IMG/VR virus record: IMGVR_UViG_3300049791_000027
Span: 1-40,689 of that record
Direction: 5' to 3' (one strand)
Origin: a virus
Length of the DNA: 40,689 bases
Below are positions 1-40,689 of this stretch, one piece after another. The position numbers and the translations under genes are program-made. How positions within the stretch are numbered: the first letter of the stretch is position 1; the number at the start of each line of letters is the position of its first letter. Under the pieces are notes generated by a model, which did no database searches, was not told the DNA's origin, and saw nothing but the letters and a program-made list of their open reading frames with translations.

Positions 1-127
1 GCTACCACCCCACCATCGCGCAATTGGATAAAGACGGCAGCAGGGCCACCATGCCAGAGTATGTCCGCCAATGCCGCGACACTATGATGGCGGTGTTCGA
101 CGAATATAACCCCGATGACCGATGCGC
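1..127. repeat. 127-bp terminal direct repeat, left copy
   Basis: Bases 1-127 are identical to 40563-40689. The repeat lies inside the primase-helicase gene, and the frame reads through it without interruption when the two ends are merged. That fits a circular assembly closed with an overlap better than a real short terminal repeat. A length of 127 is also a common maximum k-mer of short-read assemblers, which supports the artefact reading. Confidence 0.97.
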
Positions 128-803
128 TAAGCAGGTAGAGCAGAACATCTTCACACTCAGCACTACGCGCATGAGCAGCCAGCGCAGACTATATGAGGAA
201 GATAGCGTCGATGTATTCCGCCGCGCATCCCTAATGCTCACCACAGTGGACAAGAACAGGGGCTACATACGATCCAGTAAGGGCGCTGGCGAGCGCCGCT
301 TTATCACACTAGAGGTAGAAGGCGTCCGGGATTGGTACGGGGCGAAGACAAGCAACCGCGAGGTTATAACCGAATGTGCGCTCCCCCTCCTTGTATATGG
401 CTATCAGTTATATATGGAAGGCGATAAAGGGTCCGCCACCGAATATTCCATGCTCACCACTGGGGAATATATCAGCGAAGCGTCCATCATAGCCAAGATT
501 GCAGCGCGCTGGTCCCTCGGGGACATTAAGCTGAAGCTGGAGGACTATAAGAAGATGCTGTACAGGGAAGGCTCAGACGATTATCGGTTCTCCATGGCCC
601 AAATGCAGGCTCTTCTGCTCCCAGAAGACAAGTTGGGGAGGCTAGAGGTCGGAGATCTGAGGACAATGATCGAAGATCTCGGCGCTGAGAACATTGGCAA
701 GGCACGTGTCAACGTAGCCAATGGCAAGGAGGCGCAGAAGGACAATGCCTATGTGATTAAGGATTGGGATGAGTTTATGGATCACCTTGTTGCCAAGATG
801 TAA
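1..803 (+). CDS. Primase-helicase, C-terminal part (gene continues from 39188-40689)
   Basis: This is the 3' part of a 725-residue protein that begins at 39188 and crosses the artificial ends of the window; the reading frame is continuous across the 127-bp overlap. The part here holds the AAA+/SF3-like helicase core after Walker A. A Walker B motif MMAVFDEY lies at 84-107 (acidic pair at residues 492-493), and a sensor/arginine region around TTVDKNRG...GERRFITLEV resembles the VapE/D5-like helicases. The stop is at 801-803. The TTG at 24 is an internal codon, not a start. The assignment to a VapE-like replicative helicase is from motifs I recognise, not from a search. Confidence 0.85.
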   Translation, partial: YHPTIAQLDKDGSRATMPEYVRQCRDTMMAVFDEYNPDDRCAKQVEQNIFTLSTTRMSSQRRLYEEDSVDVFRRASLMLTTVDKNRGYIRSSKGAGERRFITLEVEGVRDWYGAKTSNREVITECALPLLVYGYQLYMEGDKGSATEYSMLTTGEYISEASIIAKIAARWSLGDIKLKLEDYKKMLYREGSDDYRFSMAQMQALLLPEDKLGRLEVGDLRTMIEDLGAENIGKARVNVANGKEAQKDNAYVIKDWDEFMDHLVAKM

Positions 804-816
804 GCGCTGGGCGTAT

Positions 817-831
817 GGTGGTAGTACCACC
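817..831. promoter_or_regulatory. 15-bp perfect palindrome, possible operator
   Basis: GGTGGTA-G-TACCACC is a perfect inverted repeat with a single central base, just after the primase-helicase stop and upstream of the small membrane gene at 857. It resembles the GGTGCCACC/GGTGGCACC dyads near other promoters of this genome, but the central bases differ. No T-run follows, so it is not a terminator. An operator role is a guess. Confidence 0.35.
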
Positions 832-856
832 CAGCCACCCTCTAGAGGGCGTTAAA

Positions 857-1132
857 ATGAAGACTACAGATGCAGCCGCTCTTGGCGTAATCGTAATGGC
901 TTTGGTCCTAGGATGGGCTATGTTCCCGGCCGAACTCCACCAGCATAGCGCTCAGCGCTTCGTTCAAGATGATGGATACTACAACAACGAATCCAAATGG
1001 CAAGATAACAATCGCAAAAAGCGGATTGGGTGCGTAGTTACTATCATTAAGGTCGCCCCGCCCAGCGCTACGCCCGATGAATTGGACTACAATCTCGAGC
1101 AATGCCTCCTCCAGAACGACGTGTTCATCTAA
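857..1132 (+). CDS. Small membrane-anchored protein of unknown function
   Basis: The product is 91 residues. The ATG at 857 is preferred because GAGGG precedes it and a hydrophobic segment follows directly (residues about 5-20, AAALGVIVMALVLGWA). This gives a signal-anchor topology with a polar, tyrosine- and asparagine-rich remainder that has two cysteines. An upstream GTG at 815 would add 14 residues of unlikely sequence. It lies 53 bp after the primase-helicase stop and may be co-transcribed. I do not recognise the family. Confidence 0.7.
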   Translation: MKTTDAAALGVIVMALVLGWAMFPAELHQHSAQRFVQDDGYYNNESKWQDNNRKKRIGCVVTIIKVAPPSATPDELDYNLEQCLLQNDVFI

Positions 1133-1270
1133 CGCGGAATAGCCCCCCGGCTGATTTGAACCATCATCCGGGGAAAGACCGTTGATTAGATATACGTATG
1201 TGGCATAAGGTCTCCCAAACTCTGGGTTCTTCTCTCCTCTTCCTCAAATCGCCCTGGGATGGTGCGAGCA

Positions 1271-1314
1271 CGCCAGTGACGTGCTTCAACCCGGGATGTA
1301 GCACGTCAGTGGCG
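1271..1314. repeat. 14-bp near-perfect inverted repeat (large hairpin)
   Basis: The arms CGCCAGTGACGTGC (1271-1284) and GCACGTCAGTGGCG (1301-1314) pair with one mismatch around a 16-nt loop. No T-run follows on either strand, so a terminator is unlikely. A structured leader, protein-binding site or origin element are all possible. Confidence 0.65.
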
Positions 1315-1370
1315 GGCCACCGGCTACCTATATAAGCAGGGAAATGGCCGGGGCCCACCACTGGGGCCCA

Positions 1371-1427
1371 AGTGTTACCGATGGTAACACGGTAACGAAA
1401 AAGTGTTACCGACGGTAACACGGTAAC
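1371..1427. promoter_or_regulatory. Tandem GTGTTACC/GGTAACAC operator or iteron block
   Basis: Two 26-bp direct repeats (1371-1396 and 1402-1427) are separated by 5 bp, so their phase is 31 bp. Each contains the dyad GTGTTACC-N3-GGTAACAC followed by an extra direct half-site CGGTAAC. Only one base differs between the copies (GAT versus GAC in the centre). Such arrays are typical of repressor operators or initiator-binding iterons. The block lies 123 bp upstream of the gene at 1550 and about 570 bp after the primase-helicase. Confidence 0.75.
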
Positions 1428-1549
1428 ACTTAAAATACTTTGTCCTCGGCGCTAAGTGCTTGTTTTATAAGGAAATCCAAAGTTGGCACGGGCCCTGCTA
1501 TGTATTCCAGTGCAACACCAACCCTTACAGCACCACCGAGGATTTTGCC

Positions 1550-2185
1550 ATGACCACCACCACCACCACCACCACCACCGTTGACATGGACGCCGCCACC
1601 ACTGGGCTTGTGCTTACCCTTAAGGCATTTGCTTCCGCCAACTACGAAAACGGCTACGACGTTTTCATCGAAACTTACAGCGATCCGGAATGGGTCCAAC
1701 TTGTTCGGGACGCCAAGGGTAACGAGAAAAAGGCGCTTAAGTTGATGAAGCAAATTGTTGCCGACTACAAGGAAATGGAAGCCAACACTAGTTTTGGCGA
1801 CGATGCCCCAAGCTGTGAGGAAGTTGCCCCGGAGGAAGTTGCCCCGGAGGAAGTTGCCACGGAGGAAGTTGCCCCGGAGGAAGTTGCCCCAGTTGTCGCT
1901 AGTGGCGCCGTTCGCTACTGCATCGGCACTAAGGCCGCAGTAGTTGTGCCGCAACTTACGCTACAGCGTAGCAGCAACAAGCCAGTGGGCGCCGGGTGGC
2001 GGAAGTCCGCAGTTGCGGCCACTAACACCCGCCACATCGCAATAATGGCGCTGGCCGAACTGGGGGAAACTTTCACCCACGAACAAGTTGTACAAACGCT
2101 TACTTCGCTTCGGTGCGGCGCAAGTTGGACAGTAGGCGGCCGCATTAGTGCCTTCCTCGCCGCTGGTTACTTGGAGGTGGTCTAA
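1550..2185 (+). CDS. Repeat-containing protein with poly-Thr start and EEVAP repeats
   Basis: The product is 211 residues of unknown function. The ATG at 1550 is chosen because GAGG lies 9 nt upstream; the open frame begins earlier at 1460 without a ribosome site. After the initiator come nine ACC codons (T2-T10), then a globular region to about residue 85, then five copies of a 15-bp unit encoding EEVA(P/T) (residues 90-114), then a C-terminal part whose helices (about residues 160-211) look like a winged-helix fold. The flexible acidic linker between two domains suggests an adaptor or DNA-binding protein. Neighbouring operator repeats at 1371-1427 could be its target; this is inference. Confidence 0.75.
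   Translation: MTTTTTTTTTVDMDAATTGLVLTLKAFASANYENGYDVFIETYSDPEWVQLVRDAKGNEKKALKLMKQIVADYKEMEANTSFGDDAPSCEEVAPEEVAPEEVATEEVAPEEVAPVVASGAVRYCIGTKAAVVVPQLTLQRSSNKPVGAGWRKSAVAATNTRHIAIMALAELGETFTHEQVVQTLTSLRCGASWTVGGRISAFLAAGYLEVV
1817..1891 (+). repeat. Five tandem 15-bp coding repeats (EEVAP)
   Basis: Five consecutive copies of GAGGAAGTTGCCCCG, with changes only in the third and fifth, form an in-frame minisatellite inside the gene at 1550. The 15-bp period keeps the frame, so copy number can vary without breaking the protein. With the nine-fold ACC tract at 1553-1579, this gene has two slippage-prone tracts. Confidence 0.9.
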
Positions 2186-2261
2186 GGATGTTGTAACCGT
2201 AGTGGTGGTGCCCAACGGCTTCAGCACCACCAGCACCGGCCTCCGCTGCTAAACTCCCTCG

Positions 2262-2279
2262 GGGGCCCTACGGGGCCCC
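2262..2279. other. GC-rich hairpin
   Basis: GGGGCCC (2262-2268) and GGGCCCC (2273-2279) form a 7-bp stem with a 4-nt loop. No T-run follows. It lies between the gene at 1550 and the small frame at 2299. It may slow or process the transcript; a terminator role is not supported. Confidence 0.4.
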
Positions 2280-2298
2280 TTGCTATAGGACACTTGCC

Positions 2299-2397
2299 AT
2301 GCTTGCCCTACTGTTCTTCCGCTTTGTTATGTTCCGCCCCGTGCGCCCAGCGCCTATGTTAGTTGTGCACCACAACACTCAGGAGTTATTGCCATGA
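2299..2397 (+). CDS. Possible 32-residue leader-like ORF
   Basis: The ATG at 2299 has AGGA about 8 nt upstream. The frame (MLALLFFRFVMF...) starts hydrophobic and ends with an ATGA overlap onto the start of the gene at 2394. The coupling and ribosome site are the only support, and it is too short to assign. It could be a small membrane peptide or a translational leader for the next gene. Confidence 0.35.
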   Translation: MLALLFFRFVMFRPVRPAPMLVVHHNTQELLP

Positions 2398-2669
2398 GTC
2401 GTAATATTATTGGCTTCGCAGTTGGCGATGTTCGTTACTTGTGCGAGCCCCGCGCCCGGGACTTTGCTGCCAGAATTCTGCGCGATGTTCGCAGCCCAAG
2501 TTGCCGCAACTTAGATGCGGATTACGAATTCCGTATGGGTAAGTTCTGCAGCATGCCACTTCCAAGTTCGCTTCCACCTTATATGCGCGCCGCGTTCCGT
2601 TATGCCCAGTGGCGCATTGGCGCACACTACGGCGTCGCCGATATTGTACTGGCGCGCATGCCCGATTAG
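2394..2669 (+). CDS. Hypothetical protein, 91 aa
   Basis: The ATG at 2394 follows CAGGAG with a good spacer. The product is basic and aromatic-rich, with no motif I recognise and no membrane segment. It is the last gene of the early + strand region: a strong terminator follows 25 bp after its stop. With the gene at 1550 it forms a short unit downstream of the GTGTTACC repeats. Confidence 0.65.
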   Translation: MSRNIIGFAVGDVRYLCEPRARDFAARILRDVRSPSCRNLDADYEFRMGKFCSMPLPSSLPPYMRAAFRYAQWRIGAHYGVADIVLARMPD

Positions 2670-2694
2670 TTAGTTGCAACTAGTTCCAACTTTG

Positions 2695-2719
2695 GCCCCG
2701 GATAATACCGGGGCTTTTT
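2695..2719 (+). terminator. Rho-independent terminator of the early + strand region
   Basis: GCCCCGG (2695-2701) and CCGGGGC (2708-2714) form a 7-bp GC stem with the loop ATAATA, followed by TTTTT (2715-2719). This is a canonical intrinsic terminator. It separates early transcripts from the non-coding block and the terminase promoter. Confidence 0.9.
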
Positions 2720-2782
2720 ATTGGCCGGAATATTGTACGGGCCCAGACGTGGTACAGGGCTTAGTTGTGGGGGGGTGTGGCC

Positions 2783-2800
2783 GGGGGGGTTAACCCCCCC
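2783..2800. repeat. G7-TTAA-C7 palindrome
   Basis: Seven G, TTAA, then seven C form a perfect 18-bp palindrome. It can extrude as a very stable hairpin or bind a dimeric protein. No T-run follows. Confidence 0.85.
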
Positions 2801-2878
2801 AAGCGGTATATTGTACCAAATGGCATATGCACCAAAGTTTGGTTTGTGGCGGGGCTTATGCAGTAGGGCCTAATTTTA

Positions 2879-2918
2879 GGGGGGGTGTGGGGGTGCGTGT
2901 GGGGGTTGGTGTGGGGGG
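2879..2918 (+). other. Canonical G-quadruplex motif
   Basis: Four G-runs at 2879-2885, 2889-2893, 2901-2905 and 2913-2918 are separated by loops of 3, 7 and 7 nt, meeting the usual G3+N1-7 rule on the + strand. A second pair of G7 runs follows at 2969-2975 and 2978-2984. The structure could stall polymerases or mark a replication or packaging site. Confidence 0.75.
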
Positions 2919-3140
2919 CACTTGTAGGGGCTTGTAGGCCGCAGGGCGCTTGGGGCTTAGCACTTGGTGGGGGGGTTGGGGGGGTTAGTTTTAGTAAACC
3001 GACTACCCTACACTCAGCTCTAGGCACTTAGGCGGTATATATACCCCCACAACTGTTGCCAGCGCTTTACCCCCCCAGCCCCGGGCAATGTGCCACCATG
3101 TCCCCAGTGCCGAGCGTTTTGCCCCCCTTCCCAGTGGCCG

Positions 3141-3282
3141 AGCGCCTAGCGCCTAGCGCCTAGCCCCATCCACCTGCCACCCGGCGCCCAGTGCCCAGTG
3201 CCCTTTCCCGCCGCCTAGCGCCTAGCGCCCTGCCCCAAGCCCAACCCACCCTTGGCTACCCTAGCGCCTAGCGCCTAGCGCC
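3141..3282. repeat. Clusters of the heptad TAGCGCC
   Basis: The 7-bp unit TAGCGCC (or GCGCCTA) is tandemly repeated in three clusters: 3141-3163 (3 copies), 3212-3229 (2) and 3261-3282 (3). A related GTGCCCA repeat lies at 3189-3203. Period, spacing and lack of spacers rule out a CRISPR. Iteron-like binding sites are possible. Confidence 0.75.
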
Positions 3283-3352
3283 CCGCCAGCGCGCTTACAG
3301 GGCCCTGTAGTGCTAAGCGCCAAGCTGGTGCAGCCTGATACCCGGCGACGCC

Positions 3353-3440
3353 CCATGCAAGCTCCGTGCCAAGTGCAAAGAGCAATCAGGACTAGCGTTT
3401 GCTGATCTTTGCTCAGGCCCATGCAAGGTTCGTGCCAAGC
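3353..3440 (+). repeat. Imperfect 22-bp direct repeat pair
   Basis: The two copies at 3353-3374 and 3419-3440 share CCATGCAAG followed, after three partly different bases, by CGTGCCAAG. They start 66 bp apart. They lie about 300 bp before the small terminase gene, where terminase recognition sites often lie in other phages. The role is inferred from position only. Confidence 0.5.
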
Positions 3441-3677
3441 GCGTGGATCGCCCTCGCTTGGTGCTCAGTGCCCTGTTGAGGGGCGATTTGACGAGGCGCT
3501 GAGCGCGAAGCCCCCCGGGGGGTGACAACAAAGTGCGGGGTGCTTCGTGCCCGGGTCAGCCGCCGAGCGCAAAATGTGAAGTTTTAAAAGTAGTGCCACT
3601 AGAACCTAGTGCCAAGAGCTAAGTGCTAAGACGCCCCCATAACACCCATCACATTTTGAGCTACGCACCTAAGGAGC

Positions 3678-3711
3678 TTGCTATCATCTATAGGACGTGC
3701 TATAGTGGCAC
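3678..3711 (+). promoter_or_regulatory. Late promoter of the terminase operon with GTGGCAC element
   Basis: TTGCTA (3678-3683), a 17-bp spacer and TATAGT (3701-3706) form a good sigma70-type promoter. GTGGCAC (3705-3711) overlaps the -10 box and predicted start. The ATG at 3739 lies about 26 nt downstream of the predicted start. The same TATAGTGGCAC string recurs at 37181 (+) and on the - strand at 33118-33128. A related GTGCCAC (3593-3599) lies upstream. Confidence 0.75.
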
Positions 3712-3738
3712 TCACACGTCCATGTGCCGGGCCACGTC

Positions 3739-4080
3739 ATGAAAGAAATTAACTTCGAGGAAGCGTTGGACATAGCGCTGACGCAGCGGCAATTGAGCCT
3801 CGCCACTGGGGGCAAGCGGGTCCGGCCATCGCGACGGGAGGTGGAGGAAGGATTTTTGGAGGCGTTCGAACTCGTAGGGGGGATATCTCGCCTAGCGATG
3901 TGGGCCAATAATCCGGCCAACTATGGCGACTTCCTCAAGCTCTACGCTAAGATGATCCCTAAGGAAGTGGCCGAGGACGCGGGGCAGACCTTTATCTACC
4001 AGTCTAACGTCCCGCCGAGTGCTTTGAACAAGCCTGCTGAACTAACGAGGATAGATGATGATCTTACCTCCGTCGAGTAG
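3739..4080 (+). CDS. terS: Small terminase subunit (putative)
   Basis: The product is 113 residues from the ATG at 3739; a GTG at 3724 is in frame, but neither has a strong ribosome site. Its position directly upstream of, and 26 bp overlapping, the large terminase gene is the main evidence. The C-terminal half contains MWANNPANYGDFLKLYAKMI, a pattern I associate with small packaging subunits of podovirus-like phages. It would recognise the packaging site and load the large subunit. The first half is helical with basic residues (GGKRVRPSRRE), suitable for DNA binding. It is the first gene of the late operon. Confidence 0.65.
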   Translation: MKEINFEEALDIALTQRQLSLATGGKRVRPSRREVEEGFLEAFELVGGISRLAMWANNPANYGDFLKLYAKMIPKEVAEDAGQTFIYQSNVPPSALNKPAELTRIDDDLTSVE

Positions 4081-5470
4081 TCCGGCCAACTTCGAACTGA
4101 ATAGGATCACTAACGATGTGCGGGGCGACGCCAAGGTGGTTAAGTCGCCTTACATCTGTCGCCATCAGTTCATGGACTTTCACGCCCGGCATCAGCGGTT
4201 CGCTATCCTAGTCTGTCACCGGCGGATGGGGAAGACAGTGGCCTGTATCAACGACTTAGTTGATAAGGCGATTCAATGTAACTTGATGATGCCGCGCTAC
4301 GGCTACGTCGCTCCATTCTACACGCAAGCCAAGAGCATCGCGTGGAATTACCTCAAGTATTATGCTGGGCCCTTGATCGAGAAGATCATGGAGTCCGAGC
4401 TGAGCGTTATCCTTAAGAACGGAGCGCTGATTCGCCTCCACGGGGCGGATAACCCTGATTCTCTACGGGGCGTTTACTGGGACGGCATCGTGCTCGACGA
4501 GTATGGGGACATGCAGCCACGCCTCTTCGGCGAGATTATCATGCCCGCCCTCTCCGATCGTGACGGCTGGGTCGTTTTCGTAGGGACGCCCAAGGGGCCA
4601 AACCACTTCTGCGACATTTGGGAAGAGTCCGAGAACGACGAGCGCTGGTTCAGGCAGATGTCTAAGGCGTCTGAGACTGGCATCTTCACGGCCGAGAAGT
4701 TGGCCGAATTTAAGACTATGCCCGGTTCGGACGAGGAATCATATGAACAAGAATTCGAGTGCGACTTCCGAGCGGCGGTTCGCGGTGCGTACTACGGGAA
4801 GATTCTTAACGAGCTCGAAGCGGCTGGGCACCTCAAGGCACTCACGTATGATCCAAACCTTCCTGTCATCTGCGGTTGGGACTTGGGTATCAGTGACGAT
4901 ACGTCTATCTGGTTCTGCCAGAGGCACTTCGACGGGATTGCTGTTATCGACTTCTTCACAGTCAGTGGTTACGCGATTGACGATATCGTCGCCTTCCTCA
5001 AGACTAAACCGTACTCCTATGCTCCTATGCTTTTACCCCATGACGCTAACTCAAGGAGTTTGCAGACTGGGAAGACGATACGGGAGCAGCTCTGGGCGCA
5101 TGGCATTCAGAGCATTATCGTCCCGCAAGTAGGTCTGCAGAACGGCATCCAGGCCGTGCGCAAAACGCTGCCCAAGATGTACTTTGACGTTACGAACCCA
5201 GAAGTGAAGATAGGCGTGAATGCTCTGCGCCTCTACCAACGTGAGTGGGATGACAAGCGTAAGATCTTTAAGCAGTCGCCCCTGCACGATTGGTGCTCCA
5301 ACCCGGCGGACGCCATGCGGTACTTGTCGCTGGGGCTAAATCCGGCGTATGCTAAGGCGCAGGAAACCCCCATTGTTACCAAGAAATCAGACATCGTCAG
5401 CAACGTGATGAGTCTAGACAAATTATTCAAAGAGCGTGAAGCTCGGCGCTCGGGCCCCCGGAGAATTTAA
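4055..5470 (+). CDS. terL: Terminase large subunit
   Basis: The product is 471 residues, a normal length. The ATPase half has Walker A CHRRMGKT (about residues 54-61), Walker B GIVLDEYGDM and the coupling motif VGTPKG. The nuclease half has three acidic motifs in order: GWDLGISDDTS, LLPHDAN and DWCSNPADAMRY. The protein powers packaging and cuts concatemers. Tandem ATGs at 4055/4058 follow ACGAGG, and the start overlaps the end of the small subunit. The portal gene follows after 2 bp. Confidence 0.95.
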   Translation: MMILPPSSSPANFELNRITNDVRGDAKVVKSPYICRHQFMDFHARHQRFAILVCHRRMGKTVACINDLVDKAIQCNLMMPRYGYVAPFYTQAKSIAWNYLKYYAGPLIEKIMESELSVILKNGALIRLHGADNPDSLRGVYWDGIVLDEYGDMQPRLFGEIIMPALSDRDGWVVFVGTPKGPNHFCDIWEESENDERWFRQMSKASETGIFTAEKLAEFKTMPGSDEESYEQEFECDFRAAVRGAYYGKILNELEAAGHLKALTYDPNLPVICGWDLGISDDTSIWFCQRHFDGIAVIDFFTVSGYAIDDIVAFLKTKPYSYAPMLLPHDANSRSLQTGKTIREQLWAHGIQSIIVPQVGLQNGIQAVRKTLPKMYFDVTNPEVKIGVNALRLYQREWDDKRKIFKQSPLHDWCSNPADAMRYLSLGLNPAYAKAQETPIVTKKSDIVSNVMSLDKLFKEREARRSGPRRI

Positions 5471-5472
5471 AG

Positions 5473-7479
5473 ATGGCTGTTAAGAAGACAGACACTAAGA
5501 GAAGCCCGTGGGATGCACGCATCACCAAGGCTGAGAAGTATCAGCAGATGTGGCATGAGCACGGCGCCAACGTCTACAAGCGCTACGAAGACAAGCGCGA
5601 AGGGGCTGATAGCGGTTCCGCCATTAAGAAAGTGAACCTTTTCTATGCAAACGTCAACACCCTGAAGGAGTCCCTGTTCAACAGTCTGCCCAAGGCCGAT
5701 GTACAGAAGATCCACAAGGGAAATTATAACGATAATGTGGCTCGCGTGGCGTGCCTCATCACTGCAAGGGTGCTGGATTATGAAGTTGAGTGCGCTCCAG
5801 ATTTTAGTGAGGCGATTAATCTTTGCGTATTGGACAGACTGGTGCCCGGTCTCGGCCAGTTGTGGTCCAGCTTCGATGTTGAGGAGGGCGCGGACGGTAA
5901 TCCAGTGCCGGGATCAGAGAAAATCATGGTCGAGCATTTACATTGGACCGATTTTCTTTGGGAGCCTGCCAAGCGCTGGTCGAAAGTCGGTTGGGTAGCC
6001 CGCAAGCTCCACCTCACCAAGGAGGACTTCACCGAGAAATTTGGCGAAGAGCTGATGGCTAAGGTCGGGGCGCCTAGCACTTCCAGGGACGACTACAACA
6101 TGCAGGACATAGACAAGGACAAAATCTGCGTCTATGAGATCTGGAACAAGAAGACTAAGGAGGTCATCTTCCGCTTTAAGGGCCTGGAAGAAGATCTTAT
6201 GCGCATGGACGATCCGTACCAACTCGCCAATTTCTTCCCATGCCCGCGCCCGCTGATTGCCAACGTCACCACCAACAATTTCCTGCCAGTGACTGACTAC
6301 CATCTGGCGCAGGATCAATACAATCAGCTGGACGTGCTCTATGCGCGCATCAGCCTTATCATCGACGCGCTGAGGGTGGCCGGTATCTATGCCAGTGACC
6401 AAGGGTCGAGCATCGGGCGTATGCTGCAAGAGGGCGAGAACAAGTTGGTGCCGGTGGACAACTGGGCCATGCTCAAGGAGCAGGGCGGCATCGCCGGCTT
6501 GATCGAATGGTATCCTGTACAGAACGTCATTCAAGTGCTTGAGAAGCTCCAGCAGCAGTTTGAGGCCATTAAGGGCTTACTTGCTGAGGTCTCAGGCATG
6601 AGCGACATCGTCCGAGGAGACACAAACCAGTATGAAACGGCCAAAGCGCAGACTATCAAGGCCCAATTTGCCAGTGTCCGCCTTAGTGGCTACCAGCGTG
6701 ATGTGGCGGTATTTGTGCGTGATACTATGCGCATCATGGCTGATTTGGCGTTTGGTCTCTATAGTGACCAAAAGCTGATGACCATAGTGGGCGACATCGA
6801 CGAGCCAGACCAGCAATATGTCGCCGCCGCCGCCCAGATTCTGCGCAGTGACCAGCGCATGAAATACAAGATTGACATCCAGGCGGACAGCCTGACCCAA
6901 GCCGACTGGGCTTTGGAGAAGGGGGCCAAGCAGGAACTGGTCCAAGTGCTGGGCGCAATGATCGGCCAAACCATGCAGATGGTGGAGCAAGTGCCTGAAA
7001 TGGCTATGCTCGCAGTGCAGATGATCAAGTTCTCTGTATCCGGCTATAAGGGGTCTAGGGACTTGGAAGGCTGGATCGATCAGCAACTTGACCAAATGCA
7101 GAAAGCTGCTCAGGCCAAAGCGCAGAACCCTCAGCCGAAGCCACCTAGTGAGGCAGAGCAGAAAGCTCAGGGCGAAATGCAGAAATTGCAGATGGAAGCG
7201 CAGATCGCCCAGAAGCAAGCTGCACAAGATATGCAAATGGAACAGCAGAAAATGCAGTTTGAACAGCAGCGCCAGCAAGCCGAGCTCGCGCATCAGGCTC
7301 AAATGAACGCCATGGAGCTTCAAATGAAGCAGATGGAACTCCAGTTGAAGCAGAAAGAGGCTATGATGAAGGTCACAGCCACTGCGGTATCGAATCAGCA
7401 AAATATAGAGGCCACTCAGGCCAAAAATGAGCTTGCCGCCAAGCAGCAGGCCGCGAAACCTAAGAATGGTGCAGATTAA
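5473..7479 (+). CDS. Portal protein, P22-like family
   Basis: The product is 668 residues, preceded by GGAG. The N-terminal 530 residues fit the P22-type portal family found in many podovirus-like phages, which forms the dodecameric ring for DNA entry and exit. The last 120 or so residues are a long Gln/Met/Lys-rich coiled coil (repeated MQ, QME and LKQK patterns), a known feature of this portal group that can reach into the capsid. Order terminase-portal-scaffold-capsid supports the call. Confidence 0.88.
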   Translation: MAVKKTDTKRSPWDARITKAEKYQQMWHEHGANVYKRYEDKREGADSGSAIKKVNLFYANVNTLKESLFNSLPKADVQKIHKGNYNDNVARVACLITARVLDYEVECAPDFSEAINLCVLDRLVPGLGQLWSSFDVEEGADGNPVPGSEKIMVEHLHWTDFLWEPAKRWSKVGWVARKLHLTKEDFTEKFGEELMAKVGAPSTSRDDYNMQDIDKDKICVYEIWNKKTKEVIFRFKGLEEDLMRMDDPYQLANFFPCPRPLIANVTTNNFLPVTDYHLAQDQYNQLDVLYARISLIIDALRVAGIYASDQGSSIGRMLQEGENKLVPVDNWAMLKEQGGIAGLIEWYPVQNVIQVLEKLQQQFEAIKGLLAEVSGMSDIVRGDTNQYETAKAQTIKAQFASVRLSGYQRDVAVFVRDTMRIMADLAFGLYSDQKLMTIVGDIDEPDQQYVAAAAQILRSDQRMKYKIDIQADSLTQADWALEKGAKQELVQVLGAMIGQTMQMVEQVPEMAMLAVQMIKFSVSGYKGSRDLEGWIDQQLDQMQKAAQAKAQNPQPKPPSEAEQKAQGEMQKLQMEAQIAQKQAAQDMQMEQQKMQFEQQRQQAELAHQAQMNAMELQMKQMELQLKQKEAMMKVTATAVSNQQNIEATQAKNELAAKQQAAKPKNGAD

Positions 7480-7883
7480 TGGCTAAGTATGACGCGCAAT
7501 GTTTGGCCTGCGACACTCAGTTCGAGTTCACGGCCCGTATTGCCAACTATAATGACGTCCCGGGGTGCCCGTTGTGCTCCAGCCCCGCAAGGCGTATTAT
7601 ATTGGCAGCCCCGCAAGGTTTTGTGAAGGGCAAATTTGAACCGTTTAAGTCCTCAGTGGACGGTTCACTCATCCAAACCGCAAAAGATCTCGCAGAGCAC
7701 AATAAACGTAATGGTGTGATGAACATCCATGACGGGTATTCGGAAGATAAAGTGCTCAGCGGCAACTTTGGGCCCCCCGAAAAAGAAAGGGACGTTGTAG
7801 ATGTCGCCAATGACGTACAAGAAGCGATTCACGCCGTCACCGAAGGCTATAAACCAATCATAGGTGTGCAAGAAGATGACTGA
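7479..7883 (+). CDS. FmdB-like zinc-ribbon protein
   Basis: The product is 134 residues; the ATG overlaps the portal stop (TAATG). The N-terminus has CLAC (residues 8-11) and CPLC (about 30-33), a CxxC-CxxC zinc ribbon like the FmdB regulatory-protein family, followed by RRIILAAPQG. Small FmdB-like proteins are common between portal and scaffold genes of related phages; their role is unknown. The C-terminal region is polar and acidic. It overlaps the scaffold start by 8 bp. Confidence 0.75.
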   Translation: MAKYDAQCLACDTQFEFTARIANYNDVPGCPLCSSPARRIILAAPQGFVKGKFEPFKSSVDGSLIQTAKDLAEHNKRNGVMNIHDGYSEDKVLSGNFGPPEKERDVVDVANDVQEAIHAVTEGYKPIIGVQEDD

Positions 7884-8958
7884 GACCACAATCCAGGAAG
7901 ACATGGCAGCCGCCATCAGTGAGTTGGAGGCCAAAGGGGCTACCACCACTGAAGCGGTAGATAAACTTGAGCCCTCCACGCAAGAGCGCGGCGACGACGG
8001 CAAGTTCAAGCCTAAAGAAGAAAAGGTGGCGGCAAAGGATGAAGATGAAGGTACGCCTCCGCCAGCTGAAACTCCTAAGGTTGAAGCGAAGGAGCCAGTA
8101 CAGGCTCCTCTTGGCGGTGATCCCGACACTACTAAGCGTGAACTACTGGCTGAGGATAGAGCGCCGAGCGGCTGGACGCCGAAGGCCCGTGAGGAATGGG
8201 CGAAACTTCCTGAAGTAGCCCGCCAAGAGATTCTGCGGCGTGAAGAGGACTCGGTCAAGGGTGTCAGACAACTGCAAGAGCAGATGGCCCCCTATACTCA
8301 GTTTGCCCAGACACTGGAGCCGTTCATTAAGGAAGCCTTCGACAATAAGGCGGATCCAGGCCAGTACATCGGTAATGTCATGCAGGCTGAAAGGCGCCTC
8401 CGCACTGGCACGCCAGACCAGCGGTTTTCTGCGCTTGTTGAGATCGCAGAGGGGTATGGCATTCCACTCCGCAAGGTTATCAACGATGCTCTGGGGCAAG
8501 AAGTTATCCCCCACCCGGCATTGGCCCAGCCCGCCCAAAGCGCTATCCCACCTGAGATTCAAAGGGAACTGGAGGAAGCCCGCCAGTTCCGCCAGAACTA
8601 CCAGCAAACTCAGCAGGAAGCTTCTGGCAATGCCAACGCCAAACTGATTGAAGACTTCAAGAAAGATAAGGAATTCTTCGAAGATGTCCGTGATGATATG
8701 GGCATCCTCTTCGAGACTGGTAGAACTACTGACCTACAGACGGCATACGATATTGCTTGCCGCATGAATCCAGCAGTCTATCAGGTGATTACCGAGCGGG
8801 CTGCCAAGCCAGCGCTCAACGATAAGCAGAAAGCAGCGGCCAAACTCAAAGGCACTTCTTCAAATTCTGCTGAGACCAGTAATGCCGATTTCGACGATGA
8901 TGACGACTTGGCAACTACTGTCCGTAAAGCTGCGGCTCAGGCCAGTGGCCGCATTTAA
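7876..8958 (+). CDS. Scaffolding-like protein
   Basis: The product is 360 residues from the ATG at 7876, which overlaps the previous stop; the GTG at 7864 is less likely. It is highly charged, with an acidic Pro/Glu/Lys-rich N-terminus, a helical middle containing SGWTPKAREEWAKLP and a long coiled-coil-prone stretch (residues about 230-300), and an acidic tail DFDDDDDLA. Composition, length and position between portal and capsid fit a capsid assembly scaffold. I see no protease motif. Confidence 0.75.
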   Translation: MTETTIQEDMAAAISELEAKGATTTEAVDKLEPSTQERGDDGKFKPKEEKVAAKDEDEGTPPPAETPKVEAKEPVQAPLGGDPDTTKRELLAEDRAPSGWTPKAREEWAKLPEVARQEILRREEDSVKGVRQLQEQMAPYTQFAQTLEPFIKEAFDNKADPGQYIGNVMQAERRLRTGTPDQRFSALVEIAEGYGIPLRKVINDALGQEVIPHPALAQPAQSAIPPEIQRELEEARQFRQNYQQTQQEASGNANAKLIEDFKKDKEFFEDVRDDMGILFETGRTTDLQTAYDIACRMNPAVYQVITERAAKPALNDKQKAAAKLKGTSSNSAETSNADFDDDDDLATTVRKAAAQASGRI

Positions 8959-8975
8959 ATCACGAGGAGGTGCGT

Positions 8976-9272
8976 ATGGCGACTGAAAACTTAGATGAAG
9001 TATTCAAAAGGATAGGTCGCCTTGAACAAGATGTTCACACTCTAAATTACCGGGCAAACGAATTGGCTGAGCACAACTTACCGATACGTGTAGCCAACCT
9101 GGAGCCGGTAGTTAAGAGCATTGGTGCTGATGTTGCGAAAATAGAGGCCAGTACGGACAGGCTGACCTCAGTAGTTACCAGCATGAGAAGCTGGGGGGTG
9201 GGGTTCGCAGCCGCTCTCAGCTTTGTTGTAGTCCTTATAAGTGTCATTCCCATGCTCAAAGGGGTCATCTAA
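8976..9272 (+). CDS. XhlA-like holin-associated membrane protein
   Basis: The product is 98 residues. The ATG at 8976 is chosen because GAGGAGG lies directly upstream; the GTG at 8970 overlaps that site. Residues 1-70 are an amphipathic coiled coil (VFKRIGRLEQDVHTLNYRAN, LEPVVKSIGADVAKIE), followed by one C-terminal membrane segment GVGFAAALSFVVVLISVIPM. This is the layout of haemolysin XhlA-type proteins, which act with holins and endolysins. The endolysin gene overlaps its stop by TAATG. Confidence 0.65.
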   Translation: MATENLDEVFKRIGRLEQDVHTLNYRANELAEHNLPIRVANLEPVVKSIGADVAKIEASTDRLTSVVTSMRSWGVGFAAALSFVVVLISVIPMLKGVI

Positions 9273-9820
9273 TGAAGACTGTAGACGATATCCTGAATGG
9301 GGTATTGGATGTAGAGGGTGGGGCCTATACAGATGACCCTGCTGACAGCGGGGGCCCCACCAAATGGGGGTGGACCAAGAAGGCGCTGCGTGACATGGGC
9401 TGGTTCGGGGATGTAAGAGACCTGGACCGGGCAACAGCCTTCGACCTGTATTACCGCAGATTTGTATCCAATTCAGGATTTGAGCCAATAGCGGCGCTGA
9501 GCTCGAAGATCTTGGCGGAATTGGTGGACACTGCGGTAAATATGGGGGAGGGTACGGCAGGCGGGTTCCTACAAACAAGCCTCAACGCCTTAAATGATGG
9601 CGGTAAGATCTACCCTGACATTGTAGTGGACGGAAAGGTCGGAGCCAACACAATAAAGGCCCTAAAGAAGTATCTCGACTACCGTAACGATGAGGGCGAG
9701 GTGGTAATGCTTCGCGCGCTCAATTGCTTGCAGGGGGCCCGGTTTATTTCTCTGGCGGAGGTCGCACCAAAGAACGAGCGCTTTGTCTATGGGTGGCTGA
9801 ATAATAGGGTGGTAATATGA
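9272..9820 (+). CDS. Endolysin, GH108 (N-acetylmuramidase) family
   Basis: The product is 182 residues. The N-terminus has the family signature EGGAYTDDPADSGGPTKWGW with the catalytic glutamate in VEGG (about residue 15), then DLYYRRFV. A C-terminal peptidoglycan-binding-like part includes KVGANTIKALKKY. It hydrolyses the glycan backbone of peptidoglycan at lysis. No signal peptide is visible, so export depends on a holin. It lies between the XhlA-like gene and the GTA-type holin at 10653. Confidence 0.88.
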   Translation: MKTVDDILNGVLDVEGGAYTDDPADSGGPTKWGWTKKALRDMGWFGDVRDLDRATAFDLYYRRFVSNSGFEPIAALSSKILAELVDTAVNMGEGTAGGFLQTSLNALNDGGKIYPDIVVDGKVGANTIKALKKYLDYRNDEGEVVMLRALNCLQGARFISLAEVAPKNERFVYGWLNNRVVI

Positions 9821-10071
9821 ATGACTCCCTGTATACGTGGCTCACCAACCGGGGGTTCACGGGGTCTCTAAATGATGCACAGAAGCAGTATCTAGTCTCC
9901 GTCACGATAGGGTCAACCGCCGATGATGCCCTCAATGATTTGTGGGTTAGTTACGGCATCCAGCAAGGGTACGGGGTCGAGATTCAGGAGATACAACTCA
10001 ATTGGGCCATCGCTCAGGGCTCTACCAGCACACTAACTTGGAATGATGCTATGGGCACCCTTCCACCATAG
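9817..10071 (+). CDS. Hypothetical small protein, 84 aa
   Basis: The ATG overlaps the endolysin stop (ATGA). The product (MNDSLYTWLTNRGFTGSLND...) is short and soluble, and resembles small unassigned proteins near phage virion genes. No catalytic motif or membrane segment is seen. Position suggests a virion or lysis accessory role. Confidence 0.65.
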   Translation: MNDSLYTWLTNRGFTGSLNDAQKQYLVSVTIGSTADDALNDLWVSYGIQQGYGVEIQEIQLNWAIAQGSTSTLTWNDAMGTLPP

Positions 10072-10080
10072 GGGAATATC

Positions 10081-10656
10081 GTGTCCTCAGAAGTCTTTCC
10101 AAATGTGCCAAATGGATTATTCTCAGGGTTGAGGGCTATCACATCCCAGAATTATACCGAGGCCAACGTAAAGAATGGACTTCAATACGAGGCCGCCTCT
10201 GTTGTAACGAGCCTAGCCCCGGGCGCGAATCTTGACGTTATATTCATTACCGGGAACAAACCAGTCATAGTCAAGGGGCGCAATGTAAAATTCAATGGCC
10301 TGCAATTATCCATCAGGGTGTATCGTGCCCCCGCCTATACAGGCGGCACTCCTATAAGCGCGTTTAACTTCAACGACATCAGCCCAATAGCCACCACTGT
10401 GACGATTCTGGGCGGCACTACGGTCTCTGATCCGGGCGTAGAGTTCGGGGCGCCAACATACGAGCTTGGTTCCAGCGGTGGTAAAGATGCCCCAGCGGCC
10501 ACCAGTTCTGTATTGGGGCTTGAGCGCATACTCCGCCCCAATACCGTCTATCTGCAAAGAACCACCAATACCGACGCAACGACGCAGCTAGTAGCCAGTT
10601 CGTTCACTTGGTATGAGGGGCCACCAGACCTTCCACTGACAGGACCGTTACCATGA
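10081..10656 (+). CDS. Hypothetical beta-rich protein, 191 aa
   Basis: It starts with GTG at 10081 after GGGGA. The sequence is rich in Thr, Val, Gly and Pro with alternating patterns typical of beta-structure (VVTSLAPGANLDVIFITGNK), and ends in a proline-rich tail. A structural virion or adsorption role is possible. I do not recognise the family. It overlaps the holin gene by ATGA. Confidence 0.65.
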   Translation: MSSEVFPNVPNGLFSGLRAITSQNYTEANVKNGLQYEAASVVTSLAPGANLDVIFITGNKPVIVKGRNVKFNGLQLSIRVYRAPAYTGGTPISAFNFNDISPIATTVTILGGTTVSDPGVEFGAPTYELGSSGGKDAPAATSSVLGLERILRPNTVYLQRTTNTDATTQLVASSFTWYEGPPDLPLTGPLP

Positions 10657-11072
10657 ATCCTCTTTTGTTTAGCAGCATCTTCTCCATGGGTCAGAGTCTT
10701 ATCGATAAGCTGTTCCCAGACCCGGTGGATAAGCTGAAAGCGCAGACAGAACTTGCCCAGATGCAGCAGAACGGCGAGCTCCAGGCGCTGACTGTGCAGA
10801 TGTCTGCCATTATCGCTGAGGCGCAAAGTCCTGACCCGTGGACGAGTCGTGCCCGCCCCATGTTCATGTATGTGTTCTATACCATCATCCTATTCATGAC
10901 GATGGTTGGGCCAATGCTGGGCATATTCTTCCCCGACAAGATGGACTTGTTCTTTATGAATGTCACCAAGGGGTTTACGGCTATACCAGAAGACCTATGG
11001 TGGACATTTTCCGCAGGTTATCTGGGCTATGCTGGGCTGCGGACTGTAGAGAAAAATCGCGGTAAAGCATAA
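10653..11072 (+). CDS. GTA-type 3TM holin
   Basis: The product is 139 residues. It contains the signature SPDPWTSRARPMFMYVFYTI and the membrane segments YVFYTIILFMTMVGPMLGIF and a weaker one near LWWTFSAGYLGYAGL, matching the gene-transfer-agent release holin family (GTA_holin_3TM). The N-terminal 50 residues are amphipathic. It would open the inner membrane for the endolysin. The ATG overlaps the previous stop (ATGA). The lysis set sits before the major capsid gene, which is unusual. Confidence 0.8.
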   Translation: MNPLLFSSIFSMGQSLIDKLFPDPVDKLKAQTELAQMQQNGELQALTVQMSAIIAEAQSPDPWTSRARPMFMYVFYTIILFMTMVGPMLGIFFPDKMDLFFMNVTKGFTAIPEDLWWTFSAGYLGYAGLRTVEKNRGKA

Positions 11073-11078
11073 ATAAAT

Positions 11079-11107
11079 TTGCATCGTACGTGGAGCAGTG
11101 GTACTAT
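11079..11107 (+). promoter_or_regulatory. Candidate capsid promoter
   Basis: TTGCAT (11079-11084), 17 bp and TACTAT (11102-11107). The bases next to the -10 box read AGTGG-TACTAT, one base from the AGTGG-CACTAT arrangement at 35376-35386. It lies in the 130-bp gap before the capsid gene and would boost capsid transcription within the late operon. Confidence 0.6.
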
Positions 11108-11202
11108 ACCGCTAAGTCCCATAGATCTGCGCTAACCGTAGGTCTGACGAGCTCACCTCGTACGAGACACGGCAGACTCCAACTCATTAAGAGGTGAGCC
11201 AA

Positions 11203-12177
11203 ATGGCCTTCCCGAACGTAAGCGACATCATCGCTACAACCATCGAGAGACGTTCCCGCAAAATCGCGGATAACGTAACCAAAAACAACGCTCTTCTGTC
11301 TCGTATGAAGCAGAAAGGCAAAGCCCGCCCATTCAGTGGTGGCCGTCTTATCTACGAAGAAATAGCCTTTGCCGAGAACGGCAACGCTGGTTTCTACAGT
11401 GGCTATGACCTCCTGCCAGTCAATGCACAGGATGTTCTGACCGCTGCCCAGTTTGACATTAAACAAGCAGCTTGCCCGGTGGTCATCAGCGGCCTGGAAG
11501 AACTCCAGAACGCGGGCCCAGAACAGATGATCGATTTGTTGACCTCTCGTGTCGACGTCGCCGAATCTACCATGCAGAACTTGATTTCTGGTGGTCTTTA
11601 CGCTGACGGTACTGGCTACGGTGGTAAGGAAATTACCGGCCTCAACGCTGCAATCCCAAACACCATCACTGCCTCGCAGACTAACGTCTACGGCGGTATC
11701 GATCGTACCACTTGGGCATTCTGGCGCACTCAGTCCGTGGATCCGGGCAACTACACCAACATGCTCGCCAACATGAACGCCCTCTGGGCTCGCCTGATTC
11801 GTGGTATGGACCGCCCCGATTTGATCATCGCTGACTCCCTTTCGTGGGCTCAGTATGTTGGTCTGCTCAGTGCGGTGCAGCGCTTCACTTCCACCACTGG
11901 TGAAGGTGAAGCAGGCTTCGGCTTCCCATCTGTCAAGTTCATGGACTGCGATGTTGTCCTGGACGGCGGTATCGGCGGCTTCGGTGCTGCAAACACCATG
12001 TACTTCCTCAACACGAAGTATCTGCACTTCCGTCCACACAGCGCCCGTAACTTCGTGCCTCTCAGCCCGAACAAGCGCTACTCCATCAACCAAGACGCCG
12101 AAGTGCAGATTCTTGCATGGGCTGGCAACCTGACCTGTTCCGGTGCCCAATACCAAGGCCGCATTGAGTTCGCGTAA
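11203..12177 (+). CDS. Major capsid protein
   Basis: The product is 324 residues. The ATG at 11203 has AGAGGTGA at 7 nt; the upstream GTG at 11194 overlaps that site. The N-terminus (AFPNVSDIIATTIERRSRK, then NNALLSRMK) and the later segment FDIKQAACPVVISGLE are hallmarks of a capsid family I recognise in podovirus-like phages with P22-type portals. It has its own promoter and a smooth, host-like codon use typical of highly expressed genes. The decoration-like gene follows 33 bp later. Confidence 0.9.
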   Translation: MAFPNVSDIIATTIERRSRKIADNVTKNNALLSRMKQKGKARPFSGGRLIYEEIAFAENGNAGFYSGYDLLPVNAQDVLTAAQFDIKQAACPVVISGLEELQNAGPEQMIDLLTSRVDVAESTMQNLISGGLYADGTGYGGKEITGLNAAIPNTITASQTNVYGGIDRTTWAFWRTQSVDPGNYTNMLANMNALWARLIRGMDRPDLIIADSLSWAQYVGLLSAVQRFTSTTGEGEAGFGFPSVKFMDCDVVLDGGIGGFGAANTMYFLNTKYLHFRPHSARNFVPLSPNKRYSINQDAEVQILAWAGNLTCSGAQYQGRIEFA

Positions 12178-12210
12178 GCGAGCTCTCTGCTCCCCTATAG
12201 GAGAGTAATC

Positions 12211-12750
12211 ATGTACGAGATGGGCATTGATCCTAGCTTGGTTAGGACCGCCGCTGAAGGTTCCGCATTTGTTCCAGGCACGCTTGGGGCCAACGCGGGC
12301 GCTTCTACCATGTATACCGCGCCGATGGGGACCACTGGTTCCACTGCGGGCGCTAACTCTGGCCCAGCGGTCTATATGTACGTCAAGTCGGCTGCGGGCA
12401 CTACCCTCGGCCACGTCGTACTCGTAGACGAAGTGTTCGATTGTGTGTCGGCAACGGCCACGAACGGCGCTACTGGTACGGGTGCGGGCAAGGTGATCGG
12501 CGTGGCGAAGGGAACTATCGCCGCGAACGGTTTCGGCTGGGTCCAGGTATTCGGCCGGACTACTTGTCTGGTTGTGGCAGCTACTGTCGCCAAGACAGTT
12601 GTGTCCCTCAGTGCCACGGCTGGCGCTCTGGATGACTTGGCAGCAGTTGGGTCTATCCCGGTAGAGGGGATTTACCTTTCGGCGGTCAACTCGACCACTG
12701 GCACCATTTTCATGAACTGGCCTACTATGGGCCCTGCAATCACCGCGTAA
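12211..12750 (+). CDS. Capsid decoration or accessory protein (putative)
   Basis: The product is 179 residues from the ATG at 12211, preceded by GGAGA. Gly/Thr/Ala-rich and beta-prone, with no charged clusters, it lies directly after the capsid gene and before a terminator-like hairpin, so it is probably made at high level. The position suits a head decoration protein. The family is not certain. Confidence 0.6.
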   Translation: MYEMGIDPSLVRTAAEGSAFVPGTLGANAGASTMYTAPMGTTGSTAGANSGPAVYMYVKSAAGTTLGHVVLVDEVFDCVSATATNGATGTGAGKVIGVAKGTIAANGFGWVQVFGRTTCLVVAATVAKTVVSLSATAGALDDLAAVGSIPVEGIYLSAVNSTTGTIFMNWPTMGPAITA

Positions 12751-12767
12751 AGATCAACCAGCGCCAA

Positions 12768-12791
12768 GAGCCCAAGGATGGGCTCACTTTT
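12768..12791 (+). terminator. Terminator-like hairpin after the capsid genes
   Basis: GAGCCCA (12768-12774) and TGGGCTC (12779-12785) form a perfect 7-bp stem with a 4-nt loop, followed by ACTTTTAT. The T-run is short, so partial read-through into the connector genes is likely. It would raise capsid mRNA relative to downstream genes. Confidence 0.7.
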
Positions 12792-12835
12792 ATGGCATCT
12801 AATAAGATCTAATCCCCCAACTAGATAGGTGTGCT

Positions 12836-13402
12836 ATGTTAGATAATGTGAATGAATTCGGTGAGGTGGACTTTCAACGAGGCCGCTTCGCAAATGACGC
12901 TGGGGTCCATGCGCGGTTCTATACTGTCATGGTTCGTAGCGAAGAAGAAAGCGCCAAGGCTGGTCGCCCGATCCATGTTGAGAAGGAATTCCTAGAGATT
13001 ATCGCTGCGGGGAATGCCAACAACATTATCCGCCGCAAGGCTAGCGAAGAGGACCGTATGCGGTTCGCGCGCCAGTACGCCATCTTCAGCCGAGATAAGT
13101 CGGCAACAGGTGAGCAATTGATCGGCACGCCTCTTGTAGAGGTGCCTTGGCTGACCAAGTCACAGATTCACGAGCTGGCCTATCTACACGTCCACACGCT
13201 GGAGCAACTTGCGGGCATGGATGACAATACCTGCTCCAAGGCCGCTGGCATGTACGACGTCCGCAGCAAGGCCCGGACCGCCATCGAAGCCTCCGCCAAG
13301 GCCGCGCCAATGACTGAAATGGCGCTCCAGATGGAGCAGATGAAGGCACAATTAGAAGATTTGCTGGCCCAAAACAAGGAGTTGAAAAAGGCCGTCAAGT
13401 GA
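12836..13402 (+). CDS. Virion-associated hypothetical protein
   Basis: The product is 188 residues from the ATG at 12836 after AGGTG. The first 100 residues contain patterns seen in a conserved but unassigned family next to capsid genes (EFLEIIAAGNANNIIRRKAS, then EDRMRFARQYAIF, then GTPLVEVPWLT). The C-terminus is a coiled coil (MEQMKAQLEDLLAQNKELKK). A head completion or assembly role is inferred from position. Confidence 0.7.
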   Translation: MLDNVNEFGEVDFQRGRFANDAGVHARFYTVMVRSEEESAKAGRPIHVEKEFLEIIAAGNANNIIRRKASEEDRMRFARQYAIFSRDKSATGEQLIGTPLVEVPWLTKSQIHELAYLHVHTLEQLAGMDDNTCSKAAGMYDVRSKARTAIEASAKAAPMTEMALQMEQMKAQLEDLLAQNKELKKAVK

Positions 13403-13422
13403 TTTAGGGGGAATTTCCCCAG

Positions 13423-13448
13423 CGCCTTGACCCGCACCGATCAAGGCG
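13423..13448 (+). terminator. Hairpin between connector genes, possible weak terminator
   Basis: CGCCTTGA (13423-13430) and TCAAGGCG (13441-13448) pair perfectly with a 10-nt loop, followed by TGATTTAT. A smaller GGGGG/CCCC hairpin lies just upstream (13407-13420). The T-run is weak; processing or attenuation is as likely as termination. Confidence 0.45.
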
Positions 13449-13469
13449 TGATTTATAGGAGTCTGAGCA

Positions 13470-14183
13470 ATGGCAACGCGAAGCACTGTACAGTTCATTA
13501 TTGATAGTGCCCTAGCCGAGCTTGGGCTCCCTTCTGCCACCGTTGGCTCTTCTAATCAGGGCCAACTGGTGACTCAGGCGCTGGCACTTCTACAAAGCCT
13601 CGGCCAAGATGCATGTACCGTGCATGACTGGCAATTCCTCATGATGACTGCCAACTACACTGGTGACGGAGTGCTGAGCGCTTTCCCCATGCCAGCAGAC
13701 TTCGGCCGTCAGGTCAATCAAACGCAGTGGTCACTCAATAACAAGCGGCCCATGATCGGCCCGTTGTCACCCCAGCAATGGGGCTGGACGCAGTACGGCA
13801 TAGTCAGTGTCGGCGTGTACTTCCGCTACCGCATCCTCCAGAATACCTTCACCATATTCCCTGTTCCTGGCCTAAACGAGCAATTCGCGTTTTATTACAT
13901 CACCGCAAATTGGATTACCGATATGACCGGTTTACCAAAGGCCGTGATCACAGCGGGCGATGATGTTCCACTGTTCGACAGTCGCCTACTGATAGCTGGG
14001 CTGAAGCTCCGTATCTGGGCCATTAAAGGGTTTGATACAAGCCAATTGGGAACTGAGTACAATTATGTGCTGCAATCCCAGATTGGGCAAGATCAGGGGG
14101 CCCCGGTCATTCAATTGAGTGGCACAGATGGGTTCCATTATATAGACACTAGCAACGTTCCTGACGGAAGCTGGGGTGTGTAA
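13470..14183 (+). CDS. Head-tail connector/tail accessory protein
   Basis: The product is 237 residues; TAGGAG precedes the ATG. The N-terminus (IIDSALAELGL, then ALALLQSLGQDACTVHDWQF) resembles the helical adaptor proteins of podoviruses (P22 gp4-like or tubular-protein A-like), and the middle is beta-rich. It lies between capsid-associated genes and the beta-propeller protein. It probably forms a ring below the portal. Confidence 0.65.
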   Translation: MATRSTVQFIIDSALAELGLPSATVGSSNQGQLVTQALALLQSLGQDACTVHDWQFLMMTANYTGDGVLSAFPMPADFGRQVNQTQWSLNNKRPMIGPLSPQQWGWTQYGIVSVGVYFRYRILQNTFTIFPVPGLNEQFAFYYITANWITDMTGLPKAVITAGDDVPLFDSRLLIAGLKLRIWAIKGFDTSQLGTEYNYVLQSQIGQDQGAPVIQLSGTDGFHYIDTSNVPDGSWGV

Positions 14184-15805
14184 TGTGGTCAAAGCCTAAA
14201 CGTCGCTCCGCCATTATAAAGAGCATTCCGGCCCCAACTAAGGGGCTGAATGATTATGACTCCATCGCAAACATGGCCCCAAATTACGCTCTGGACATGC
14301 TCAATATGTTCCCGAGCGCCAAGTCCTTACGCGTAAGAAGCGGCTACCAAGAATGGATCACCGGCCTGGACTCGGTCTGTAAGACGCTGATGTCATACAA
14401 TGCGTCTAACGGGGCCAACAAACTATGGGTCGCTACCGATGCGGGCATCTATGACGCCACTACCTCCGGAGCAGCCCCAGCCGCAACAGTGGCGCTCACT
14501 AATGGCTACCTCGATTCCATCAACTATTCCAACGTGGCGGGTCAATACCTCATAGCCGTCAATGGGACGGACATAGGTAAGATTTACGACGGGGCTACGT
14601 GGGCCAACATGGCTACAACTGGCGCCAGCACACAGGATATGATCGCGGTACACTCATATAATAAGCGCCTCTGGTTCATACAAAAGGATTCGATGGTGGC
14701 GTGGTATCTGCCGGTCGATGCCATCACTGGCGTGCTCACCCCGTTCTATCTGGGCGGCACGTTCACTATGGGCGGCTTCCTGCAGAATATCTTTACGTGG
14801 TCTATAGACTCCGGGTCGGGGTTGGATGATGTACTGGTCTTCCAGAGTAGTAAGGGGGAGATCACTGGCTACGTCGGGCCAGACCCAAGCTTGGCGACCA
14901 CTTTCGAATTGAAGGCGTCCTACTTTGTAGGGGCCCCACTCGGGGGCAGGGTAACTGATGATTTGGGCGGCGACGTGGCGATGCTCACCATCGGCGGCGT
15001 GGTCCCCATCAGCAAGGTGGTCGGCGGCACTCAGGCCATAAGCAGGGATGAGGATACCCTGTCTAAGAATATTAGCCAGACATTCAACGATATTCTATCC
15101 ACCAGAGGGCAACTCCCTAACTGGGAGATTAGGAACTTCCCGGCCTTAACCTCGCTATATGTCAACTTCCCGGCCACTGGCGGCAGCGCTGCTCTTCAGT
15201 TCGTCATGAACACCCTGACAGGGGCCTGGACTAAGTACGATCTCCCTATGCGGTCCATGACCGAGCATAACCAGACGCTGTATTTCTCTGATGAGCTTAA
15301 CCGCATTCTGGTCATGGAAGTCAGTAATAACCTGGACAACTTGGCTATTGATGGCTCGTTTGGGACTTTCATAGTTAGCGGAGTTCAGGTAGCGTACAAC
15401 TACTTCGAATTGCTGGGCACGAACAAGGCGTTTAACATGATCCGCCCCCTGTTCATTAGCCAGTACGCCCCGGCTATCCTGACCAATGTAAGCGTGGACT
15501 TTAACCCTAATTACATCATCGGCATACCTCAGCCAGTGGGCGGGCCTTCCTCAATCGACTTCTGGGATACGGCGCTCTGGGATGTAAACAACTGGTTCGC
15601 GCCAAATGCGCCGACTGCGGCCGATGTCTGGGATACCGGCATCTGGGATACCACTCTGTGGTCTCCGCCCGTTAACGCACAATACGAGTGGATTGGCGTA
15701 GGCCAGATGGGCTATGCGGCCAGTCTAGCCATTAAATTATCGACTAACGCCCCGACTGAGTTTGTGAGTTGCGACTGGTCGATTGTGCCTGGGATGTCCC
15801 TATGA
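14183..15805 (+). CDS. Tail/head-stabilising beta-propeller protein (P22 gp10-like)
   Basis: The product is 540 residues; the ATG overlaps the previous stop (TAATG). The N-terminal signature (TKGLNDYDSIANMAPNYALD, then MLNMFPSAKSLRVRSGY) is typical of the family that plugs or extends the podovirus neck. The rest is blade-like beta-sequence. The C-terminus has the repeat DTALWDVNNW / DTGIWDTTLW. It probably forms the tail hub between connector and fibres. Confidence 0.75.
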   Translation: MWSKPKRRSAIIKSIPAPTKGLNDYDSIANMAPNYALDMLNMFPSAKSLRVRSGYQEWITGLDSVCKTLMSYNASNGANKLWVATDAGIYDATTSGAAPAATVALTNGYLDSINYSNVAGQYLIAVNGTDIGKIYDGATWANMATTGASTQDMIAVHSYNKRLWFIQKDSMVAWYLPVDAITGVLTPFYLGGTFTMGGFLQNIFTWSIDSGSGLDDVLVFQSSKGEITGYVGPDPSLATTFELKASYFVGAPLGGRVTDDLGGDVAMLTIGGVVPISKVVGGTQAISRDEDTLSKNISQTFNDILSTRGQLPNWEIRNFPALTSLYVNFPATGGSAALQFVMNTLTGAWTKYDLPMRSMTEHNQTLYFSDELNRILVMEVSNNLDNLAIDGSFGTFIVSGVQVAYNYFELLGTNKAFNMIRPLFISQYAPAILTNVSVDFNPNYIIGIPQPVGGPSSIDFWDTALWDVNNWFAPNAPTAADVWDTGIWDTTLWSPPVNAQYEWIGVGQMGYAASLAIKLSTNAPTEFVSCDWSIVPGMSL

Positions 15806-16257
15806 GCTACTTCATAAGCTCCAATATCATGTACCTACCGTTCTTGGGGCAGATGCTTGATTATGTCCCGAGCGCAAGGGCTCAGTGCATCATGTGTGTT
15901 GATTCGTCTACTGGCACGCCCATTGCAGGCGTGGCGTACGACGGGTATAATGGTCATATTATCATGGCTCACATCTGGGTAGATAAAGGTCGCAGGCCCT
16001 CTAAGGAGTGGATTGCGGCCATCTTCGATTACCCATTCAACAAGCTCATGGTCCGCAAGATAGTAGGTCAAGTGAGGTCCAGCAATGAAGCAGCGCTGGA
16101 ACTGGATAAACACTTCGGGTTCGAGCCTGAAGCAAGAATAGAAAACTTCTATAGCAACGGGGATTCACTAGAGGTGCTTACCATGACACGCGAACAGTGC
16201 ATGGTATTGAATTCCCTGCTATGGGTAAAGACTCTGGATAGGTTAGCGAGGATATAA
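15802..16257 (+). CDS. GNAT-fold acetyltransferase-like protein
   Basis: The product is 151 residues from the ATG at 15802, which overlaps the previous stop (ATGA); the earlier GTG at 15769 is unlikely. The C-terminal half has a GNAT layout: a beta strand IIMAHIWVD, helix RPSKEWIAAIFDYPF, strand KIVGQV, then SSNEAALELDKHFGFEPEA, which matches the conserved asparagine and GF turn near the end of the fold. The acceptor is unknown. Acetyltransferase-like genes at this spot occur in related virion clusters. It may modify a virion protein or have lost catalysis. Confidence 0.65.
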   Translation: MSYFISSNIMYLPFLGQMLDYVPSARAQCIMCVDSSTGTPIAGVAYDGYNGHIIMAHIWVDKGRRPSKEWIAAIFDYPFNKLMVRKIVGQVRSSNEAALELDKHFGFEPEARIENFYSNGDSLEVLTMTREQCMVLNSLLWVKTLDRLARI

Positions 16258-16259
16258 TC

Positions 16260-17228
16260 ATGGGTGGTGGAGGTAAGGGGGCCAAAACGGCCAGCGCGCC
16301 AGACTACACTGCTCTTGCTCAGCAGCAGGGCGCAATCAATCAGCAGACTGCTCAGCAGTTGACCGCGGCCAACCGCCCAAATCAGTATGACCCGTTTGGC
16401 AACTCCATCACGTGGTCACAGACACAGACTCCTCAGGCTGCTGAAGCCCAACGTGTCCTTGACGAATACAAGGCAGGGGCGGCGCAGAGACCTGACTGGG
16501 ATCAGGGGCAGATTAACGAGCAAATCGCTAAATATCAGCAAGCCGTAAACGACGCTGGCGGGGCCGGGACATGGTCTCAGCAGCAGAACCTGAACCCCGA
16601 GACCAAAGCGGCTTGGGAAGAATACATGAGGAACGCCAATCAGGCCAGTTCCTCGTATGGCGGGATTCTCAATAACTACCTATCGAACTACAAGAATCCT
16701 GAGCTCGCCCAGTACGACCCGAACTCCAGCGATAAGGCTGTATCGGACGCCCTGTACGGCTCGGTCATGGATCGTGGTCGCGTAGAGCAACAACGCGAAT
16801 CTGATGCCCTGACTACCCAATTGCGCAACTCTGGTCTTCAGCCCGGTAGCGAAGCCTACAATCGGGCCATGCAGAATCTGATGACCAGTCAGAATGATGC
16901 CAACCTTCTGGCGGCACAGAACGCGACATTGGCTGGCGGCAATGAGGCCAGAGCCCAATACGCCACACAACTCCAGGGCCAGTTGGCTGGTCGTAACCAG
17001 CCCCTCCAAGAATTGGCGGGCATGGCTGGCATCGCCGGGGGTACTCCATATACGCCTACTTATCAGGGATTCAGCGGCGCTACGGGCTACAATCCGACCG
17101 ATTTGGTCGGGGCTGCTCAGGCTCAGTACGGCGCCAAGCAACAGGGGGCCAACGCCAGCAACTCTAAGAAGAGTGGGCTGATGGGGGCTGGCGCGAGTCT
17201 CGGCGGCAGCTATCTGGGGAGTAAATGA
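16260..17228 (+). CDS. Gln-rich virion/ejection protein A
   Basis: The product is 322 residues, with GAGG upstream. The start MGGGGKGAK and the following Gln/Ala/Asn-rich helical sequence are characteristic of a group of unassigned virion proteins encoded between tail hub and internal proteins. It contains repeats of QQ and a Gly/Ser end. A candidate internal protein released with the DNA. The next gene starts inside its stop (ATGA). Confidence 0.6.
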   Translation: MGGGGKGAKTASAPDYTALAQQQGAINQQTAQQLTAANRPNQYDPFGNSITWSQTQTPQAAEAQRVLDEYKAGAAQRPDWDQGQINEQIAKYQQAVNDAGGAGTWSQQQNLNPETKAAWEEYMRNANQASSSYGGILNNYLSNYKNPELAQYDPNSSDKAVSDALYGSVMDRGRVEQQRESDALTTQLRNSGLQPGSEAYNRAMQNLMTSQNDANLLAAQNATLAGGNEARAQYATQLQGQLAGRNQPLQELAGMAGIAGGTPYTPTYQGFSGATGYNPTDLVGAAQAQYGAKQQGANASNSKKSGLMGAGASLGGSYLGSK

Positions 17229-18034
17229 TGGACTACTTACAGATGGCGGCGCAGCTTAGAGCGCAGAGAGCGGGGGAGCAGCAACAGAGAACCGCGCAAG
17301 CTCAACAGGGCGGCGCGGCCACTAGTGGCGGCGGGATCGTTGGGTCCAACTTTAGCGGGACTCCACAGACTTTCCAAACGCCTTCGCAGCAGCCCCAGCA
17401 GCAACAGCAGCAGAGCAACCCTCTTCAGCAGGGGGTTGACGCGTACGACAAGTACAACAAGATGAACAATATGCTGGGTTCAGGCGGCGCTGGTTCAAGT
17501 CTGGGCGCCACTGGCACGGCCTATGCTGGGAGTGGTCTGGGCGGCACTGGCTACGGCTTGGGGGGCAGCCTTGTGTCTGGGGGCGCTAGCGGCGCGGGCA
17601 CTGGAGCAGGTCTGGGAAGCTCTCTTGGCACATACGGGGCTAGCTCGGCGGCGCCTAGTAGCTTTGGTGCACTGGGCAGCACCACTCAGGGCGGCCTCGG
17701 GAGTATGCTGGGGGGCTCCAGCGCTGGTGCCGGTAGTGCGGGCGCGGGTAGTGCGGGGGCAGGCGCTGGCGGGGCTATGAGCACGGCAGGCGGGCTCGGC
17801 GCATTGGCAGCAGGCAGCTATCTTCTCGATAAAGAGATGAATACGAGCAAGGGCAGCTCCATCAACGCAGATAAGATTAACAACGCTGGCACCATCGGCG
17901 GCAGCGGCATAGGGCTACGATTCGGGGATCTTGTTAACGGATTCAACCCCGGCACTTGGCTCAGGAACCCTAAAGAGGGCGCCAAGGGCCTCGTCAACTT
18001 CTTCACCCTCGGCTTCCTAAATAAGCTCATGTAA
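17225..18034 (+). CDS. Gly/Ser/Ala-rich virion protein
   Basis: The product is 269 residues. The N-terminus is Gln-rich (QQRTAQAQQ; PQQQQQQSN), the middle (residues about 85-200) is low-complexity Gly/Ser/Ala, and the last 60 residues are ordered (GIGLRFGDLVNGFNPGTWL). Such low-complexity proteins in internal-protein clusters may form flexible parts of the ejection channel. The family is not recognised. Confidence 0.6.
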   Translation: MMDYLQMAAQLRAQRAGEQQQRTAQAQQGGAATSGGGIVGSNFSGTPQTFQTPSQQPQQQQQQSNPLQQGVDAYDKYNKMNNMLGSGGAGSSLGATGTAYAGSGLGGTGYGLGGSLVSGGASGAGTGAGLGSSLGTYGASSAAPSSFGALGSTTQGGLGSMLGGSSAGAGSAGAGSAGAGAGGAMSTAGGLGALAAGSYLLDKEMNTSKGSSINADKINNAGTIGGSGIGLRFGDLVNGFNPGTWLRNPKEGAKGLVNFFTLGFLNKLM

Positions 18035-18044
18035 GGAGTAGGTC

Positions 18045-19337
18045 ATGGGACCTCTTGATCCAACCCCACCGATGGTATCTGCTCAGGGCTACGGCCAGAC
18101 CGTCGGCGCCCCTACTTCCCCAGCTGACCAATCCTCCATGATTGCAGAGCTTCTGCGCAGACGTAATCTGGCCCAGCAACAGGCCACTATGGCGAGCGGG
18201 AGTGCTCAGCAATACGGCAGCATGTTCCAGAACCCCCAGTTCCAGCAAACCATCAAGGGCGCCAATGGGCAGCCTGATTTGGTCCAGGCCAACTGGGGCG
18301 ACATCTTGGGCAAGGGCGTCGCCAACTATATGGGGGCCAAAGAGCGCAAAGAGGCGATCACCAAGACACAAGAAGTTGCGCAGATCAATAGCGATTTCAT
18401 GAACACTACCCTGAAAAGCGATCCGGTCGCACAGAAGCTCTATGGGGCTGTCCAAGCTGGGATACCGGGCGCCGACAAAGCGCTGACTGACCATATGGCC
18501 CCTAAGAAACAGTCCATGGCTATCATAGTTCAGGGGCTGACCTCTGGTATGCTGTCACCGGACATGGCCGCTGAAGTGGCTAAGTCGCAGGGCCTTGACG
18601 AGAACGTGGTCAGGGCAGCGGCGGAATATGCGGCCAAGAAGCAGGAGGCCAAGACTGCTGATAAGTACGGCCAGCAGATTGATCTTGCGAACATTAACAA
18701 CCAAGCCAAGGCGGACCTCCAGGCTAACAAGCCGACTAAGACCGGCTATACGCAAGCCGAGCTCAACGCAATGCCTATTGAACAGCGCATCGCCGCCGTT
18801 CAGGCGTCCAGCGGCAGGGAGACTGCGGAATCCAAGGCCAGAGGCAAGCTGAAAGTACAGTACGAGCAGGAGTTGCCAAAGACTGATTACGCCATTAAGA
18901 ACACTGCGGACATCATCAACATGGCAAACAAGGCTGATTTCTGGCCCGGAAACTTGGGCATGAAGAACCCTAAGTTGACCACGAACAGTAATAACGCTAT
19001 GCTCATGCAGGCTATCGACCAGTTAGTGCTGGACGAAGCGGGGGGTAAACTCGGGGGCGGTGTGTCCAACGCCGACGTTATCTTCCTCAAGAACGCCAAG
19101 GTTAGCCTGACCAGCGGCAACCGCGAAACCGCAGTGGCCCAGTTGAATAGGTTCCTGGATAAGCTACAGTCGCACAGAGATCAAATGGCTAAGGGTATGG
19201 GCGAAGGGGCTCAGGCGGCCCCGGCAACGAATACCCCGGCCTCCCGCTTCGACACCACTAACGTCAAAGAGCGCAGAGCAGCGCAGCAGCCCGCGCCATC
19301 CTTTGACGACGCATGGAAGGAGGTAGGCGGTGAATAA
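18045..19337 (+). CDS. Internal virion/ejection protein B
   Basis: The product is 430 residues; AAGGAGTAG precedes the ATG. It is mostly helical and Ala/Gln/Lys-rich, with a conserved-looking central part (LPKTDYAIKNTADIINMANK) followed by an ordered segment (LVLDEAGGKLGGGVSNADV) that I associate with large internal proteins of podovirus-like phages. It is followed, with an 8-bp overlap, by the transglycosylase-bearing protein, its probable partner in building the ejection conduit. Confidence 0.65.
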   Translation: MGPLDPTPPMVSAQGYGQTVGAPTSPADQSSMIAELLRRRNLAQQQATMASGSAQQYGSMFQNPQFQQTIKGANGQPDLVQANWGDILGKGVANYMGAKERKEAITKTQEVAQINSDFMNTTLKSDPVAQKLYGAVQAGIPGADKALTDHMAPKKQSMAIIVQGLTSGMLSPDMAAEVAKSQGLDENVVRAAAEYAAKKQEAKTADKYGQQIDLANINNQAKADLQANKPTKTGYTQAELNAMPIEQRIAAVQASSGRETAESKARGKLKVQYEQELPKTDYAIKNTADIINMANKADFWPGNLGMKNPKLTTNSNNAMLMQAIDQLVLDEAGGKLGGGVSNADVIFLKNAKVSLTSGNRETAVAQLNRFLDKLQSHRDQMAKGMGEGAQAAPATNTPASRFDTTNVKERRAAQQPAPSFDDAWKEVGGE

Positions 19338-21480
19338 AGAACAGGCCAAGCTCCTCTGGGAAAATGATCTCGACGCTGGCTATGCGCCTGATGAGGCCAA
19401 GGCACGTCTGTCCCACTTTGCCAAGACCGGCATCGCGCTGCCAGATCCCACCGAGAAGTATTGGCCCGCCCTGATTCACCAAGAGTCACGCGGAAGCCAA
19501 AGCGCTGTGTCACCGAAGGGGGCCACTGGGGTCGCTCAGGTCATGCCAGCCACTGGACCAGAAGCCGCAGCATTGGCTGGGCTTGATTGGGATCCAGTTG
19601 CTTTCAAGCACGATGCAGCGTACAATGCCAAGTTAGGTAGAGCTTACTTTCGTAAGCAGATGGTAGACAACGATAACGACCCAGCCTTGGCTCTAGCGGC
19701 ATACAACGCTGGGCCCGGAGCTCTTAGAAAAGCTGGCGGGGACCTATCCAAACTGCCAGAAGAAACGCAGAATTATGTTCCTGCCATCATGAATAGGGCG
19801 GACCAAGGTATGCAGCAAGAGCTTGATACTCCTGAGAATATCGCTCAAGCACAAGAGGCTTTAATGTCCCCGCGCGACCAAGCCCGCAAAATTTATGAAG
19901 ACACTCTGGCGAAGGGCGGCAGCCCCGAAGAAGCCAAGGCCGCTATGGCGCATTTAGCCCGTCCTCAACCTGCCCCTACGGCCCCACAAGCAGCCCCAGC
20001 GGCACAACAGCCGGGGCCAAATGGCGTAACAGGCAGCTGGGATGAGCCAACATTTGCTCAGGGCTTGCAGAACGACATTGAAAAGGTATACTCGGCTGAT
20101 CCAGCGGCAGCAGGTCAGGGCCGATCTATAGCTGGCATGATCCAGGGCGTGCGCAAGCTCTACAATCAGGCTACTGGCGACGACGCCAAGGTAGCAGAGC
20201 TGAACGCTGATGAACAGCGCTCTCGTGACTTCTGGAATAAGGTTGAGCCTCCGGGCAGCGGCTTCTCGCAGGCGGACCTCGGCAAGTTGACCGGGGATGT
20301 GTCTGTAGGCGCCCTGATGCCAGAGGTTGGCGGGGCTGGCACTGTGGCCTCAATCCTGAGGGGGGCGACCACTGGCGGCGCTCAGGGGCTTATCCAGCCC
20401 ACTACTGCCAATGAGAGCCAAGCGGTGAACGCTGGGATAGGGGCAGGTATAGGCGGTGCGCTTTCTACACTTGGTGCAGCGGCCACCAGAGTACTGGGAT
20501 CTAGGGACCAAGCTAGGATGGTAGCGGCCGACAAGCTACGCGCTCAGGGCATAGACATCCCGGCTGGGCAGGATTACAACTCTTCTATCAGCACGGCGCT
20601 CCGCAAGCTTGGCGGCGACAGCGGGTCTGGGCCAGTGCCCGAAAAGTCCCTCACAGCCAATCTGGCAAGTAAGGTGGGGATGCCCGGTACTGACATCACC
20701 AACGAAGCGCTGGAGGCAAATCTCCGCCGCAGTGGTCAGGCCATCGGCGGAGCCCATGCTAACTCAGTAGCCACGCCGGACCGCGAGTTCTTCCGCAATG
20801 TCTTAGAGGCTGGACGCAAGTATCAATTGTCCGGGCCAGTGTCCCGCGGCGACGACATTATGAAGATGGTAGATCATCTTCTGGAGCGAGCTAAGCCCGG
20901 GACTAAGATTTCTGGTGAGGAGTACCAAGCGCTGAGAACTGGGCTCACTACCAATGCCATCTCAGGTACACCAGCGCAGAAAGAAGCGACAACCGCTATG
21001 CGCAAGGCGCTCGATAATATGTTCGAGGCCCAGAACCCGAAGCCAGAATTGGCTGGGCTGCGCAGCGAGTACCGCATCTCTAAAATTCTGCGCAATGGCT
21101 CTGGCATCCCCTCCGAGGGCATCACAGCCAAGCAACTGCGCAACCGTATAGAAAGTGCCGCCGGAAAGGGGCAAGTGGCGCCAGAAGTGCGCGAGTTGCT
21201 GAACGAGACCAATATGCTGATGCCAAAAGCGCGTATCGGCGGGGACGCTGTATTGGGGGCCGGTGACGATGCAAGCATTCGCGGCCTGGAGCGCCCCGGC
21301 GTCATAGCTGCTCTCATGTCCGCCACTCGTGGAGTGGCGGGCCCGCTCAGTAAATTCTATGACAAAGGGCTTGTACAGTCCATCGTCAATAACAAGCCCG
21401 CCAGAGTTTCGCTGGCTAACCTTCTGCGCGGTGGGGTGATCCCACAAGCAGCCCCTAAGGAGAGCAATAATGCCCCGTAA
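19330..21480 (+). CDS. Internal virion protein with lytic transglycosylase domain
   Basis: The product is 716 residues with a GTG start at 19330 behind GGAGG. The N-terminal domain (about residues 40-160) is a soluble lytic transglycosylase: HQESRGSQ with the catalytic glutamate, GATGVAQVMPAT, and ALAAYNAGPGAL. It would open peptidoglycan locally during DNA entry. The remaining 550 residues are helical, with an Ala/Pro linker at about 215-235 and a Gly-rich, possibly membrane-interacting, stretch at about 370-390. Confidence 0.88.
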   Translation: MNKEQAKLLWENDLDAGYAPDEAKARLSHFAKTGIALPDPTEKYWPALIHQESRGSQSAVSPKGATGVAQVMPATGPEAAALAGLDWDPVAFKHDAAYNAKLGRAYFRKQMVDNDNDPALALAAYNAGPGALRKAGGDLSKLPEETQNYVPAIMNRADQGMQQELDTPENIAQAQEALMSPRDQARKIYEDTLAKGGSPEEAKAAMAHLARPQPAPTAPQAAPAAQQPGPNGVTGSWDEPTFAQGLQNDIEKVYSADPAAAGQGRSIAGMIQGVRKLYNQATGDDAKVAELNADEQRSRDFWNKVEPPGSGFSQADLGKLTGDVSVGALMPEVGGAGTVASILRGATTGGAQGLIQPTTANESQAVNAGIGAGIGGALSTLGAAATRVLGSRDQARMVAADKLRAQGIDIPAGQDYNSSISTALRKLGGDSGSGPVPEKSLTANLASKVGMPGTDITNEALEANLRRSGQAIGGAHANSVATPDREFFRNVLEAGRKYQLSGPVSRGDDIMKMVDHLLERAKPGTKISGEEYQALRTGLTTNAISGTPAQKEATTAMRKALDNMFEAQNPKPELAGLRSEYRISKILRNGSGIPSEGITAKQLRNRIESAAGKGQVAPEVRELLNETNMLMPKARIGGDAVLGAGDDASIRGLERPGVIAALMSATRGVAGPLSKFYDKGLVQSIVNNKPARVSLANLLRGGVIPQAAPKESNNAP

Positions 21481-22174
21481 TGGTTCAAGCGTCTATAGCC
21501 TCCCAGCGGGCAACCCGGTCGTTCCGGGTACGGTCATCGCCACCACTTGGGCGAATACCACCCTGACTGATATCGCTACTGCCCTCACTAACAGCCTGTC
21601 CACCCATGGCTCCACAGCCTCGGTAAGCTTGTCTGGTAAGACTATGGCGGGCGGCACCTTCAACGGCCCAGCCGTGACTGGCCTCCTGACACTGACTGGT
21701 GGGCAGATCAAGTTCCCAGCCGTGGCGGTTCCCTCCGCCGACGTCAATACCCTCGATGATTATGAGGAAGGGACCTGGACGCCGGTGATCACTTTTGTCA
21801 CCCCAGGAAACGTCTCGGTCGTATACTCGCTCCGGTCCGGTAATTATACTAAGATCGGCAACACAGTCAATATCCACTGTCTCCTTTCCACCTCCACGTT
21901 CACGCACACTACGGCCAGCGGGAACTTTGAGATAACTGGGATACCGTTCGCCCCAGCGCTGAACGCTGCTATATCCTTAGCGAATGGCGATGGCATAGTT
22001 AACGGAGGCGGCACGTACCACCAAATGCAGGCCCGCGTTGACTCCAGCCCGTCGCCGCTCATATTGCTGGTTCTCTTCAACGCCACTACTGGGGCGAGTG
22101 GTATCGTCACCACTGTGAATCACACTAGCGGCACGAACTGTACCTTTTTCCTCGATGGCGTCTTCTTTATATAA
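21470..22174 (+). CDS. Short tail fibre/receptor-binding protein
   Basis: The product is 234 residues. The start RNGSSVYSLPAGNPVVPGT and following TTWANTTLTDIATALT are a well-known N-terminal attachment module of podovirus tail fibres. The rest (LDDYEEGTWTPVITF, then YTKIGNTVNI) is a common beta-sandwich tip domain. It overlaps the previous gene by 11 bp. No reverse transcriptase or template repeat of a diversity-generating element is found nearby. Confidence 0.82.
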   Translation: MPRNGSSVYSLPAGNPVVPGTVIATTWANTTLTDIATALTNSLSTHGSTASVSLSGKTMAGGTFNGPAVTGLLTLTGGQIKFPAVAVPSADVNTLDDYEEGTWTPVITFVTPGNVSVVYSLRSGNYTKIGNTVNIHCLLSTSTFTHTTASGNFEITGIPFAPALNAAISLANGDGIVNGGGTYHQMQARVDSSPSPLILLVLFNATTGASGIVTTVNHTSGTNCTFFLDGVFFI

Positions 22175-22184
22175 GGGGTTTGAA

Positions 22185-22532
22185 ATGATCGAACGTAAGT
22201 CTATTGTAGACCAAATCGAAATTCCCAGCGGTGGCGGCGTCCAAGTACGCATCGCGCTTATGCTGGTGGAGGACGGCAAAGTGCTGAGCTCCAAGTGGCA
22301 CAGAACCCTCATCCCCGCTGAGATCTCAGCGGCCGAGCAATTGGCCTATGTCAACGGCCACTTGTCGTTCATGGGCGAAGCGCAGTTGTCGAGTATGGAT
22401 ATGCAGCGCGTAGGGCTCTTCCACAAGCTGGCGGGCGACATGCCATCTGAGAACGCCCCAGTCAAGACAATTGATGAAACTGTCGCTGCCCTCAAGGATG
22501 CCAAGGCTAGCGTGGTTGTGGAGGGGACATGA
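22185..22532 (+). CDS. Hypothetical protein after the tail fibre
   Basis: The product is 115 residues from the ATG at 22185 (GGGG upstream); the frame is open from 22155, inside the fibre gene. It is a compact alpha/beta sequence with no motif I know. Position suggests a fibre chaperone or a minor virion protein. Confidence 0.6.
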   Translation: MIERKSIVDQIEIPSGGGVQVRIALMLVEDGKVLSSKWHRTLIPAEISAAEQLAYVNGHLSFMGEAQLSSMDMQRVGLFHKLAGDMPSENAPVKTIDETVAALKDAKASVVVEGT

Positions 22533-22669
22533 TCGTAAAGCGCGGAAATCAGTATGCTGTAACTACTGAGGATGGCAGTAAAACTCTGGGCACCCACGCT
22601 ACTCACGCGGATGCCCAGAAACAACTAGCTGCGATCGAGATATCTAAACATCTCAGGAAGAAGGGTTAG
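22529..22669 (+). CDS. Small conserved-type protein, 46 aa
   Basis: The ATG overlaps the preceding stop (ATGA). The peptide has a pattern typical of small phage proteins: VKRGNQYAV, then DGSKTLGTH, then a Lys-rich end AAIEISKHLRKKG. It is the last gene of the late operon, and its stop overlaps the stop of the convergent gene at 22666 by 4 bp. The function is unknown. Confidence 0.65.
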   Translation: MIVKRGNQYAVTTEDGSKTLGTHATHADAQKQLAAIEISKHLRKKG

Positions 22670-23154
22670 TCACCCGGCGTGTTGTACGGGGCTGGCTTCT
22701 GTGGTTGGGCCTTGCTCGCCACGTACTTCTGCCAAGCCTCTTCCGATTCTGTCATAAGTGTCGTCGGCTGGGGAGCTGGGACCTCGGACAAGTCCCACTC
22801 CTTCTCAGCGGCTAGTGGCCTGTTCCATACTGGCTGTGGGGCATAGATCTCATTGGCGCACTTCGGCGAAGTAAGGTGTGCCTCCACCAGCAGCAGATAC
22901 CGACGCAGGTCAGCTATGTCGTCCAGGATGCCGTCTATCTTCGCAGTATTGATATCCTTATCAATAGCCACGAAGATGTCGTACCCGTTGGCTTTACATT
23001 GATTCTCCAATCGGTCCCACTTGCGCGCCAGCATCATAAAGGCGCCTATCCCGCCCCTGTTCCGCCAACTGCTCCCGTAGGTCTTACCCTTCTCCTCCAG
23101 TACCTTCACGTCTTGGAGGGCGAGGCTTGTGATGTGCTTGTAGTCTTCGATCAT
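22666..23154 (-). CDS. NMAD1/DUF1599-like nucleotide-modification-associated protein
   Basis: The product is 162 residues from the ATG at 23154, which overlaps the HD-protein stop (ATGA) and has GGAG 7 nt upstream; an ATG at 23172 lacks a good site. Residues about 20-90 carry KGKTYGSSWRNRGGIGAFMM, ARKWDRLE and DIADLRRYLLLVEAHL, matching the helical DUF1599 fold now called nucleotide modification associated domain 1. This family is linked by gene neighbourhood to phages with modified bases. The C-terminal 60 residues are Pro-rich. It closes the modification operon. Confidence 0.65.
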   Translation of the reverse strand: MIEDYKHITSLALQDVKVLEEKGKTYGSSWRNRGGIGAFMMLARKWDRLENQCKANGYDIFVAIDKDINTAKIDGILDDIADLRRYLLLVEAHLTSPKCANEIYAPQPVWNRPLAAEKEWDLSEVPAPQPTTLMTESEEAWQKYVASKAQPQKPAPYNTPGD

Positions 23155-23681
23155 TTGTGACTCCAGTGCCATTCAGTTAGTACCAGTTGAACGAGCTCGG
23201 CCGCTGGTCCGCCGCCGAGTGCCGGGAGCTGAGAGCTGAGGTATGCAGCATAATTCTCGCCGCACCCCTCAATCGTGTAGTTCCCCATTCGCTTCTCCTC
23301 GATGCACTTCAGAAGCCCATCAAGGTTATCCGCAGTCTTCAGTAGCAGGGCCTCCCATGAGGTTAGTGGCTCCCACACCCTGTCGTAGATCATTTGCATG
23401 GCCCCGAATTCTATGTCTTCGAATGCCCCCTTAGCGTCTGGCCCCATAGCCCGCTTAGACGGGCTGGGCATGTCGCCAGATACATACTCCCCAGCATCGT
23501 GCGCCAGCGCATCCATCAGCAGCTTGCCTGTGACTTGGCCCCCGGTCATTATCATCAGTAGGTTGAGCAGGCCGAAGGTGTGTTCCGCCACGTTCTCCGG
23601 CTTCAGCAGGAATTGCGTGTGGAATCGTGTTACACGCCCAGCGCGTCGCGCTAAGTGGGCTCTCTCTAATATTGTAGTCAT
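23151..23681 (-). CDS. HD-domain 5'-deoxynucleotidase (YfbR-like)
   Basis: The product is 176 residues. The ATG at 23681 has AAGGA upstream and lies 1 bp after the thymidylate-synthase-family stop; the longer open frame is antisense-free but has no ribosome site. HD motifs are in place: VAEHTF (H34), AHDAGEYVSGD (H61/D62) and TADNLDGL. The family removes phosphate from deoxynucleoside monophosphates. Here it may clear unmodified or wrong dNMPs so that the modified nucleotide dominates the pool. Confidence 0.8.
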   Translation of the reverse strand: MTTILERAHLARRAGRVTRFHTQFLLKPENVAEHTFGLLNLLMIMTGGQVTGKLLMDALAHDAGEYVSGDMPSPSKRAMGPDAKGAFEDIEFGAMQMIYDRVWEPLTSWEALLLKTADNLDGLLKCIEEKRMGNYTIEGCGENYAAYLSSQLPALGGGPAAELVQLVLTEWHWSHK

Positions 23682-23682
23682 C

Positions 23683-24717
23683 TTATTTTCCTTTCTTAAA
23701 TAGGGCGCGAGTATACCATTGTACGATAGCAAGTCGCCAATCATACGCATCGATACATTCTGCGATTTCAATTGCTTCTTGATAATTGCCCAGTTTCCAT
23801 TCCCGCCAACTGGCCCACACTGGCTCGACAGTGTCCTCAAGAAACGGTTCCTCAAATCCCGACTGTTTGCCATTACACAGTTCCTCACATTCTTTAAGGA
23901 ATCGGCGCCAGTTCACAGCTATCGGCTTGCGTGGCGGGGGCTTCAGTACGCCTGCATACCGCTCCCACGGCACGGAATTGTCCTGTACCTCCTGTGCGAT
24001 ACCCTTCACCATGCCCCAGTGGCGCTCGTAGACGTGTAGGTTATTGGTTACGTGGTGCCAAGCCCCGCACTGTACGCCCAACGCGTTCGCCATGAACTCT
24101 TGCAGCATCGTCAGATGTACGGCATTGGCCCCACACAACCCCCATACGAGGTCGTTGCTGCGGTTGATAATGGTGAAGTCCAGGCGGTCGTACTTGGTCA
24201 TTCCGTCTGGGCTGTCCTTGGTACTGAACGACGGCATAATCATCACGTTACATGGGAAGTCCTTACCGTCCTTGCCATTGCCGTCCTCTCGGGCGTCCCA
24301 CATACTGATGATGGCCCTCCTGTCGTTCGGGTCTTCATCAAGCATTTCTATACACTTGGTGATTTGGTCCACGTCAAAATGGTTACGCCAGCGGTGTCCG
24401 TAAGCAGCATGAAAAACTGCTCCGTCATCGCTATAGTTTTCAATGTTGGAGTTGAATTGCTGAAGGAATGCAACGTCGTTACGACCCGCAAACATCCAGA
24501 TAGATTCCATGAGGTGGAAAACATGGTTACAGTTCCTTTCTACGTCGAACAGTACCCGCTCCCACGGCTCGCGTACTGTGATGGATTGCACGCCTATAAA
24601 CTTGATGGCTGGCCCGTTACGGGTCATCACCTTCTCAGCAAACTTTGGGTCCATGGCGCGATAACACAAGTTCCGCCACATACCGCGCAGGTCTGTGAAC
24701 TCTCTATAGGTCATCAT
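23683..24717 (-). CDS. Thymidylate synthase-family enzyme (probable dUMP/dCMP C5-modifying)
   Basis: The product is 344 residues. The fold is clear: ESIWMFAG (E71), the nucleophile in DFPCNVM (C156), INRSNDL (R186-D189) and NNLHVY near the end. The loop that is GLPFN in normal ThyA reads GLCGAN here, so the asparagine that selects dUMP is shifted or changed. This is a sign of a phage variant, and a dUMP or dCMP hydroxymethylase is possible. Its place between the base-modifying protein and the HD nucleotidase supports a role in making a modified pyrimidine. The ATG overlaps the preceding stop. Ordinary thymidylate synthase is the alternative. Confidence 0.8.
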   Translation of the reverse strand: MMTYREFTDLRGMWRNLCYRAMDPKFAEKVMTRNGPAIKFIGVQSITVREPWERVLFDVERNCNHVFHLMESIWMFAGRNDVAFLQQFNSNIENYSDDGAVFHAAYGHRWRNHFDVDQITKCIEMLDEDPNDRRAIISMWDAREDGNGKDGKDFPCNVMIMPSFSTKDSPDGMTKYDRLDFTIINRSNDLVWGLCGANAVHLTMLQEFMANALGVQCGAWHHVTNNLHVYERHWGMVKGIAQEVQDNSVPWERYAGVLKPPPRKPIAVNWRRFLKECEELCNGKQSGFEEPFLEDTVEPVWASWREWKLGNYQEAIEIAECIDAYDWRLAIVQWYTRALFKKGK

Positions 24718-25565
24718 TTCTTTTCCCTCTTGTAGTAGCGCTTGCGGCTCTTAGTGCGGGGGTTGCTGTACTTCATGTATTTCTGGAACTCACAGAGGCA
24801 GTTCTGCAAGTCCTGAGCGTGGATCTCCATGGCCCATACGTCTTCCGGCATAACGTCGTACAGGATAGACATGCGGGCCATGAAGTTGCCCTTAGTCGTG
24901 GTTCCCTCCCCGAATATAAAATCAAGCCCCTTTATGGACCCCGGCCCCGGCGTACACCAGTCCTGATGCTCGGCAGCGGCTACCAGATAGCGGTCGTTGC
25001 GTAGGTCCGCAATAACTTGCCCGGCCAGAAAGCCCGTGCCGCCAAGCCCAGCAATACTGCTCAGCGCTGCGTGCGCATTTGCAAGGGAGTCGGTCGGAAT
25101 GATTACCTTTTGCGCTGCGAGCACCATGCTCAGCACGTAGTCTATCTTGTCAACGCGTTGACCCGCTGTGCTCACCACGTAGGCGGGGTTGAAGATCTTA
25201 TTGCCCTGATCCCTGTAGTCCTTCAGGTTCTCAAAGGCCTCTTCAATACTGGCCCCATCATTCGTCCAGGTCAGGACTCTTTCCAGCGTCGGGGCGTGGT
25301 TGAAGAGCCGAGCCATCAGGTAAACAGTCGGCAAGCAACTGACAGTCACAGTATCCAGATCCTCGGCTGGGAAGTAGGACTCTACAACTGCGCGGATTTC
25401 CTTAGTGCCACGGTCATCCTCGCGGTGGACATTGCAGAAGTGGTACGTCTGCAGGATTGGGTCGTCAGTCCATCGGCACCTCGGCACAAGGCGCTCTTTC
25501 TTATAGCGGATATTTTCCCGCTCCCGAATCCAGTACCAGAATTTCTCGAGGGTCTCTTCGTTCAT
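24714..25565 (-). CDS. DNA base hypermodification protein (aGPT-PPlase/HMUDK_hel-type)
   Basis: The product is 283 residues; TAGGAG precedes the ATG. Signature motifs are FWYWIRERENIRYKKE (about 9-24), TDDPILQTYHFCNVHREDD (33-51), a helix-hairpin-helix-like IAGLGGTGFLAGQVIADL (171-188), GPGSIKGLDFIFG (207-219), CLCEFQKY (256-263) and the end SRKRYYK. I recognise these from the glycosylase-like families of hypermodified-thymidine phages (alpha-glutamyl/putrescinyl-thymine pyrophosphorylase and 5-hmdU DNA kinase helical domain groups). Related enzymes act on activated hydroxymethyluracil in DNA. The exact member is not decided. ATGA overlaps join it to both neighbours. Confidence 0.82.
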   Translation of the reverse strand: MNEETLEKFWYWIRERENIRYKKERLVPRCRWTDDPILQTYHFCNVHREDDRGTKEIRAVVESYFPAEDLDTVTVSCLPTVYLMARLFNHAPTLERVLTWTNDGASIEEAFENLKDYRDQGNKIFNPAYVVSTAGQRVDKIDYVLSMVLAAQKVIIPTDSLANAHAALSSIAGLGGTGFLAGQVIADLRNDRYLVAAAEHQDWCTPGPGSIKGLDFIFGEGTTTKGNFMARMSILYDVMPEDVWAMEIHAQDLQNCLCEFQKYMKYSNPRTKSRKRYYKREKK

Positions 25566-26320
25566 GCTTTGCTACTCCTATAGGCTTTCTGCCAGCGGAC
25601 AGAGACGTCCCAGCGCTTGCCTATATCCCAGCCGTCTTTCTGGGTCAGCGTTACGAAGTCCGGGAACATGCGCTGTAGTTCACGAGCACAATGCTCAAGC
25701 AATTCTACCGTGCGGATATTGCTACATCCTCCGGGAGCATTGCTCCTGTAATGGTCCTGGACAACCCCATAATAGTTCAGGGAGCTATACCCGCTTGTCA
25801 AGAGCTTTAAGTTCATCTCAAAGTCTTGCATCAGGGGCAGCGTTATCCTAATATTCTGCGCTCGGACCACATTCAAATTGTACGCCAGTGCCCGCATGAT
25901 GCGACCATTCGGGGCCACCAACGGCTGATTGTTGGCAAATTGCCTGTGACCAATGCCTGAATGGGCTACTCTGTCAAGCAGGGAATCAACCACTGCAAAG
26001 GCATTACGGAAGGACTGGCCGTTCTCGTCCTTCTTGTAGGACGTAGTGCCCGCCACTCGATAGGCCCAGTTGGCGAGGTCGTCGTCCAGCATTAGTAGCT
26101 TATCATCGGAGCTATTATCTATGGCCCACTGGCGGGAGGGACTGATGCCGGGGCCAGCGCCGTGCGTACAGACGCTATACCCGGCGTCGCGTAGCTGTGT
26201 AGATAGCTCTTTATCGTTAACCAGTAGCTGGACGCCATACATGGCCCGGTATTCTTCGGGGATGCGGTCATATGTAAGTTGTTCATATGGGCCGCGATTG
26301 GTGGGGATGAATATTTTCAT
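25562..26320 (-). CDS. TAGT-type glycosyltransferase (GT-A fold)
   Basis: The product is 252 residues from the ATG at 26320 with AGAGG upstream; a GTG at 26341 would add seven residues but overlaps the operator. The N-terminus KIFIPTNRG and the metal-binding LMLDDDL (D79-D81) mark a GT-A glycosyltransferase. The overall length and IFIPT...R start fit the TET-associated glycosyltransferase family, which transfers sugars to modified bases in DNA. No TET dioxygenase is seen here. It is the first gene of the modification operon and overlaps the next by ATGA. Confidence 0.75.
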   Translation of the reverse strand: MKIFIPTNRGPYEQLTYDRIPEEYRAMYGVQLLVNDKELSTQLRDAGYSVCTHGAGPGISPSRQWAIDNSSDDKLLMLDDDLANWAYRVAGTTSYKKDENGQSFRNAFAVVDSLLDRVAHSGIGHRQFANNQPLVAPNGRIMRALAYNLNVVRAQNIRITLPLMQDFEMNLKLLTSGYSSLNYYGVVQDHYRSNAPGGCSNIRTVELLEHCARELQRMFPDFVTLTQKDGWDIGKRWDVSVRWQKAYRSSKA

Positions 26321-26331
26321 TGGATAAACCT

Positions 26332-26344
26332 CTAGTGGCACTAG
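26332..26344 (-). promoter_or_regulatory. CTAGTGGCACTAG operator, possible promoter of the modification operon
   Basis: A perfect 13-bp palindrome centred on G26338, containing GTGGCAC, lies 12 bp upstream of the glycosyltransferase ATG. On the - strand, TTGTCC (26360-26355) is 17 bp from CACTAG (26337-26332). That -10 is poor and would give a leaderless mRNA, and TCTAGT (26345-26340) lacks a good -35. The operator is firmer than the promoter. Transcription could also come from 26967-26995 through the terminator. Confidence 0.6.
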
Positions 26345-26358
26345 AATATTCCAGGGAC

Positions 26359-26388
26359 AAAAAAGAGCCGGGTCGAGAGCCCGGCTCT
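26359..26388 (-). terminator. Intrinsic terminator on the - strand before the modification operon
   Basis: On the - strand, AGAGCCGGG (26388-26380) and CCCGGCTCT (26372-26364) form a 9-bp stem with a 7-nt loop followed by TTTTT. It ends the transcript of the gene at 26395-26916, 6 bp after its stop, and insulates the modification operon. Confidence 0.9.
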
Positions 26389-26394
26389 TACAAC

Positions 26395-26916
26395 TTAGGC
26401 TTCGGCAGCTTCTGCCACTTCACCGATGTCGATGCTGATGAACCCGTGCGACGTGTCGTAGTGGAACCCGCTGGTGGTCAGGCCAGCAGCGAGCGCTTCG
26501 GCCACGGTTTGCCCGGTCACATACAGTTCGAATCGGGTGTGGGCAGCTGAGCCTTCGCGCTTTGGATTCTTCTCCGCCAGCAGGGTGATCACGGCGGTGG
26601 CCGGGAACTTGCCGGAGCGGCCAGTGCTTTCGCGCTTAACTTTCGGCGCTTTGTAGGCAGTTTCTTTCGGGCCCATCACAGGCTCGCCAGCTTCATCGAA
26701 GGCTTGGGTGCCGTCTTCGTTGGCTTGCGGGTAGAGTTTCGGCGCTTTGGGGGCTTTTGGCTCTTTCGGCGCCTTAGGAACTTTTGGCTCTTTCTGGGCA
26801 ACAGTGCCGCCTTCCAGGGTTTTCTTAACTCGTTCTTTCTTTGCAGGTGGTACTTCGAGCGCTTGGGTCGCAGCAGCGGCTTCAGCCAGAACTTCTTCTA
26901 CGGTCTTGTCAGTCAT
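26395..26916 (-). CDS. Lys/Pro-rich protein, possible DNA-binding
   Basis: The product is 173 residues. Residues 20-65 hold a histone-H1-like repeat (KVPKAPKEPKAPKAPK). The C-terminal 75 residues form an ordered domain, ESTGRSGKFP to GFISIDIGE, with EKNPKREGSAAHTRFELYV. That sequence resembles a widespread unassigned bacterial and phage domain. The basic tail suggests nucleic-acid binding. It has its own candidate promoter and a strong terminator, so it is a one-gene, probably well expressed, unit. Confidence 0.7.
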   Translation of the reverse strand: MTDKTVEEVLAEAAAATQALEVPPAKKERVKKTLEGGTVAQKEPKVPKAPKEPKAPKAPKLYPQANEDGTQAFDEAGEPVMGPKETAYKAPKVKRESTGRSGKFPATAVITLLAEKNPKREGSAAHTRFELYVTGQTVAEALAAGLTTSGFHYDTSHGFISIDIGEVAEAAEA

Positions 26917-26966
26917 TTGATCGCACCTTCGGGGTTGGGTTAAAACTTTATTTCTTAGGAGTTGCC

Positions 26967-26995
26967 ATTATGCCACGGTGGCACCTATTAAGCAA
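26967..26995 (-). promoter_or_regulatory. - strand promoter with GTGCCAC in the spacer
   Basis: On the - strand TTGCTT (26995-26990), 17 bp, CATAAT (26972-26967). The spacer contains GTGCCAC and GTGGC as an inner dyad, and an outer AGTTGC/GCAACT dyad surrounds the whole. It drives the gene at 26395-26916. The -35 lies at the very end of the helicase gene. Confidence 0.65.
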
Positions 26996-28355
26996 CTAAA
27001 AAATTTCGTAAGATTGTTAAAAATTGGTCCTCGCTGGTCTCCTTCCCGTCTACAATAGCCAGAAGGGCGTGCTCAAACGGGCAGTCCAGCATGATCCTGT
27101 AGATGAACACTTGGTCAGCTTTGGTCCCTTGGCGGGCCACACGGCGGTTCGCCTGGAACGTATTTTCCCAGCTGGGATCATTGGCGAACCAAATCACGTT
27201 ATTGCAGTTGGCCTGTAGACCGTCTACGCCTAGCGCTACGCTTTGGGGTTGCCCTAGTAGCAGGGGCATACCGCCAGCGCTAAACCCCGCGCAGTAGGCG
27301 GCTCCCTGGATGGCACTGACGCCCCCGCCAACCCTTGGCACGTTGTAGCCAAGCCGCTCGTTTATGCGCTTGTAGTCGTGTTGGTACTGGTAGAGACAGA
27401 AAGCCGGCTCGCCATTAAGCTCTTCCAGCAGGTTCTCTAAAGCATCCAGTTTAGTATCATGTACAACACGATACTCATTAGTTTCTTCAGCATCTACGAA
27501 CGCCCCCTGTACGAGTTGGCGCAACTTCCCGAATAGGACGCCAGCATTGGGGGCCATGACGGTCTTCCCAGCGATGGTGGCTATGAAGTCCTTGCTCAGC
27601 TTTTTGTAGGCTTCCTTCAGTTCTTCCGGGAAGGGGAGCCAGACGTCAATGTATTGACAAGGTATAGCCTCGCTATCCTCAAGTTGCAAGGTGGTAGGCG
27701 CGATTTTCTCTGCAATTCGTTCAACAGCAGTAGTCTGAGGTATATATTTGCCGTCGTGATCGAGAGCAAGATACTCTTGGCGGAAGTAAGTGATATATTC
27801 ACCGAGGTCTTCCCCCATGTCAGTGATATAGCATTGCGAGAACAGGTCTTCCAGCTTGTTGGGCTTCGGCGTACCTGTCATTACTACCCGGCGAGAGATG
27901 TACTTGAGATACTTCCGCAAAGTCTTGAAGCGCTGAGAGTCGGGCGCCTTGAACCGGGTGGATTCGTCCACGGCCAGCATCACGCGCTTGCCGCGCAGAA
28001 ACTTGAGCGCTACCTCGTTGAGCGGGTAGCCCCGCTTCTTATCGCCCAGCTTCCACTCGGATGTCAGTAGCCCCTCCACGTTCATAAGGTAGACGTCAAC
28101 ATCTTGGGCCATAGCGCGCAGCCGCTCGGTCTTACCTCCATGGATCGTCACGTATGACAGATGGCGGAAGTCCTCCCACTTGTTCATCTCCGACGGCCAT
28201 GAGGTAGTTATCACGCGCAGGGGCCCGATAACCAGAAGTACGTCTATTAGATCTAACCTCTTCAGCACTTCGAAGCTTTTTAGGACTATCGAGGTCTTTC
28301 CTTTTCCCGGCTTCAGAAATAATCTTGTCCCACCATTTTGGACGATTAGTTTCAT
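26988..28355 (-). CDS. SNF2-like DNA helicase/translocase
   Basis: The product is 455 residues from the ATG at 28355. Motif I is LKPGKGKTS (residues about 14-22), motif II AVDESTRFK, motif III MTGTPKPNK, and motif VI QANRRVARQGTKADQ. This is the compact SNF2/SF2 type common in phages. It probably works with the VRR-NUC and Fe-S nuclease genes upstream in recombination or fork processing. The 31 residues upstream of this ATG in the same frame overlap the nuclease and lack motifs. Confidence 0.88.
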   Translation of the reverse strand: MKLIVQNGGTRLFLKPGKGKTSIVLKSFEVLKRLDLIDVLLVIGPLRVITTSWPSEMNKWEDFRHLSYVTIHGGKTERLRAMAQDVDVYLMNVEGLLTSEWKLGDKKRGYPLNEVALKFLRGKRVMLAVDESTRFKAPDSQRFKTLRKYLKYISRRVVMTGTPKPNKLEDLFSQCYITDMGEDLGEYITYFRQEYLALDHDGKYIPQTTAVERIAEKIAPTTLQLEDSEAIPCQYIDVWLPFPEELKEAYKKLSKDFIATIAGKTVMAPNAGVLFGKLRQLVQGAFVDAEETNEYRVVHDTKLDALENLLEELNGEPAFCLYQYQHDYKRINERLGYNVPRVGGGVSAIQGAAYCAGFSAGGMPLLLGQPQSVALGVDGLQANCNNVIWFANDPSWENTFQANRRVARQGTKADQVFIYRIMLDCPFEHALLAIVDGKETSEDQFLTILRNFLVA

Positions 28356-28698
28356 CCCACGGACCTGTTCCGATTTTGGCTCTAACGAAGGCCTCGACTT
28401 CGACCAGAGCGACGTAGTGGTTGTCATACCAGTGTACCTCAGCGCCAAGCGCTCGGAGTTCAGCGTGAATGTGTTGTTGCATTGGGTCGGGCTCTTCCCC
28501 CGGCTGTTTCCACTCTATATAAAGGTGGTGCCCTTGGGGGCCGAACAGCAGCAGCCGATCCGGCCAGCCCCGGCGCCCTGGAGTAATCGTTTTGACATAC
28601 TTATGTCCCAGCCCGTAGGCAGTGAACAACTGGACGGCCAGCTTTTCAAAGGACTTCTCGTAACTGGATTCACGGCGCACTTGTGCAAGTCCCCCCAT
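28132..28698 (-). CDS. VRR-NUC domain nuclease
   Basis: The open frame encodes 188 residues. The first 110 are a standalone VRR-NUC domain: TPGRRGWPDRLLL with the acidic residue, YIEWKQPGE with the E-x-K motif, and QQHIHAELRALGAEVHWYDN. The family cuts branched DNA. The remaining 78 residues overlap the helicase gene by 224 bp and look like a shadow of it, so the true end is uncertain (see findings). The start may be ATG 28698 or GTG 28680, which has the better-spaced GGGGGA. Confidence 0.75.
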   Translation of the reverse strand: MGGLAQVRRESSYEKSFEKLAVQLFTAYGLGHKYVKTITPGRRGWPDRLLLFGPQGHHLYIEWKQPGEEPDPMQQHIHAELRALGAEVHWYDNHYVALVEVEAFVRAKIGTGPWDETNRPKWWDKIISEAGKRKDLDSPKKLRSAEEVRSNRRTSGYRAPARDNYLMAVGDEQVGGLPPSVIRDDPWR

Positions 28699-29314
28699 TC
28701 CTCCAGCTGAGTTTGCACCAGCCGCAGCTTTGTTGGCTCGGCAGTGGGGGCCACTCTTCCGCTACCCGAATAGCCTGTATAGTCTGATCGAGTTCCCCCT
28801 GGATGTCCTGCACTTGGCCGCGACTATATGTCCACTCTTGAACATGGTGCGGGATGTCGAGATATACAAAGCGGACCACGCGCTGCTCATCAGTAGAAGC
28901 GCTGAGCGCGGAATACGCTGCTCCTTGATTGACGTGCGTATCGTAGATTTTCCCAGACTTCCAGTCGTATATTTCGTTCGGGTCGATCTCTCCATCAATC
29001 TTGCCCCGGAACCATGCCGTTGGGTCTTCATAGCTTGCCCGCCCCCAATCTTTGTTTACGGCCACTTCCCCCTCGGCCACTAAGCCCCGAGCTTTGAGGG
29101 CCGACATATAGGGCTCCCACTTGGCGAGGCATTTCTCGCCAGTAGGGTATGGGCTGCCCTTGAAGTATTTCTCGAGCAGGTCGTGGAGCATAGTGCCGCG
29201 CTCTGCGGCTGCCCCGCTCGGCTCTCGGTTCCCCAGTATGTAGACGTCGTGCCACTTCTTAGGGCATTGCTTGTGGAGCGACATCCCGCTATAGCTGATC
29301 GGTTTCGTATACAT
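28670..29314 (-). CDS. Fe-S RecB/Cas4-like PD-(D/E)XK nuclease
   Basis: The product is 214 residues from the ATG at 29314, overlapping the polymerase stop (TAATG). Catalytic motifs are FRGKIDGEI and YDWKSGK (D-x-K); one cysteine lies near the start (KQCPKKWHD) and three at the end (SCGWC, then GGTC), the usual four-cysteine 4Fe-4S arrangement of RecB/Cas4-type exonucleases. It probably resects DNA ends for recombination-dependent replication. Confidence 0.85.
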   Translation of the reverse strand: MYTKPISYSGMSLHKQCPKKWHDVYILGNREPSGAAAERGTMLHDLLEKYFKGSPYPTGEKCLAKWEPYMSALKARGLVAEGEVAVNKDWGRASYEDPTAWFRGKIDGEIDPNEIYDWKSGKIYDTHVNQGAAYSALSASTDEQRVVRFVYLDIPHHVQEWTYSRGQVQDIQGELDQTIQAIRVAEEWPPLPSQQSCGWCKLSWRNGGTCTSAP

Positions 29315-31095
29315 TAGTCTGGCTTCCCGGTTGCCCAACTGTCGCCATAGCCCGTGTCGAAGATCATAGGCACGTCGCATTTGAGATAGTTGGCGGCTTC
29401 TTGGTAGATTTGCTCCACATACACAACATCTTTCTCGAAGACGCTACAGGAGATTTCGTCGTGTACAGTGCTGATTAGTCGGCCGTGAATGTCTACAATC
29501 TTAGGGTCAAGGTAGAGCATGGCCTCCTTATTCTGGTCGGCAGCGCTGCCCTGGATCAGAGTGTTAAGCGCCTTGTAGTCCCAAGTACGCCCGCCACTTG
29601 GCGGCTCGCAGTAGTAGATGCGCCCGCCAAGGGTACGAATCGGCAGCCCCTTCTTGAAGCGGTTCTTGCACTCGGAGTCGAGCTCCACTACGTCCGGCAG
29701 CATGGCCTTGATAACAGTTCTCAGCTGTTGCGCTCGGGACTCGGAGCAGTCCAGCTTATCCGCCAGCCTCGCCACGCCCATCGCGTAGACCAGTCCCAGG
29801 AAGATTTGCTTGGCCTCATGGCGGGATACATCGCCACCAACCAAGTCCTTGATCCACTGGTAGCAATCCAGACGCGGGTCTTCCAGATATGCTTCCATAA
29901 GCGCGCCACCTTCGAAGTGGGCGGTTAGGCGAGGCTCCTGTGACTTGAAATCACCACAAAACCAAACCTGACCCACTTCAGGTAGCAGATAGCCACGCAT
30001 ATCTGGGAAGGGTTCATCCCAGTAGTCCAGCCCCTTATTCTTTGGTACGTTCTGCCCGTTAGGGTTAGTTGAAGATAGGCGCCCTGTGCGAGTTCCGAAA
30101 CCGTCTGGGTTTCGTACCTGATTATACGAGGGGTGAATTCGCCCTCCGTTGGATTGACAATAACGAAGCCACGGCTCCATGAAAGTGCCGATGAGGGTAT
30201 CGTATAAACTGCGAGACTCCAAAAGCTTTTTAAGTTTCGGGTCGCTTTCGAGGACAGCTTCCAGACTCGCCTTGCCCATGCTGGGCTTCCCTGTAGGCGT
30301 GAGTATAAACCCTTCATAACCTAACTCCTTGAGCCGAGCGGCCAGCGCTGCGTCCTTGACCTCGAAATCTGGCCCAACCTTTAAATGCTCCCGGATAAGC
30401 TGGTCCAGGAGCGCCCTCTTAATATTCGCCTTGTGACAATCAGTCTTAAGACGGGCCTCGTCAACACGGATCCCGCCGTTCTGCAGCCGCGATAGTATGG
30501 GGGCCAACCTACGCTCCCTGTCGTACGGTTCTTGCATACTGGCGATCGCTGGCCGGACAAACTCAAAGAGCTCACGAGTGCGAAGTATGTCGCCAACTGC
30601 GTATGGGCCAGAAAGGCTTACAGGAGTATCCGCGATATAAGCGCCAGCCTCCGAGCGCTTAGCGCCCGGTACGTTAGCAGCAATCCAGTCGTACATCTCT
30701 TGCTGTTCATCTGGTGCGATCCCCAGCCAGTCGTTAGCAAGGTCCTTTAGAGAAAGGGACCGGGCGTGCGGGTTTTGCAAGTAGGCGGCGAAGAGCGTAT
30801 CATGCGTAAGTAGTGGGTCGCGTTCAGGCAGGTCGAAGTAATGAGTAAGAACAGGAATATCAAAGATAAGGCCGTTATGGGTAATGAATATTTCATCCCA
30901 ATACTTGAGTAGGACTTCACGGGCCTGCTCCTTAGTGCAGTTGTTCCCTTCTGGATGGCCCCACGCCAAATACAGGCGGGGTTGGCCGGGTATGCCCAGC
31001 GCTACGCCCACAGGAACGGGTCGCAGCGGGGCGCCACTGACAATCTTGTGTGATTCGATGTCGAGCTCGACTTCTATGCGCTCAGTGCCTATCAT
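29314..31095 (-). CDS. Family A DNA polymerase
   Basis: The product is 593 residues from the ATG at 31095, with GGAGGGG upstream; the longer frame to 31170 overlaps a micro-gene. The 3'-5' exonuclease domain is intact: ELDIES, THNGLIFDIP and YAVGDI. Polymerase motifs are A (FCGDFKSQEPRL, where most have DxSQIELR), B (RHEAKQIFLGLVYAMG) and C (STVHDEIS). It replicates phage DNA with the primase-helicase. It heads a tightly packed block with three nuclease/helicase genes. Confidence 0.95.
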   Translation of the reverse strand: MIGTERIEVELDIESHKIVSGAPLRPVPVGVALGIPGQPRLYLAWGHPEGNNCTKEQAREVLLKYWDEIFITHNGLIFDIPVLTHYFDLPERDPLLTHDTLFAAYLQNPHARSLSLKDLANDWLGIAPDEQQEMYDWIAANVPGAKRSEAGAYIADTPVSLSGPYAVGDILRTRELFEFVRPAIASMQEPYDRERRLAPILSRLQNGGIRVDEARLKTDCHKANIKRALLDQLIREHLKVGPDFEVKDAALAARLKELGYEGFILTPTGKPSMGKASLEAVLESDPKLKKLLESRSLYDTLIGTFMEPWLRYCQSNGGRIHPSYNQVRNPDGFGTRTGRLSSTNPNGQNVPKNKGLDYWDEPFPDMRGYLLPEVGQVWFCGDFKSQEPRLTAHFEGGALMEAYLEDPRLDCYQWIKDLVGGDVSRHEAKQIFLGLVYAMGVARLADKLDCSESRAQQLRTVIKAMLPDVVELDSECKNRFKKGLPIRTLGGRIYYCEPPSGGRTWDYKALNTLIQGSAADQNKEAMLYLDPKIVDIHGRLISTVHDEISCSVFEKDVVYVEQIYQEAANYLKCDVPMIFDTGYGDSWATGKPD

Positions 31096-31172
31096 CAGTA
31101 TCCCCTCCTGTCGCCATCTTGATAGGTGATCACTATAGCGTAGAGTATGATGCCGCCAATTATCCACCACAT
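31095..31172 (-). CDS. Micro-membrane protein, 25 aa
   Basis: Sequence on the - strand from ATG 31172 encodes MWWIIGGIILYAIVITYQDG and five more residues. GTGGGG precedes the ATG and the TGA overlaps the polymerase start (TGATG), so it is translationally coupled. It is one membrane helix with a short polar tail. The ribosome site and coupling argue that it is made; the function is unknown. Confidence 0.6.
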   Translation of the reverse strand: MWWIIGGIILYAIVITYQDGDRRGY

Positions 31173-31176
31173 AATT

Positions 31177-31269
31177 TTATCCCCACAATTTGATGAGAAA
31201 CGTGGTGCCCCAGTATGCGAGCATAAAGGTGCCTATGAACGATGTGCCCATAATGTAGAATTCTGTCAT
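31177..31269 (-). CDS. Micro-membrane protein, 30 aa
   Basis: The ATG at 31269 follows TAGGAG with ideal spacing. It encodes MTEFYIMGTSFIGTFMLAYW and ten more residues, one membrane helix. It lies between the SGNH hydrolase and the second micro-gene, separated by 4 bp. The strong ribosome site and operon position support it. Confidence 0.65.
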   Translation of the reverse strand: MTEFYIMGTSFIGTFMLAYWGTTFLIKLWG

Positions 31270-31278
31270 GATTATCTC

Positions 31279-31899
31279 CTAGAACAGGCCAGCAGTTGCG
31301 GCTTCTGATTTAACCCACTCGGCCAAGAACCGGTGGCCCGATACGTTTGGGTGGAGCTGAGTGCTGGTCGCTACCTCGGTAGCGTCATAGTAGGCAGCGC
31401 CAGCGCTATCGCCCATGATGGTATTGGCGCGGTGCGCGAAGTATGCAGTGCTAGGGAACTCGTTACACACGGACAGCAGGAAGAACCTGTAGGTGTTGAG
31501 GGTATTCCCAAGCGGGTTGGCGGTGCCCTCCCCAGCCTTCCAGATGGGATCGAATACAATCACCTTGCGGCCGAACGACAGGGCGTAGTTCATGATGCGG
31601 CGTAGACTATCGACCGTATCTTCCCATGGGACATTGCGGTTGTAGTCGTTGACCCCCGCCATTACCATGATGTAATCCCAAGCGGCATATGTCCCGCCAA
31701 TGCGGGCGAAGGTATCCAGTAGCTCATCACTATTGAACCCTGTGGAATCAGTAATGCCGAGCGCATTGCCTGGAGCAGCAAGGCTCTTGAATACTACGTC
31801 GCGCTCGTTGCTAACCAGCGTCAGGCACATATCCGCGGACATGCCCTGTGGCACACTCGATAGGATGCTATCGCCTATAACTATCACTGTCTTAGTCAT
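31279..31899 (-). CDS. SGNH/GDSL-family hydrolase
   Basis: The product is 206 residues from the ATG at 31899 (a GTG at 31908 is possible). Blocks are clear: VIGDSIL (nucleophile Ser), the glycine block LAAPGNA, MAGVNDYNRN (Asn) and LHPNVSGH (His). The family comprises esterases and deacetylases acting on acylated sugars or lipids. No signal peptide. In a replication operon this is unexpected. Possible roles are removal of acyl groups from a capsule or O-antigen precursor, or tailoring of a DNA modification. Confidence 0.85.
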   Translation of the reverse strand: MTKTVIVIGDSILSSVPQGMSADMCLTLVSNERDVVFKSLAAPGNALGITDSTGFNSDELLDTFARIGGTYAAWDYIMVMAGVNDYNRNVPWEDTVDSLRRIMNYALSFGRKVIVFDPIWKAGEGTANPLGNTLNTYRFFLLSVCNEFPSTAYFAHRANTIMGDSAGAAYYDATEVATSTQLHPNVSGHRFLAEWVKSEAATAGLF

Positions 31900-31937
31900 A
31901 CTAGTCACCAGAAGGGGGCCGTCCTTGGCCGTAGCAA

Positions 31938-32726
31938 TTAGAAGCGCTTAGCGCGACCAGCAGACTTGGCTTGTTGCTCAGCCTTGGCCGCCAGTTGTTC
32001 GTCTGTGAGCTCAACGTTCGGCTCATAGACGCGCTCAAGTTGCTCTTGCGCTGTGGAGGCCTTGTCAATCAGCGGCATAATCATGCTGACGTCCACAAGC
32101 GGCCCGTTCAGGAAGGTAAGCTTGAAAGTAGTGATGCGATCAGGAACGCTGCCAATGGAGGTATACACTCCCAGAGGAGGTCGGGCGAACAGAGCATCAA
32201 GTTTGTTAACATACTGGGCCCATACCTTGACGCTGGTCACTGGCAATTGCAGCGTGGCAATCTCGGCAGTCTTCAGATCTTCAACAGTTGTGTCAGCAGG
32301 AATGAGTGCCAAGCGCCGAGAATTCTTGCAAGCCTTTCCTCGCCCACCCTCAGGATCACTTTCCCAAGCATTGTTCGGGCAAGTCGCGCAATCAGTATGC
32401 TGAGGTTTAGAGCTCTTAGGGTGGGGAACCATGCCCTCACCATCTTCGCTATACGCATAGCAGACCGGGTTAGTGGGGTTCTTTTCTTCATACTTGCCCT
32501 CGTAGAACAAATTGGCGTGGGTGCTGGCGATGATAATAACATTCAGCTTATTATCAGGGACTGGCGTGCCATTGTAGGTCAGGATACCGGCGCGGGTGCC
32601 GATATTGCTGGTGGTTGGCTTTTCGATGGCGGTGGCTTTCTTAGCCAGTTTCGCCAACATTTCATCGTAGTTAGCAATCTCTTTGGTTTGCTCGGCCACT
32701 ACGTCTTCATCAGGTTTCTTGCTCAT
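31938..32726 (-). CDS. Putative ssDNA-binding protein
   Basis: The product is 262 residues. The core (ILTYNGTPVPDNKLNVIIIA, then YEGKYEEKNPTNPVCYA, then a cysteine cluster C-x2-C with ACKNSRRLALIP) fits a family often found beside phage polymerases and sometimes called ssDNA-binding. The C-terminus is Ala/Lys-rich. It overlaps the next gene by ATGA. The activity is inferred, not shown. Confidence 0.6.
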   Translation of the reverse strand: MSKKPDEDVVAEQTKEIANYDEMLAKLAKKATAIEKPTTSNIGTRAGILTYNGTPVPDNKLNVIIIASTHANLFYEGKYEEKNPTNPVCYAYSEDGEGMVPHPKSSKPQHTDCATCPNNAWESDPEGGRGKACKNSRRLALIPADTTVEDLKTAEIATLQLPVTSVKVWAQYVNKLDALFARPPLGVYTSIGSVPDRITTFKLTFLNGPLVDVSMIMPLIDKASTAQEQLERVYEPNVELTDEQLAAKAEQQAKSAGRAKRF

Positions 32727-33094
32727 ACTATGATACTCGTGTTTGGGAGGATTAGTGATAAGGTTTTGGTGTTTTCGAGCCTATCGTTGGCCGCGCTTAT
32801 AAGCGGCCCCATGTTTTCCAGCAGATTGTCCATGCCGCCAGTGGCTATGAACTGGCCGACCCACATCTCAGGGGTTAGCGTACCAGTGGTTACGCTCATC
32901 CTGGACTGTAGTTGGCCGCTGCCCAGCCCATCAATGCGCGTCACCATGCTGAATGTAAAGCTGGTGCCCATTGATTCAATCTTTTCGCCAACCGCATCCA
33001 TCAGTCGGTGTACTTCATCAATATCCTTCTGGGATAAGGCCAGCGGTTCTGGCTTTGTCTTAGCCCAGTCTTCAAGAGATAGTTCCATATTCAT
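32723..33094 (-). CDS. Hypothetical protein, 123 aa
   Basis: The ATG at 33094 is chosen because a promoter with TATAGTGGCAC lies just upstream (-10 at 33128-33123) and GGGG is spaced correctly; ATG 33088 is also possible. The longer frame to 33124 would overlap the promoter. The protein is acidic, alpha/beta, with no motif I recognise. It is coupled to the putative ssDNA-binding protein. Confidence 0.6.
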   Translation of the reverse strand: MNMELSLEDWAKTKPEPLALSQKDIDEVHRLMDAVGEKIESMGTSFTFSMVTRIDGLGSGQLQSRMSVTTGTLTPEMWVGQFIATGGMDNLLENMGPLISAANDRLENTKTLSLILPNTSIIV

Positions 33095-33117
33095 GCTAAG
33101 TGCCCCTGCTTTGTTAA

Positions 33118-33132
33118 GTGCCACTATAGCAT
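33118..33132 (-). promoter_or_regulatory. - strand extended -10 promoter with GTGGCAC
   Basis: On the - strand TGC-TATAGT (-10 at 33128-33123) is followed by GTGGCAC (33124-33118). No TTGC-type -35 lies 17 bp upstream (AGCAAT), but the TG of an extended -10 is present. It would start about 22 nt before the ATG at 33094. Confidence 0.6.
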
Positions 33133-33133
33133 A

Positions 33134-33472
33134 CTATGCTTGCCCATTGCTACCTGTGACCATCATCGCGTCGTTCTCTTTGATGAAGACGCCGTCGACC
33201 ATCTTGCCTTTACGATCCTTGATGATATTCCAGACAGCTTCAAGAATGTTTGGTGGAGTACTGCCTCTCTGGGCGCACATGATGATAGCGATAACCATGA
33301 TGTCCCCCAGCGCATCATCAACAACGTCAGTCTTCCCTCGCGCCAGCCCAGCCGCAAGCTCGCCAACCTCCTCGACCATCTTGACGAATTGTTTGTCAAC
33401 CGTGCTACCAAGGAGGAGATTACGGTCACTTGCCCACCCCAGAATGTTTGCCGTCAGTTCGTCCATACGCAT
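33134..33472 (-). CDS. MazG-like nucleotide pyrophosphohydrolase
   Basis: The product is 112 residues. VEEVGELAAG and DALGDIMVI match the EExxE and ExxD-type metal sites of the MazG/all-alpha NTP-PPase superfamily. These enzymes hydrolyse (d)NTPs or (p)ppGpp precursors. In a phage with a modified base it could purge unmodified dNTPs. The start may be ATG 33472 or 33466. Confidence 0.8.
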   Translation of the reverse strand: MRMDELTANILGWASDRNLLLGSTVDKQFVKMVEEVGELAAGLARGKTDVVDDALGDIMVIAIIMCAQRGSTPPNILEAVWNIIKDRKGKMVDGVFIKENDAMMVTGSNGQA

Positions 33473-33474
33473 GA

Positions 33475-33921
33475 TTATGCTTTCCTATCGGTTAAGTCAT
33501 AGACGTCGATGTATTCGACACCCGGCACTGAGAACCCATTCTCTTTGTACTCATCCACCGTGCCAGTGGCGAGCCTGAACTGCAAGAGAGATAGGTCGCT
33601 GGTTTTCTTGATGTGGGCGATAAGCAGTTCCTTATCGCTGACGGTAGCCACGGGCTTAGTGTTAAGCCCTGTAACCCGGCCATCGATCATGACGCCCTCC
33701 AACTTCTGCGCCCTGAATACCTCAATGGCGTAGGACTTGAAGGCTGTTTCGCTGGCCTGAGCCTTGCGGGCTTCGCGCTCCAACTCCAGGCGCTTAGCGC
33801 GCATCGCCCGCCACTGTGTGATGACGGCTTCGTAAAGGTCGCGCCTAGCCTCTACGACAGGTACAGATAAGGTGGATGCCAATAGCTCGCCAATGGCATC
33901 TTCTGGCCATAGATCAGTCAT
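33475..33921 (-). CDS. Hypothetical protein, 148 aa
   Basis: The ATG at 33921 has AGAGG upstream. An upstream frame reaches 34008 but overlaps the next gene without a ribosome site. Residues about 25-60 form a charged helix (AMRAKRLELEREARKAQ), and the C-terminus is ordered (LLQFRLATGTVDEYKENGF). The function is unknown. It is part of the - strand replication operon. Confidence 0.6.
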   Translation of the reverse strand: MTDLWPEDAIGELLASTLSVPVVEARRDLYEAVITQWRAMRAKRLELEREARKAQASETAFKSYAIEVFRAQKLEGVMIDGRVTGLNTKPVATVSDKELLIAHIKKTSDLSLLQFRLATGTVDEYKENGFSVPGVEYIDVYDLTDRKA

Positions 33922-34267
33922 ACTCGTGATACCTCTGTAGGATGTGATTGTATTTTCGTCTGACGGCCTCATGGTCCCAGAACGTATTGCTGTCGTGGAC
34001 GCCCTCAACCTCGAAGGTGCCCTTGACTATCTTCGGGTTATCTGGCAGAATGAAATACATGCGGCAGCCCGTTCCGAACTCTACGCATCTCATGGTAGGC
34101 CAGATTCCTGTGGCCCCCATATCCTGCAGAATAGGGATGCAGTACTCGTAGAACTCCTTGTTGGGGACTACCACGTAAACATGCCTCCCGCCAAAGCACT
34201 GTCGCATCGCCGCTGCCAACATCTTAGTGGTGCGCCCGCTGCGTCTCTTATCCCACTTAGTGTTCAT
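33914..34267 (-). CDS. P-loop-like small protein
   Basis: The product is 117 residues. RRSGRTTKMLAAAM at residues 8-21 resembles a degenerate Walker A motif. Beta-strands (HVYVVVPNKE) follow, but no Walker B is obvious. It could be a small ATPase-like regulator. It overlaps its neighbours by 8 and 11 bp. Confidence 0.6.
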   Translation of the reverse strand: MNTKWDKRRSGRTTKMLAAAMRQCFGGRHVYVVVPNKEFYEYCIPILQDMGATGIWPTMRCVEFGTGCRMYFILPDNPKIVKGTFEVEGVHDSNTFWDHEAVRRKYNHILQRYHEYD

Positions 34268-34577
34268 ATTCTTCTACCGGAATGGTGAATACCAGATTGC
34301 CGCGCTTAGCGCTGCGAGCCCAGCCCCGCGCCTGGAGACTGCGGCCCAGTTTGGCCAGATCTCGGGTGCTGGGATCTCCTTTGAACATATATGACCACAT
34401 CTCAGCTGGACGTATGGTGATGCGGTCATTGCGGACGTGGCAATCATTTGCCAGCAGATCTTCGCTAGGCATTAAGCTCTTAATTTCTGCGGTGAACTCT
34501 TTGTCCTCGCCTACCGAGAGCTTAGCGCGGAGCCTTGCGACTTCGGCCACAAGCTCTTCATATGTTGGACTACTCAT
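34257..34577 (-). CDS. Hypothetical protein, 106 aa, with possible winged-helix end
   Basis: The ATG at 34577 is chosen; the TTG at 34592 is less likely. The start is a coiled coil (TYEELVAEVARLRAKLS), and the end (TRDLAKLGRSLQARGWARS, then NLVFTIPV) looks like a small DNA-binding helix-turn-helix plus wing. It has its own GTGGCAC promoter 27 nt upstream. Confidence 0.6.
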   Translation of the reverse strand: MSSPTYEELVAEVARLRAKLSVGEDKEFTAEIKSLMPSEDLLANDCHVRNDRITIRPAEMWSYMFKGDPSTRDLAKLGRSLQARGWARSAKRGNLVFTIPVEEYEH

Positions 34578-34602
34578 ACTGTACTGCCCCAATAAATGGA
34601 TG

Positions 34603-34639
34603 GTGCCACCATTATATATGGTGGCACCCGCCGATGCAA
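34603..34639 (-). promoter_or_regulatory. - strand promoter with paired GTGCCAC/GTGGCAC elements
   Basis: On the - strand TTGCAT (34639-34634), 17 bp, TATAAT (34616-34611): a near-ideal promoter. GTGCCAC lies in the spacer (34627-34621) and GTGGCAC follows the -10 (34609-34603); together they form a GGTGCCACC/GGTGGCACC dyad around the -10 box. The predicted start is about 27 nt before ATG 34577. Confidence 0.8.
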
Positions 34640-34662
34640 CCCCAATCCTAATGACCTTAACC

Positions 34663-34992
34663 CTAAAACCCTACATCGTCGTCGAAAACTGGTATATCCT
34701 TCAGCACTGGCTCATGCTCAACATCGTGCCCAATGGCGAGCAGTTCCTGGATGCGCTCCTTGATATAGTTCACCTTGCCCTGAGCTTCCCCAAGCTCACA
34801 GTTCAGCGCTTTGAGCTTCAGGCTTTGCTCGTCGAACTCGACATCGCCGAAGTCAACCGGCGCCATGCCCAGCCAGTTATAGTTCTGGTAGTCCTTCATG
34901 CTGTCGGTGTGGTGCAGAGTGAAGTACCCGCCTGTCTGCCCGCCACTAAGAGTGACCCAATACAGATGCACCTCGGTTGGAATCTTATTCAT
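34663..34992 (-). CDS. Hypothetical protein, 109 aa
   Basis: The ATG at 34992 follows AAGGAG. It overlaps the previous gene by 8 bp. The first half is aromatic-rich and ordered (VHLYWVTLSGGQTGGYF, then HHTDSMKDYQNYNW), the second a coiled coil, with an acidic end. No family is recognised. Confidence 0.6.
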   Translation of the reverse strand: MNKIPTEVHLYWVTLSGGQTGGYFTLHHTDSMKDYQNYNWLGMAPVDFGDVEFDEQSLKLKALNCELGEAQGKVNYIKERIQELLAIGHDVEHEPVLKDIPVFDDDVGF

Positions 34993-35254
34993 CACACAGT
35001 TCTCCTTCAAGGAAGCGGCGCTGAGTTACCATGACGCAGATGTCTTCGCGGCACCAGTCGTCATTTTGGTTTACGCCCTCAAGTACGAAGTGCGTAGCAC
35101 CGACCGACCGTGCCTTTATAGGGCCCATATATTCGGCAGACTTGGGTGTCCACCTGATTACCAACGTCTCGGGCCCTACGGCGTAGATGTCGGCCGCTAC
35201 AACAGCACCGAGCTCGTAGATGAATACCCTTGCTCCAGTCTTCACACAGTACAT
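34985..35254 (-). CDS. Hypothetical protein, 89 aa
   Basis: The ATG at 35254 follows AGAGGG and is the first gene of the leftward operon, about 35 nt after the promoter at 35296-35324. The sequence is beta-rich (TLVIRWTPKSAEYMGPIKAR), with three cysteines. The function is unknown; first-gene position suggests an early takeover or regulatory role. Confidence 0.65.
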   Translation of the reverse strand: MYCVKTGARVFIYELGAVVAADIYAVGPETLVIRWTPKSAEYMGPIKARSVGATHFVLEGVNQNDDWCREDICVMVTQRRFLEGELCDE

Positions 35255-35290
35255 GGCTTGATCCCTCTTTTGTGGTGTTGCATTTGTGTA

Positions 35291-35324
35291 GTGCCACCTT
35301 ACTAATAGGTGCCACTAAAGGCAA
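35291..35324 (-). promoter_or_regulatory. Leftward early promoter with two GTGGCAC copies
   Basis: On the - strand TTGCCT (35324-35319), 17 bp, TAAGGT (35301-35296). GTGGCAC occurs in the spacer (35315-35309) and after the -10 (35297-35291), in direct orientation 18 bp apart. It drives the operon that starts at 35254. Confidence 0.75.
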
Positions 35325-35325
35325 C

Positions 35326-35346
35326 AAAATAATTTTAAATTATTTT
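35326..35346. repeat. A/T-only 21-bp palindrome between divergent promoters
   Basis: AAAATAATTT, a central T, then the exact reverse complement. It lies between the leftward (35319-35324) and rightward (35358-35363) -35 boxes, so it could act as an UP-like element, a melting site, or a binding site. Confidence 0.75.
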
Positions 35347-35357
35347 TCCTCTGCCTA

Positions 35358-35386
35358 TTGCACCCCCCTATAGGTAGTGGCACTAT
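35358..35386 (+). promoter_or_regulatory. Rightward early promoter with GTGGCAC
   Basis: TTGCAC (35358-35363), 17 bp, CACTAT (35381-35386). The palindrome TAGTGGCACTA (35375-35385) spans the spacer end and the -10 box. It drives the + strand early genes starting at 35433. Confidence 0.65.
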
Positions 35387-35432
35387 TTGTTGGCAGTACA
35401 AACAAACCACTCATAAAACATAGGTAAACAGC

Positions 35433-35873
35433 ATGAACTCTCTCTTGACTACCGTTGATGGCATGGACGAATTCGTAGTTACTCCAGAGCCAAACGTGTA
35501 CCTCGTAGCACTCCGCATTACCCCGGAACAGGCCGAGGCCTTCGATGGTAACGAGCGCATCAGCATTGCCCTCCGCATCGAGCCGGAAGGTACTGCCGGT
35601 GTGATGTATGTACGTGGCGTCGACGAGGACAACCAGCCTAACGGCTACGTTTCCCCAAGCGACCCTACTGACGAGGACGACGAATTTACCGACGCCCAGT
35701 GCGAAGTTTTGGGGGCCACTGAGCAGCGCGTTCATGCCGCAGTGGTGGCCTTCCACGGGGCCGTCAAGGACGACCTAGACGAATACTACATCTACGTCGC
35801 AGGGGTACATGGCCGCAGTGCCCTCGACGATTTCATGGGCCAGCTTGAAGCGTTTAGCACTAGCGACGAGTAA
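35433..35873 (+). CDS. Acidic early protein, 146 aa
   Basis: First gene after the rightward promoter. Very acidic, with many Asp/Glu (PSDPTDEDDEF) and few basic residues, the kind of composition seen in DNA-mimic or host-inhibitor early proteins. Two halves are ordered. No family is recognised, and a DNA-mimic role is only a possibility. Confidence 0.7.
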   Translation: MNSLLTTVDGMDEFVVTPEPNVYLVALRITPEQAEAFDGNERISIALRIEPEGTAGVMYVRGVDEDNQPNGYVSPSDPTDEDDEFTDAQCEVLGATEQRVHAAVVAFHGAVKDDLDEYYIYVAGVHGRSALDDFMGQLEAFSTSDE

Positions 35874-35930
35874 TCCCGTGGCGGGTTTACAGCCCGCCAA
35901 CTACCTCCCCCAGTTAAGAAGGAAATCATC

Positions 35931-36365
35931 ATGGCTCTTACCTTTGAAGAAGTTATCCCAGCAACCGGCGAGTGGGTTCTCAGCACTGACCCTAACCGCT
36001 ATGTCGTTGTGATGGTCAACGACACCGAGTTCCTCAAGCAGTACGACCGTGTTGCCATCATGTGCAGCATTGGCAAACCTATCGGGGTGGATGATCCTAG
36101 CTCCGAGTTCCAGCCAACTATCGTGAAGGTCCACGGGCTGAGCACTGTGGACGGGCGGGTTCCGGGCGAGAAAATTACCTTTACGCCGGAGTGCAACGAC
36201 TTCCTTCTGGCACTGGGCCAGCGTATTGGCGACGCGCTTAACCACTGGCTTGACACCACCAGCAAAGAGCGCATGGAAGAAATCTGGGCTATGGGCAACC
36301 GCAATCTTCTGGATGTGCTGCTGGAGGCGATCACCGCTAGCTCCTTTGGTAAGCTCGAAGCGTGA
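35931..36365 (+). CDS. Hypothetical early protein, 144 aa
   Basis: The ATG at 35931 follows AGAAGGAA. The N-terminal half (VIPATGEWVLSTDPNRYVVV) is beta-rich and similar in style to the preceding gene (VTPEPNVYLVALRI), with which it may share ancestry; the second half is helical. Function unknown. Confidence 0.7.
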   Translation: MALTFEEVIPATGEWVLSTDPNRYVVVMVNDTEFLKQYDRVAIMCSIGKPIGVDDPSSEFQPTIVKVHGLSTVDGRVPGEKITFTPECNDFLLALGQRIGDALNHWLDTTSKERMEEIWAMGNRNLLDVLLEAITASSFGKLEA

Positions 36366-36547
36366 AGCGCTGGCGGGTCATGGCTAATGACCTGAAACTG
36401 GGCACTGGGGTTTATGCAGATAACCTCAGTGAACAGCAGGCCGAAAATGTTCTGGGCATTAAGCAGAAGAAGTACAAAAATGGGCGCGACAAGTTCGACC
36501 GCGCCTACTTCATCCAGGAATATGAAGAAAGCAGGTACAACAAATGA
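36362..36547 (+). CDS. Small basic protein, 61 aa
   Basis: The GTG at 36362 overlaps the previous stop (GTGA); the ATG at 36380 behind GGCGGG would give 55 residues. Lys/Tyr-rich C-terminus (IKQKKYKNGRDKF). It overlaps the next start by 4 bp. Function unknown. Confidence 0.6.
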   Translation: MKRWRVMANDLKLGTGVYADNLSEQQAENVLGIKQKKYKNGRDKFDRAYFIQEYEESRYNK

Positions 36548-36909
36548 GCAAGCAAATTCGCGATGCAGCAATGGTCGACACAGTCTATGGCTATTGCGCC
36601 AAGTACAACCTGGAAGTCACTGCCCTTGATGGGCTGACCTTTGGGGAAGTAATCAAGAAGTTGGCGGGGTTGTGCCAGCACGACCCTGTCTGGATATACG
36701 CCAGCGAGGAGGTGCGCCGCTACTATCCTATCTGCCACCCCGGCTGCCATATCGAGCGCATCAAGGCGTTTGTGGCTAACGACTGCGAGTGGACTGGCGG
36801 CACTGGCCCCAATATGGCGCCGGAGGACGTCGAGATGCAGGGCGGGGCGCCAGCCAGCGAGGTCGGGTTCCCAGACAATGTTGTCCCCTTTAACGCTACC
36901 AAGCACTAA
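36544..36909 (+). CDS. Hypothetical early protein, 121 aa
   Basis: The ATG overlaps the previous stop (ATGA), with CAGG upstream. Cysteine-containing (CAKY, LCQHD, ICHPGCHIE) central region may bind a metal. The C-terminus is acidic and disordered. No family is recognised. Confidence 0.65.
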   Translation: MSKQIRDAAMVDTVYGYCAKYNLEVTALDGLTFGEVIKKLAGLCQHDPVWIYASEEVRRYYPICHPGCHIERIKAFVANDCEWTGGTGPNMAPEDVEMQGGAPASEVGFPDNVVPFNATKH

Positions 36910-36912
36910 GTC

Positions 36913-37137
36913 ATGAAGTCCTTTGCAGATTGGACTCAGGACATAGCAGAGGCGCAGAATCGCAGGCCTCTTCCAGAGAAGGTGACCTGGAAGTATCTGG
37001 AGCAGGAGGGGGAAGTCTCGTGGGATCCTAAGCGGGAGTGCTATACCGCTATCTGTCGTAGTTGTGGCAGATGGACTACTATCTACTGCGATCCAGAGGA
37101 ATTCGACGCTTCTTATCATTACTGCGGGGGGGATTAA
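36913..37137 (+). CDS. Small zinc-finger-like protein, 74 aa
   Basis: Starts 3 bp after the previous stop. Cysteines C43, C48 and C51 (ECYTAICRSCGRW) and C59 plus a C-terminal YHYCGG could make a zinc site. It is the last gene before the promoter at 37158. Confidence 0.6.
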   Translation: MKSFADWTQDIAEAQNRRPLPEKVTWKYLEQEGEVSWDPKRECYTAICRSCGRWTTIYCDPEEFDASYHYCGGD

Positions 37138-37157
37138 TTTTGCTGCCCATAAAGTAG

Positions 37158-37191
37158 TTGCTCAGTAGTGCCACTGCTGTTATAGTGGCAC
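37158..37191 (+). promoter_or_regulatory. + strand promoter with paired GTGCCAC/GTGGCAC elements
   Basis: TTGCTC (37158-37163), 17 bp, TATAGT (37181-37186). GTGCCAC lies in the spacer (37168-37174) and GTGGCAC overlaps the -10 (37185-37191), starting 17 bp later. It drives the genes from 37228 towards the primase-helicase. Confidence 0.8.
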
Positions 37192-37227
37192 TACCACTTA
37201 ACAGCAGTTCAGCAGGAGTACCAGAAT

Positions 37228-37428
37228 ATGAAACCCTCGCTCTACGCCCGCTTCGCAAATTCCTTCAAGCAGCAGTGCATCGCATACCTACTTTCCAACG
37301 GCTGGGAACAAGACGTTGATGGTTGGGCGTGGGTGTATCGCCAAAACTTCGCCCGCCGCGCCAGAACTGACTCAACCGGCGTCGCCCTGGAAATTCAAAT
37401 GGGGTGGGATGACGATGGCCCTAATTGA
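37228..37428 (+). CDS. Small protein, first copy of a tandem paralogue pair
   Basis: The product is 66 residues. It contains LLSNGWEQDVDGWAWV and ends ALEIQMGWDDDG. The next gene carries the same arrangement, which indicates local duplication. The ribosome site AGCAGGAG is upstream. No known family. Confidence 0.65.
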   Translation: MKPSLYARFANSFKQQCIAYLLSNGWEQDVDGWAWVYRQNFARRARTDSTGVALEIQMGWDDDGPN

Positions 37429-37648
37429 GATCATAGATGTCATCGACATCGAGAACTGGTGCAACGATGAAATGCGCCAAGTTGTGGAAATCTGGCTCCG
37501 AGCTCGGGGCTGGGATCACAAGCATCACAACTGGCCGTGGGTCAAGCGAGTACCGGGCCAATCCATGGTGCGGGTCAGCAGCTTCGGCCACGCACTGGAA
37601 CGTGAGATGGATTGGGATATTCCAAGAACCTACATGAGTACGGACTGA
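37415..37648 (+). CDS. Small protein, second copy of the pair
   Basis: The product is 77 residues from the ATG at 37415 (ATG 37409 possible); it overlaps the first copy by 14 bp. WLRARGWDHKHHNWPWVKR and ALEREMDWDI align with the corresponding parts of the first copy. Function unknown. Confidence 0.65.
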   Translation: MALIEIIDVIDIENWCNDEMRQVVEIWLRARGWDHKHHNWPWVKRVPGQSMVRVSSFGHALEREMDWDIPRTYMSTD

Positions 37649-37654
37649 GTTCTT

Positions 37655-37680
37655 AGTGCGCATTCCTACGAGTGCGCACT
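37655..37680. other. Hairpin AGTGCGCA / TGCGCACT
   Basis: Perfect 8-bp arms (37655-37662 and 37673-37680) around a 10-nt loop, followed at 37683-37695 by the palindrome GGGCAT-A-ATGCCC. No T-run, so an operator or attenuator is more likely than a terminator. It divides the paralogue pair from the tiny membrane genes. Confidence 0.6.
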
Positions 37681-37722
37681 GGGGGCATAATGCCCATACT
37701 ACAACAGATAGAGGGTCCTAGC

Positions 37723-37914
37723 ATGGGCATTATCAGGAGGTTGATGCAGAAACTCGTTGTTTGGCACTGGGCGCACAAAGGTGAAGCCGTCGCGCACCTT
37801 ACCTATCTCGGTGCCACGTTTATTGAGGGTCATGGTATACATGCCCTCGCCGCTGGTGCGACTGGCCTGTTCTTTATGCTGGCGTTGTTCGCCGTGGAGC
37901 AAACCAATGAATAG
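37723..37914 (+). CDS. Small membrane protein, 63 aa
   Basis: The ATG at 37723 follows GAGGG; the open frame from 37672 reads through the palindrome. Basic start (IIRRLMQKL), then two hydrophobic segments (LTYLGATFI... and LAAGATGLFFMLALF). First of a run of small membrane genes. Function unknown. Confidence 0.65.
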   Translation: MGIIRRLMQKLVVWHWAHKGEAVAHLTYLGATFIEGHGIHALAAGATGLFFMLALFAVEQTNE

Positions 37915-38071
37915 GCCATTGTATGCGCGTGTCCCTTGGATGCGCCTGGAGCACGCAGTAATGCTGAAACTGGGCATTAGTCTCGGCATCATTGCTGCGT
38001 TCTTCGTGCCGCCACCTTACTCCCACGTCGTGGGCATTGCATCCAATATGCTTTGGATGTGGAAAATATAA
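37907..38071 (+). CDS. Small membrane protein, 54 aa
   Basis: The ATG overlaps the previous stop region by 8 bp. RPLYARVPWMRLEHAVML precedes a hydrophobic segment LGISLGIIAAFFVPPP. Overlap and operon position support the start. Function unknown. Confidence 0.6.
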   Translation: MNRPLYARVPWMRLEHAVMLKLGISLGIIAAFFVPPPYSHVVGIASNMLWMWKI

Positions 38072-38083
38072 CAGGAGACTGAC

Positions 38084-38200
38084 ATGGGCCACTTTTATAC
38101 TCATACCGAGGCAGTTATGGGAGTGGCTATGTTTGGCGGCCTCGTCCTGTTCTTTCTGGTTGTACTGGTATTCGCTATCTTACACGAGGAGAATGAGTGA
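38084..38200 (+). CDS. Micro-membrane protein, 38 aa
   Basis: ACAGGAG precedes the ATG at 38084. One long membrane helix (VAMFGGLVLFFLVVLVFAIL), with a His-containing start and an acidic end. Its TGA overlaps the next ATG (TGATG). Confidence 0.65.
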   Translation: MGHFYTHTEAVMGVAMFGGLVLFFLVVLVFAILHEENE

Positions 38201-38289
38201 TGGACTTCTATATGTGGGGTCTGGGATTCCTATTCGTAGCTTGGGTAGGACTTGCAATTTGGGTTTGTTACGACGGAGAGGATTTCTAA
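38200..38289 (+). CDS. Micro-membrane protein, 29 aa
   Basis: MDFYMWGLGFLFVAWVGLAI and nine more residues: one membrane helix and an acidic tail. Translationally coupled at both ends (TGATG before, TAATG after), with GAGGAG upstream. Function unknown. Confidence 0.65.
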   Translation: MDFYMWGLGFLFVAWVGLAIWVCYDGEDF

Positions 38290-38519
38290 TGGCTATCACA
38301 AGATATTTGCCCGCCAAGGGGCCGGATGGCAAGCACGCCAACATGGACAAGAACAGTAAGGGGGCGTTTGTCAAGTACTCAGACCATAAGGAGAAGACCC
38401 AACATCTCCGCGCTCGGGTCTTAGAGCTCGAAGCTATGCTCTACGGCGACGCTAAGGTTGTAGTGAAGAATGTTGCTATATTCGACGAGGCTGACGAGGT
38501 GTGCCATGACAGCCTTTGA
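38289..38519 (+). CDS. Small coiled-coil protein, 76 aa
   Basis: The ATG overlaps the previous stop (TAATG), with GGAGAGGA upstream. Basic N-terminus, then a coiled coil (EKTQHLRARVLELEAMLYG) and an acidic C-terminus. Function unknown. Confidence 0.65.
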   Translation: MAITRYLPAKGPDGKHANMDKNSKGAFVKYSDHKEKTQHLRARVLELEAMLYGDAKVVVKNVAIFDEADEVCHDSL

Positions 38520-38661
38520 GGAAGGATATAAGGCGCATCTAGATGGTGTGCCCAGAGATAAGAACCCGTTTGATGAGGAAAAATGCCCAAAGTCCAGAGT
38601 CAATTGGGATCATGGCTGGGTAGCGCGAGCAAGATCGACACTATCATGGAGTATGCGATGA
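38506..38661 (+). CDS. Rmf/CrpP-like small protein, 51 aa
   Basis: The ATG at 38506 has GAGG at 6 nt. AFEEGYKAHLDGVPRDKNPF followed by VNWDHGWVAR matches the short pattern of ribosome-modulation-factor-like phage proteins (GxxAxxxG...NP...W..GW). A ribosome or translation role is possible but unproven. It overlaps both neighbours. Confidence 0.55.
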   Translation: MTAFEEGYKAHLDGVPRDKNPFDEEKCPKSRVNWDHGWVARARSTLSWSMR

Positions 38662-39062
38662 GTGACGGCGAATCCTTTACATTCTACTCCGTGTCTTGGC
38701 ACCATGCCCGCCTACAGCGTCAGTGCTGTGAGTGCAACATCCTGATAGAGAGGAAAGAGCGATACCAGCGCCTGTCCGGCTACTGTGATGAGAAGTGGCG
38801 GAATTACAGCACTTGTCATGAGTGCGCCAAGACCCGCGAAGAGTTCCTTAGGGAAGAATTCACCATGACGCGTATGCTGGATGATCTCATGGAGAAGCGG
38901 GATGGGCTGAGTTATGACGACGCGCATAACTGGGCTATGCTCACTAACGCTATAGCCAGCGTACGGTGCCGTATGCGGGCCGCAGCTAAGTATGCCGGGC
39001 CAACCCTAACCCCCTTGCCCCTACGCGCTAAGCGCGCAGTCCCAGATGGCTTTGCGCCGTAG
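38658..39062 (+). CDS. Cysteine-rich zinc-ribbon-like protein, 134 aa
   Basis: The ATG at 38658 overlaps the previous stop (ATGA) and has GGAG. RQCCECNI and, 38 residues on, TCHECAK give two CxxC pairs plus CDEK, a likely zinc site. The middle is helical (LREEFTMTRMLDDLMEKRDG). Function unknown. Confidence 0.65.
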   Translation: MSDGESFTFYSVSWHHARLQRQCCECNILIERKERYQRLSGYCDEKWRNYSTCHECAKTREEFLREEFTMTRMLDDLMEKRDGLSYDDAHNWAMLTNAIASVRCRMRAAAKYAGPTLTPLPLRAKRAVPDGFAP

Positions 39063-39093
39063 TTTGCGGGCATGGTGCCTTAGCGCGTACAAT

Positions 39094-39126
39094 AAAAAGC
39101 CCCGGCTAACTGTGATTAACCGGGGC
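39094..39126 (-). terminator. Intrinsic terminator facing the - strand
   Basis: GCCCCGG (39099-39105) pairs with CCGGGGC (39120-39126). The T-run lies on the - strand only (AAAAA at 39094-39098 on the + strand). It copies the stem of the terminator at 2695. No - strand gene lies upstream of it, so it would stop antisense transcripts from the primase-helicase region. On the + strand it is only a hairpin. Confidence 0.7.
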
Positions 39127-39187
39127 GAGGCCTGTGTTCTAGCATGAACATGGGCATAGTAACACAGCCCCGGCCAGAGGAGCAAGC

Positions 39188-40689
39188 ATGTCCATCTCTA
39201 AGTTCTTGCAAACGGACAAAACATATCTATCAGAAGCCGCCGACTACTTAGACAGTCGTGGCGTCACCATCCAGGACCTGCCAATCCTTACGTACAAGAA
39301 CGCCAACATCGGGTTCTTTACCAAGACTGGCCCGGACCAATCCCAACCCCATATCATTGAGGGCTGGGCGTTTAAGATACGTGGCCCAGAGGATGGGTAC
39401 TACGATGATCGCTGGCTACTCAGGGCTTGCAACTGGGATGGGAATACTGATTACTACCAGCGGCGGAACAAGGTCTACCACAAAGTCGAGAAGCCCCCCA
39501 AATTCGTACAGCTGAGTGAGAAGGGCGCCGACTGCATCTATTATATGGCTAGCATGGAGGCGCTGTGTCATGCCCCCATCGTCATGTTCCATGAGAAGTT
39601 CACCAGCGCATCCTTGGCCCAGAAACTGACCGGCATCCCGGCGCTGGCCCTCTCCGGATGCACCAACTGGTCCACAGACAAGCGACTCAAAGATTCCCTG
39701 ACCGCCATGATCAAGTGCATGGTGCCCAGCGCTAAGATCGTAGTGTGCTTTGATGGGGATATACTCGAAAACCCAAACGTGATGCACGCCGCATCTCAGC
39801 TCAAGGGGTGGATCCATGCTATTCGACCAGATATATCGGTATCTTTCCCAAACGTACCACCACTCACCGACGGGCGTAATGGTTGGGATGACTGGCTTGT
39901 GGACCAAGGAGAATTTGCAAGAAGTCATTTCCTTGCTATCATCGAAGACAATGGGGTTGATGTCACCACTGCCCTTCCGATCGCGCATCTTATTGCTAAG
40001 TACCAAGTCAAGGTCAAAGTCCTTAAAGAATCCATACATATCGAGCAGACCGCAGCCAATTACCGTCGCCTACTCCACCATCCGCTCTGGGAGAATTACA
40101 TCCAGGACACTAGTGGGGCTGTATATGACAGAGAGGACATAGGGGCTGGCGGGCTCTCATTAGAGGAGTTCGCTATGCGCTATGAGACGTGGCTGGCGGA
40201 CACAGTATTCCTTGGCGAAGGTGCTGGCGTGCGGGGCACACAAGTTAAACAGGCATGCAAGATGGAGTTAGCGAGCCGTACAGAGTCCGTGCCGCTGCTA
40301 CTGCTAAGCGCGCAACCCCCAGTTACCCTGCTACAAGCGCAAACCGCAGCTATACGCATGTTCACTGACGGTATACGGGTCACTGGCCCCATGTCAATGG
40401 ACGAAACAGTAACAACGATGATTCGTATGGCCCGGGACATGGTCGCACTATGGTCCTCGGATAAGTCAGTCGATGTCCAGTGGGTGCTGGCCCTAGTCGG
40501 TCCAACCGGATGCGGTAAGTCTAACTTCCCAAAGAGCTTTCTGCGCTGTTTCGAGGCACTCGGCTACCACCCCACCATCGCGCAATTGGATAAAGACGGC
40601 AGCAGGGCCACCATGCCAGAGTATGTCCGCCAATGCCGCGACACTATGATGGCGGTGTTCGACGAATATAACCCCGATGACCGATGCGC
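39188..40689 (+). CDS. Primase-helicase, N-terminal part (continues at 1-803)
   Basis: The start ATG at 39188 follows AGAGGAG with a 6-nt spacer. The joined product is 725 residues. The N-terminal third carries a TOPRIM-like region of the DUF3854 type: FHEKFTSASLA, then ALSGCTNW, then the acidic motif VVCFDGD, as expected for a primase catalytic domain. The C-terminal half carries Walker A GPTGCGKSN (K444), and the rest of the helicase lies at 1-803. A fused primase and SF3/VapE-like helicase would unwind and prime phage DNA together with the family A polymerase encoded at 29314-31095. It is the last and largest gene of the + strand early region. The open frame has no stop before the right end only because the circle was cut inside it. 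Confidence 0.85.
   Translation, partial: MSISKFLQTDKTYLSEAADYLDSRGVTIQDLPILTYKNANIGFFTKTGPDQSQPHIIEGWAFKIRGPEDGYYDDRWLLRACNWDGNTDYYQRRNKVYHKVEKPPKFVQLSEKGADCIYYMASMEALCHAPIVMFHEKFTSASLAQKLTGIPALALSGCTNWSTDKRLKDSLTAMIKCMVPSAKIVVCFDGDILENPNVMHAASQLKGWIHAIRPDISVSFPNVPPLTDGRNGWDDWLVDQGEFARSHFLAIIEDNGVDVTTALPIAHLIAKYQVKVKVLKESIHIEQTAANYRRLLHHPLWENYIQDTSGAVYDREDIGAGGLSLEEFAMRYETWLADTVFLGEGAGVRGTQVKQACKMELASRTESVPLLLLSAQPPVTLLQAQTAAIRMFTDGIRVTGPMSMDETVTTMIRMARDMVALWSSDKSVDVQWVLALVGPTGCGKSNFPKSFLRCFEALGYHPTIAQLDKDGSRATMPEYVRQCRDTMMAVFDEYNPDDRC
40563..40689. repeat. 127-bp terminal direct repeat, right copy
   Basis: Identical to 1-127. Removing one copy gives a 40,562-bp unit genome and restores one intact primase-helicase gene. 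Confidence 0.97.

Follow-up and report, generated by a model that had tools for sequence, protein, structure and literature searches.

The window, that is the whole 40,689-bp IMG/VR record analysed here, contains one long gene-free block directly ahead of its terminase genes. We propose that this block is the boundary between early and late transcription and that its most likely content is a pac-like region, at which a headful or terminally redundant phage would initiate packaging, joined to the late promoter; to this reading we give close to an even chance. Inside the block lies a small, previously unnamed DNA element which is retained by many relatives. The features of the region are:

2670–3738, no strand: gene-free block of 1,069 nt between the rightward early operon and terS, without a conserved ORF
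2694–2722, plus strand: intrinsic terminator GGCCCCGGATAATACCGGGGC-TTTTTATT, closing the upstream operon
2760–2990, plus strand: G-rich stretch with G7 runs, the palindrome G7TTAAC7 (2783–2800) and quadruplex motifs (2769–2789, 2879–2918, 2969–2984)
2945–3628, no strand: degenerate 7-nt-phased words AGNNCYN, including the TAGCGCC clusters
3352–3442, plus strand: pair of 25-nt direct repeats (3352–3376 and 3418–3442; 88%), 66 bp apart
3508–3547, plus strand: first half of the conserved element, consisting of a C-run, CAACAAAG and a G-run; possible hairpin
3562–3586, plus strand: second half of the conserved element, GAGCGCAAAATGTGAA-GTTTTA, a degenerate AAAAT-n-ATTTT dyad
3649–3662, minus strand: the AAAATGTGA box in inverted orientation, directly ahead of the promoter; close relatives keep only part of the box
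3678–3711, plus strand: sigma70-like late promoter TTGCTA-17-TATAGT with an extended -10 and a conserved GGCAC
3739–4080, plus strand: terS, 113 residues
4055–5470, plus strand: terL, 471 residues

The two ends of the record overlap exactly by 127 bp (1–127 = 40563–40689), so that the map of the window is circular with 40,562 bp. An exact closing overlap of 127 bp is common to four complete maps (window, G004, G010 and G012) and is probably a product of assembly, a circle closed at a k-mer, and not a repeat of biological origin. The late genes extend rightward from terS to about 22.5 kb; genes for replication and DNA modification are read leftward; and a set of small and primase-like genes runs rightward across the contig joint up to about 2.67 kb. 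The block thereby parts the early from the late genes. As the start of terS was moved from GTG 3724 to ATG 3739, which is common to the relatives, the gene-free stretch covers about 2670–3738. The preliminary description had reported almost 1 kb without genes; this holds, and the block is the largest gap between conserved ORFs and the only gene-free stretch longer than about 330 nt in the circular map, the next-largest gap measuring about 330 nt. Its GC content is 0.60.

The terL product matches phrog_2 (1e-33). The terS product matched no Pfam or PHROG family and was named from its position before terL and its conservation alone. At 23683–26341, genes for a thymidylate-synthase-like protein, a 5-hmdU DNA kinase (HMUDK_hel) and a TAGT glycosyltransferase are adjacent; this row of genes indicates that the phage probably contains hypermodified thymidine. 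The 5-hmdU DNA kinase gene is present in 10 of the 19 records searched, window counted.

Named phages gave no DNA match to the window. Searches with TerL and TerS yielded three close genomes (G001–G003, TerL 88–93%) and about 25 records at 52–61%, many relatives being fragments. The TerL tree is long-branched and was used only to show the nearest lineage. The block itself proved conserved in position, as the same place is occupied in nearly all relatives. When the relatives are read side by side, the terminator, the promoter and an element of about 90 bp are constant, while G-runs, quadruplex motifs and repeat words change. The constant parts, like the 7-nt periodicity described below, were absent from the preliminary description.

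Terminator and promoter flank the block (2694–2722 and 3678–3706). An equivalent stem followed by a T-run was read at the place of the terminator in most relatives, and at the downstream edge of their blocks a promoter with the 17-nt spacer and the extended -10 is kept. Early rightward transcription would halt at the terminator, and the sigma70-type promoter would drive terS, terL and the portal gene. The promoter core TGCTATAGTGGCAC (3698–3711, plus strand) recurs at 33118–33131 on the minus strand and, with one mismatch, at 37178–37191 on the plus strand. The copy at 33118 is found at the same place in G001–G003.

The conserved element (3508–3597) is bipartite. It starts with a C-run, CAAAAAG and usually a G-run, and continues about 50 bp further with CAAAATGTGA-(n)-TTTT. 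Across the relatives, the first half consists of a C-run, a spacer, (A)CAAAAAG and usually a G-run, and the second half reads GYRCAAAATGTGA and then TTTT, about 50–55 bp after the start of the first half; in L180 its dyad is a perfect palindrome, GCAAATTC-TTA-GAATTTGC. Pairing in the possible hairpin of the first half found no covariation support, and L180 lacks the G-run. A sequence-only model detects the element in most relatives with a TerL identity of at least 50%, with one hit per genome, in front of terS, and mostly with E values of 1e-10 to 1e-18. Eight genomes that are complete or nearly so, window counted, have one element each (in G004 the second half only), and most partial records also have it, always ahead of terS. 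No second copy was found by the model in the genomes searched. These detections are to be read with the fact that the model, R1, was trained on relatives it then finds and was tested largely on sequences related to the training set. Matches outside that set are L160 (half element, 4e-6) and L197 (6e-4); near-identical records add the L195 and L154 versions. Degenerate versions, which the model misses or on whose stretch it was not run, were recognized by eye in G005, G008, L007, L157, L190, L191 and L180. The model found no element in the TerL 43–48% group or in the named phages BUCT555, P26218 and HTVC010P.

The half-to-half spacing is kept at about 50–55 bp, while the distance to terS ranges from about 100 to 365 bp and that to the promoter shifts by over 100 bp with no fixed phase. 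In L197 (1–2090) three inserted genes separate the element from terS, which follows at a distance of about 2 kb, and the element is still ahead of terS-terL. (At the start of the L197 contig stands GTTTCCCAGTCACGATC, apparently an amplification primer that remained in the assembly.) Late-operon control is one alternative: a phage regulator which loops to the late promoter might bind the AAAATGTGA dyad, the inverted half-site at 3649 and the phased words, with no role in packaging. In nearly all members the element indeed sits after the early terminator and before the late promoter, and it stays ahead of the late genes in L197 despite the insertion, and the recurrence of the promoter core at 33118 (minus) and 37178 (plus) makes phage-specific control plausible. 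However, the distance to the promoter has no fixed phasing, the other promoter copies are not accompanied by the element, and in the set of small ORFs tested Pfam revealed no regulator, RHH or otherwise. The constant inner spacing combined with a drifting distance to promoter and terS is more readily understood for a self-contained DNA site than for an activator bound at a promoter. We regard late control without packaging as possible but on the unlikely side.

A second regularity of the block is its 7-nt periodicity. The words AGNNCYN form 14 heptad pairs where 0.28 are expected, and the density of overlapping pairs is about 25 times that in the rest of the genome. Over 21 family members, lag 7 is the leading signal when compared with first-order Markov shuffles (mean z 3.6; 16 of the 21 above 2.33), with harmonics at 14 and 21. 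L191 has tandem repeats of another unit with period 8. The 7-nt periodicity was not seen in the TerL 43–48% group, P26218 and HTVC010P, an absence which is less firm because the noncoding stretch of these genomes was chosen by a crude rule. Both features, the periodicity and the element, thus appear to mark one clade. That the 7-bp period persists although its words differ points to a protein lattice more than to a single site. Omega, the RHH protein of pSM19035, has arrays of contiguous 7-bp sites that overlap promoters (PMC9499535). The window resembles that system in its 7-bp site arrays but differs in its words, AGNNCYN; the Omega heptad WATCACW is not enriched in the window, and no RHH protein was found by Pfam in the small ORFs tested. 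Speculatively, a nearly palindromic, 7-bp-phased AGNNCT array wrapped by a phage protein, together with the two-part element of fixed spacing, could be a new type of terminase-proximal nucleoprotein site through which one clade of uncultured phages couples the early–late switch to packaging initiation; this extended proposal we consider doubtful.

The remaining features of the preliminary description are all present and cluster in the block beyond chance. The G7-TTAA-C7 palindrome (2783–2800) has an expectation of 0 in shuffles, further G7 runs start at 2769, 2969 and 2978, and the block holds 11 of the 23 runs of six or more G or C (p 4e-12). All five quadruplex motifs of the genome (three on the plus, two on the minus strand) are in the block, including the one described at 2879–2918. 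The three TAGCGCC clusters (3147–3160, 3216–3229, 3262–3282) contribute to 7 of the 13 genome copies, counted on both strands, being in the block (binomial p 1.3e-8), and the repeat pair given as 22 bp extends to 25 nt. The relatives have kept neither the G-runs and quadruplex motifs nor the exact TAGCGCC words, which makes it unlikely that these, or the G7 palindrome, are the functional core. G-runs and quadruplex motifs are probably fast-evolving extras. A conserved G-quadruplex was rejected, as the blocks of relatives have at most one motif (one in G001, on the other strand; none in G002–G010). A structured RNA was rejected as well: Rfam gave no match in the block, alifold returned four C–G pairs without covariation, and neither the G7 palindrome nor the hairpin of the window stands out when folded as a single strand (z about -1.5).

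The complete turnover of G-runs, quadruplexes and exact repeat words between relatives, and the tandem repeats of another unit in some of them (L191), would be expected if the block were for the most part neutral, a filler of noncoding DNA prone to slippage, with nothing but an ordinary terminator and promoter in it. This is hardly credible in view of the conservation of the 90-bp element (E down to 1e-18) and of a 7-nt period which recurs with similar words across diverged genomes.

We also considered a replication origin, in which the phased repeats would serve as iterons and single-strand initiation would occur at the GC-rich hairpin. The block is the only large noncoding region of the genome, a primase-like gene (DUF3854) lies a few genes upstream, and the block of the relative L013 (3400–3760) has DnaA-box-like TTATCCACA sites and a 15-nt repeat in five copies, with TACACACTGACGTGT units. 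Such boxes and iteron-like repeats were found in L013 only, with no DnaA-type box in the block of the window, and the GC-rich block offers no AT-rich stretch for unwinding. GC-skew minima, although confounded by transcription, are mostly 5–10 kb upstream of terL and thus outside the block. An origin therefore seems improbable.

For packaging initiation, the ~90-bp element and the 7-bp-phased array would be the recognition sites for TerS, perhaps together with another phage or host protein, and the assembled TerS would direct the first cut by TerL at the pac-like region. This layout resembles that of SPP1 pac. In SPP1/SF6, sets of direct repeats together with promoters make up the pac region, which is located at and before the terS start (PMC4737164); when the layouts are compared, the window likewise has direct repeats spanning the terS promoter and start. 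It differs in its repeat units and sequence, no relation between the TerS sequences was found, and the period of 7 and the bipartite element are not known from SPP1. The closest TerL and portal among phages with a described packaging mode are those of Mx8 and Mx9 (TerL match to Mx8, E 1e-40; portal match to Mx8/Mx9, 32–33% identity), which fits headful packaging; Mx9 was called headful pac by PhageTerm (PMC10281127). Unlike the window, Mx8 has a tightly gene-packed terS/terL region in its annotation, without such a block. The gene order terS, terL, portal is shared with P22/Sf6, with a distant TerL. The pac site of P22 sits within terS, and its 22-bp sequence was not found in the window. The exact 127-bp closures of the four complete maps, together with the ends of G001, which join inside a conserved gene, are consistent with permuted or terminally redundant DNA.

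Some observations speak against packaging initiation at the block. In L189 the block is absent, the primase-like gene nearly abutting terS (2497–2621), and the model finds no element in this 41-kb record. TerS has no recognizable DNA-binding domain or fold (the AlphaFold2 model, pLDDT 58, was too poor for a fold search). The P22 pac and lambda cosN sequences are both missing from the window. Two or three contigs end near the element, which could instead point to a fixed end, or to the C-run having left a gap in the sequencing.

If the genome had a fixed end within the block, either cos or a direct terminal repeat, these contigs would be accounted for. Fixed ends are usually located upstream of terS; LUZ24 has its 184-bp terminal repeats there, in a long noncoding stretch with promoters ahead of terS. 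L157 begins at the C-run, L150 in the A-rich part, and the break in G003 is about 70 nt upstream. A circular map would also result from a long repeat that was collapsed. However, these three ends differ, other complete contigs break at scattered sites, and contig ends in metagenome assemblies are weak evidence on physical ends. Their clustering was rejected as evidence for a fixed end, being too few and not coincident. Terminal repeats of the LUZ24 type were rejected by homology: the LUZ24 TerL belongs to another lineage, outside this family, and its stretch is unlike in sequence and has tRNA-like genes by eye. A cosN-like overhang was not found in the window, lambda's own sequence being the one tried. 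We consider a fixed end highly improbable. The role suggested by the preliminary description, pac/cos or origin, is partly supported: position, the element ahead of terS and the SPP1-like layout fit packaging; the scattered contig ends and exact-overlap circular maps offer a fixed cos end no clear support; and the GC-skew minima fall mostly outside the block, which speaks rather against an origin.

Few phages have a known packaging site, and the genomes of uncultured ones do not reveal the ends of virion DNA. An element which can be defined by sequence alone, occurs once per genome and is linked to the terminase is a concrete and cheap target for locating the start of packaging.

Follow-up and report, generated by a model that had tools for sequence, protein, structure and literature searches.

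How would a phage complete the modification of a thymine base when a glycosyltransferase occupies the place of the kinase that stands beside the same gene in its relatives? The question is raised by a five-gene operon in the viral DNA analyzed here (the window; 40,689 nucleotides). We consider it probable that this is a thymidine-hypermodification operon in which a TAGT glycosyltransferase (TAGT) has replaced the 5-hmdU DNA kinase, 5-hydroxymethyluracil (5hmU) in DNA is capped with a sugar, and the HMUDK_hel protein (HEL) acts as a shared 5hmU-DNA partner. Some of the thymine in the phage DNA would thus probably give way to a base that bears a sugar.

The record is terminally redundant, with an exact 127-bp direct repeat (Table 1), and therefore represents a complete genome of approximately 40,562 bp without the repeat. 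Five consecutive ORFs lie on the minus strand at 22666-26320, at the coordinates given in the preliminary description; the five-gene operon with ATGA junctions or a 1-bp gap that it had described is borne out by these coordinates. TAGT and HEL overlap by 4 bp (ATGA), as do HEL and the thymidylate-synthase-family gene (TS). If the start codon of the HD nucleotidase gene (HD) is the ATG at 23681, with AAGGA in front of it, only 1 bp separates HD from TS; the HD ORF called by the ORF finder runs back into TS, and the true start is probably elsewhere. The last ORF overlaps HD by 22 bp or, from an in-frame ATG at 23154, joins it through another ATGA junction. A DNA-level search of the phage collection with the operon region gave no match. 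The identical gene set and order recur in relatives with HEL identity of only 41-77%; therefore, the arrangement is more than chance.

Table 1. Features of the operon, its flanks and the genome ends
Feature	Position	Strand	Remarks
Terminal direct repeat	1..127	.	identical to 40563-40689
Small conserved protein	22666..23172	-	YGSSWRxRGGxGAFMMLARKWDR...DDIxDLRxYLL; alignment of 10 homologues
YfbR-like HD 5'-deoxynucleotidase (HD), 176 aa from ATG at 23681	23151..23681	-	PF12917; Shine-Dalgarno-like AAGGA; ORF extends to 23888
Thymidylate-synthase-family enzyme (TS), predicted dUMP hydroxymethylase, 344 aa	23683..24717	-	PF00303; phrog_5131
HMUDK_hel / aGPT-PPlase1 (HEL), 283 aa, all-helical	24714..25565	-	PF18723
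TAGT GT-A glycosyltransferase (TAGT), 252 aa, exchangeable slot gene	25562..26320	-	PF20691; phrog_842
Exchange slot	25566..26639	.	similarity to sister phage L029 breaks (78% / 73% either side); L029 has GT-B gene (blastn)
Lys/Pro-rich conserved small protein, 173 aa	26395..26916	-	slot's upstream neighbour in relatives; no Pfam match

The family search of the five proteins proposed in the preliminary description gave Pfam matches for four, and placed HEL and TAGT inside modification families (PF18723 and PF20691) rather than outside them. Its glycosyltransferase, HMUDK_hel, TS-family and HD-nucleotidase assignments were thus confirmed (Pfam; phrog_842 and phrog_5131), and these family matches support the base-hypermodification operon as such. 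The small protein at 22666-23172 had no Pfam or NCBIfam match; it had been called NMAD1-like, but the profile searches returned no NMAD1 match (PF07659/DUF1599; E<=10) in this genome or in six related records, and this label was dropped as unproven.

TAGT matched PF20691 over residues 1-197 with 50.3 bits (curated cut-off, 27.5). Its DDD motif corresponds to residues 79-81, with D79 and D80 invariant and D81 conserved in at least 90% of 14 relatives. A PDB sequence search with TAGT returned nothing significant, and sugar transfer to a hydroxymethylpyrimidine in DNA is its predicted function. HD matched PF12917 with 54 bits (cut-off, 25.9) and PDB entry 2paq, YfbR, at E 4e-6; its metal-site motifs, HDAxE and GDxP(S/T)P, align to 2paq, and its score against the NCBIfam equivalog was 34.9, under the cut-off of 122.

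TS matched PF00303 with 82.2 bits (cut-off, 24.3) and phrog_5131 at E 5e-89. The catalytic Cys and a uracil-type Asn are conserved; T4 gp42, a dCMP hydroxymethylase, has Asp at the position of this Asn, and the dUMP-determining position has been discussed previously (PMC8670742). Cytosine was rejected as the substrate on account of the Asn, which is found in 66/66 glycosyltransferase-type and 62/62 readable kinase-type loci. The sugar-bearing modified pyrimidine predicted in the preliminary description is therefore supported, and judging from the Asn this pyrimidine would be uracil. Uracil specificity is supported by sequence, and we infer hydroxymethylation over methylation, with 5-hydroxymethyl-dUMP as the predicted product.

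HEL matched PF18723 with 125.5 bits (cut-off, 25). The family was formerly named aGPT-PPlase1, and Pfam now describes it as the helical domain of the 5-hmdU DNA kinase. The kinase partner that this name implies was missing: the complete genome contains no PF18748, and a kinase profile built from 11 sequences found none. Neither of the two enzymes by which the thymidine pathway of M6 is defined, the 5-hmdU DNA kinase (PF18748) and the amino acid:DNA transferase (ADDT, PF18724), was found in the complete genome or in any glycosyltransferase-type relative examined; M6, PaMx11 and L056 served as positive controls for PF18748 and PF18724, and L004 for the kinase. Profiles built here found the kinase and ADDT in 0/25 and 0/25 glycosyltransferase-type records and in 17/17 and 6/17 kinase-type records, respectively. 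Single-sequence profiles of the PLP and radical-SAM enzymes of M6 and of the FAD enzymes of PaMx11 had no match in the window. Compared with an M6/ViI-type pathway, the uracil-type TS is present, and PF18748, PF18724 and the PLP, radical-SAM or FAD tailoring enzymes were not found.

The preliminary description had given HEL an aGPT-PPlase/HMUDK_hel identity and had pointed to the thymidine pathways of SP10, phiW-14, ViI and M6. The family stands; a view of HEL as an aGPT-PPlase catalytic step like that of these phages needs to be changed, because Pfam has renamed the domain, the curated amino acid:DNA transferase is PF18724 (M6 gp51), a family distinct from HEL, and both the kinase and PF18724 are absent. 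We regard it as unlikely that HEL is nonetheless a true downstream transferase, which swaps in an amine or amino acid after a host or unrecognized kinase, or a sugar, has supplied the leaving group, with the glycosyltransferase acting before or after. The original family name and its annotations (e.g., Pam3 'aGPT-Pplase1'; PMC9599517) agree with such a role, as do the invariant charged residues, which would fit catalysis: R16, R48, D51, D187, E259 and K262 are identical across kinase-type and glycosyltransferase-type loci. However, the curated ADDT goes with HEL and the kinase and never with HEL and TAGT or HEL and GT-B family 1, the Pfam name makes HEL a piece of the kinase, and the genome is complete without any kinase.

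The gene beside HEL differs among relatives, being a P-loop kinase, TAGT or a GT-B-type transferase. Alignments of the entire TAGT family and of an initial HEL set proved too divergent for scanning collections. Of 157 dereplicated HEL loci, a kinase was present in 77 and a (putative) glycosyltransferase in 70; ten loci had neither, and no locus had both. The 70 include four putative cases from GTB3, a family whose searches did not show GT-B identity. ADDT was present in 27/77 kinase loci and 0/70 glycosyltransferase loci (Fisher p 1.9e-9). Loci anchored on TAGT had HEL nearby in 63/79 cases and a kinase or ADDT in none; HEL was found at 75/79 kinase-anchored loci, and at 29/47 loci anchored on GT-B family 1, none of which had a kinase. 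The 147 classified loci suggested that kinase and glycosyltransferase never occur together, which was corrected by the GT-B-anchored scans: GTB3, a putative glycosyltransferase, co-occurs with the kinase in 10/24 loci (including L334, where TAGT is present too); therefore, exclusivity is not absolute. GT-B family 1 has a predicted GT-B fold that matches T4 alpha-glucosyltransferase with HMU DNA (1y6g; E 1.1e-9), and GTB2 is identified as GT-B by profile similarity to family 1 alone (E 5e-5).

At the DNA level, sister phages show clean cassette swaps. The DNA of L056, which carries ADDT and the kinase, aligns with that of L041, which carries one GTB2 gene, at 81% as far as the slot and at 74% from the HEL start; L029 and the window show the same kind of break (Table 1). 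A tree of 25 phages contained 11 slot changes, and well-supported branches of the HEL tree force at least 12 changes between kinase and glycosyltransferase. The pieces were known before; what appears to be new is the kinase/glycosyltransferase exchange and the role read here for HEL.

Because the glycosyltransferase holds the kinase position beside the same HEL, the best reading is that HEL is a constant partner common to chemically different transferases, not the pyrophosphorylase or transferase of its old name. Alternatively, HEL and the slot enzymes might not interact, HEL doing a separate universal job on 5hmU-DNA (e.g., protecting 5hmU from excision by the host) while the slot would be a recombination hot spot for cargo. 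This appears improbable. HEL lies near most kinases and TAGTs, in 102/157 loci the partner gene lies immediately upstream at a distance of no more than 60 bp, and HEL is classed in Pfam as a domain of the kinase, although no HEL-transferase fusion occurs among 234 loci, the GT-B gene does not immediately adjoin HEL in L281-L289, and TAGT can exist without HEL (TAGT, TS and HD without HEL in L009, L217 and L250). A HEL-kinase fusion in ViI was considered and rejected; ViI HEL is a separate 407-aa ORF.

An account with canonical DNA, in which TS is just a thymidylate synthase of the ordinary kind, the glycosyltransferase modifies the cell surface and HEL is a leftover, is very unlikely. Thymidylate synthase and hydroxymethylase are inseparable by sequence here, and 18 loci of GT-B family 1 lie apart from HEL and TS, so this family also has other roles. 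Against such an account, enzymes of the TAGT family modify phage DNA (T6, PMC13216743), a glycosyltransferase and a DNA-base kinase swap at one slot, and the operon is ATGA-coupled. Moreover, conservation of the HEL residues reaches 100% across the glycosyltransferase-type loci, which a leftover would not be expected to show, and the nearest phage-isolate TS homologues are M6/PaMx11-type enzymes.

In the pathway that we favor, with the glycosyltransferase in place of the kinase, TS would form 5-hydroxymethyl-dUMP, HD would remove competing dTMP/dNMP, and the phage polymerase would incorporate 5-hydroxymethyl-dU into DNA. HEL may then bind 5hmU in DNA, possibly in preferred sequence contexts, and present the base to the neighbouring transferase; this step is suggested because the slot transferases are exchangeable. 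Presentation of the base to either enzyme, kinase or glycosyltransferase, is a conjecture, because the AlphaFold2 model of HEL (pLDDT 93.4) has no significant PDB match: Foldseek found nothing below E 1, DNA glycosylases being non-significant hints only, and a PDB sequence search with HEL gave nothing significant. With a nucleotide-sugar as donor, TAGT would then glycosylate the 5-hydroxymethyl group, and the resulting glycosyl-5hmU would resemble base J. In the kinase-type sister phages, the same HEL would act beside the kinase, and the phosphate would then be replaced by an amino acid (the ADDT pathway).

In kinetoplastids, base J (beta-glucosyl-5hmU) arises from T in DNA through oxidation by JBP and the action of a separate glucosyltransferase. 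The predicted product class, glycosylated 5-hydroxymethyluracil, is the same; here, however, 5hmU would arise from a nucleotide-level TS-type enzyme. If true, our reading predicts a class of phages with a base best known as kinetoplastid base J, and such bases would bear on restriction-enzyme resistance and on the defences with which hosts recognize modified DNA. The annotation 'aGPT-PPlase1 / 5-hmdU DNA kinase helical domain' would be revised, being misleading for approximately half of the loci, which are kinase-less, and HEL function would be directly testable via partner swaps, with L056/L041 as a natural exchange.

The TAGT of T2/T6, a beta-glucosyl-HMC-alpha-glucosyltransferase, shares PF20691 and the GT-A type with the present enzyme, and that of T6 puts a second glucose onto glucosylated hmC (PMC13216743). 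In contrast, the predicted substrate here is 5hmU, and no T4-type AGT/BGT was seen in this phage. Solitary TAGTs of unknown role have been reported in 288/753 phages (PMC13216743), and the window operon is a case of a solitary phage TAGT; if true, our reading would provide a role for phage TAGTs in genomes without other DNA glucosyltransferases. A broader version, which we hold tentatively and with slightly less than even confidence, is that HEL serves in general as a 5hmU-DNA platform, perhaps one that selects sequences, for plug-in kinases and GT-A or GT-B glycosyltransferases, that this allows the phage to form its own equivalent of base J at selected thymines, and that the solitary phage TAGTs largely belong to this system.

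Pseudomonas phage M6 carries 5-NedU (PMC6449724). As in M6 and PaMx11, HEL, a uracil-type TS and an HD nucleotidase adjoin an A-family DNA polymerase, whereas the present phage lacks their genes for kinase, ADDT, PLP and radical-SAM enzymes and has TAGT at the kinase position. The preliminary description had overlooked this placement, which is the most informative fact about the locus. In HTVC023P-type pelagiphages, TS, aG/PT-PPlase1, a 5'-deoxynucleotidase and a putative glucosyl-HMC-glucosyltransferase were reported near PolA in 2022 and read as M6-like thymidine hypermodification; the available part of that paper mentions neither a missing kinase nor a kinase/glycosyltransferase exchange (PMC9599517). 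Brevibacterium phage LuckyBarnes (NC_047851), a cultured isolate, has TS, two TAGTs and HEL adjacent at gp38-41 in a genome without a PF18748 kinase or ADDT; it differs in its second TAGT copy and in its HEL, which is only 27% identical.

The first 127 bp of the 40,689-bp virus record are identical to its last 127 bp, indicating that the window holds an entire phage genome of about 40.56 kb, assembled with redundant termini. The plus strand carries terminase, portal, lysis and tail genes; the minus strand carries those for replication. The five-gene set closes the replication block at its 3' end, following genes for PolA, a PD-(D/E)XK nuclease, a phrog_93-type endonuclease, an SNF2 helicase and a small Lys/Pro-rich protein. 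The gene coordinates in the preliminary description were correct; two junctions are ATGA overlaps, as it described, and its 1-bp gap lies between TS and HD provided that the HD gene starts at ATG 23681, a start codon with a good ribosome-binding site.

Families and positions of the five genes
Gene	Position	Strand	Basis
TAGT (GT-A glycosyltransferase), PF20691	25562-26320	-	Pfam
HEL, PF18723 (called '5-hmdU DNA kinase, helical domain' in current Pfam; old name aGPT-PPlase1)	24714-25565	-	
Thymidylate synthase family (TS)	23683-24717	-	Pfam
YfbR-like (HD)	23151-23681	-	Pfam
Conserved small family	22666-23172	-	Homologue alignment

The conserved small family was recognised by none of the profile libraries searched. 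Its earlier assignment to NMAD1 was abandoned, as PF07659 matched neither the ORF, its relatives nor the corresponding phage Pam3 protein. The small protein matches LuckyBarnes TS over 34 residues, in the C-terminal part of the latter (E 5e-4), suggesting that this family can be fused to TS.

In phages M6 and PaMx11, the gene order is kinase (M6 gp54; PF18748), HEL (gp55), TS, HD, small genes and PolA, with the amino acid:DNA transferase (ADDT; M6 gp51; PF18724) and tailoring enzymes farther upstream. The window shares HEL-TS-HD with them, whereas TAGT stands at their kinase position. Profile searches detected neither the kinase nor a PF18724 protein in the complete window genome; the same searches found both in M6, PaMx11 and locus L056, and the kinase in L004. 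A small protein at 33914-34267 with a GRTTKM motif like a lone Walker A did not match the 5-hmdU kinase profiles. Public records and PHROG 800 label the 5-hmdU DNA kinase (M6 gp54 and PaMx11 gp49, our L011 and L012; phrog_800) 'terminase small subunit', an apparent mis-annotation.

Relatives share the synteny PolA, nucleases, SNF2, small protein, slot, HEL, TS and HD. The slot held TAGT in L002, L006 and L007, the PF18748 kinase in L004, and a protein of 413-441 aa in L003, L005, L029, L033 and L036. The latter had hardly any sequence match (Pfam Glyco_transf_4, E 0.15); its AlphaFold2 model (pLDDT 84) matched GT-B glycosyltransferases (E about 1e-10) and, at E 1.1e-9, the structure of T4 DNA alpha-glucosyltransferase with HMU-containing DNA (1y6g), so that a GT-B fold is predicted for this occupant. 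Nucleotide comparisons indicated that slot genes were replaced cleanly between sister phages. Identity between L056 (ADDT and kinase) and L041 (one GTB2 gene) was 81% over the 5.1 kb that end at the slot and 74% from the HEL start onwards; between the window (TAGT) and L029 (GT-B) it was 78% and 73% on the two flanks of the slot. A tree of 25 phages built from PolA, SNF2 and TS required 11 slot-type changes and placed L056 and L041 as sisters with full support. In L281-L289, the order was HEL, conserved small family, GT-B, TS, HD and PolA, indicating that the linkage outlasts rearrangement. In the window, a GDSL-lipase-like gene (31279-31908, minus strand) separates PolA from a conserved 262-aa gene; none was found there in the relatives compared.

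We then classified loci, from scans anchored on HEL, TAGT and kinase, with purpose-built profiles. Among 157 HEL loci dereplicated at 80% identity, 77 carried the kinase, 70 a glycosyltransferase, 10 neither and none both. The 70 comprised TAGT (55), GT-B family 1 (8), putative GTB3 (4), GTB2 (2) and GTB2 with TAGT (1). ADDT occurred in 27/77 kinase loci vs 0/70 glycosyltransferase loci (Fisher p 1.9e-9, indicative only because the loci are related). Neither kinase nor ADDT was found in 25 whole glycosyltransferase-type records; all 17 kinase-type records had the kinase and 6 had ADDT. TAGT-anchored loci (n = 79) contained HEL in 63 and kinase or ADDT in none, and HEL accompanied 75/79 kinase-anchored loci. 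On the HEL tree, 21 changes between kinase and glycosyltransferase were needed (about 49 with shuffled labels), and well-supported branches force at least 12 of them, indicating that partner type is passed on for some time, yet switches often.

In further scans anchored on GT-B families, family 1 had HEL in 29/47 loci and kinase in 0/47, most of the 18 copies without HEL lying in other surroundings. One family-1 subfamily, sharing about 37% identity with the L003 protein (L291, L292, L296-L305, L309, L311, L312), had neither HEL nor TS nearby. The candidate GT-B family GTB3 occurred with the kinase in 10/24 loci (L325, L327, L331-L334, L336, L340-L342), with TAGT in addition in L334; kinase and putative glycosyltransferase can thus coexist in some phages. 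HEL, kinase and GTB3 were together in L327, L331-L334, L336, L340-L342 and L271:1-6436, which adds two radical-SAM genes and a methyltransferase; these loci possibly specify a thymidine modification with both phosphate and sugar, or a more complex one.

The TS catalytic Cys was present in all readable loci, and the pyrimidine-selecting residue was Asn in 66/66 glycosyltransferase-type and 62/62 readable kinase-type loci; T4 dCMP hydroxymethylase has Asp there. Reasons for the specificity of Asn for dUMP and Asp for dCMP have been summarised (PMC8670742). In the window, TS would act as a hydroxymethylase. In M6, ViI and phiW-14, 5hmdU is thought to be the common intermediate, which a kinase then phosphorylates in DNA (PMC6449724). 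HEL residues R16, R48, D51, D187, E259 and K262 were identical across all 70 sequences of glycosyltransferase type and all 77 of kinase type, so that HEL probably has one job common to both. The simplest common task would be to recognise 5hmU in DNA or present it to the adjoining transferase. Hypermodified sites favour TG/TC, for which the kinase has been suggested as the cause (PMC6449724); speculatively, HEL could be the sequence-context reader. The HEL model, although of high confidence (pLDDT 93.4), had no significant structural match. Amine chemistry belongs to PF18724, absent from the window, where a sugar would be put on 5hmU in DNA. Such a transfer is chemically feasible: T4 beta-glucosyltransferase turns 5hmU into base J (PMC4111573), and there is a crystal structure of T4 AGT with HMU DNA. 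The sugar may benefit the phage against restriction.

The component families were already known, and Iyer et al. (2013) reportedly predicted most of them from context. TS, aG/PT-PPlase1, 5'-deoxynucleotidase and a putative glucosyltransferase near PolA are reported for pelagiphages in excerpts of PMC9599517, which do not remark on the missing kinase. Many phages carry solitary TAGTs without an assigned role (PMC13216743, 2026). The literature searched, which did not include the pathway's primary papers, described neither an exchange between kinase and glycosyltransferase nor HEL as a shared partner.

TAGT also occurred with TS and HD without HEL (L009, L217, L250). L076:3324-5063 encodes a 579-aa TAGT-radical-SAM/SPASM fusion (Pfam PF20691+PF04055+PF13186) between HEL and TS. 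HEL without TS, kinase or glycosyltransferase in the stretch examined was found in L081, L084, L086, L096, L097 and L099, a different context, perhaps that of a prophage or of defence; an aGPT-Pplase appears among predicted defence domains (PMC13092281).
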